Below the pieces are notes generated by a model, which searched no databases, was not told the origin of the DNA, and worked only from the letters and a program-made list of their open reading frames with translations. The position numbers were made by a program, and so were the translations under genes. From a virus, in the IMG/VR virus record IMGVR_UViG_3300046167_000586, positions 1-32,014 of that record: DNA of 32,014 nucleotides; one strand, written 5' to 3'. Shown piece after piece: positions 1 through 32,014 of the stretch; the stretch's first letter is position 1, and each line of letters opens with the position of its first letter.

Positions 1-1287
1 GCTTGTATTTACCGTAAGGTCGTCTCCGTTGCTAATAATCATCGATGTTCCACCTGATGTATTTCCACCTGCAAGTACTTCAGCTAATGTATCGTGACCT
101 GTAATAGCAGTATCTACATAAGCAGTAGTAGCTACTTTAGTACTATTGTCTCCATCTGATTGAGTAGTTGCTGTAACCCCATCTGCTAATACAGAAGTTG
201 TAGTTACATTACCTGTCAAGTCACCATTCATATTACCTGTAACATCTCCTGTTAAGTTACCAGTAAAACTAACTGCAGTAATATCTCCTGAAAAAGTTGC
301 ATTATTTGAACTATCAATTCGTAATACTACATTACTAGCAGTAACTAAATCTATAGTATCATTTGCAGAAAATCCAATATAAGTATTTGTGTCGCCAGTA
401 TGTCTTATATATGAAGGTATTTGAAGTTCACCTTCAAAATTAGCATTTTGTGAAGTGTCTATCGTTAATGCTAGTGTTTCTGCTGTATTAAATATTAAGT
501 CTCCTGTAGCCGTAGTTATTTCATTACCACCAGAACTTGTAATAATTCTAAAATCATAATCATCAGAGTTAGGTGCTTTTAAATCTATATAACCACCTGA
601 AGCTCCACCTATTTCTATTCTACCAAAAGCAGAACCTTCAACGTTTATTACATCATCAACATCTAACGCTCCATCAATATCTACATTGCCACTAAATGTT
701 CCTGTAGTACCTGATATTGTTCCTCCTGTAACATTACCCGTCAGATTACCTGTAACATTACCTGTTACATTACCCTCTAAGGCAGCAATTAAAGTAGCTT
801 GAGCATATCCTGTTCCACTTGTATTTACTGTTGTAGTAGGTTCAACCTGTAAGTCTTTAAATAATCTGTATTTGCCTGTTAAAGCTTCTCTAAACAGTCC
901 TGAGTATAGTGTAGTACCTGAAGGAGTGTATTTGCCATAAAAACCTATATCAACTGCATCTGTAGAAGTATTATTGTTTGCCAATACAATTAAAGGGTCT
1001 TTGACCGTTAATGTATCTGTCCCGACAGTCGTGGTGCTTCCTTCAACCACTAAGTTTCCGATGATTGTTAGATTGCTACCTATTTTAGCATCTCCAAAAA
1101 CGTGAAGATTTAATCCTGATTCAGGTGTTACTCCTATTCCTATTTGTGTTGTTGATATATATAATGGAGTAAGGTTTCCAAGTCCGTCTGTGATCTGTTT
1201 TGCTGTTGTTCCTATTGCATCATTGTCTATTGACTTTAATAACGCATCATAAGTATTTTTTATTTTCGTGCTTGTTAATGTAGCCAT
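1..1287 (-). CDS. Tail fibre, N-terminal 429 residues (gene continues at base 32014)
   Basis: The reading frame starts at the ATG at 1287 (MATLTSTKIKNTYDALLKS) and is still open on a complete codon at base 1. The N-terminus resembles the virion-proximal part of marine flavophage fibres. A region follows with repeated GNVTGN(V/L)TG and DLTV/TLTV motifs, typical of beta-helical or collagen-like shaft repeats. Codon 429 joins in frame to the codon at 32014-32012, so the whole protein would be about 1458 residues, ending in an S74-type chaperone domain at 28925. The start overlaps the stop of a 30-residue ORF (TAATG). The role is host recognition at the tail tip or on side fibres. The role is inferred from repeats and the C-terminal domain; the exact receptor is unknown. 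Confidence 0.85.
   Translation of the reverse strand, partial: MATLTSTKIKNTYDALLKSIDNDAIGTTAKQITDGLGNLTPLYISTTQIGIGVTPESGLNLHVFGDAKIGSNLTIIGNLVVEGSTTTVGTDTLTVKDPLIVLANNNTSTDAVDIGFYGKYTPSGTTLYSGLFREALTGKYRLFKDLQVEPTTTVNTSGTGYAQATLIAALEGNVTGNVTGNLTGNVTGGTISGTTGTFSGNVDIDGALDVDDVINVEGSAFGRIEIGGASGGYIDLKAPNSDDYDFRIITSSGGNEITTATGDLIFNTAETLALTIDTSQNANFEGELQIPSYIRHTGDTNTYIGFSANDTIDLVTASNVVLRIDSSNNATFSGDITAVSFTGNLTGDVTGNMNGDLTGNVTTTSVLADGVTATTQSDGDNSTKVATTAYVDTAITGHDTLAEVLAGGNTSGGTSMIISNGDDLTVNTS
195..275 (-). repeat. Coding repeats GNVTGN in fibre shaft
   Basis: Short imperfect DNA repeats around ttacctgt encode FTGNLTGDVTGNMNGDLTGNVT. A second cluster at about 714-780 encodes GNVTGNVTGNLTGNVTGG. 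They are in frame and of constant period, so they are protein shaft repeats and not a CRISPR or a noncoding array. Confidence 0.7.
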
Positions 1288-1379
1288 TATTGCTTTTTAA
1301 ATAAGTTAATAATTTTTTTACGTTTGCCTCTTTTGGCTTGTAAGTCTTTTTTACAATACCCATCCTTCAAAACTAGCAT
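1287..1379 (-). CDS. Small basic 30-residue protein
   Basis: ATG at 1379 opens a 30-codon frame that overlaps the last 29 bases of the connector gene and ends TAA at 1289-1287, sharing bases with the fibre ATG (TAATG). The product is MLVLKDGYCKKDLQAKRGKR followed by a KKIINLFKKQ tail: very basic, one Cys. Without it, the 63 bases between connector and fibre would be the longest unexplained gap in this dense region. Translational coupling to the fibre start is the main support. Function unknown. It may only serve as a coupling leader. Confidence 0.4.
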   Translation of the reverse strand: MLVLKDGYCKKDLQAKRGKRKKIINLFKKQ

Positions 1380-1854
1380 CTTTGTCAGGATAAACGTCCT
1401 GATTTGAATTAGTATAATATTCATTAAATTTACTAGGTGCATTAAATTGCATGTAACTAATAAATCTATCAGTATAATATTGAGCTAAATTTCTTGATTT
1501 TTCTATTAAAAAATCTATTTCAGTTTTGTCTACTACACTAGCATTCTCACTTGAACTTTTATAAATACCTTTATTAGCTATATTATAACTAGCAAAAGGT
1601 AAATATTCAACCATAGCCCAATGTATTACCATAGGTTTTACGTAATCATTTACTAAAGTTAAATAATCCCCGGTTAGATTACTAGCTATTATATCATCGC
1701 TTATTTTATTAAACAAATCACTACCTAGATAATTTTGTATATGTATATCTTGTGCTATCTTCACAAATTGTATAAATTTATCCGTATCAACATTTCCGTT
1801 AACAGCGGTATATTTAACTAAATCATTTCTTGTTATAAATAATGCCTGTGCCAT
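1351..1854 (-). CDS. Head-tail connector-like protein (167 aa)
   Basis: The protein begins MAQALFITRNDLVKYTAVNGN and has a helical body with a QNYLGSDLFNKISDDI segment. This pattern is common in Bacteroidetes phage genes next to portal and resembles the all-helical head-completion (gp6/DUF6712-like) group. It lies 2 bases after the portal stop, which fits a ring that binds below the portal. I recognise the family type from its motif style and position, not from catalytic residues. Its C-terminal end is overlapped by a small ORF leading into the fibre gene. An adaptor/connector role is the best guess; a minor structural protein of other function remains possible. Confidence 0.6.
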   Translation of the reverse strand: MAQALFITRNDLVKYTAVNGNVDTDKFIQFVKIAQDIHIQNYLGSDLFNKISDDIIASNLTGDYLTLVNDYVKPMVIHWAMVEYLPFASYNIANKGIYKSSSENASVVDKTEIDFLIEKSRNLAQYYTDRFISYMQFNAPSKFNEYYTNSNQDVYPDKDASFEGWVL

Positions 1855-1856
1855 AA

Positions 1857-3641
1857 TTATTTCTTATAATTTGGATGATGTCCTTGGTTTGCCATATCTT
1901 TAGGTGCTTTTTTTGCATCTCTCCAACCTCTTGGTTTAGCTTTGTAAGTTTTTGGTATATCATTAACTTCTACAAAGTCTTTTATTTTATCTGATTTTTC
2001 TATGTATTTACCGTTTGTTTTTTTCTTTAATCTATAAAGTTGCTCACTCCAGTAATGTCCACAGCTTGGTCCTCCTTTAAATCTAAATAGATCATAAGCT
2101 TTACCTTTGTGTCCAAAAGATTTATTTACTCCTTTGTTAGATGCCGCATCAATATCTTCTATTCTATAAACCATATTTCTTTTCATTAGTGCTTTACAAA
2201 ACTCTCTTGAGTTTCCACTAGAATATTTTTCAGCATATTTATACCTGACTTTATAATAACTTTTATCTAATACAGAAAAGTCACCTTTACCCTTTTTTAA
2301 GTTTGGTATTGCCATTGCTATTTTTTGAAACAAAGTTTTCTTTTCTTCTATAAGATCGTTAGCCCAAGATTCAATATCTTTGTTTTTATCAGAATATTCT
2401 CTTTCGTCTACTAACTCCCATTCCTCGTCTATTTCTTCACCATTTAAGTTTTCTAATATATCTAATGCAACATCATCAGAAAGCTCATTAGAAGTGTCTG
2501 AAGACATTTTTACGCCTGTTTCTTGCTCTTGTGTTTCTTCATCTTCTATTTCTTCTACTTCTGTAAATTCTAAAGGTTGTAAAGTTTTAAAATATAAATG
2601 TAAAGAAATATCGTTAACGGCTAATATCTCATTAAAAGAGTCTATTAATAATTCTTGGTAGTTTTTAATAACTATATTATCAAATAATAAAGATGCAGTT
2701 TTTATTTCGTCTGCATTATTTCCTAAACCACTGTTACCGTCTTTTATACCTAATAATAAAGGTGAAGTAATTCTGTGTGATATAATTAATTTTTTTATAC
2801 ACTCATTTGATAAATACTCATAATGCTGTGGAGCATCATTCAACGGAATATCATCTACTGTTGTTTTGCTTTCTGCATTATTATTAAAAGCTACAATTAC
2901 TTTTTCACCTTGACTTCCTGTTAATTTATTTAAAACATCAGATTTAACCTGTAATTGTTTCTCTCTATCAGGAACTCCGTTGTTGAAATTTACTACTTTA
3001 GTTCCAGAGAAACCACATTGAACCTCATTTATTAAATAATCTGCTACTTCTTCCTCTAATTCAGCGTATGCTAATCCACCTTGATAGTCTACAGGAGCAT
3101 AATAATCATAGCCAGATACATATCTTTTAATAATTATTACTTCTGATGTTTTTTTATTACCAAAACCAAACGCAGGAATTCTCTCAGGTTGTTCTGAGGG
3201 CTTTATTTTACTCCAGTTATGATGATAATAATAAGCTTCAATTTCCCCTTTCTCGTTGCACTTTTCTGCTCTTAATGTTTGTCTTGGAAAATGTTCCGCT
3301 TTTATAACTTTTCCGTTTTTATAAATTATTTGCATACTTGCTTCACCCAATAATTTAAGATCTTGACAAGTTTTTCTAATATCTTTATTAGCAAATATAG
3401 AACGCATTTGTGCATATTCATCTGGTTTTCTATTAGAGTCTGAAGCATCTAATCCTTTTCCGTAAACCATGTTTACAACCCCATTTATGATTGCATTATT
3501 AGTAGCACTACCATTATATCTATCTATAATATATTGATAATAATTGTTATCTTCACCATAATTAATCCATTCTTTATTTTTATTTTCAACAATTACTGGT
3601 CTATTATAATTTGATAAGTTTAAAATATGTAAGTTTTCCAT
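1857..3641 (-). CDS. Portal protein with C-terminal extension (594 aa)
   Basis: The N-terminal part (about 1-380) shows portal features: WINYGEDNNYYQYIIDRYN at the start, the GVVNMVYGKGLD segment, and a helical core with HRITSPLLLGIKDG and GNNADEIKTASLLFDN. It would form the dodecameric DNA channel at one capsid vertex. An acidic linker (about 385-425) leads to an extra C-terminal domain, about 450-594, with EFCKALMKRNMVYRIEDIDAAS, CGHYW and a basic end. That domain is often attached to structural proteins of Bacteroidetes phages and is of unknown role. The start shares TAATG with the preceding gene. Portal is placed after capsid and tail tube in transcription order, which is unusual. Confidence 0.85.
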   Translation of the reverse strand: MENLHILNLSNYNRPVIVENKNKEWINYGEDNNYYQYIIDRYNGSATNNAIINGVVNMVYGKGLDASDSNRKPDEYAQMRSIFANKDIRKTCQDLKLLGEASMQIIYKNGKVIKAEHFPRQTLRAEKCNEKGEIEAYYYHHNWSKIKPSEQPERIPAFGFGNKKTSEVIIIKRYVSGYDYYAPVDYQGGLAYAELEEEVADYLINEVQCGFSGTKVVNFNNGVPDREKQLQVKSDVLNKLTGSQGEKVIVAFNNNAESKTTVDDIPLNDAPQHYEYLSNECIKKLIISHRITSPLLLGIKDGNSGLGNNADEIKTASLLFDNIVIKNYQELLIDSFNEILAVNDISLHLYFKTLQPLEFTEVEEIEDEETQEQETGVKMSSDTSNELSDDVALDILENLNGEEIDEEWELVDEREYSDKNKDIESWANDLIEEKKTLFQKIAMAIPNLKKGKGDFSVLDKSYYKVRYKYAEKYSSGNSREFCKALMKRNMVYRIEDIDAASNKGVNKSFGHKGKAYDLFRFKGGPSCGHYWSEQLYRLKKKTNGKYIEKSDKIKDFVEVNDIPKTYKAKPRGWRDAKKAPKDMANQGHHPNYKK

Positions 3642-3988
3642 TATATAACTATGAATTCGTTATTACTACTATGCGTAGTATAATTATTATTATTTACACT
3701 ATAATCTAATACTTGTTGATTAGTGCAAAATATCTTATCTCTAAATATCACATTATTACTTGGGTCAGTTATTTCTATAGTATAAAAATTATCTTGCTTT
3801 AAATTAAAAATAGCACTTAATTGTCTATAATATTTAACTAAAGAAAAATCACCTGTGTGATCTTGAGAATAAACACTTTTATTTTCTGTCTCTGAAAATA
3901 TGTCAACGCTATAAGTAATAGAACCACTATATTCTCTTGGAATAAAACTTATTGTTTGTGAACTATCAGAGTCTTGTAATATTATCAT
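3641..3988 (-). CDS. Structural protein of unknown role (115 aa)
   Basis: Compact beta-rich protein, MIILQDSDSSQTISFIPREY onward, with an NNVIFRDKIFCTNQ segment near the end. This resembles small proteins encoded beside capsid or tail-tube genes in flavobacterial phages. Its stop overlaps the portal start (TAATG), so the two are translationally coupled. It comes directly after the terminator that follows the tail-tube gene and is therefore the first gene of the portal segment. It could be a head-tail joining, decoration or tail-tip protein; sequence alone does not decide. Confidence 0.5.
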   Translation of the reverse strand: MIILQDSDSSQTISFIPREYSGSITYSVDIFSETENKSVYSQDHTGDFSLVKYYRQLSAIFNLKQDNFYTIEITDPSNNVIFRDKIFCTNQQVLDYSVNNNNYTTHSSNNEFIVI

Positions 3989-4023
3989 ATATATACAATA
4001 AAAAAAACAACTATTTGTTATAA

Positions 4024-4050
4024 TAAAAAAGAGGGCTATTGCCCCCTTTT
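4024..4050 (-). terminator. Rho-independent terminator after tail-tube gene
   Basis: On the minus strand AAAAG is followed by GGGGGC-AATA-GCCCTC and then TTTTTT: a 6-bp GC-rich stem with one G-T pair, a 4-base loop and a U tract. It starts about 24 bases after the tail-tube stop codon. It should reduce transcription into the portal segment. Confidence 0.85.
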
Positions 4051-4073
4051 AAATAATATATAGTAAATATATT

Positions 4074-4625
4074 TTAGAAATCTGAACCAGATGTCACAGT
4101 CACACTAGCACTAGACATTCCAGCGTAAGGATCTGAAGCAGTAGGACTATCAACAAAATTAGCCGGCTTTACTTCTTGAGCTGAAAAGCTAAGAGTATAT
4201 CCGCTTAGGTCTCCCATCGCGGCTCCAGTTACAATTGTTCCCCCTGTTACTTCTGAACCATGTTCTAATCCCATTACAAAAACATTACCGTTATAATCTT
4301 CTACAGCAATATGAGGTCTACCGTAAGCAAGTAACTTAATCTCTTTATTATCTTCTTTAGATAATTTATGTAGTGTTAAGTTTAATGTTTGCTCAAAGAA
4401 AGTAGTACCATTTTCTCTTGAAGAAGTAACGGTTTGTTCGAATGATGAATTTCCTTTTAATTCATATTTATAAGCAGTAAATGTACCAGTCATGTCGGTT
4501 ATTTGATCATCTGTATCTTGAGACACAGTACCAAAACCATCAAAGTCAGTAAAATAAACATTTTTTATTCCACCAACGACATCTTTACATGGTTCAATTC
4601 TACCTTTTGTTAACGTACAAGCCAT
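4074..4625 (-). CDS. Major tail (tube) protein (183 aa)
   Basis: Begins MACTLTKGRIEPCKDVVGGI and has a beta-rich body with the FEQTVTSSRENGTTFFEQTLN strand pair and GRPHIAVEDYNGNVFVMGLEHG. Length and pattern fit the tail-tube proteins of flavobacterial siphophages, which polymerise as hexamers around the tape measure. It stands alone between two hairpin terminators (4651-4677 and 4031-4046), as expected for a high-copy protein whose dose is set separately from its neighbours. The family call rests on remembered sequence style and context; an alternative is another abundant virion protein. Confidence 0.7.
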   Translation of the reverse strand: MACTLTKGRIEPCKDVVGGIKNVYFTDFDGFGTVSQDTDDQITDMTGTFTAYKYELKGNSSFEQTVTSSRENGTTFFEQTLNLTLHKLSKEDNKEIKLLAYGRPHIAVEDYNGNVFVMGLEHGSEVTGGTIVTGAAMGDLSGYTLSFSAQEVKPANFVDSPTASDPYAGMSSASVTVTSGSDF

Positions 4626-4646
4626 AATTTTTTTATTTTAATTAAA

Positions 4647-4681
4647 AAAAGGGCAGGTAGATTAATTCCACCTACCCTTTT
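4647..4681 (-). terminator. Rho-independent terminator after major capsid gene
   Basis: Minus strand: GGGTAGGTGG-AATTAAT-CTACCTGCCC followed by TTTTTTT. The stem has 10 bp with two G-T pairs and a 7-base loop. It lies between the capsid stop at 4703 and the tail-tube start at 4625. Confidence 0.88.
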
Positions 4682-4702
4682 CTTATTGTTATACAATTAC
4701 TA

Positions 4703-5650
4703 TTAAGCTAATGTTAATAGCACTAAGTCAGAACCAATTCCGTATTGAATACCGCTTGTAAATCTCATAACAACTCTTACGTTTTGAGATCCATCTAAGT
4801 CAGCCATATCTAATACTTTCACCTCGTTATGATCAGACAATAAACCTGTACCGAAGTATAAGTTAGATTTTTGACCAGCAACAGCGTGATCAGATGGCAT
4901 TCCTGGAGCTAATACAACTTTAATTCCATCGAAAGAAAGTGCATTACCCATATTATACCATTGATTTCCTTTATTTTCGTAACCTGCAGCTCCAAGACCT
5001 GATGCTCCAAAACCTCCAAGAGATCTTACATATGCTTGGTAAGCAACTGGTGGTAAATAAATGTTTAAATCTTCTTTTCCGTAGATTGCATTAGGAATTG
5101 AATCAACAATGTTTCCTAATAAACTATTAATGTTAGAAGAAGTAAATGAAGTTTCAGAACCGTTAGCAGCGTCATTAACGTCTGAATCAGCGCCCATAAG
5201 AACTGTAAATCCGTCAAATTCACCAGCGTTTCCGTTAACTCCACCCCAAATGTTTTGCTCAGTTTTTTCTGCAACTAAACCAGCAACGTGGCTTATTAAG
5301 AAATCACTAAATTTAGGAGGTAAGTTATCAAATGAAGAATACCCCATCTGGATAGCTTCCCAATCGCTTCTAAAGTCTTTCTTACAAAGCTCTAGATTTA
5401 CTTGGAACTCTTCCGGTTGAAGGATTCTCTCTGTTAACGTAACGGTAGCAGTGTCAGTAAAATCACAAGTTGCGTCCTTGATTACATTAGAATCAGTTGC
5501 AACTTTCTTAATTACTTCTTTGAACTTTACGTTAGGTTTTATCTCGATGTTACCTTGATCTAAAGTAGCACCAGATAGTAATGCAGCTGAAATATACTTT
5601 CCAGCAAATTCCCCTGCATAAGTACTCGAAATTGATGTAGTAGTAGCCAT
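4703..5650 (-). CDS. Major capsid protein (315 aa)
   Basis: The protein begins MATTTSISSTYAGEFAGKYI and has the general layout of an HK97-fold capsid protein: an N-terminal arm, the ILQPEEFQVNLELCKKDF strand/helix, a glycine-rich loop (GGFGASGLGAAGYENKGNQ), and a C-terminal strand pair (VRVVMRFTSGIQYGIGSDLVLL). It directly follows the protease and acidic scaffold-like genes and is followed by a strong terminator. All of this fits the main shell protein. The start has an A/T-rich leader and no Shine-Dalgarno sequence, as is normal for highly expressed Bacteroidetes genes. Chain length is typical for a small T=7 siphovirus capsid. Confidence 0.85.
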   Translation of the reverse strand: MATTTSISSTYAGEFAGKYISAALLSGATLDQGNIEIKPNVKFKEVIKKVATDSNVIKDATCDFTDTATVTLTERILQPEEFQVNLELCKKDFRSDWEAIQMGYSSFDNLPPKFSDFLISHVAGLVAEKTEQNIWGGVNGNAGEFDGFTVLMGADSDVNDAANGSETSFTSSNINSLLGNIVDSIPNAIYGKEDLNIYLPPVAYQAYVRSLGGFGASGLGAAGYENKGNQWYNMGNALSFDGIKVVLAPGMPSDHAVAGQKSNLYFGTGLLSDHNEVKVLDMADLDGSQNVRVVMRFTSGIQYGIGSDLVLLTLA

Positions 5651-5667
5651 AATAATTATTATTTATT

Positions 5668-6297
5668 TTAATTTAAAATTCTATTTAATACTCTGTCTTT
5701 AATTGTTTGTGCTCTATTTTTAGAATACAAATTTATTTTCTTTTGTTCTTTTCCTTCAGGTGAGTGATTAACTTTTTTAGTTTCTTCAGCTAATTCAACA
5801 GGTTCTTCTTTACTTAACATTTCTGTTACAGCAAGTCCAACTTGTTCACTCATTTCCTCTTCCTCTTTGTGAGGACCTTTAAGATCTTCGATCATAGCTT
5901 TAATTTCGTCTACAACTGAAGTTAATTCTTCTTTTGTAACATACTTAGCCTCGATCTCTTCTTCTTTTTCTTCTTCTAGTTCTTCAGAAATTTCTTCAGA
6001 AGCTTCAATCTCTTCTTCAACTTCTTCTTCAGGTTTACTATCAATAATTTCTTTAATAATCCCTTCTTCTTCAATAACTAAAATTTTACCATCCTCCAAT
6101 TCATACTCACCTAATGGAAGAGCTACACGCTCGTCTTCAGTAACTATAAATATAGGTTGGTCACTTTCAAATGATTCTGCTTCCAAAACAGTGCCATTTT
6201 CTAACTTCATTTGTGCTAACTTTACTTCTTCTACAGAAGATTCGTTTTCAACGCCTAGAAGTTCCTTAACTTGATTTAACATTTCTAATGGTTTCAT
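5668..6297 (-). CDS. Acidic scaffold-like protein (209 aa)
   Basis: Very acidic and low in complexity in the middle (runs of E such as EEEVEEEIEASEEISEELEE, residues about 90-115), with a predicted coiled coil around 120-145 and a short basic C-terminus (KKINLYSKNRAQTIKDRVLN). This composition and its position between the maturation protease and the capsid gene fit an assembly scaffold that is removed from the prohead, with the basic tail contacting capsid protein. It starts MKPLEMLNQVKELLG. No enzyme motif is visible. The call is mostly from composition and context. Confidence 0.6.
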   Translation of the reverse strand: MKPLEMLNQVKELLGVENESSVEEVKLAQMKLENGTVLEAESFESDQPIFIVTEDERVALPLGEYELEDGKILVIEEEGIIKEIIDSKPEEEVEEEIEASEEISEELEEEKEEEIEAKYVTKEELTSVVDEIKAMIEDLKGPHKEEEEMSEQVGLAVTEMLSKEEPVELAEETKKVNHSPEGKEQKKINLYSKNRAQTIKDRVLNRILN

Positions 6298-6326
6298 AGT
6301 ATTATAATAATTAATAGATTTATTTG

Positions 6327-6467
6327 TTATATTTTCCCTATACCTTGTGCTTGGTAACTACCGTCACAGCATTTTCTAGAATAAGTTTGCCCGTCTTTAC
6401 ACAAACACCCTCTTTTACTATCTTTTGGACTTGTGTAATATCTATTTGACTCGTATTTTTTTTTCAT
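6327..6467 (-). CDS. Small Cys-rich protein (46 aa)
   Basis: The best start is the ATG at 6467, one base after the stop of the protease gene, giving MKKKYESNRYYTSPKDSKRG with CLCKDGQTYSRKCCDGSYQA after it and ending QGIGKI. An upstream in-frame ATG at 6509 would overlap the protease by 41 bases and is less likely. Four cysteines in C-x-C...CC spacing suggest a small metal- or disulfide-stabilised knuckle. Similar short CxC...CCDGS..QAQGIG proteins occur between head genes in flavobacterial phages. Function unknown; perhaps a minor head or decoration protein. Confidence 0.6.
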   Translation of the reverse strand: MKKKYESNRYYTSPKDSKRGCLCKDGQTYSRKCCDGSYQAQGIGKI

Positions 6468-6468
6468 A

Positions 6469-7494
6469 TTATTTTTTTGTTGGTACGCAATTAGGTACTT
6501 TTTTACCATTCTTCATTTTAAAACCTACCATTTCATAACCATCCCAACACGGTGCTTTCAACTCTTCTAATTCTTTTAGTTTACTTTCAGCCCAACGTTT
6601 ACCAGCTTTACCTCCCCAAAGTAAATAAGATATAGTTCCGCAAGCCTCATTATCACCTTCTTTATAATATTCCTCTGCTCTAGACAAATAACTATACATT
6701 CTTTTAATTGTCTGTTTACTAATAGCTTTTCCTTGAGCTAATTGTTGAGCTCTGATTTTACCAACTTGTGTGGCACATTTATTATTTACCTTTTCATTAA
6801 GATCTAATCCTCTTTTAGCATTATTCTTAACTGCCTGTGGATAATCAGCGTAAGTTTCTAATTCTAATGTTTTTCCGCTCTTATATCTTTTGTCTTTTTT
6901 AACTATTCCTTTTATTTGCGATAATAACTCTGCGGCTTCTTCTTGTTCCATAATAGCAAGTGCATTAGGCTCATTTGGTCTTTCTAATTTATCTGCAAAA
7001 TAACCCTCAATTGAAAAACCTTTAACTTTACCTGTTTTTACAAAATCATTCCAAACTTCATCGTTATTTACTTTTACAGAAACCATCCAAGTGCCTATAG
7101 GCGCGTTTAGATCATACTTCCTTGTCTTATCAAACTTATCATCTTCAACTATCCAAGATTCAACTACAGATAGTCCTTGTAATGGCAATTGATGTTCTAA
7201 AGTAGATTTGTTTTGATTACCTCTCATTAAAAATAGCTCACTTGCTTTTTTAACTGTTTTTCTAGAAAAATAAATATAATATTCTTTTTCTTTATTTTTT
7301 CTGTATATTGGTTTATTAGGTATTAAAGCAGCACCCATAAGAATTCTTTTTTCCTTATCAACCTCTGCTAGTTTTAATTCCTGATTTTTTAATGCAATAA
7401 AATCTTCTTCTATCGCTGGGTTTTCAACAACTGATATTGCTTGAATTCCTGAAAACTCATCTGATTCGTCTATAAAAAGTTCTATGATGTCCAT
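6469..7494 (-). CDS. XkdF-like prohead maturation protease with C-terminal extension (341 aa)
   Basis: Residues 1-170 match the XkdF/S78-type head-maturation protease layout: EDFIAL near 31, LMGAALIPNKPIYRK (52-66), STLEH with candidate catalytic His101, VESWIVEDDKFDK (111-123), GTWMVSVKV (134-142), and KGFSIEGYF with candidate Ser161. It would cleave scaffold and capsid N-termini during maturation. Residues about 210-310 form a separate helical domain (NNAKRGLDLNEKVNNKCATQ, ISYLLWGGKAGKRWAESKL), followed by a CWDGYEMVGFKMKNGKKVPN tail with two Cys, whose role is unknown. Position just before scaffold and capsid supports the call. Confidence 0.75.
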   Translation of the reverse strand: MDIIELFIDESDEFSGIQAISVVENPAIEEDFIALKNQELKLAEVDKEKRILMGAALIPNKPIYRKNKEKEYYIYFSRKTVKKASELFLMRGNQNKSTLEHQLPLQGLSVVESWIVEDDKFDKTRKYDLNAPIGTWMVSVKVNNDEVWNDFVKTGKVKGFSIEGYFADKLERPNEPNALAIMEQEEAAELLSQIKGIVKKDKRYKSGKTLELETYADYPQAVKNNAKRGLDLNEKVNNKCATQVGKIRAQQLAQGKAISKQTIKRMYSYLSRAEEYYKEGDNEACGTISYLLWGGKAGKRWAESKLKELEELKAPCWDGYEMVGFKMKNGKKVPNCVPTKK

Positions 7495-7528
7495 ATATTA
7501 ATAATAATATTATTTGTGTTTTGTTATA

Positions 7529-9286
7529 TTATCCAATCGTTGCTCCTGATACAATATTTCTATCAAGTTCTTGTGCTGTTGTTACATCATTACTAACTAC
7601 AAACGCTTTTACTGGTTGTTGTGTTTGATCTGATATAACACTAGCTAATTGATTAGTAGCACTTGCTCCAACTACATTAAAAGCCGGAGGAGCAGATGGT
7701 ATAGCCGGTGATGCGCCACTTCCACCTCCAGATCCTTTAGCAAACGACGGAGGTGTAGGTTCTTTTGTTGCTGTTATTTGTTTTACGTTTCTTAAACCTG
7801 CTGCTATAATAGCTGCTGCTTGTACAAAACCAAATATACCTCCTTGTCCTAAAGCTTTACTTGCACCAGCATAAGTATCTCTAATAGCTTGTACAACTGC
7901 TATGCCTTTTCCAAATTTACTATTTTCACCTACTATAGATGCTATATTGCCTAATGCATTTGTAATTTCTTGTTCTTTTGCTTTTGCTAAATCTGTTTCT
8001 ATTTTAGCTTGCTGTCTTTTAGTTTCTTCATCATAAGCTAGTAGTTCATTATTAGCATCAGCAAATGCCTGTGTGCCTTCTTTATATAATTTCTTTTTGT
8101 TTTCTAACCTTTCTAATTCTACTTTTCTTTCTTCTTCTAAATTATCTTTTTGTGCTTGTAATCTTAAATACTCGTTTTCTATTTGTTCTGAATTAAAGTC
8201 TCTTTCAGCCTTTTGTCTTTCTGTAGTAGCATCTATGTCACTTTGTTCTAACTCTAATTTTTCTCTTAACAACGCGTTACGGTTAGAATCTTGTTCAGAC
8301 ATAAAACCAGTAATTTGAGCTTCAACAGCTGCTTTTTCATTTTTAGCCTCTTGTAACGCTAAAAAGTTTTCTTCATTTTGATTTTTATCATATTGAGCTT
8401 GAGCAGCAGCTTCGATAGCATTAGCGTTTTCAAGCATAGCTTGTTTTTGTTCTTCTAATACTGCTTTTAATTTATCATTTGCTGCTATTCTTTCTTCTAT
8501 AGTATTAAACTCATTGTCTCTTAGTTGTCTTTGTTGTTCTGCTTGTCTGTCATAATCTTCTATAATACCTTGGTTTAAAACCCTCGCTCTTTCTGATGTT
8601 TTTTGTAATTCAACGTTAGCTTTAGCTGAATTAATAGTTTCTTTAACATAATTAGATGTAGCTGTAGCAACTTTATCTACTACTTCTACTGTTTTGTCAA
8701 ATGAATCGTCAACACCTGTCACAACATCTACTAATTCTTTACCTGCATTTTTAGCTTCTTCCATAGCACCTGCAAAATCTCCTTCAAAAACTTTCTTTAT
8801 TGCACTTCCTAAAAACCCAATAGTATCTAATGCAGAATTAAATCTTTCTATAATATTATCAACAATTGCTTGTCCAAAATCTTTTATAGAACCTATTGGA
8901 TCTTCAAATATACCTTTAAAATAGTCTATTATAGTTCCTGCGTTAGTATCTATAAAACTAAAAAAGTCATTAAATGCTAAAGATAAGGTTTCAAATGTTG
9001 TAGAAAAGAAATCTGTTACTTTTTGATTTTGATTTAAAACTTCTGTAAACTTAGCAAATGCTGCAATAGCTAAACCAATACCCGCGGCTTTTAAAGCTCC
9101 CCCTATTTTTTTAACACCACCAGCTGTTTTATTAGATGCATTCTCAACACCTTTTAAACCATCTTTAGTGTCTTTATTACCTTTTTCAACTTGTTTATTA
9201 AGCGCTTGTATTTCTTTTTTTAATTCTTCTACTTCCGCTACAGCTTTATCTGTTTTAGCAATAAGATCTATTGTAATTTTTTCCAT
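7529..9286 (-). CDS. Tail tape measure protein (585 aa)
   Basis: Long helical protein. The N-terminus (MEKITIDLIAKTDKAVAEVE) has a coiled coil, followed by a glycine/alanine-rich hydrophobic stretch (GGALKAAGIGLAIAAFAKF, about 60-80) and then a long charged coiled coil with RQAEQQRQLRDNEFNTIEER and repeated E/K/Q heptads from about 230 to 440. A second hydrophobic part lies near 445-495 (AVVQAIRDTYAGASKALGQG), and the C-terminus is Pro/Ser/Gly-rich. This is the classic tape-measure plan: it sets tail length and helps DNA entry. By the usual rule of about 0.15 nm per residue it would give a tail of roughly 85-90 nm. Its start overlaps a 49-residue ORF by 19 bases. Confidence 0.85.
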   Translation of the reverse strand: MEKITIDLIAKTDKAVAEVEELKKEIQALNKQVEKGNKDTKDGLKGVENASNKTAGGVKKIGGALKAAGIGLAIAAFAKFTEVLNQNQKVTDFFSTTFETLSLAFNDFFSFIDTNAGTIIDYFKGIFEDPIGSIKDFGQAIVDNIIERFNSALDTIGFLGSAIKKVFEGDFAGAMEEAKNAGKELVDVVTGVDDSFDKTVEVVDKVATATSNYVKETINSAKANVELQKTSERARVLNQGIIEDYDRQAEQQRQLRDNEFNTIEERIAANDKLKAVLEEQKQAMLENANAIEAAAQAQYDKNQNEENFLALQEAKNEKAAVEAQITGFMSEQDSNRNALLREKLELEQSDIDATTERQKAERDFNSEQIENEYLRLQAQKDNLEEERKVELERLENKKKLYKEGTQAFADANNELLAYDEETKRQQAKIETDLAKAKEQEITNALGNIASIVGENSKFGKGIAVVQAIRDTYAGASKALGQGGIFGFVQAAAIIAAGLRNVKQITATKEPTPPSFAKGSGGGSGASPAIPSAPPAFNVVGASATNQLASVISDQTQQPVKAFVVSNDVTTAQELDRNIVSGATIG

Positions 9287-9417
9287 GCTATTTCTTTTTT
9301 AAATTGTGCAAATGTTTCTTTTAAACTTTCAGGAAATTTATATTTCCCTTGTGCTATTCTAATGTTTTCTGTTTCACCATTAGCATCTTGCAATAATTGT
9401 AATATATTTTCTATCAT
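9268..9417 (-). CDS. Small protein before tape measure (49 aa)
   Basis: ATG at 9417 overlaps the TGA of the large tail protein (ATGA), and the frame runs 49 codons to TAG at 9270-9268, overlapping the tape-measure start. The product is MIENILQLLQDANGETENIR, then IAQGKYKFPESLKETFAQFK and KEIAWKKLQ: helical, amphipathic. It exactly fills the 127-base space between the two large genes, and both ends show tight coupling, so it is very likely real. Position next to the tape measure suggests a small tail-assembly factor, but the family is not recognised. Confidence 0.65.
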   Translation of the reverse strand: MIENILQLLQDANGETENIRIAQGKYKFPESLKETFAQFKKEIAWKKLQ

Positions 9418-11201
9418 ACCTCGTTTAATAATTCTATGTCACATTCTCCTGTTCCTAGATTAGTATTTATACTATTAATCTTATAGCTTCTGTTGTTTAC
9501 TACAAACCTATCTGCTAATGTGTAATTCCTTAATATCTTTAATGGAAGAAATGCTTTATACTTTGACAATCTTCTTTTAATATCAAATACATCTGTTATG
9601 TAAGTTGTATAATAATCATCAAATAAAGTATCAGTAAATGTACCATCACTTGTATACTCATTTAATTCTGCATTAAAGTTTATGTTTATTGCACTTGTAG
9701 AAGAAGATAAAGCAAAACTATTACTTGGTATATAATAATCATTTGTATCAGTCTGTCCTGTATCTTGTCCTGTTAGAAATCTAATCTCATCTTCATTTTG
9801 TTGATATATAGGATAAAACAAAATAGGTTCTCCAATATAAGCATCATCATTATCATCTACGCACCACCCTACTTGTATTGTAGTTGTTGTTGTTGAATTA
9901 CCATCTCTAAGTCTTTCAAATTTCATATGTTCAAAAGGAGCTTCTACTGTATATATACCTCCATCTAAGTTTTCTCCACTATTTGCATTATATTCTAATG
10001 TTCCCCACCCTATGCCAGAATTACTTAGTTGTTCGTGTTGTAATGCTAACTTAGTTCCTAGTCCTTTATATTCAAATTGTATTTCTCTATAAGGCAGAGC
10101 TATATCTACTTGACTAGAATCTATGTCTACAAATTCACTTATATCATAGCTCGTACCTCCACTATAGAAACTATCTAATGTTTGAACTTTGATCTTACCA
10201 TCATCCTGGACAAAAGCAGTTAAATTAAAGAGTTTAAATACACCTGTTAAAAAGTCTATTACTTTCATTGTAGGTATTTGCTTAGTAGGTAAAAACTCAA
10301 ACTCAGCAGGTACAGTAAATTGTGTAACATCAAAAGTATGTGATTCGGGAACTAATAAATCAGAAAACTCCCAATCAACTGCATTCTCAACTCCTGTTTC
10401 TCCAAATACAAATTCTTCAGTTACTTTTAATAGAACTTTATATGTTCCATTTGGTAATTGCATATTTAATTGCAAGTCTGAGTTTTCAGCACTACCTGTG
10501 GCAAATGTAGAACCATCTCTAGTCACTTCTACTTCATATCTACTTGTCTCTGCAGAATTAGGTCTTATAGTCAATGTAGTAGGTAGTTTATTTCCTGTAG
10601 TATGTCCAGTTACTGTTATTTCTTCTCCAACTGCTATTACATTTGTCATAGTCGAATCTAAGCCAAAGTCTACATATTCTTCATATTGTAAAACTTGATT
10701 AGGGTCATTGACATCTCCTTTCTTTCTATGTAGCCACATATACAAACCATAATAAGCATCATTACTTGTATTAAAGAAATCTGTAGTAAATTCTATTTCA
10801 GGATATTGCTCCTCTATTGCTTTAATAATTAAATGCAATCTAATAGCATATTTAAGCTCTCCATAATATACACCGTGATGATGTCCTTCACCAGAACCGT
10901 GTGCAAATAAATTCCCACCATTAGGGTCAGGATATTCTGCAGTATGATTTGTACTATCATAGAATAGTCTAGTAGTATGTGATATTAAAGGAGTTATCAT
11001 AGCCTTAGTATATGAAACAGAATCTACTGTTATATCATAACCACTTGTTAAACCTGTATATATGCCTGAAGAACTATAAGGTTTTTTAAAGTTATCTAAC
11101 CATCCTAATGCTTGTAAGGTATCATCTCCAAGAACATCTTTTAAATCTACTATACTACCAAAGAATGTTATTCTATAAGCATAAGGTTTATTGTTCTTCA
11201 T
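9414..11201 (-). CDS. Large tail protein, 3' part (595 aa; frame-broken from 11490)
   Basis: Starting at the internal ATG at 11201 this gives MKNNKPYAYRITFFGSIVDL, but the same frame is open further back to the break at about 11236 (reading FEKGKIKLEGVD before the Met). It therefore joins the 85-residue ORF at 11233-11490 by a +1 shift to make one protein of about 691 residues. The body is beta-rich, with PFEHMKFERLRDG and a C-terminal KINSINTNLGTGECDIELLN segment typical of the big tail protein found just before the tape measure in flavobacterial phages (distal-tail / baseplate-hub type). The exact role is uncertain. It ends in an ATGA overlap with the next small gene. Confidence 0.6.
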   Translation of the reverse strand: MKNNKPYAYRITFFGSIVDLKDVLGDDTLQALGWLDNFKKPYSSSGIYTGLTSGYDITVDSVSYTKAMITPLISHTTRLFYDSTNHTAEYPDPNGGNLFAHGSGEGHHHGVYYGELKYAIRLHLIIKAIEEQYPEIEFTTDFFNTSNDAYYGLYMWLHRKKGDVNDPNQVLQYEEYVDFGLDSTMTNVIAVGEEITVTGHTTGNKLPTTLTIRPNSAETSRYEVEVTRDGSTFATGSAENSDLQLNMQLPNGTYKVLLKVTEEFVFGETGVENAVDWEFSDLLVPESHTFDVTQFTVPAEFEFLPTKQIPTMKVIDFLTGVFKLFNLTAFVQDDGKIKVQTLDSFYSGGTSYDISEFVDIDSSQVDIALPYREIQFEYKGLGTKLALQHEQLSNSGIGWGTLEYNANSGENLDGGIYTVEAPFEHMKFERLRDGNSTTTTTIQVGWCVDDNDDAYIGEPILFYPIYQQNEDEIRFLTGQDTGQTDTNDYYIPSNSFALSSSTSAININFNAELNEYTSDGTFTDTLFDDYYTTYITDVFDIKRRLSKYKAFLPLKILRNYTLADRFVVNNRSYKINSINTNLGTGECDIELLNEV

Positions 11202-11232
11202 ATCTACTCCCTCTAACTTGATTTTACCTTTT

Positions 11233-11490
11233 TCAAAAGGGAGATAGTTTAAGTTCTATAGTAGAGTCCTTTTTTACTCTTGCATCAAATCCATCTACTA
11301 TATCATAATTATAATAGTGTTCAAATACCTTGTTATTTCCTTTAGATGCAGGAAGTGAGAAGGTCTTAGTAAAGTTAGTAAATACCTTAGCTATGTCTTT
11401 TACATTCTGAATAGTTTGAGTTAGAGATACTGACTCATCTTTAAACATATCCATTCTATTTCCCTCAATATATAATTGAATATTCTGCAT
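11233..11490 (-). CDS. Large tail protein, 5' part (85 aa before frame break)
   Basis: MQNIQLYIEGNRMDMFKDES, then the SVSLTQTIQNVKDIAKVFTN and FTKTFSLPASKGNNKVFEHY segments, looks like the N-terminus of a large tail protein and not a complete one. It ends ...LSPF at a TGA inside CCC TTT TGA AAA. Re-reading the Phe codon one base later (TTT GAA AAA GGT AAA) joins it in frame to the 9414-11201 ORF. Its ATG shares TAATG with the upstream gene. It is either the 5' part of a +1-frameshifted gene, a true split gene, or the result of a one-base error. Confidence 0.7.
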   Translation of the reverse strand: MQNIQLYIEGNRMDMFKDESVSLTQTIQNVKDIAKVFTNFTKTFSLPASKGNNKVFEHYYNYDIVDGFDARVKKDSTIELKLSPF

Positions 11491-12851
11491 TATCTAATGT
11501 CATTTATTTTATTAAACGCATACTCGAAATCTACTGTGTAATTTATGAGCTTGTCATTTACTGATTTCTTAAATTGTAAACTCTTAGTGTTTAAAGTGAT
11601 TGGGAGAACCTCTGTGCCATTATCTACCCACACTTGTTCACTTAGCATCATTTGTTTTATAACCTCGTTAAAACTCTCTTGTATGAAGCCTGTATTCATT
11701 GTTATGGATTCCTTACCAGTAACGTGAAACTGTCTTATTTGATGTTTCTCTGTATTGTATGTAGGGTCAGTAGCAAACTCCATTAGGTTTCTTTTATAAC
11801 TATCTGAATTTGTGTTTATACTATCTACTGATTTTTTATAGAAAGGCATAATCTGTAATGCTCCAAACTTATTATAGAATATAACTTGTAATTCTTGATA
11901 TTTAGGTTCACAAACTGCTTCTAATGTAATTGTTGTTACTTGTGAAGTACCTACTGAGCTTGTTATAGTAATTGTATCTCCTGTTATTAAAGTATCTGTA
12001 GGAGTTACTCTAATATAGACTATCTTTTTAGTTGAGTCTGTTGAGTCGTTTACTTGTATATCATTTAAAGTGCTTCCCCAACTTACATCATATAAATTCC
12101 AGAAATCCTCTACTTCTTCCCAAAATACATCAGCTCCTCCTCCTGTTGTAAATTCTATTAATGGTTCTACTTCTGCAAATACAGGAAATACTATATCAGT
12201 ACCTTGCTTAAAATATATCTTAGTATTTGATTGTAGATATTGTGGAGTATAGTTAGGAGTTCCTACTATTCTATAATCTTCTCCTGTAGCAATTATATCA
12301 TTCTTTATAGAAAGTTGTGTGTTACTATCTATAGCTGTTATTGTTGTTTCTGTTGTATCTGTATCGTTGTATACTGTATCTCCTATTGCTACACTTGTTA
12401 AGAATGTTTGTGTACTATCTATTAGTTTGTAAGCTGTAGTCGTACCTGTAGTTGTTGAATCTACTAAAGTATTTACAGGGTCTATTAAAGTTCTTGGATT
12501 TACTCCATCTTCAAAATATCCATAACCATCAAAAGAAAGGTAATCTAAGTTTTGAGTTTCACTTCCTACTGTTTTAGTTAATGTAATATCTGCTTCTACC
12601 CATACTCCATCTGTAGCAAAACTTGCATACTCTGTGTTTAGATAATCTCTAATAAGCTCTGTGATCTCATATATAACATAATTGTTAGAACCTATAATAT
12701 CTTTGCTTATAGTGTATTGTGGACTTCCAGGTTTGTCTGTTGTAAAAGTTCCTGAATATATAAATAGTTGCATTGATGCAGAACTAAGAGTTCCTGATGC
12801 TGGTTCTACTTTTATATAATAGGGACTTCTTGCGTTTATTATTGTACTCAT
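11490..12851 (-). CDS. Tail structural protein (453 aa)
   Basis: Beta-rich protein beginning MSTIINARSPYYIKVEPASG, with ITELIRDYLNTEY early, a low-complexity middle rich in T/D/S (SVAIGDTVYNDTDTTETTIT, about 155-175), and a conserved-looking C-terminal half (EPKYQELQVIFYNKFGALQI, MPFYKKSVDS, FIQESFNEVIKQMMLSEQVW). The start forms ATGA with the upstream gp10-like gene and the stop forms TAATG with the next tail gene, so it is in a tightly coupled tail operon. This type of protein regularly accompanies tape-measure genes in Bacteroidetes phages. It is probably a tail-tip or baseplate component; no enzymatic motif is visible. Confidence 0.6.
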   Translation of the reverse strand: MSTIINARSPYYIKVEPASGTLSSASMQLFIYSGTFTTDKPGSPQYTISKDIIGSNNYVIYEITELIRDYLNTEYASFATDGVWVEADITLTKTVGSETQNLDYLSFDGYGYFEDGVNPRTLIDPVNTLVDSTTTGTTTAYKLIDSTQTFLTSVAIGDTVYNDTDTTETTITAIDSNTQLSIKNDIIATGEDYRIVGTPNYTPQYLQSNTKIYFKQGTDIVFPVFAEVEPLIEFTTGGGADVFWEEVEDFWNLYDVSWGSTLNDIQVNDSTDSTKKIVYIRVTPTDTLITGDTITITSSVGTSQVTTITLEAVCEPKYQELQVIFYNKFGALQIMPFYKKSVDSINTNSDSYKRNLMEFATDPTYNTEKHQIRQFHVTGKESITMNTGFIQESFNEVIKQMMLSEQVWVDNGTEVLPITLNTKSLQFKKSVNDKLINYTVDFEYAFNKINDIR

Positions 12852-13381
12852 TGTCTTGTATCAATTGTTATATTAATAAGGTCTTTTGCAAATGCTTCAC
12901 CTAATTCACTTGGCAATCTAGTAAAAGCTTTTTTAAATGGTTTTGTAAAGAAAAAACTAGGTTTTATACCTTGCGCAAATATAAATTTCTGTAATACAAA
13001 TCCAATAGACCTATAATTACCTTTTGCAAATCTTCCTTTTTTATCTCTTAATCTAAAGTTTCTAGCTTTAGCCCATTGCTCTATGAATTTTTGTGGTGGT
13101 TTTTTATTAGTATACTTAAAAGGACTATTAGGCGCTTTTTGTTTCCCATTCTTAACCAAACTAGGGTTTGCACCTTTTACACCTTGATCTATAAAATCCC
13201 CATACTGATCCATAAATATATCTAAATATAAGCCATCTTGTTTTTGATCTACTTTATATTTTAATGATTCATATAAGTTATTTGTATTATTTTTCTTTTG
13301 CTTAGTCAAGTTTGTACGTGCTTGTTGTATTACATACTTAGCAAATTTATTAAGTTCCTCTTTTGTTTGTTTAAAATCCAT
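12848..13381 (-). CDS. HK97 gp10-like head-tail/tail completion protein (177 aa)
   Basis: The ATG at 13381 overlaps the upstream TAA (TAATG) and gives MDFKQTKEELNKFAKYVIQQ. A start at 13432 would overlap the previous gene by 52 bases and is less likely. The protein has an N-terminal helix, strands around LYDIF-type residues, an FIDQGVKGANPSLVKNGKQ loop, basic RDKKGRFAKGNYRS, and an IKPSFFFTKPFKKAF end. This is the usual plan of gp10/neck-type proteins, with a C-terminal F..P(A/F) helix. It probably sits at the head-tail joint or tail end. Confidence comes from pattern and position next to a terminator-like gene. Confidence 0.6.
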   Translation of the reverse strand: MDFKQTKEELNKFAKYVIQQARTNLTKQKKNNTNNLYESLKYKVDQKQDGLYLDIFMDQYGDFIDQGVKGANPSLVKNGKQKAPNSPFKYTNKKPPQKFIEQWAKARNFRLRDKKGRFAKGNYRSIGFVLQKFIFAQGIKPSFFFTKPFKKAFTRLPSELGEAFAKDLINITIDTRQ

Positions 13382-13836
13382 TAGCAAATAGTCATGTCGT
13401 TTTGTATTATTATATCGAATGTAGCAGTCCAACCAGCTAATTTGTTCTCAAATCTATCTACAAAAGGTTCACAAGAAACATCTCCTTGTAATTGATATAA
13501 TTCACTATATAAATCACCTCTTTTAAGTAGACTAGTCAACCTAGCGGCAACTCCTAGTTGTGTATTTAATACGTCTTGTTCATTATCATTACCCATAAAC
13601 TTAGTAGTTTCTTCTTTTTTACTTTCATCTACAATATCCATAAATAATATGCTCATACTAAAAGTAATTGTTTTGTCGTTTATTGTACTATTATTTACAA
13701 TTAAATGTGATAATGGGAAAATGTTTTGTTTGTTTAAGTCAACATCGTCTATATTACCGTATGTAATTGTATTTACAAAAGGTTCTAGTTCTAATGTTTC
13801 TTTTATTTTTGTTGTTATATTATAAAATCCTGTCAT
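13381..13836 (-). CDS. Tail terminator-like protein (151 aa)
   Basis: MTGFYNITTKIKETLELEPF starts an alpha/beta protein with KQNIFPLSHLIVNN, FSMSILFMDIVDESKKEE, LTSLLKRGDLYSELYQLQGD, and a CEPFVDRFENKLAGWTATFD ending. These segments are strongly reminiscent of a protein family found before gp10-like genes in Bacteroidetes phages, in the position of the tail terminator that caps the tube. The start lies in ATGA overlap with the stop of the -1 frame of the tail-chaperone gene. No catalytic signature is expected or seen. The role is inferred from neighbours. Confidence 0.55.
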   Translation of the reverse strand: MTGFYNITTKIKETLELEPFVNTITYGNIDDVDLNKQNIFPLSHLIVNNSTINDKTITFSMSILFMDIVDESKKEETTKFMGNDNEQDVLNTQLGVAARLTSLLKRGDLYSELYQLQGDVSCEPFVDRFENKLAGWTATFDIIIQNDMTIC

Positions 13837-14086
13837 TTTTTAAATTTTGATTTTATTCTTTTTGATTCTAATTCTAATTTATCTTTTTCAAATGCTAAAT
13901 ACATTAAACATTCATGTAAGTTAATATTGGTGACTTCGTTAAATCTTGTAATGTCTCCTCTACTAATTCCATATACAGATTGATACCAGCCCCATTTCCT
14001 AGCAAAGTTTGATTCAATTGAATATTGTCCTTCTGACTCTGTAAAGATTTCAGGATATTTACCGACAAGTCCTTGCTTAAACTGTA
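13833..14086 (-). CDS. -1 frame extension of tail assembly chaperone (84 residues)
   Basis: After the T9 run a -1 shift gives LQFKQGLVGKYPEIFTESEG, then QYSIESNFARKWGWYQSVYG, ISRGDITRFNEVTNINLHEC and LMYLAFEKDKLELESKRIKS, ending KFKK. This is a well-formed domain with the KWGWYQS(V/I)YG and NLHECLxYLxFEK pattern known in Bacteroidetes phages. It ends TGA at 13835-13833 inside the next gene's ATG (ATGA). The fusion product would be 244 residues (160 shared + 84). From 14086 to 13904 both this frame and frame 0 are open. It corresponds to the gpGT-type long chaperone. Confidence 0.75.
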
Positions 14087-14566
14087 AAAAAAAATAATGG
14101 TTGACATAACTAAAGATAAAGGCATTTTTTTCATATTACTATTTATGCCTTTGTATTCTTCTATTAAATACTTATCTTTGTCTTTATATGTAATTGGTCT
14201 AAATAAAACAGACATTGCTTTATCCATTGTGTTCCAATCACTAAAGTAATTATCTAAGTCTATGTATTCTCCAAATGTCATCTCATCTAGTTTAGGTATA
14301 AAACCATAATGAACGCCATTTAAAACAAATGATCTTTTAAACTTAGATTTTTTTTTAAATAAATTATCTATGTGTTGTAGTACTTTATTAAGACTAGTAT
14401 ACTTTATTTTTACAATTTCTTTTAAGTCTATATTGCAAAATATTTCTACCATCTTTTGGTTTATAAAGTTACTACTTTCTTTACCATCAGATATTTTGTG
14501 GAATTTTTGGTATTGCTCTAAAGTTATATCATCTAAAGAGCTAGGTACGTATATATCTAACTTCAT
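13904..14566 (-). CDS. Tail assembly chaperone-like protein, frame-0 product (220 aa)
   Basis: Begins MKLDIYVPSSLDDITLEQYQ, a helical adaptor-like N-terminus, with LNGVHYGFIPKLDEMTFGEY and MDKAMSVLFRPITYKDKDKY in the middle. This layout is common for the short chaperone that keeps the tape measure soluble during tail assembly. Residues 1-160 are shared with a longer product made by -1 frameshifting at the U UUU UUU site 14087-14093. Residues 161-220 (YSLSKDLSVNILKSLQSQKD...) are unique to frame 0. The dual-frame arrangement parallels the G/GT genes of lambda-like phages. It sits upstream of terminator, gp10-like and tape-measure genes. Confidence 0.65.
   Translation of the reverse strand: MKLDIYVPSSLDDITLEQYQKFHKISDGKESSNFINQKMVEIFCNIDLKEIVKIKYTSLNKVLQHIDNLFKKKSKFKRSFVLNGVHYGFIPKLDEMTFGEYIDLDNYFSDWNTMDKAMSVLFRPITYKDKDKYLIEEYKGINSNMKKMPLSLVMSTIIFFYSLSKDLSVNILKSLQSQKDNIQLNQTLLGNGAGINLYMELVEETLQDLTKSPILTYMNV
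14087..14093 (-). promoter_or_regulatory. Slippery heptamer U UUU UUU for -1 frameshift
   Basis: In frame 0 the codons are ATT TTT TTT TAC AGT. The heptamer T TTT TTT fits X XXY YYZ exactly, and after one base of backward slip the next codons are TTA CAG TTT AAG CAA. The run is nine T long (14086-14094). I see only weak pairing downstream (AGGA/TCCT), so no stimulatory hairpin is claimed. Confidence 0.7.
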
Positions 14567-14606
14567 ATTAATACAATAAAAAATTAGACCTTTTGTATAA
14601 AAGAAA

Positions 14607-14834
14607 CTACATTAATTTGTTTCCAAATCTTCTAGCATAATAATGTGAATATACTTTTTGTAAAGCTTTAGTTAATTCTTGTTCTTGTTTGTACTCTTGT
14701 TTACCTACTAATAGTTTACCGTCACAGTTAATTTCTATCTTAACGTAATGTTTTCTTCTACCAGAGGAAGCTCTATAAGTTTCTTGTTGAGGTATAGGAT
14801 AAGCTGTTATATTATTTTTAAAACACCATCTCAT
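14607..14834 (-). CDS. Small basic phage protein (75 aa)
   Basis: MRWCFKNNITAYPIPQQETY begins a basic protein with RRKHYVKIEINCDGKLLVGK strands and a helical end (EYKQEQELTKALQKVYSHYY). MRWCF...YKQ.QEL..A....Y.HYY-type proteins recur in flavobacterial phages near terminase or tail genes, without a known function. It lies between terminase and the tail chaperone in the structural operon. The fold looks like a short beta-sheet followed by a long helix. No motif identifies its function. Confidence 0.55.
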   Translation of the reverse strand: MRWCFKNNITAYPIPQQETYRASSGRRKHYVKIEINCDGKLLVGKQEYKQEQELTKALQKVYSHYYARRFGNKLM

Positions 14835-14866
14835 TTCTTTAGAAGAACTATCAGTCTACAAACTCA

Positions 14867-15076
14867 TCATTGTTCCTGAATCTCATCAATATCTATTCTA
14901 TTGTTTAATAGCTCTATTATTGCAAATATCTGATCTTCTTTTTCTTCTTTAGTTCCTGCAATTTCTTTTACTCTAATCCAAAAATGATTAGATTGTTTTG
15001 GCATAAATAAATCTTTTATTAAATTACCAAACTTTCTCATTGGTCTATAGACCTTAGTGACTTTTGTTATTTTCAT
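14867..15076 (-). CDS. Hypothetical protein (69 aa)
   Basis: MKITKVTKVYRPMRKFGNLI, then KDLFMPKQSNHFWIRVKEIA, then an acidic helical end (GTKEEKEDQIFAIIELLNNR). The protein has a basic N-terminal third and an acidic C-terminal half. It is encoded four bases after a 30-residue membrane peptide and just after a promoter-like repeat. I do not recognise a family. Codon use and composition match its neighbours. Confidence 0.45.
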   Translation of the reverse strand: MKITKVTKVYRPMRKFGNLIKDLFMPKQSNHFWIRVKEIAGTKEEKEDQIFAIIELLNNRIDIDEIQEQ

Positions 15077-15080
15077 AATA

Positions 15081-15173
15081 TTAATATAAGTATTTTAATT
15101 GTAAATAAGTTCCTATTAAAAAGATTGTCCAAATTAATAATCCCCAAGTAAATGCTTCTAAAAATTGTTTCAT
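15081..15173 (-). CDS. Single-pass membrane peptide (30 aa)
   Basis: ATG at 15173 gives MKQFLEAFTWGLLIWTIFLI and GTYLQLKYLY, ending TAA at 15083-15081. Residues 9-25 form one hydrophobic transmembrane helix with two Trp, flanked by short polar ends. It is the first ORF after the conserved promoter-like repeat at 15199-15225 and ends four bases before the next ATG. Such very short single-pass peptides are common in Bacteroidetes phages. Function unknown. Confidence 0.55.
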   Translation of the reverse strand: MKQFLEAFTWGLLIWTIFLIGTYLQLKYLY

Positions 15174-15190
15174 ATAAATGTTTTTGTTAT

Positions 15191-15240
15191 TGCTAATGTA
15201 ATAAACATTTTATTAACAGAAAAATATTTTTAACAAAACT
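15191..15240 (-). promoter_or_regulatory. Putative phage promoter (27-nt repeat copy 1)
   Basis: Bases 15199-15225 are identical to 22713-22739. On the minus strand it reads TCTGTTAATA, then 10 bases, then TACATTAG. The second element resembles the Bacteroidetes -7 box TAnnTTTG with one changed base. It lies between the terminase stop and the first small gene of the tail operon. A second TTTTGTTAA lies just upstream at 15230-15238. Confidence 0.55.
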
Positions 15241-15247
15241 TTAACAT

Positions 15248-16414
15248 TTACCAAATATGGTATTCTCCTTTGTTTGGATCTTCTAGTTGAGAAGTTATAG
15301 CATAACGTAGTGCATCGATAGCATGGTTATATGCATCAATAGGTTTATTTAATACATTACCTTGTTTATCACTCATCCATACATAGTTTCTTAATTCATT
15401 TATTAAGTTCTTGCTTCTAGATGTTATAAAGATCTTGTTTTGATTTATAAGGTTTAAACCATAATTAATGCTATCTCTACCTTTTTTAACAGGATAAACT
15501 ATATGTCCGTAGTGATTTAATTCTGCTATTGATTTTGGCTCTGCACTATCTGCATAAATAATATCATCAACATCATAAGTTTTAAGTAAGTTACTTATAT
15601 CTCTATTTAATAAACCTTTTTTATAAATGATCTCGTCAAATATGTAACTATCATTATATTTATACATTGCCACAACGGATGTTGGATCATTACTATATCC
15701 AAAGTCCATACCATAACAAAGTATTCTTGCTTCTGTTGGCAATTGTGTTTCTTTCCAATCTGGTATACATACTCCTTCTAAGCTACCTAATTGACCTAAT
15801 CCGTATACTTTCCACCAGTTTTTCCAATAAGTACTTTTCTTAGCTTTTTCTTTTGCTGACTCTATCTCTTTAACTATTGTATCTGGCAACGCCTCATTGT
15901 CTTTATATGTTAATGTAATAAAATCTACATCTTCTCCGTTTAAAACCTCTCTATCGACCCAGAATGAGCTTGTAGGGTTATAATCTAGCCATATATTATT
16001 ACTTGTTCTAACCATTAATTGCTGATATGCATCAAACGGTATATTGTTACATTCATTAATATATAAATCTGTTCTTCTTGCTCCTCTTAATTTATCAGGC
16101 ATATCTGTACTAAAGAACTCAATATAACTACCGTTAGTAAAATTATACTTAAGAGTAGACTTATTAAACTGCACATCTCTGTATCTATTCAATATCATCA
16201 TTATTTTTAAGAAGTCTTTTAATGCTCCTCTTCTTAAATGAGGTACTGACTCAGATACTATACTTATTTCTAAATTAGGATTCTTAATTGCTTTATCTAT
16301 TAATATAGGAATAATACCAAACGTCTTACCAGCAGATGTTCCGCCACGTATTACCTTTATTCTCTTGTTTAATTTGTAAAGCTTTTTAATTGCAGTTGTT
16401 ACTACAAATTCCAT
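15248..16414 (-). CDS. terL: Terminase large subunit (388 aa)
   Basis: ATP-driven DNA packaging motor and headful/cos nuclease. Walker A is GGTSAGKT (24-31), Walker B is DLYINE (116-121) with the catalytic Glu, and the RNase H-like nuclease domain shows acidic residues in GMDFGYSNDP (Asp237), YADSAEPKSI (Asp289) and DAYNHAIDALRYA (about 360-372). This is the PBSX/Terminase_3 type, a little shorter than usual. It starts in TAATG overlap with the putative small subunit. Packaging strategy cannot be read from the sequence alone. Confidence 0.95.
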   Translation of the reverse strand: MEFVVTTAIKKLYKLNKRIKVIRGGTSAGKTFGIIPILIDKAIKNPNLEISIVSESVPHLRRGALKDFLKIMMILNRYRDVQFNKSTLKYNFTNGSYIEFFSTDMPDKLRGARRTDLYINECNNIPFDAYQQLMVRTSNNIWLDYNPTSSFWVDREVLNGEDVDFITLTYKDNEALPDTIVKEIESAKEKAKKSTYWKNWWKVYGLGQLGSLEGVCIPDWKETQLPTEARILCYGMDFGYSNDPTSVVAMYKYNDSYIFDEIIYKKGLLNRDISNLLKTYDVDDIIYADSAEPKSIAELNHYGHIVYPVKKGRDSINYGLNLINQNKIFITSRSKNLINELRNYVWMSDKQGNVLNKPIDAYNHAIDALRYAITSQLEDPNKGEYHIW

Positions 16415-16641
16415 TAAATATCAAATATTGGTTGTTCTGTATTTAAAGTAATGTCTTTAGTTTCTTTTGGTTTACCAGCATAATAATGATAAAATAACTG
16501 AACATATTTAAAATCACCATTTTCAATACCAGCCTCTAAAGCTCTATAAGCTTTGTCTTCTAAAGGTGTAAGTCTTTCAATTAACTTAACTTCATCAGAC
16601 TTAGATTTTCTACCAGAACCTTCTCTTTTACCGCCTTTCAT
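16414..16641 (-). CDS. terS: Putative terminase small subunit (75 aa)
   Basis: MKGGKREGSGRKSKSDEVKL is a Gly/Lys-rich N-terminus typical of small-subunit-like proteins (GGxRxGxGRK). It is followed by two helices (LIERLTPLEDKAYRALEAGI, then FKYVQLFYHYYAGKPKE) and a short acidic tail. At 75 residues it is short compared with classical TerS and would bind the packaging site or act as an adaptor. Its stop is coupled to terL by TAATG. Position is the strongest evidence. It could instead be a small DNA-binding regulator. Confidence 0.65.
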   Translation of the reverse strand: MKGGKREGSGRKSKSDEVKLIERLTPLEDKAYRALEAGIENGDFKYVQLFYHYYAGKPKETKDITLNTEQPIFDI

Positions 16642-16653
16642 TCTTTGAAAAAA

Positions 16654-16667
16654 ATTGATTAATCAAT
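16654..16667. promoter_or_regulatory. 14-bp perfect palindrome upstream of terminase genes
   Basis: ATTGATTAATCAAT is a perfect inverted repeat 13 bases upstream of the terS ATG, in the 52-base gap after the DnaA-C gene. It could be an operator or a recognition site for the small terminase or the DnaA-like protein. Palindromes of this size are not rare in AT-rich DNA, so confidence is limited. Confidence 0.35.
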
Positions 16668-16693
16668 AGAACAATAAAAAAATATAACTTTTG

Positions 16694-17194
16694 TTAATAC
16701 ATAGCAAGTATCTTATCTAGTCTATCTATTATAAGATCTTCTTTATCTTCAGGTATTCTATTAACTAGATCTATTAGTCTATTGTTTTTAATACTTCTAG
16801 ACTCTTCTATTTCTTTATAAGATTTTATTTGTTCTTTTAGTTCGAATATTTCAAAGTTAAGTTCTACACATTTTTGTTTTAACTTAATATGATCATCTTC
16901 TTCTGTTATGTCTTTAAGGTCTTTTATTTTTGTCTTTGCGTTGTTATAAGCATACCTTAACATGTTGTTGTGTTTTAACCACAACGGAAACTGTGTTAAA
17001 GAGTATACTACAGTAGAGTGATCTTTATTTACAGATTCACCTATACTATGTAAACTTAGATTTGTACTGTTTTTAAGTAGTGTATAATATAATCCTCTTG
17101 CTTCACAGTATTTTCTTTTTCTTGTTGGGTTTTCTATGTCTATACCTAGTTCTTTATTTACTATATTTTTATATCTCGTTATTTGATCTGCCAT
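16694..17194 (-). CDS. DnaA C-terminal-domain-like protein (166 aa)
   Basis: Residues about 25-75 resemble DnaA domain IV, the DnaA-box-binding helix-turn-helix: KRKYCEARGLYYTLLKNSTN, LSLHSIGESVNKDHSTVVYS. The KDHSTV segment matches the DnaA signature (DHTTV). The AAA+ domain of DnaA is absent. The rest is a coiled coil with many E/K. Such proteins occur in Bacteroidetes phages and may mark the replication origin or regulate replication and packaging. It ends the modification/recombination operon and lies directly before terminase. A start overlap of 26 bases with the upstream gene suggests coupling. Confidence 0.7.
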   Translation of the reverse strand: MADQITRYKNIVNKELGIDIENPTRKRKYCEARGLYYTLLKNSTNLSLHSIGESVNKDHSTVVYSLTQFPLWLKHNNMLRYAYNNAKTKIKDLKDITEEDDHIKLKQKCVELNFEIFELKEQIKSYKEIEESRSIKNNRLIDLVNRIPEDKEDLIIDRLDKILAMY

Positions 17195-17399
17195 TTTTGT
17201 TTCTTATTAATTTAGTTATTTTTATTAATTCTCTCATTTCTATTTCTTGTATTGCTTTGTGTATACCTGCACATTGCTCATACATCTCTGTATCTTCATA
17301 AAGTTTCAATATTTTTTTTAAACTCGAAAGTGGTGTTCCTTTTCTATAATCGTGAATAGACATGAGATAATATTCTTCTTTAATATTTTTCTCATTCAC
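17169..17399 (-). CDS. Hypothetical helical protein (76 aa)
   Basis: MNEKNIKEEYYLMSIHDYRK, then GTPLSSLKKILKLYEDTEMY, EQCAGIHKAIQEIEMRELIK: a charged, mostly helical protein. A later start (MSIHDYRKGT) would also fit. Its ATG overlaps the exonuclease stop (ATGA). It lies between the exonuclease and the DnaA-like gene in the early operon. Not recognised as a named family. Probably a small adaptor. Confidence 0.45.
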   Translation of the reverse strand: MNEKNIKEEYYLMSIHDYRKGTPLSSLKKILKLYEDTEMYEQCAGIHKAIQEIEMRELIKITKLIRNKNGRSNNEI

Positions 17400-18037
17400 A
17401 AAGTTCCTTTTATTATATATTCGTTTAATTCATACTTTTTTTTTACAAAATACTGTTCAAATACTTTTAAGCCGTATTCTACTTTATCTTTACCTGACAA
17501 ATAAAACTCTTCACTAACATTATAATGTCCTAGATCTCCAGTTGATTTATCTATTACAAAAAAGAAAAAGTTTTCATAACTAACTTTAAATAATTCACAA
17601 TAAATATATACTTGTACATCATAACCATATTTTTTAGCTGACCAAGGAAAAGCTTTTAAATCTGAAGTTGTTTTAAGATCTGCAACATAATCAGATCCTA
17701 ATATATCAGCTTTAGCTCTAAAAGGATAACCTTGTAAAATATCAAAACCAGGTACTTCAAACTTAGCACCTCTTGTTAATTCTTGCCATATATCATTTTG
17801 TAGTAAAGCATCTACAGTATACATAGCTTTATCATATTCTCTTCTCGTATAAACAAATTGATCACTACCCACTTCTTTGACTTTGTCTTTATATGCTTTT
17901 GTTACTGCTGATTTTACCTCTACTATGTGACATAATGAATCTAGTTTTTCTGGTTCTAATGCGGCTAGATGTATTAATCTACCGGTCTTAAAGGCTTTAC
18001 TATCTGATTTAAAATTTAAAGATCTAGCATAACTTTT
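17396..18037 (-). CDS. PD-(D/E)XK (RecE-like) exonuclease, catalytic part; frame-broken at its 5' end
   Basis: The open frame runs from the break at 18037 and reads KSYARSLNFKSDSKAFKTGR, LIHLAALEPEKLDSL, before the first ATG at 17872. The SP-KSY and GRLIHLAALEPE segments are the conserved N-terminal helices of PDDEXK exodeoxyribonuclease VIII-like proteins. The active site is in FRAKADILG (Asp) and VADLKTT (Asp-x-Lys); a following helix has YDVQVYIYCELF. It would degrade one strand of dsDNA to feed the ERF annealing protein. Its missing N-terminus is in the ORF at 18036-18422; a +1 shift joins them into about 341 residues. Confidence 0.8.
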   Translation of the reverse strand, partial: KSYARSLNFKSDSKAFKTGRLIHLAALEPEKLDSLCHIVEVKSAVTKAYKDKVKEVGSDQFVYTRREYDKAMYTVDALLQNDIWQELTRGAKFEVPGFDILQGYPFRAKADILGSDYVADLKTTSDLKAFPWSAKKYGYDVQVYIYCELFKVSYENFFFFVIDKSTGDLGHYNVSEEFYLSGKDKVEYGLKVFEQYFVKKKYELNEYIIKGTL

Positions 18038-18422
18038 AGGGAGAATCTATTAATGATTTTATAGCTGAAGAACTTAACGCATATTTACCAAGCTCACCGT
18101 AATAAAAAGAATCATTATACATTTTTTCTAGCAACTTGTCTTTATCATATATATCACCGTTTAATAATTGTATTTTCTCTTTTCTTTTGCTTTTAGTATA
18201 TATACTTTTTAATTCATTAACTGTAATGTAACAAGTATCATCACCATGAAAAGAACCGTTTAAACTAATATGTAAAGCATGAAGTTCATCTTTTGTTTTA
18301 AACTGAAATACTTCATCTTTTACTCTTACTTCAACACCATCTTGTGCCCAATCCATAAAACCTATTTTAGGTGTCATGAAAGTTATATGTTTCCATGTTG
18401 ATTTTTTAGTTACTATTTTCAT
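18036..18422 (-). CDS. Exonuclease 5' part with extra N-terminal region (128 aa before frame break)
   Basis: The last 29 residues (MYNDSFYYGELGKYALSSSA, IKSLIDSP) are the typical beginning of a flavophage PDDEXK exonuclease, and they stop at TCT CCC TAA AAG just where homologues continue KSY. Reading on in +1 (CCC, skip T, AAA AGT TAT) restores the protein in the next ORF. Residues 1-95 (MKIVTKKSTWKHITFMTPKI...) are a separate small domain not usual for the exonuclease. Either the exonuclease has an N-terminal regulatory domain, or the true exonuclease start is the internal Met100. One base separates it from the upstream MazG-like gene. Confidence 0.65.
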   Translation of the reverse strand: MKIVTKKSTWKHITFMTPKIGFMDWAQDGVEVRVKDEVFQFKTKDELHALHISLNGSFHGDDTCYITVNELKSIYTKSKRKEKIQLLNGDIYDKDKLLEKMYNDSFYYGELGKYALSSSAIKSLIDSP

Positions 18423-18423
18423 A

Positions 18424-18726
18424 TTAATTATTTTTTACAAAAGTTCCATTTATCATTTTACCAGTTCTATTTTTAATTACATTATAAGCTGAGTTTATAC
18501 AATCCTCTATTCTAACATTTCTTAATTCTGCTAAGTTAGTTAATACTACAACCATATCACCTATAGCATCTATTACTTCTTCTTGGTCATTGTCAAGTAA
18601 AGCTTTCGCTAATTCACCGGATTCTTCTTGTAATTTAACATATTGTGTTCTGGCATCTCCTTCTTTTAAAATACCCTTTTGCTCTGCCCAATCTCTTATT
18701 GGTTGGAATTCATTATTTAGTTTCAT
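18424..18726 (-). CDS. MazG-like nucleotide pyrophosphohydrolase (100 aa)
   Basis: Helical all-alpha NTP pyrophosphatase fold. Metal-binding residues are visible in KLQEESGELAKAL (Glu34, Glu35, Glu38) and EEVIDAIGDMVVVL (Glu50, Asp53, Asp57). It would hydrolyse (d)NTP to (d)NMP plus PPi. It overlaps the start of the upstream hydroxymethylase gene's end by 14 bases (ATG inside that gene's last codons), so the two are co-translated. In a modification cluster its likely job is to remove an unwanted dNTP and supply the dNMP for hydroxymethylation, by analogy with T4 dCTPase. Substrate is not readable from sequence. Confidence 0.8.
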   Translation of the reverse strand: MKLNNEFQPIRDWAEQKGILKEGDARTQYVKLQEESGELAKALLDNDQEEVIDAIGDMVVVLTNLAELRNVRIEDCINSAYNVIKNRTGKMINGTFVKNN

Positions 18727-19357
18727 CGTTTTTATTTAAAAAATTATTATATATATGTAGATTATTTGCAAAATGATAGTAATTACCAATGCCAACATTT
18801 AATTCTTTACAGACTAATTCTTGTAATTTACTAAAACAATATTGATCATTACAAAATCCATACCACAAATCATTAGATCTCATTAATACCGACATATTTA
18901 ACTTATCATTTATTATAGTAAAGTTTATAGCATAAGTACATGGGGTATCTTTAGAGTATGTTTCTATTTCTTTACCGTCGTAAATAGATATAGAAGCTTG
19001 TCTTGTATTTTTATTTTTACTTAAGATATTTATTATTTTTTTTAATTGATCATTTCTTTTCCATTGCCAACCGTAATTTGACCTAACCTCTTTGTTTTCG
19101 TCCATCATAGTATTCCAAATAGGTGCATGTTTAGATATTTCTTCTGCATTTGGATTTCCTGACAAATACCAATTCCATTCTCTTTTAGCATATTTTTTTG
19201 AAAAATTTCTCCATTTAGTTTTTATGTTGTTTTCTAATGGATTTAAAATATTAAAACCTATATTGAATAATGCTTTAGTATTATCAAAATCAATTCCCTT
19301 TTTTGATATTAGATTATAATAAAATTCAAATGCTTCTTGTGCGTTATTAAATACCAT
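18713..19357 (-). CDS. Deoxypyrimidine (dCMP/dUMP) hydroxymethylase, T4 gp42-like (214 aa)
   Basis: Thymidylate-synthase superfamily. Glu60 lies in EWNWYLSG, SNYGW at 93-97, TRQ at 118-120, nucleophile Cys140 in DTPCTYAINF, phosphate-binding Arg160-Ser161 in MRSND, and HIY at 201-203. The key part MRSNDLWYGFCNDQY resembles T4 gp42 (MRSNDVVFGFRNDYA as I recall it) and not ThyA (RSxDxxLGxPFN). Asp171 stands where T4 Asp179 selects cytosine and ThyA has Asn. It should add CH2OH to a dNMP using methylene-THF. It starts 11 bases inside the PLP gene. dCMP is my first guess; dUMP cannot be excluded. Confidence 0.8.
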   Translation of the reverse strand: MVFNNAQEAFEFYYNLISKKGIDFDNTKALFNIGFNILNPLENNIKTKWRNFSKKYAKREWNWYLSGNPNAEEISKHAPIWNTMMDENKEVRSNYGWQWKRNDQLKKIINILSKNKNTRQASISIYDGKEIETYSKDTPCTYAINFTIINDKLNMSVLMRSNDLWYGFCNDQYCFSKLQELVCKELNVGIGNYYHFANNLHIYNNFLNKNDETK

Positions 19358-20249
19358 ATTTATTAAAATCTCTTAAATCGTTCCAGTCTCTATACGAATT
19401 TACTAATTTTTTTTTAATGTTTGGTTTTTTAGCATTACCAGCTACAGAAAAAAACCAATCTCCGCTTTGACCATATTTGTTTAAATAATCCCAACCTTTA
19501 GAATCATAAGAGTCTTCACAGTTAAATTCTTTTGGTATTAAATCTGATTTACTATTAAATGGTTTATGATAAGAATAAAAATCAGCTACACCTAATTCTC
19601 CTTGTTGTATGTTTCTAGCCACGGCAACTGCCTTAAAATTAGTTTCAGGTAAAGCTATTTGCATTGTTCTAGTTAAAACACCTGTAGATATTACTGACCA
19701 CATTGTTTCTGGTTTTTGTTTATTTTTAAAAAACTCATAAAAACATTTAACACCACCTGCAATAACTAAAGGGTGATTTAAACCTAAAGGAACAAAAAAA
19801 GCATTTGTTTTTTCTGCATATAATTTAGCTAATCTATTTGCATTAGGCATAGCTGCTATTCTTACAAATAAAGGTTTAGCACCTAGTTCTATACACAATG
19901 CTTGATGATCACTAACTTCTTTTGAAGAAGGCATAACTAAAGTTAGATTAATATTATATTTATTACATAACCAAGATAAACTTATACCAGCAAAACCTCT
20001 TCTTGGTTGAACATATACTATTTCTTTAATGTTTTGTTCCGCTAGTTGTTTTATAAAAAATTCACCAGATCTAGCTTTATAACCTACTTCGCAACTTAAA
20101 GACTCATCTATTACATTAAATCCATTTACTTTTTTTATAACAAAATCATCAAAAGAAGATTTAAAGTTTTTAGTTAAGTTTAAATAATAATCTAAACTTT
20201 TATTTTTTAGATCATTGTTTTCTTTATTTTTCTGCTTATTTAAGAACAT
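19347..20249 (-). CDS. PLP-dependent enzyme, fold-type II lyase-like (300 aa)
   Basis: The pattern GYKARSGEFFIKQLAEQ (56-72) with candidate Schiff-base Lys58 resembles the KxRG-type site of cysteine-synthase/threonine-dehydratase enzymes. YVQPRRGFAGISLSWLCNKY and LVMPSSKEVSDHQALCIELG match the small-domain Rossmann-like part, and VISTGVLTRTMQIAL is a plausible PLP-phosphate loop. It likely acts on an amino acid or an amino-acid adduct. Immediate neighbours are a DNA transferase-like gene (upstream, 14-base overlap) and the hydroxymethylase (downstream). PLP enzymes of this sort are known in phage thymine hypermodification clusters, where they tailor an amino acid after it is attached to DNA. 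Confidence 0.7.
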   Translation of the reverse strand: MFLNKQKNKENNDLKNKSLDYYLNLTKNFKSSFDDFVIKKVNGFNVIDESLSCEVGYKARSGEFFIKQLAEQNIKEIVYVQPRRGFAGISLSWLCNKYNINLTLVMPSSKEVSDHQALCIELGAKPLFVRIAAMPNANRLAKLYAEKTNAFFVPLGLNHPLVIAGGVKCFYEFFKNKQKPETMWSVISTGVLTRTMQIALPETNFKAVAVARNIQQGELGVADFYSYHKPFNSKSDLIPKEFNCEDSYDSKGWDYLNKYGQSGDWFFSVAGNAKKPNIKKKLVNSYRDWNDLRDFNKYGI

Positions 20250-21141
20250 TATTATAATATTTTATACCGTTGTTTTTTTCTATATGATGTTTGCTCTGAA
20301 AATTTTCTATATATCTAATAAAGTCACAAGCAACATCTTCCATATCATAAGGCTTTGAATGACCCCCTGTAATGTCACAGAGATAACGTAAAGCATCGTT
20401 TGTTTTTTTATTAGGTAATATCATCTTTAAACATTTTCTAGCGTTAGAACCTACGTAAACATCACTATCTCTATCGACTAAACTAGGATAATATTCTGCC
20501 ATATCCATAGAAAAAGCAGTTAATACAAAGTTTTGTCTTTTATAACCTTTGTTAATTAACCAATTATTACCGTAGTCAACAACATCTTTAATACCTTTTA
20601 TACCAGGTTTTTTAATATAGTTTATTAAATTAATCATTAATTCTTTACTTTCGTTCTGTATGAAATTATATAATCCACCTTTTATCATAGGCAACAAATA
20701 TCCTTTTACATCACAAAATTTTTTCTCAGGCATAATATTAATCCAGTTATCACTATCGACTAAGCCTTCTTTTAATTCGTTAACAATCCAAAAATTACCA
20801 AAACCATGAGTTCCAAAAGGAGAATCACAATCTCTTTTAGGTATGTAATTAATTCCTGAACCACATAGTCTAAACAAATAACACATTTTAATAAAATCAA
20901 TATCTTTAATTTTATTTCTACTAATATTAAAATAAATACTATTATTTTTTGGATCTTCTTTTGCTTTTATTGCTTCTAACAAACTACTAAATGCTGCAAA
21001 CCTTCTATTAACAACATCATATATAGGTATATTCCAAACTAAATCATCATTAACATCTTGTTCTTTCCAATTAAATCCTTGGAATTTAAGTTGTTGCATT
21101 TTGTGTGCTTTATTATAATAGTCCTTAAATTGTTCTAACAT
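20236..21141 (-). CDS. Amino acid:DNA transferase-like protein (aGPT-Pplase/ADDT type, 301 aa)
   Basis: Helical protein with the features I associate with amino acid:DNA transferases: LFRLCGSGINY (89-99), THGFGNFWIVNEL (111-123), KGYLLP (146-151), a GIKGIKDVVDYGNNWLINKGY helix-turn region, KRQNFVLTAF (201-210), NARKCLKMI (233-241) and DFIRYI (273-278). In characterised phages such proteins replace the pyrophosphate on 5-hydroxymethyluracil DNA with an amino acid. The call rests on recalled motifs, and no structure search was possible. Overlaps with the PLP gene (14 bases) and the SGNH-like gene (7 bases) indicate a single pathway. Alternative: an unrelated HhH/DNA-glycosylase-fold protein. 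Confidence 0.55.
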   Translation of the reverse strand: MLEQFKDYYNKAHKMQQLKFQGFNWKEQDVNDDLVWNIPIYDVVNRRFAAFSSLLEAIKAKEDPKNNSIYFNISRNKIKDIDFIKMCYLFRLCGSGINYIPKRDCDSPFGTHGFGNFWIVNELKEGLVDSDNWINIMPEKKFCDVKGYLLPMIKGGLYNFIQNESKELMINLINYIKKPGIKGIKDVVDYGNNWLINKGYKRQNFVLTAFSMDMAEYYPSLVDRDSDVYVGSNARKCLKMILPNKKTNDALRYLCDITGGHSKPYDMEDVACDFIRYIENFQSKHHIEKNNGIKYYNNVLK

Positions 21142-22052
21142 AATTTTTTTATAAATTTATAAGACTTTGGTCTTAAATGAACAGATTGCCTTGATTCCAT
21201 TTCATCAAAAGAAAGACCTTTATCATAATTAAAATCCCAATCTATTAAGTTATAATTATAGTGATTACAACCTCTTTTTAATAAACTATTAAATTCTTTT
21301 ACATAATAAGTTCTTTGTTCTTTAGTACCATAGAAAGGTTTCCCTTTATATAAACCTGTACCAGGTATTTTTCTAGACTCATCTTCTATAGGTAACAAAG
21401 AAACTAATGTTATTTTATCTAAATTTAACTTAGTTAATTGTAAAAATAATTCTCTAATTAAATCTACTACAGCTTTTCTTCCGCCGAATCTATGTATGTG
21501 AAATCTAACATCTATATTTCCTGCATAAAAAATTAAATTATTAGTGTCTTTATTAATAAAGTTCTGTAATCCTATTTTTAAAAAACCATTCAACGTCTTA
21601 CCATCTATTCTATTTATAGAATATCCTGGTTTATAAATAGAAACACTATGACTATCTCCTAATATTAGTTTATTATTATATTCTTTAGTATATAAAACTT
21701 CTGGTGATTTATTACAACTTAAGCCTTTTAATTCTTTTCTCTTATTGCAAGCTACATTGTAATCTATTTTTTCATTTATGCAATATACCTTTCCATTAAA
21801 ATTATTTAACTTGTTAAGTCTTGTATAAAAAGAATCTTGAACTCCTCCAAAAAAATTAAACTTGCCTTCTTTATAATTAACGCCTTCGGAAAGTATTAAT
21901 TCTTCATAATCATTCCAATCATCTTTTTCAGTTAATATGTCTGCATTATAAATATTTTTTAGAACCAATGTCCAGCCTCCGTTGTGACTATTTAAACTTC
22001 TCACAGGATTACTTACTACCCCTACTATTGCTTTTTTATTTTTCATTCTCAA
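21135..22052 (-). CDS. SGNH/GDSL-like hydrolase or transferase (305 aa)
   Basis: Residues 130-136 read ILGDSHS, giving the SGNH block I nucleophile Ser134. FYAGNIDVRFH (175-185) can serve as the block III G-x-N/D region. SVHLRPKSYKF (290-300) places a candidate catalytic His292 near the C-terminus. The N-terminal 125 residues (KNKKAIVGVVSNPVRSLNSH onward) are not a standard part of the fold. SGNH enzymes cleave or transfer acyl groups. Start overlap with the upstream gene (17 bases) and stop overlap with the DNA transferase-like gene tie it to the modification cluster. Start may be Met3 at 22046. Substrate unknown. Confidence 0.6.
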   Translation of the reverse strand: MRMKNKKAIVGVVSNPVRSLNSHNGGWTLVLKNIYNADILTEKDDWNDYEELILSEGVNYKEGKFNFFGGVQDSFYTRLNKLNNFNGKVYCINEKIDYNVACNKRKELKGLSCNKSPEVLYTKEYNNKLILGDSHSVSIYKPGYSINRIDGKTLNGFLKIGLQNFINKDTNNLIFYAGNIDVRFHIHRFGGRKAVVDLIRELFLQLTKLNLDKITLVSLLPIEDESRKIPGTGLYKGKPFYGTKEQRTYYVKEFNSLLKRGCNHYNYNLIDWDFNYDKGLSFDEMESRQSVHLRPKSYKFIKKLC

Positions 22053-22299
22053 AATTATTTAAAGCACCTATATAAGCAGCAGCATCTAATAAATTATCCT
22101 CTTTATGATTATATGATTCTCTAGATAACTTTAATGCTATCATGCACATATACATGTCTTTTGCTGTTATTTTTTTTCCAGTACAACCACTAGCAATCAT
22201 TGCAGCCCTCTTCATTCCTTCGGAAAAAGGACCATAACTTCTCTCTTTCTCTTGTGATCTTTTATTAATTATTTTGTCTGCTTCCTTCAGTATATTCAT
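22036..22299 (-). CDS. DUF6378-like phage protein (87 aa)
   Basis: MNILKEADKIINKRSQEKER, then SYGPFSEGMKRAAMIASGCT, ITAKDMYMCMIALKLSRESY and LLDAAAYIGALNNFE match the small helical phage family in which an R...YG motif is followed by an IT..D...M..LK.SR.....D...D...Y segment (DUF6378 type). Function unknown; often in nucleotide-metabolism regions of phages. It overlaps the next gene's start by 17 bases. The family call is from memory of motif spacing. Confidence 0.6.
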   Translation of the reverse strand: MNILKEADKIINKRSQEKERSYGPFSEGMKRAAMIASGCTGKKITAKDMYMCMIALKLSRESYNHKEDNLLDAAAYIGALNNFENEK

Positions 22300-22489
22300 T
22301 ATAAATTAATTCTTCTATGTCTAATAATTGTTTGTCTCCTAATAAACTATATATACTTTCTTCATTTAAAAATACATCTTCTATATTTATTTCCGGAGGT
22401 TCAGGTGGATCAAAATATTTAAAAGTTTTTCTACCTGGAGTATAAGTGTGCTTTACATATAAAGCTAAATCTGAATAAAAAATAATCAT
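22265..22489 (-). CDS. Hypothetical protein (74 aa)
   Basis: MIIFYSDLALYVKHTYTPGR starts a short protein with KYFDPPEPPEINIEDVFLNE and an acidic end (DIEELIYNEYTEGSRQNN). No family recognised. It overlaps the DUF6378-like start by 35 bases, in the promoter-led operon that begins at 22681. The Pro-rich centre suggests an extended linker between an N-terminal strand and a C-terminal helix. Confidence 0.5.
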   Translation of the reverse strand: MIIFYSDLALYVKHTYTPGRKTFKYFDPPEPPEINIEDVFLNEESIYSLLGDKQLLDIEELIYNEYTEGSRQNN

Positions 22490-22504
22490 AACGTGTTTTT
22501 TGTT

Positions 22505-22681
22505 TTAAGCTTTATTATAGTTATGTTTATTTATAATCTTATTTTCTAAGTCTAATATAACGTAGTCTTCTTTTACAATAAGTTCAATTGCTTCACTAAT
22601 TTTTTTTGCTTTTTCTTGAAGTCTAAACGTTTCAAATATTTCGTTACTAATAGGCTCGTGTTTAAATTTAGGTTTCGGCAT
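22505..22681 (-). CDS. Small acidic/basic protein (58 aa)
   Basis: ATG at 22681 to TAA at 22507-22505 encodes MPKPKFKHEPISNEIFETFR, LQEKAKKISEAIELIVKEDY, VILDLENKIINKHNYNKA. It is predicted to be mainly a single helix followed by a short strand. It is the first gene after the promoter-like repeat at 22713-22739, and otherwise 250 bases would be empty here. It probably opens the modification operon. No family recognised. Confidence 0.55.
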   Translation of the reverse strand: MPKPKFKHEPISNEIFETFRLQEKAKKISEAIELIVKEDYVILDLENKIINKHNYNKA

Positions 22682-22704
22682 GTTTTTATTTTTATAAGTT
22701 ACAC

Positions 22705-22739
22705 AGCCAATATAATAAACATTTTATTAACAGAAAAAT
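22705..22739 (-). promoter_or_regulatory. Putative phage promoter (27-nt repeat copy 2)
   Basis: The minus strand reads TCTGTTAATA, 10 bases, TATATTGG, and starts right at the stop of the gene at 22739. Bases 22713-22739 are identical to 15199-15225, while the flanking gene sequences are unrelated. TATATTGG resembles the Bacteroidetes -7 box TAnnTTTG. It would drive the operon from 22681 leftwards through the DNA-modification genes. Confidence 0.55.
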
Positions 22740-22996
22740 TATTTATGTTTTTTTTCTGCTTTCCTAGCCCTTTGTATAGCTCTAATTTTATCTGATCTTA
22801 AATATGATTCTCTGTGTTCTTTAACTAAAAGTTCTTTTTCTAAATGATTTGTATACATATACATCTCGTTAACACACTTAATAAGATTAGATATTTTTGT
22901 TCTTTTTTTTCCTGATGTTTTTTCAAATTCTTTTCTTAATGTATTTCCAATTTCATTAAAATATAATTCGTAGATCTGTTTCCTAAGTAAATCCAT
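22739..22996 (-). CDS. Hypothetical coiled-coil protein (85 aa)
   Basis: MDLLRKQIYELYFNEIGNTL, KTSGKKRTKISNLIKCVNEM, YMYTNHLEKELLVKEHRESY, with a strongly basic C-terminus (IRAIQRARKAEKKHK). Mostly helical and likely coiled-coil. It begins in TAATG overlap with the upstream Cys-rich gene and is the last gene of the replication operon before the repeat promoter. The basic tail could bind nucleic acid. No family recognised. Confidence 0.5.
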   Translation of the reverse strand: MDLLRKQIYELYFNEIGNTLRKEFEKTSGKKRTKISNLIKCVNEMYMYTNHLEKELLVKEHRESYLRSDKIRAIQRARKAEKKHK

Positions 22997-23415
22997 TATA
23001 AATATGTTTTAAATAATTTTTCTAAATCTAATATAACTTCTTTGACACAAGAGTTACAAGATGTTAGTTTTCTTTTTGTATTAAATACTCTATTATATAT
23101 GTCTAATAGTTTTTGTTGTTTTTCTGGAGTAATTATTAATCTTCTATCTGAAAACCAGTTTTCTAAAAAATTATATTCAATTTCATTTAAACATTTTGGT
23201 TTATGATAAGGTAATACTTTATTTAATTTTTCTTTTCTTTCGTCGCACCCACAATCTTCTCCTGCTATAAACTTAGCTACTTTTTTTATACCAGTCATAA
23301 CTGTTATTTTTTCTATAGTATCACCAAGTCCTTCTGATTTATTTTCGTTTTCTAAATCAAACTTTTTTTTCCACTCTTTATAAGCTTTTGTTCTTTTATC
23401 TTTAGGTTGTTTCAT
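22996..23415 (-). CDS. Hypothetical Cys-containing protein (139 aa)
   Basis: The middle has GLGDTIEKITVMTGIKKVAK, then EDCGCDERKEKLNKVLPYHK, and near the end CNSCVKE. The CGC and CxxC pairs could bind zinc. The GLGDTIEKIT...TGIK...CGC..RKEKLN pattern recurs in flavobacterial phages without a named function. The N-terminus is very basic (KQPKDKRTKAYKEWKKKF). It lies between the sigma-like gene and a coiled-coil gene in the replication operon, so a DNA- or RNA-binding role is plausible, but this is inference. Confidence 0.55.
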   Translation of the reverse strand: MKQPKDKRTKAYKEWKKKFDLENENKSEGLGDTIEKITVMTGIKKVAKFIAGEDCGCDERKEKLNKVLPYHKPKCLNEIEYNFLENWFSDRRLIITPEKQQKLLDIYNRVFNTKRKLTSCNSCVKEVILDLEKLFKTYL

Positions 23416-23417
23416 TA

Positions 23418-23930
23418 TTATATATTTTTATATTCTTGCCAATCTTTATCGTATTTATCTTTAATTTTATTTTTACAATTTTTCAAAGTATTAAATATGC
23501 TAACCCAACTTATTTGTGTTTCTTTAGCTATTTTTCTAATACTCATATCAGTATCTCTATATAACTTAAATAATTTTTTATCATACCAATGCCAATCCTC
23601 TATTTCATTATCTATTAATTCACATATTTTATTATAAGCTTTATGTTCCTCAATAGTATCTTCATACTTAATTTTATAATCATCTATACTAACTTTTTTT
23701 ATTTTGTGTTTAGCGTTATAATATTGATAATAAGTTGTTTTTAAAGTAAAAAAAATGTAACCTCTATTTGCTTTTCCGTTTGTTATTATTTTATTTGGAT
23801 TAGCATACTTGTGTAATATTATATACATTTCTTGTACAATGTCCTCAGCGTAATCATATTCACCAAATGAGTTAACAATGTTAATCCATTCTTTATGTTC
23901 TTTAGCAATAACTTCTAACCAATTAGACAC
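23418..23930 (-). CDS. Sigma-factor-like protein (170 aa)
   Basis: N-terminal residues 1-45 (WINIVNSFGEYDYAEDIVQE, MYIILHKYA) match sigma-70 region 2 (DAEDIVQE..). A C-terminal helix-turn-helix at about 127-155 (DTDMSIRKIAKETQISWVSI) matches sigma region 4. The linker is long and Tyr/Lys-rich. It may direct host RNA polymerase to phage promoters such as the 27-nt repeats, or be a DNA-binding protein related to terminase small subunits. It lies immediately downstream of the helicase in the replication operon. Confidence 0.6.
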   Translation of the reverse strand: MSNWLEVIAKEHKEWINIVNSFGEYDYAEDIVQEMYIILHKYANPNKIITNGKANRGYIFFTLKTTYYQYYNAKHKIKKVSIDDYKIKYEDTIEEHKAYNKICELIDNEIEDWHWYDKKLFKLYRDTDMSIRKIAKETQISWVSIFNTLKNCKNKIKDKYDKDWQEYKNI

Positions 23931-23942
23931 GCATAAATATAA

Positions 23943-24863
23943 TCAAAAAATATTTAATATATCTTTTATATCTACATTATTACAATGAAGAATATTTACT
24001 CCTGCAAATTCAAATCCAATATTGTTTTTTGTCATACGTAATTTAACAGGTTGTTCTATTGGTGTAGGTCTTCCTCCTGTTTCAACTTCTTTAATTTTTC
24101 TTACATGTATTTCACTAATCATCCAATCACTAGAGTGTTGAATATATCTATGTATAGTAAAAACATCATCAGCTCTATTTCCCCATTTACCACCACCTTC
24201 AACATCCGCTAAACTTGGTGGGATAGGTAAACCTGAATATTCGTGTTCTTTATTATGAACTTTTCTAAGAGCTTCGGTTACAGCGTGGGCATTTAACCAT
24301 ATTGAAACGTTTTGATGTTTACAAAATAATCTAAATTCTGTTGCTACTTGATAATCATACTCGTGACCATTAATACCTCTCATAGTATTTCTGTCTTTAA
24401 CTAAACTATTATATGGGTCAATTAAAAAACCATCATAATTAAATTTTTCTTTTATTTGTTTTGCTTCGCTTAAAAGATCTTTATAATTATATAAGTCGTC
24501 TACTTCTATTATTTTAAAATAAGTATTAAACCAATCTAAAGTTTTTTGAATATCTTTATCTGTAATATTATTTACTGGTTTTCCAGTTTTAAATTCTAAT
24601 ATTTTTCTAGCTATTGATTGTGAGGAGTTTTCTGCAGAAAATATAAGCCATTTAATATCGTGCTTTATAGTGTATAACAACATTAAATATAAAATTACGG
24701 TAGTTTTACCTACGTTAGCGTGGCCAAGAATTAAATTAAAGTTATTAGATTTAAAGCGTATATGCTCATCTATTTCCGGAACTCCTATTTTTAATCCTTG
24801 TTTTACTCTACCGTATTTTACATCTAAGATTTTTTTCTCTAAGTGATCTAAATTACTTAGCAT
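23943..24863 (-). CDS. DnaB-like replicative helicase / RecA-fold ATPase (306 aa)
   Basis: Walker A GHANVGKTT (47-55) and Walker B YDGFLIDPYN (143-152) lie in a RecA-type core. IWLNAHAVTEALRK is the sensor-like strand and ADVEGGGKWGNRADDVFTIHR is the conserved loop and arginine region of DnaB C-terminal domains. The N-terminal helicase domain of DnaB is missing; at 306 residues this is the compact phage form. It would unwind DNA at the phage fork. It starts in TAATG overlap with the SSB-like gene. Confidence 0.8.
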   Translation of the reverse strand: MLSNLDHLEKKILDVKYGRVKQGLKIGVPEIDEHIRFKSNNFNLILGHANVGKTTVILYLMLLYTIKHDIKWLIFSAENSSQSIARKILEFKTGKPVNNITDKDIQKTLDWFNTYFKIIEVDDLYNYKDLLSEAKQIKEKFNYDGFLIDPYNSLVKDRNTMRGINGHEYDYQVATEFRLFCKHQNVSIWLNAHAVTEALRKVHNKEHEYSGLPIPPSLADVEGGGKWGNRADDVFTIHRYIQHSSDWMISEIHVRKIKEVETGGRPTPIEQPVKLRMTKNNIGFEFAGVNILHCNNVDIKDILNIF

Positions 24864-25159
24864 TAAAATAAATCTATTTCTTCTCTAGCTTGATTTTGTT
24901 GTGAATTATCTACTCTTTCAACCCATTCAGCATTTACAACAGTTCCATTGTTCCATACACATTTACCATTACCTAAATATATTTTTTCAGCTTTAGATTG
25001 TCTTTCTTCTTTTGTTTGTGAATGATATACAGATACGTTTTGTCCATATTGATTTGTGTCATCATTTACACTTAATGCAATATTTAAGTATTTATCTTTT
25101 GCAATTTTTGTTTTATCTATCTTTGTTAAGTCTATGCTTACTACTAATGTTGATGCCAT
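24863..25159 (-). CDS. Putative ssDNA-binding protein (98 aa)
   Basis: MASTLVVSIDLTKIDKTKIA, KDKYLNIALSVNDDTNQYGQ, NVSVYHSQTKEERQSKAEKI: beta-rich, compatible with an OB fold. A short acidic end (AREEIDLF) with terminal Phe recalls the acidic tip of SSB proteins that binds partners. Similar proteins lie between ERF and helicase genes in flavobacterial phages. It is coupled to the helicase by TAATG. The assignment is by context and tail; the fold is inferred. Confidence 0.55.
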   Translation of the reverse strand: MASTLVVSIDLTKIDKTKIAKDKYLNIALSVNDDTNQYGQNVSVYHSQTKEERQSKAEKIYLGNGKCVWNNGTVVNAEWVERVDNSQQNQAREEIDLF

Positions 25160-25164
25160 AATTT

Positions 25165-25590
25165 TTATTTTAATATATTGTTTAAAGGATTATTTGATTG
25201 ATTGTAATTTGTTTTTTTTGGTTGATATTTATAACCAACTGTAGAATTAGCATCATCATCTTCTGCTTGTAATCCAAGTAATGAAGTTAATGTATATCTT
25301 CTATAATAGGTTATTGCTGAACCAATTTTTTGTGGGTCTTGTATATTAGGTAATTGCATGCTTGATTCTACACTGCCACCATCTAAATCAACTATAACAC
25401 TTCTTACTTGATTATCTGTTATAGGTTGAATTAACACTAGTTTGTGTTTTTCTAACAAAGGTTGTAATTGCCCAATTAAAGAGTTTATATCAAAATATTT
25501 ACTCTTATAAAAAGGATTTCTTACATCTTTACTAATTGTTCCAATTTCTGATTGAAGCTTATAAAGCTTATGATAAATGTTTGTTTCCAT
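25165..25590 (-). CDS. ERF-family single-strand annealing protein (141 aa)
   Basis: The core matches ERF proteins: NPFYKSKYFDINSLIGQLQP (25-44), LLEKHKLVLIQPI, LDGGSVESSMQLPNIQDPQK, IGSAITYYRRYTLTSLLGLQ (91-110) and the AEDDDAN end motif. ERF proteins coat ssDNA and anneal complementary strands, working with a phage exonuclease, here the PDDEXK protein at 17.4-18.4 kb. The C-terminal 30 residues are Asn/Gln/Lys-rich and probably flexible. It overlaps the upstream coiled-coil gene by 23 bases. Confidence 0.88.
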   Translation of the reverse strand: METNIYHKLYKLQSEIGTISKDVRNPFYKSKYFDINSLIGQLQPLLEKHKLVLIQPITDNQVRSVIVDLDGGSVESSMQLPNIQDPQKIGSAITYYRRYTLTSLLGLQAEDDDANSTVGYKYQPKKTNYNQSNNPLNNILK

Positions 25591-25714
25591 ACTTGTGATT
25601 TGTTAAATTTTCTTTTTGTTCTTTTTCAAGTTTAATTGATAATTCTTCAACTTGATTTTCTAGTTCTTCAATTCTTTTACGAAGCTGAACTATAGCTGCT
25701 AATTGATATTCCAT
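25568..25714 (-). CDS. Small coiled-coil protein (48 aa)
   Basis: ATG at 25714 to TAA at 25570-25568 gives MEYQLAAIVQLRKRIEELEN, QVEELSIKLEKEQKENLTNH, KYGNKHLS. Heptad spacing of I/L/V in residues 5-32 indicates a parallel coiled coil. It is the first gene after the early promoter and overlaps the ERF start by 23 bases. It may be an oligomerisation or regulatory partner of the recombination proteins. Family not recognised. Confidence 0.6.
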   Translation of the reverse strand: MEYQLAAIVQLRKRIEELENQVEELSIKLEKEQKENLTNHKYGNKHLS

Positions 25715-25736
25715 AAAATGTTTTTATTGTTCTATA

Positions 25737-25763
25737 CAAATATATAAAAAAAATATTAACAAA
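25737..25763 (-). promoter_or_regulatory. Early promoter, Bacteroidetes type
   Basis: On the minus strand TTTGTTAATA (from 25763) is followed by a T-rich spacer and TATATTTG (25744-25737), an exact match to the -7 consensus TAnnTTTG. The TTTG to TA spacing is 15, somewhat short. It shares TTTGTTAATA with the 27-nt repeats' TCTGTTAATA. It starts immediately after a terminator and leads into the replication genes. Confidence 0.65.
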
Positions 25764-25790
25764 AAAAAAGGGTAAAAATTAATTTACCCC
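25761..25790 (-). terminator. Rho-independent terminator after NinG
   Basis: Minus strand GGGTAAA-TTAATT-TTTACCC followed by nine T: a 7-bp stem with 6-base loop. It lies about 50 bases after the NinG stop and insulates the early promoter from upstream transcription. The 52 bases between stop and stem hold nothing else I can identify. Confidence 0.8.
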
Positions 25791-25841
25791 TCTTTCAAAC
25801 AAAAAACATTTAGGAAACAAAATTACCTAGCGGTAATTATC

Positions 25842-26249
25842 TTACAAATATAATTCTTTTTTTCTTAATTCAACTAACTCTGTATATTTATTTATCATTA
25901 AATGCAGGTCATCATTAGAAAACTTAACTATTTTCCTTGACATTATTAATAATTCTTCAGGTAAATCTTTTCCGTATTCCTTTTGTAATTCTAAGCCATA
26001 CTTGTATTGCTCTCCGTATTTCATTACATTACATCCATAACATTGCACTTGACAGTTTAATTCTTCCCATCTTGTAGCATAAAATTTTCTGGATTGGAAA
26101 TGGCCACACTGCATTTTTTTATAATAATCTTTTTTTCCACAAGTGTAACAGCTAACTACACCTAAATCATCAGCTTTACGAAGTCTTATATATAAAGAGA
26201 ATATAGTATCTAATTTTTTTACCAACCCTTTACGTGATAATTTTCTCAT
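25842..26249 (-). CDS. ninG: NinG/Rap-like recombination nuclease (135 aa)
   Basis: Zinc-finger layout is clear: CYTCGK (Cys34, Cys37), MQCGHF (Cys48, His50), then QCYGCN (Cys70, Cys73) with Cys66. The CGHF.SR...TRW.E.N pattern is that of lambda NinG (Rap), a Holliday-junction/branched-DNA structure-specific endonuclease that aids recombination. Length (135) is shorter than lambda Rap (204) but includes the whole core. The N-terminus is basic. A perfect ATATTAGCTAATAT palindrome lies 8 bases upstream of its ATG. A terminator follows. Confidence 0.85.
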   Translation of the reverse strand: MRKLSRKGLVKKLDTIFSLYIRLRKADDLGVVSCYTCGKKDYYKKMQCGHFQSRKFYATRWEELNCQVQCYGCNVMKYGEQYKYGLELQKEYGKDLPEELLIMSRKIVKFSNDDLHLMINKYTELVELRKKELYL

Positions 26250-26256
26250 ATATTTA

Positions 26257-26270
26257 ATATTAGCTAATAT
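26257..26270. promoter_or_regulatory. 14-bp perfect palindrome upstream of NinG
   Basis: ATATTAGCTAATAT ends 8 bases before the NinG start. It could be an operator. Chance occurrence in AT-rich DNA is possible. Confidence 0.3.
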
Positions 26271-26435
26271 ATTATTTTTTATTTATAATAAAAGAAAAGA
26301 AAAAGAAAAAGGACAAAAAGAAAAAGAAAAGAAAAAGCCAACAAAAAGAAAAGAAAATTAATTACCTGTTCCAAGCACCGTCCAACTTTATTAGGTTGTG
26401 CAAGTTTAGCTATAAGCAAAAACAAATATATAAAA
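26271..26435. other. Intergenic region with homopurine tract
   Basis: This 165-base gap has no ORF. Bases 26290-26358 on the plus strand are almost entirely A and G (AAAAGAAAAGA-type repeats, about five interruptions). The next 45 bases (26370-26412) are less AT-rich (ccaagcaccgtccaac...ggttgtgcaag) with short CAAC/GTTG and GCA/TGC pairing. It is the longest noncoding stretch in the genome, next to NinG. An origin, a structured RNA leader or a transcription pause element are possible; none can be proven here. Confidence 0.5.
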
Positions 26436-26558
26436 TTATTTTAATATATATTTTTTGTACTTTACAGCAGAAATAACTACTGCAATAATAAAAATAATTG
26501 TAAAAATGTTTAGATGTGTTTCTCCACAGAATCCTAATAAGTGCTTTAATGTTTCCAT
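26436..26558 (-). CDS. Small membrane protein (40 aa)
   Basis: ATG at 26558 to TAA at 26438-26436 encodes METLKHLLGFCGETHLNIFT, IIFIIAVVISAVKYKKYILK. One transmembrane helix spans about residues 17-33, followed by a basic cytoplasmic end. METLKHLLGFCGE-type peptides occur in lysis regions of flavobacterial phages. It begins one base after the preceding small basic gene ends. It may be a lysis accessory or antiholin; role inferred from location only. Confidence 0.6.
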   Translation of the reverse strand: METLKHLLGFCGETHLNIFTIIFIIAVVISAVKYKKYILK

Positions 26559-26559
26559 A

Positions 26560-26687
26560 TTATCTACCTTGACCTTTATATTTCTTTTTGAATTTTACTT
26601 GACCCTTTACTAGCATTCTTAGAATGAACACCAGGTCTTTTTGTGCGTTTAGAAGGCACGATAATTACTTGTGGTGAGCTTTGCCAT
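26560..26687 (-). CDS. Small very basic protein (41 aa), broken by two +1 shifts
   Basis: The ATG at 26687 overlaps the holin stop (TAATG). In frame 0 it ends after 12 codons, but skipping one base near 26672-26678 gives VIIVPSKRTKRPGVHSKNAS, and skipping one A in the AAAA at about 26592-26598 gives KFKKKYKGQGR and a TAA one base before the next ATG. The joined product (MAK..., then RTKRPGVHSKNASKG, ending YKGQGR) looks like a basic nucleic-acid-binding peptide known in other flavophages. As sequenced the gene would be non-functional without recoding. Sequencing error or decay are alternatives. Confidence 0.5.
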
Positions 26688-27082
26688 TACTTTCTGAATT
26701 TCTCTGCACTACGACCTCCAAAATAAGCTCCTATGACCGTTATAAGTACTAACTGTAATAAGTCAATCCAGTTTGCTTTAACTTCAAAAGATATAACACC
26801 TGCATCAATAAATACCATAAGAACTGTAGACACTACTAGAAATATAAGTACTAAAGGTCTAACATTCTTACTAAGCCAACTATCAGAAGCCATATCTACT
26901 TTCCATCTCTCAGTAACATTCTTTTGTATGTCAGCTTCTGCATCAATCCAGATCTGCTCCATTTCTTTTTCGAATTGAGCTTTCTCTACTTTACTAAAAG
27001 TATGTTTGTCTATTATGCCTGAAATCTTTTCTGCTATGTTTCCACCTGCAGCTCCAAATAATTTACTTAGTATTTTGCTCAT
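26687..27082 (-). CDS. Holin (GTA_holin_3TM-like, 131 aa)
   Basis: An amphipathic N-terminal part (KILSKLFGAAGGNIAEKISG) and a charged coiled coil lead to DSWLSKNVRPLVLIFLVVST, VLMVFIDAG as one transmembrane helix (about 75-97), then NWIDLLQLVLITVIGAYFGG as a second (about 104-123), ending RSAEKFRK. This matches the 3-TM holin family seen in gene transfer agents and Bacteroidetes phages. It would form inner-membrane lesions to release the endolysin. It overlaps the endolysin gene by 20 bases, the standard holin-endolysin pairing. Confidence 0.78.
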   Translation of the reverse strand: MSKILSKLFGAAGGNIAEKISGIIDKHTFSKVEKAQFEKEMEQIWIDAEADIQKNVTERWKVDMASDSWLSKNVRPLVLIFLVVSTVLMVFIDAGVISFEVKANWIDLLQLVLITVIGAYFGGRSAEKFRK

Positions 27083-27545
27083 TTGTTATATCTATGTATT
27101 TAGTTTTACCATTTTCTTTTATTGCTCTTAAACATCTTTTTCTGTTAGAATCTTCATCTACATAACTAACGTGAACCCAATCAGGGCTATCATTTGTGCC
27201 AAACTCCCAAATAAGTTGGTCAAAGTCGAGATTATCTTTAATGTAATAATACATATAAGCATTACTAACGTTACCATAAACATCGTCAATATCAATAGCA
27301 CGTCCTTGACAATGTTGGCTTTTACTGCTGCCTCCAATAGCTTTATTAAGTTCTTCACATCTATAAAATGAGTTTATTTTTATAGGTGCATTAACAGCTT
27401 CTCTTAAAGGTTCAAATACTTTCTTAGCTACCATCTCCATATTTTGTAAGTGATATTCATTAGGAATATTATCTATACCTAAACGTAAAGCTGTTGCACT
27501 TCTAGTAGCTTCTTTGTAGCTTATATGTTTACTTATTCTATTCAT
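27063..27545 (-). CDS. Peptidase M15 endolysin (160 aa)
   Basis: Peptidase_M15_3 fold. The zinc ligands are in SQHCQGRAIDID (His78, Asp85) and DWVHVSY (His125), with FYRCEELNKAIGGSSKS preceding. It would hydrolyse L-Ala-D-Glu or D-Ala-type peptide bonds in peptidoglycan at lysis. There is no signal peptide, so it relies on the adjacent holin. It starts in TAATG overlap with the lipoprotein gene. The C-terminus is Lys/Asn-rich (KENGKTKYIDITNEQNTK). Confidence 0.85.
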   Translation of the reverse strand: MNRISKHISYKEATRSATALRLGIDNIPNEYHLQNMEMVAKKVFEPLREAVNAPIKINSFYRCEELNKAIGGSSKSQHCQGRAIDIDDVYGNVSNAYMYYYIKDNLDFDQLIWEFGTNDSPDWVHVSYVDEDSNRKRCLRAIKENGKTKYIDITNEQNTK

Positions 27546-27895
27546 TATTTATCGTTCCTTTTATCTTTTATAGCATTCATATCTATTCTTGATATGTCTT
27601 TTGTATTATGATTACTAGAAGTACTACTAGAATTATTGTTACTAGAACTACTATTAGATTCATAATATATTTTATTAGAGTATATGTTATTATATCTCCA
27701 GTTATTATAGTAATAAGGATTCCATTCTCTAGCATATAATGGATATATAGATTGATAAATATTAGGTCTTATTTTATCTATTGGTAATAGGAGAGTATCT
27801 CCTTCTGAAGTAACTGCTAAAACGTGCTTGATTGTTGGTTTTGGAGTGTAAGTTCCGCACCCTATTATTAATATTAAACATATAATAAATCTCAT
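27545..27895 (-). CDS. Lipoprotein in lysis cassette, possible outer-membrane spanin (116 aa)
   Basis: MRFIICLILIIGCGTYTPKP has a short hydrophobic signal and a lipobox (LIIG-C, Cys13), so the mature protein would be lipid-anchored. TIKHVLAVTSEGDTLLLPID follows, then a Tyr/Asn-rich middle (YPLYAREWNPYYYNNWRYNN) and a Ser/Asn low-complexity tail. It lies directly before endolysin and holin. Outer-membrane spanins are small lipoproteins in this position, but this one is not Pro-rich. It may instead block superinfection. The role is inference from anchor and location. Confidence 0.6.
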   Translation of the reverse strand: MRFIICLILIIGCGTYTPKPTIKHVLAVTSEGDTLLLPIDKIRPNIYQSIYPLYAREWNPYYYNNWRYNNIYSNKIYYESNSSSSNNNSSSTSSNHNTKDISRIDMNAIKDKRNDK

Positions 27896-27896
27896 T

Positions 27897-28055
27897 TTAA
27901 TTTGTACTTGCCCTTCTAGGTCTATTAATTCTATTTATAGTATTCTGTATTTCTAATCTAGTAGCTTTAATTTGCAAAGATATATCTGCTACATATTGCA
28001 TTCTAACTCTACCTGATTTATCCATAATAACAATTACAGGTACAGCCATAATTTT
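27897..28055 (-). CDS. Thioredoxin-like protein, 3' part after frame break
   Basis: The frame is open from AAA at 28055 and reads KIMAVPVIVIMDKSGRVRMQ, YVADISLQIKATRLEIQNTI, NRINRPRRASTN, ending TAA at 27899-27897. First ATG at 28049. VPVIVIMDKSGR matches the cis-Pro strand and turn of thioredoxin-fold proteins, which the 5' ORF (28054-28239) lacks. A +1 shift at AAC TAA AAT joins the two into a 113-residue protein. It ends one base before the lipoprotein start. Confidence 0.6.
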   Translation of the reverse strand, partial: KIMAVPVIVIMDKSGRVRMQYVADISLQIKATRLEIQNTINRINRPRRASTN

Positions 28056-28239
28056 AGTTCTGAACATCTCTAGGTTGGTCTTTTAGGTAACTAAACTTAA
28101 CAGTAGCTCCTGTAATATCACTTAAATCGTAATTATTCTTTTTATTCCATTCTGCATTTATTTGCAGAACTGTTACGTCTTGACTATATACAGAGACCGC
28201 AACCAATACACATATCGCACATAATATTAATTTTTTCAT
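28054..28239 (-). CDS. Exported thioredoxin-like protein, 5' part (61 aa before frame break)
   Basis: MKKLILCAICVLVAVSVYSQ is a classic signal peptide with probable cleavage after YSQ or before. DVTVLQINAEWNKKNNYDLS, GATVKFSYLKDQPRDVQN follows: the strand-helix of a thioredoxin-like fold with NAEWN in place of the CxxC. The usual next part (VPVIVIMDK...) is in the adjacent frame at 27897-28055. As in other flavophages the family likely has no redox cysteines, so a structural or stress role in the periplasm is possible. It overlaps the upstream gene by ATGA. Confidence 0.6.
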   Translation of the reverse strand: MKKLILCAICVLVAVSVYSQDVTVLQINAEWNKKNNYDLSDITGATVKFSYLKDQPRDVQN

Positions 28240-28514
28240 TTACTAATTATTTCAAATAACTTATCGTCTATTTTCTTTAACGCATCTGAGTTTTCTTCTA
28301 CTTTTTTACCAGTATTCATAATAGTTTCTCTTACGAGCTTGTCTTTTAAATCATACTCTGTTCTTGAAATCTCAGGTTCAGGTAGCTTCTTAGCTTCTTC
28401 TATGTCTGCTTGTAATGCAAACCACATTCCTATAAGGGTAGATAACCCCACCCCTATAGCAATAAGTGTCTTTATACTAATTTCAAATTTACTGTCTTCG
28501 CTTAATTCACTCAT
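28236..28514 (-). CDS. Membrane protein with coiled-coil (92 aa)
   Basis: Residues 12-33 (EISIKTLIAIGVGLSTLIGM) form one transmembrane helix; the rest (about 35-92) is charged and helical with REYDLKDKL-type heptads, ending KKIDDKLFEIISK. This is the plan of inner-membrane spanin-like or holin-accessory proteins. Both ends are coupled by ATGA to neighbours. It is part of the lysis/accessory operon. Function unproven. Confidence 0.6.
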   Translation of the reverse strand: MSELSEDSKFEISIKTLIAIGVGLSTLIGMWFALQADIEEAKKLPEPEISRTEYDLKDKLVRETIMNTGKKVEENSDALKKIDDKLFEIISK

Positions 28515-28651
28515 AGTTTCTTAGTTTTTTGAATAGTATATACTATTGTGCAGATTAGAAGTATAATTTTTAACCATACCTCAACCTCAGTTAATGATAC
28601 TAGAAAAGCCATTGAGTTTATAAGGTATATCTTCATATCTGCAAAATCCAT
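28511..28651 (-). CDS. Small membrane protein (46 aa)
   Basis: ATG at 28651 gives MDFADMKIYLINSMAFLVSL, TEVEVWLKIILLICTIVYTI, QKTKKL, with TGA at 28513-28511 in the next ATG (ATGA). One strong transmembrane helix covers about residues 25-40, with a preceding amphipathic helix and a basic end. It occupies the gap between 28514 and 28656. Probably a lysis-region accessory; no family recognised. Confidence 0.6.
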   Translation of the reverse strand: MDFADMKIYLINSMAFLVSLTEVEVWLKIILLICTIVYTIQKTKKL

Positions 28652-28655
28652 AGCG

Positions 28656-28892
28656 TTATTCTTTATCTTCTTTTATTTCCTCGTAAGAACCATCTTGCAA
28701 GTTGATATTTATTTTACCATACTTGTCTTCTAGTTCTTTCTTTACTTTGTTAGATTCTTCTCTAACTTGACTTAAAGCGTGTAATAGATTATGCTTTTGC
28801 TCATCTAGTGTACCTAAGTCGTGCTTAATAGCAGAAACTTTCTTTTCTGATTCTAATAATGATTCTAATTCTTCTTTACTAATTTTTGACAT
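28656..28892 (-). CDS. Coiled-coil protein (78 aa)
   Basis: MSKISKEELESLLESEKKVS, AIKHDLGTLDEQKHNLLHAL, SQVREESNKVKKELEDKYGK: heptads throughout residues 5-57 indicate a long coiled coil, with an acidic end (DGSYEEIKEDKE). It is the first gene after the fibre and the promoter at 28917-28949. Similar short coiled-coil proteins precede lysis genes in flavophages; function unknown. Confidence 0.6.
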   Translation of the reverse strand: MSKISKEELESLLESEKKVSAIKHDLGTLDEQKHNLLHALSQVREESNKVKKELEDKYGKININLQDGSYEEIKEDKE

Positions 28893-28916
28893 TTTATTAA
28901 ATTTATAGTTATATTA

Positions 28917-28949
28917 CAAATATATTAATTATTTATTTGTGACTTTAAA
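28917..28949 (-). promoter_or_regulatory. Promoter for lysis/accessory operon
   Basis: TATATTTG at 28924-28917 on the minus strand is an exact TAnnTTTG match. A TTTA lies 21 bases upstream (28949-28946), inside the end of the fibre gene, as a weak -33 element. The ATG of the first gene is 22 bases downstream. Confidence 0.5.
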
Positions 28950-31900
28950 CTTTCTATTTCTGCTTTTAACTCCTGTATAGCTCCTACTAATAATGGCACT
29001 AACTTTGATTGGTCGATGCCTTGATAATCTGGCACTTCTCTTGTACCCATTACCTTTTCAGATACTAATACTTTTTCAGTCCATTCTTCTTTAGCTTCTG
29101 TTACAAGAACTTCTTCAGTATATGCTTCTTTGCCCTCTACAATTACGTTTCCTTCATCATCTAATTCTTCTTCAACAGCAGGATGCTCTATAGTTTCATA
29201 AACTGCTTCTTCAGCAGGATGAACAACGTCTTCATAAACAGCAGGAGTTACTTCGTATTCTTCAGTACGCATAGCATCTTTTTCTCCTGTAATAGCTTCA
29301 GGCACTATTTCTTGTACTTCGTGAGCTAAGAATCCATCTACTGTTTTATCTGCATCTGCTATAAAATTAAATCTACTTGGTTTTAATTGACTTACCCTAT
29401 CTAAAGCACCAGTCATTGAAACTACGTTTTCTTTTAATCTGTAATCTGATGATGTGTTATAAGAAGTTGCAGAAGAATATGTACTAATAGAACCTACCAC
29501 CCCATTTAAATTTGTAAAAGTCGCTAAATATCTTGTTCCAGTAGCATCATTCATTAATTCTAAAGCTACATTACCACTAGTTGCTGTACTATTACTTGAG
29601 ACCCTTAATGAACCAGTACTTTGAAACGATTGAGAAGAACTATATCCTCCAGTAATTTCAACATCCCCCCCAGATGTTATACGCATTCTTTCTGTTCCAC
29701 CAAAAGGTGAAGTCGCTCCTGTGTTAAAAATAATGTCTCTATTTTCAACAGAAATCTCTAACCCATTACCTGCTCCTTTATTTACACCAATCCAAGCTTG
29801 GTCTCCTCCTGCACCACTACTATCTATTAGTATCGCAGTACCAACTCCACTGCCTGTTGCTAATTCAGTTTTTAAATGTAGAAGTTGGCTAGGCGAATCA
29901 GTTCCTATTCCTACGTTTCCATTTCTATTTCCACAAAATAAAACTGTAGATGGGGTTGCTCCTCCTCCTTGTCCTATTAAAATACTGAAACTATCAGTAG
30001 CACCATCCATTTTCAAATCTAAAGGATGTCCTGCTCCATTACCGTCTGTTCCTTGTATTCTTACAGTAGATGCTTGATTGTTTCCTGTAACAGCAACCTC
30101 TAAATTTTTAGCAGGCGAATCAGTTCCTATTCCTACGTTTCCTCCATTAGGTTGAAAAACTATATTACCTGCATTAGCAACACCAGCTTCTATTGTTTGG
30201 AATATCCATTTTCTATCAGCTGCTGATGCTCCACCTTTTACCTCACAAGTTAAAGTTGCATAATTTGATGCTTCATTTGATGTTCCAAATCTTGCCCATT
30301 CTACACCAGATGTAACAGTTTTGGCTTGACCACTAGCAACTTCTAATTTAGCGTTAGGCGATGTAGTTCCAATTCCTACGTTTCCTCCTCCAAATAAAGC
30401 AGCATAATTTGTTGAAGCGCCTTCTGCTGTTACTTGTAATCCAATATTTTTTGTTGCACCAGAACCATAAGCACCACCTTGAAATCCCCAATTTGTTCCA
30501 CTTGTTGCTGATTGAATAGCTTGTATTGCTCTACCATTTGCTGTATCATCAGCTACAGTTAACTTATAACTAGGACTAGTTTCTCCAATTCCTACGTTTC
30601 CTCCTGCTTGTATAGTTAATCTTCTTGTCCAAGTAATAGCTGAACCTGCTGTATCAGACGGAGCATTTTCAAAATTAAATTCTCCATTTGCCATATAAAA
30701 TTGATTTGCTTCATCAGCAGCTTTACGAACCCAAGCAGTAGCTCCAGAATTTAAATAAGCATTTTGTAACAAATTAGTTACATTTGTACCTGTATTGTTA
30801 GATATTAAAGACGTTGTATTACCAATATCTAATGATTGATATCCTGTATAATGTGAATATGGTGTTACTCCTATTCCTACGTTTCCTGAACTGTCTATAC
30901 GCATTCTTTCACCCCAAGTACCAGCGTTTCTTGTTAAAAAAGCTAAATCTGCTGAACTTGCATTAGAGGGTTGTATAGCTTCAATAGCAGCACCTCCAGT
31001 TGTTGAACCTGACCAACCAGTAACATCAAATCTAATACCAACCGTTTCATTATTTGTGTTTCCTGTATTTTTTCTTGATAATATTAAATCTGCTACTGGA
31101 GTTGTAGAACTATAAATAGAAGAATCTGTTTTTAGTACAGATACGTTTCCATTAACATCTAATTCTCCTTCTACATAAACAGTTGCAGCACTTACATCAG
31201 CAAGTAATAAATATGGGTCACCTAAATCTCCTGCTTTAAAATCATCTTGAACAGTTAAACTATTACTTATAGATACACCTGTTGATACAATAGTCATTGC
31301 AGGAACTCCTTCACCAAGTGTGAACTCGTGTGAACCCCAAGAATTATAACCAAATATATCTCCATCGTGGTCAACACGAATAAAGTTTTTTAAACCAGAA
31401 CCATCTGAAAAGTCTAAATATGCAGCTTCATCTGTCGCACTAGCTATTGTAACACCTCCATCATCTGGAGCAGTTACTACTAATTCGTGTTTACTATAAG
31501 AACTTGGATTTGCTGTATTAATACCAACAGAATCTTCTGAAGCATCTACGAATAAAGTGTCTGTATCTACTGTCAAATCTTGTGTAACATTAGCTGTTCC
31601 GCTTACGTCTAATGTATGTGATGGGTTATCATTATATATACCTACTCTTGCGTTACTAGGATTAACAGTTAATGTATTGTTTATTCCATATGTAGAATCT
31701 ACTATTAGTTTTTTTCTTGTAAAAATCGAAACACTACTTATATTTAAACTACCTGCTCCTAATCCTGCTCCTGCTACACCAATCTCAAAACCGTCACCAT
31801 TGTGAGTATAAGAAATAAAACCTCCGTTTGTACTACCACTAGATTCAGCATCTTGAAAGAATAAGTGACCATAAGCCATACTACCAGAGTATATTGTTAT

Positions 31901-32014
31901 TCCTGTATTACTACTACCGTCTCCAATTATTAAATCTTTAGCATCACTTGTAAAACCTGAAGGGCTTGCGTTATTTATACCGACTTGACTATTTGTTGAA
32001 TCTACTTTTAACGT
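28925..32014 (-). CDS. Tail fibre, C-terminal 1029 residues with S74 chaperone domain
   Basis: The frame is open from base 32014, not just from the Met at 31879, and it continues the N-terminal part at 1-1287. It contains at least seven NVGIG.(T/D)SP..L.V or VGIN..NPS units that form beta-helical shaft segments. The C-terminus has SSDYRLKENVVSMTGALDRV, with the Ser/Lys of a peptidase S74 intramolecular chaperone, and GFLAHEVQEIVPEAITGEKD and LVPLLVGAIQELKAEIESLK. The S74 domain trims itself after trimer folding. About 75 residues rich in EEY/VYE repeats are inserted within it. It would bind the host surface. Confidence 0.88.
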   Translation of the reverse strand, partial: TLKVDSTNSQVGINNASPSGFTSDAKDLIIGDGSSNTGITIYSGSMAYGHLFFQDAESSGSTNGGFISYTHNGDGFEIGVAGAGLGAGSLNISSVSIFTRKKLIVDSTYGINNTLTVNPSNARVGIYNDNPSHTLDVSGTANVTQDLTVDTDTLFVDASEDSVGINTANPSSYSKHELVVTAPDDGGVTIASATDEAAYLDFSDGSGLKNFIRVDHDGDIFGYNSWGSHEFTLGEGVPAMTIVSTGVSISNSLTVQDDFKAGDLGDPYLLLADVSAATVYVEGELDVNGNVSVLKTDSSIYSSTTPVADLILSRKNTGNTNNETVGIRFDVTGWSGSTTGGAAIEAIQPSNASSADLAFLTRNAGTWGERMRIDSSGNVGIGVTPYSHYTGYQSLDIGNTTSLISNNTGTNVTNLLQNAYLNSGATAWVRKAADEANQFYMANGEFNFENAPSDTAGSAITWTRRLTIQAGGNVGIGETSPSYKLTVADDTANGRAIQAIQSATSGTNWGFQGGAYGSGATKNIGLQVTAEGASTNYAALFGGGNVGIGTTSPNAKLEVASGQAKTVTSGVEWARFGTSNEASNYATLTCEVKGGASAADRKWIFQTIEAGVANAGNIVFQPNGGNVGIGTDSPAKNLEVAVTGNNQASTVRIQGTDGNGAGHPLDLKMDGATDSFSILIGQGGGATPSTVLFCGNRNGNVGIGTDSPSQLLHLKTELATGSGVGTAILIDSSGAGGDQAWIGVNKGAGNGLEISVENRDIIFNTGATSPFGGTERMRITSGGDVEITGGYSSSQSFQSTGSLRVSSNSTATSGNVALELMNDATGTRYLATFTNLNGVVGSISTYSSATSYNTSSDYRLKENVVSMTGALDRVSQLKPSRFNFIADADKTVDGFLAHEVQEIVPEAITGEKDAMRTEEYEVTPAVYEDVVHPAEEAVYETIEHPAVEEELDDEGNVIVEGKEAYTEEVLVTEAKEEWTEKVLVSEKVMGTREVPDYQGIDQSKLVPLLVGAIQELKAEIESLKSQINN
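29898..30905 (-). repeat. Repeated GNVGIG units in fibre gene
   Basis: Near-identical DNA ttcctattcctacgtttcc or ttccaattcctacgtttcc recurs at about 29905, 30124, 30370, 30590 and 30870, each encoding GNVGIG(T/E/V). Spacing is roughly 220-280 bases. These coding repeats invite recombination between shaft modules and may cause mis-assembly. Confidence 0.7.

Follow-up and report, generated by a model that had tools for sequence, protein, structure and literature searches.

Does the break in the exonuclease gene of a metagenome-assembled phage genome mark a site of programmed frameshifting, a recent mutation or a fault in the recorded sequence? The genome is the complete IMG/VR entry IMGVR_UViG_3300046167_000586, whose 32,014 nt were analysed as a whole and are termed the window here. 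The gene lies on the minus strand, which reads TTA ATA GAT TCT CCC TAA AAG TTA TGC across the break, with TCT CCC TAA at positions 18044-18036, the CCC codon at 18041-18039 and the TAA stop at 18038-18036. A single uninterrupted exonuclease frame is absent from the record, as this stop interrupts it. The 5′ open reading frame has the C-terminal end ALSSSAIKSLIDSP, and the continuation in the +1 frame reads (K)SYARSLNFKSD...KGTL. The preliminary description had the gene broken at CCC TAA with the rest in the +1 frame, and the minus-strand sequence and the open reading frames bear this out (Table 1).

By its sequence matches, the gene encodes an ordinary phage exonuclease of the RecE-like type (DUF3799/PDDEXK), and its real product is predicted to be one protein of ~341 amino acids. 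The nearest relative, L002 (IMGVR_UViG_3300031839_000258), encodes both parts as one 341-amino-acid protein. This unbroken protein matches PF12684 DUF3799 (1.3e-19, residues 117-323), PHROG 412 exonuclease VIII (2.4e-26) and the solved chain 3h4r, exodeoxyribonuclease 8 (0.00057). The 3′ part of the window gene, taken alone, gives profile matches to PF12684 (3.7e-18) and PHROG 412 (3.4e-22). The 5′ part matches nothing in the annotated phage collection; it shows 84-99% identity to the N-terminal part of the single ~341-amino-acid protein of near relatives. The break comes after residue 128 and the domain match of the L002 protein begins at residue 117, which puts the break close to the beginning of the nuclease domain, in agreement with the original description.

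Table 1. Positions in the window of the two exonuclease parts, the extra base and the breaks in other genes
Feature	Position	Strand	Description
Exonuclease, 5′ part	18036..18422	-	128 aa, then TAA; start 18422; ends LIDSP
Exonuclease, 3′ part	17396..18034	-	+1 frame; 212 aa and stop at 17396; DUF3799/exonuclease VIII-like nuclease domain
Site with one extra base relative to all relatives	18036..18042	-	C/T pair 18039/18038 or, equivalently, T/C pair 18042/18041
Second break, tail gene	11252..11253	-	Gene 11490-9414 split into 85 aa and 595 aa; 691 aa in relatives
Third break, small gene	14853..14854	-	Start 14886, stop after 11 codons; remainder is ORF 14834-14607
Fourth break, thioredoxin-like protein	28056..28057	-	Gene 28239-27897 split at AAC TAA

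Comparison with related viruses indicates that the broken form is confined to this record. None of the ~100 relatives aligned over the exonuclease region has the extra base or the stop, and all of the near-relative HSPs that cover the site (26/26) have one base fewer. The two parts share one frame in every one of the 170 related loci matched by both parts, some of which overlap on the same contig, and a frame change is found in none (0/170). The unbroken junction, 26 nt long, is present in five IMG/VR contigs. The 27-nt broken junction was found in no other IMG/VR contig, in a search from which records very near the window's own were possibly left out. Relatives were also sought in bacterial and archaeal genomes, and none were found there.

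The nearest relative has 98.5% DNA identity. L002 carries the same protein, with 99% identity upstream of the break and 100% downstream of it, in a neighbourhood that is the same over 5.4 kb (96.5% DNA identity), but it differs in having one base fewer at the site and a single 341-amino-acid frame. Over the 384 nt before the break, the window and L002 are separated by two substitutions, one of them silent. Over the 636 nt after the break there are 14, of which 14 are silent and none changes an amino acid. Because the substitutions beyond the break are all silent, the full-length exonuclease must have been under selection until very recently. Nothing in these sequences suggests that the 3′ part is a separately evolving or rarely made product. 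A reading in which the 3′ part is translated on its own was rejected: the open reading frame listed in its frame begins at GTG 17872 (158 amino acids) and would lack the first portion of the nuclease domain, and two open reading frames at this place are found in no relative.

The exonuclease gene is not the only gene of the record to be split. A survey of insertions and deletions between the window and its near relatives detected three more isolated one-base additions within genes, each without a counterpart in the relatives that cover it. In the tail gene, listed as open reading frames 11490-11233 and 11201-9414, both parts lie in one frame in 77 of 77 relative loci. In L002 the small gene is open over 94 codons, and one base fewer is seen in 15 of the 15 near-relative HSPs that cover its break. 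The fourth site is covered by a single relative, L117, which has one frame of 112 amino acids; the gene product is named thioredoxin-like from its sequence, and its first part, of 61 amino acids, has no PHROG match. Thus in this one record the same kind of change, absent from all covering relatives, is repeated at unrelated sites, with four breaks in total.

Because no relative has the extra base and three other genes are likewise split, the most likely explanation of the exonuclease break, and one to be held with considerable confidence on these comparisons, is a one-base consensus or assembly error in a metagenome-assembled record. Consensus indel errors do occur in metagenome assemblies, and the record resembles such cases in having several isolated one-base breaks that relatives lack. 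The first description had allowed that the site might be a single inserted base, and this reservation gains support both from the relatives, which lack the base, and from the equivalent extra bases in three other genes.

The four sites also share a form. On the minus strand they read GAA[CT]TAAAC (tail gene), GTAGA[CT]GATAG (small gene), TCTCC[CT]AAAAG (exonuclease) and AA[CT]AAAATT (thioredoxin-like protein), and at each of them the encoded residue is the same whether only C or only T is kept (Leu, Asp, Pro and Asn, respectively). Random one-base insertions in these genes display this property 21% of the time, and four of four would be expected by chance in ~0.2% of cases, a figure that serves only as a guide as the pattern was noticed after looking. 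Relatives carry both alternatives at two sites, with 13 TTA and 2 CTA in the tail gene and 10 GAT and 7 GAC in the small gene. The exonuclease proline codon, tallied in 134 matches, is CCT in 95, CCA in 37, CCG in 2 and CCC in none. An equivalent position for the extra base is the preceding serine codon, however, where near relatives have TCT and TCC. Both alternative bases are therefore found among relatives at three of the four sites, when the neighbouring serine is counted for the exonuclease.

These features suggest a possible origin of the error. Reads from co-existing strains would differ by a silent C/T transition at the site, and the assembler or a contig-merging step would keep both bases in the consensus, so that one base is added. 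This might come about through an expanded ambiguity or through a mismatch aligned as two gap columns, and the same process would have affected the three other genes of the record. Retention of the two alleles at a silent C/T difference is the most economical account of the four sites. A literature search on such a mechanism found nothing specific. In the exonuclease and the tail gene, the extra base can alternatively be seen as the lengthening of a homopolymer. A plain homopolymer miscall would explain these two breaks (CC to CCC in the exonuclease, AA to AAA in the tail gene) but leave those of the small gene and the thioredoxin-like gene unexplained, and as it fits only two sites, the C/T pair covers more. 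That every one of the four breaks is readable as a silent C/T pair speaks for strain polymorphism and not for errors of homopolymer length alone. A strictly alphabetical expansion of A-G, read on the plus strand, agrees with the four sites as well; it is not claimed, as the placement of the extra base is not unique in the exonuclease and tail genes.

The alternative that survives best, although it is unlikely, is that the breaks are real and very recent frameshift mutations. The exonuclease would then be cut to 128 amino acids without a catalytic domain and would be non-functional. The deposited sequence does contain the extra base, a phage may be able to do without a recombination exonuclease, and mutations that add one base next to a CC run are common. 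Against this, four separate genes, a conserved tail gene among them, would need to have been broken at once. There is also no other sign of decay, given the entirely silent changes beyond the exonuclease break relative to L002, and the identical variant occurs in no other contig.

Programmed +1 ribosomal frameshifting at CCC TAA is very unlikely. The preliminary description had proposed that tRNA-Pro re-pairs from CCC to CCT before a slow stop, which would yield the full-length exonuclease, as at the sites of Listeria phage PSA. In the Listeria phages PSA, A118 and A500, the +1 site of the tsh gene is CCC_UGA, and that of PSA cps is at CCC UCC (PMC5009743). The break in the window resembles the tail-gene site CCC_UGA (PMC5009743) in that a CCC proline codon is followed by a stop with a continuation, here of 212 amino acids, in the +1 frame; the resemblance extends only to that. 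CCC is moreover rare in this phage: among the 161 proline codons of 25 intact genes, it occurs twice. The Listeria sites, however, are in structural genes, where recoding yields an additional product, and the three phages have the tail-gene site in common, whereas the site here is in a nuclease gene, has a UAA stop and is absent from all relatives.

Other evidence runs against re-pairing at this codon. The frame change is not conserved among related genes, even at 98.5% DNA identity, where both parts are in one frame, and CCC never occurs at the corresponding proline in the 134 matches. A stimulatory RNA structure, which accompanies only some +1 sites, is not apparent, as the RNA downstream of the exonuclease break shows no unusual structure (fold z = -0.40). 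The three other breaks are not at CCC, and each would need a different recoding site. Recoding is very unlikely because it would require four unrelated new sites in one record, with none in its kin, and the proposed re-pairing is not upheld. A codon ending in C is followed by a stop at three of the four breaks (CCC TAA, GAC TGA and AAC TAA). Less probable still, on the comparison with relatives, is that the population truly has four +1-broken genes that are rescued by frequent +1 frameshifting in the host.

With an assembly or consensus error as the preferred reading, the locus is of minor biological importance: it would be an ordinary phage exonuclease gene, which is whole in all relatives. 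The case does call for caution: where a break in a metagenome-assembled virus resembles a recoding site, the sequence should be compared with near relatives and the remainder of the record inspected for similar breaks. An added base that is readable as part of a silent C/T (A/G) pair may expose a consensus error that stems from a mixture of strains.

Frame breaks are few elsewhere among the relatives. A scan of 1,822 gene-locus pairs flagged others only in L252, L186 and possibly L234. Those at L252:7205-7215 and L186:3700-3710 are isolated and affect homologues of window genes 1857-3641 and 21135-22052; they look like missing rather than extra bases. The same scan also lists many stops inside matches. 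Stops within the matches of the distant exonuclease copies in L036 and L195 were rejected as gene breaks, as each precedes the copy's own later natural start and reflects a shorter N-terminus. Most of the remaining stops are common to whole groups in two genes (12848-13402 and 13904-14566) and seem to reflect natural variation in where genes end.

The N-terminal stretch of the exonuclease seems to be a separate module, fused to the nuclease in part of the exonuclease family. The copies at L036:1118-1891 and L195:1126-1935 begin ~80 residues later.

Two further features of the window were observed. Near the exonuclease gene of this small phage is a metabolic-looking gene (19347-20249) similar to PHROG 7093 threonine dehydratase. 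An A-rich intergenic stretch with AAAAG-type repeats (26250-26460) varies in length among relatives, with a 52-base difference in some.
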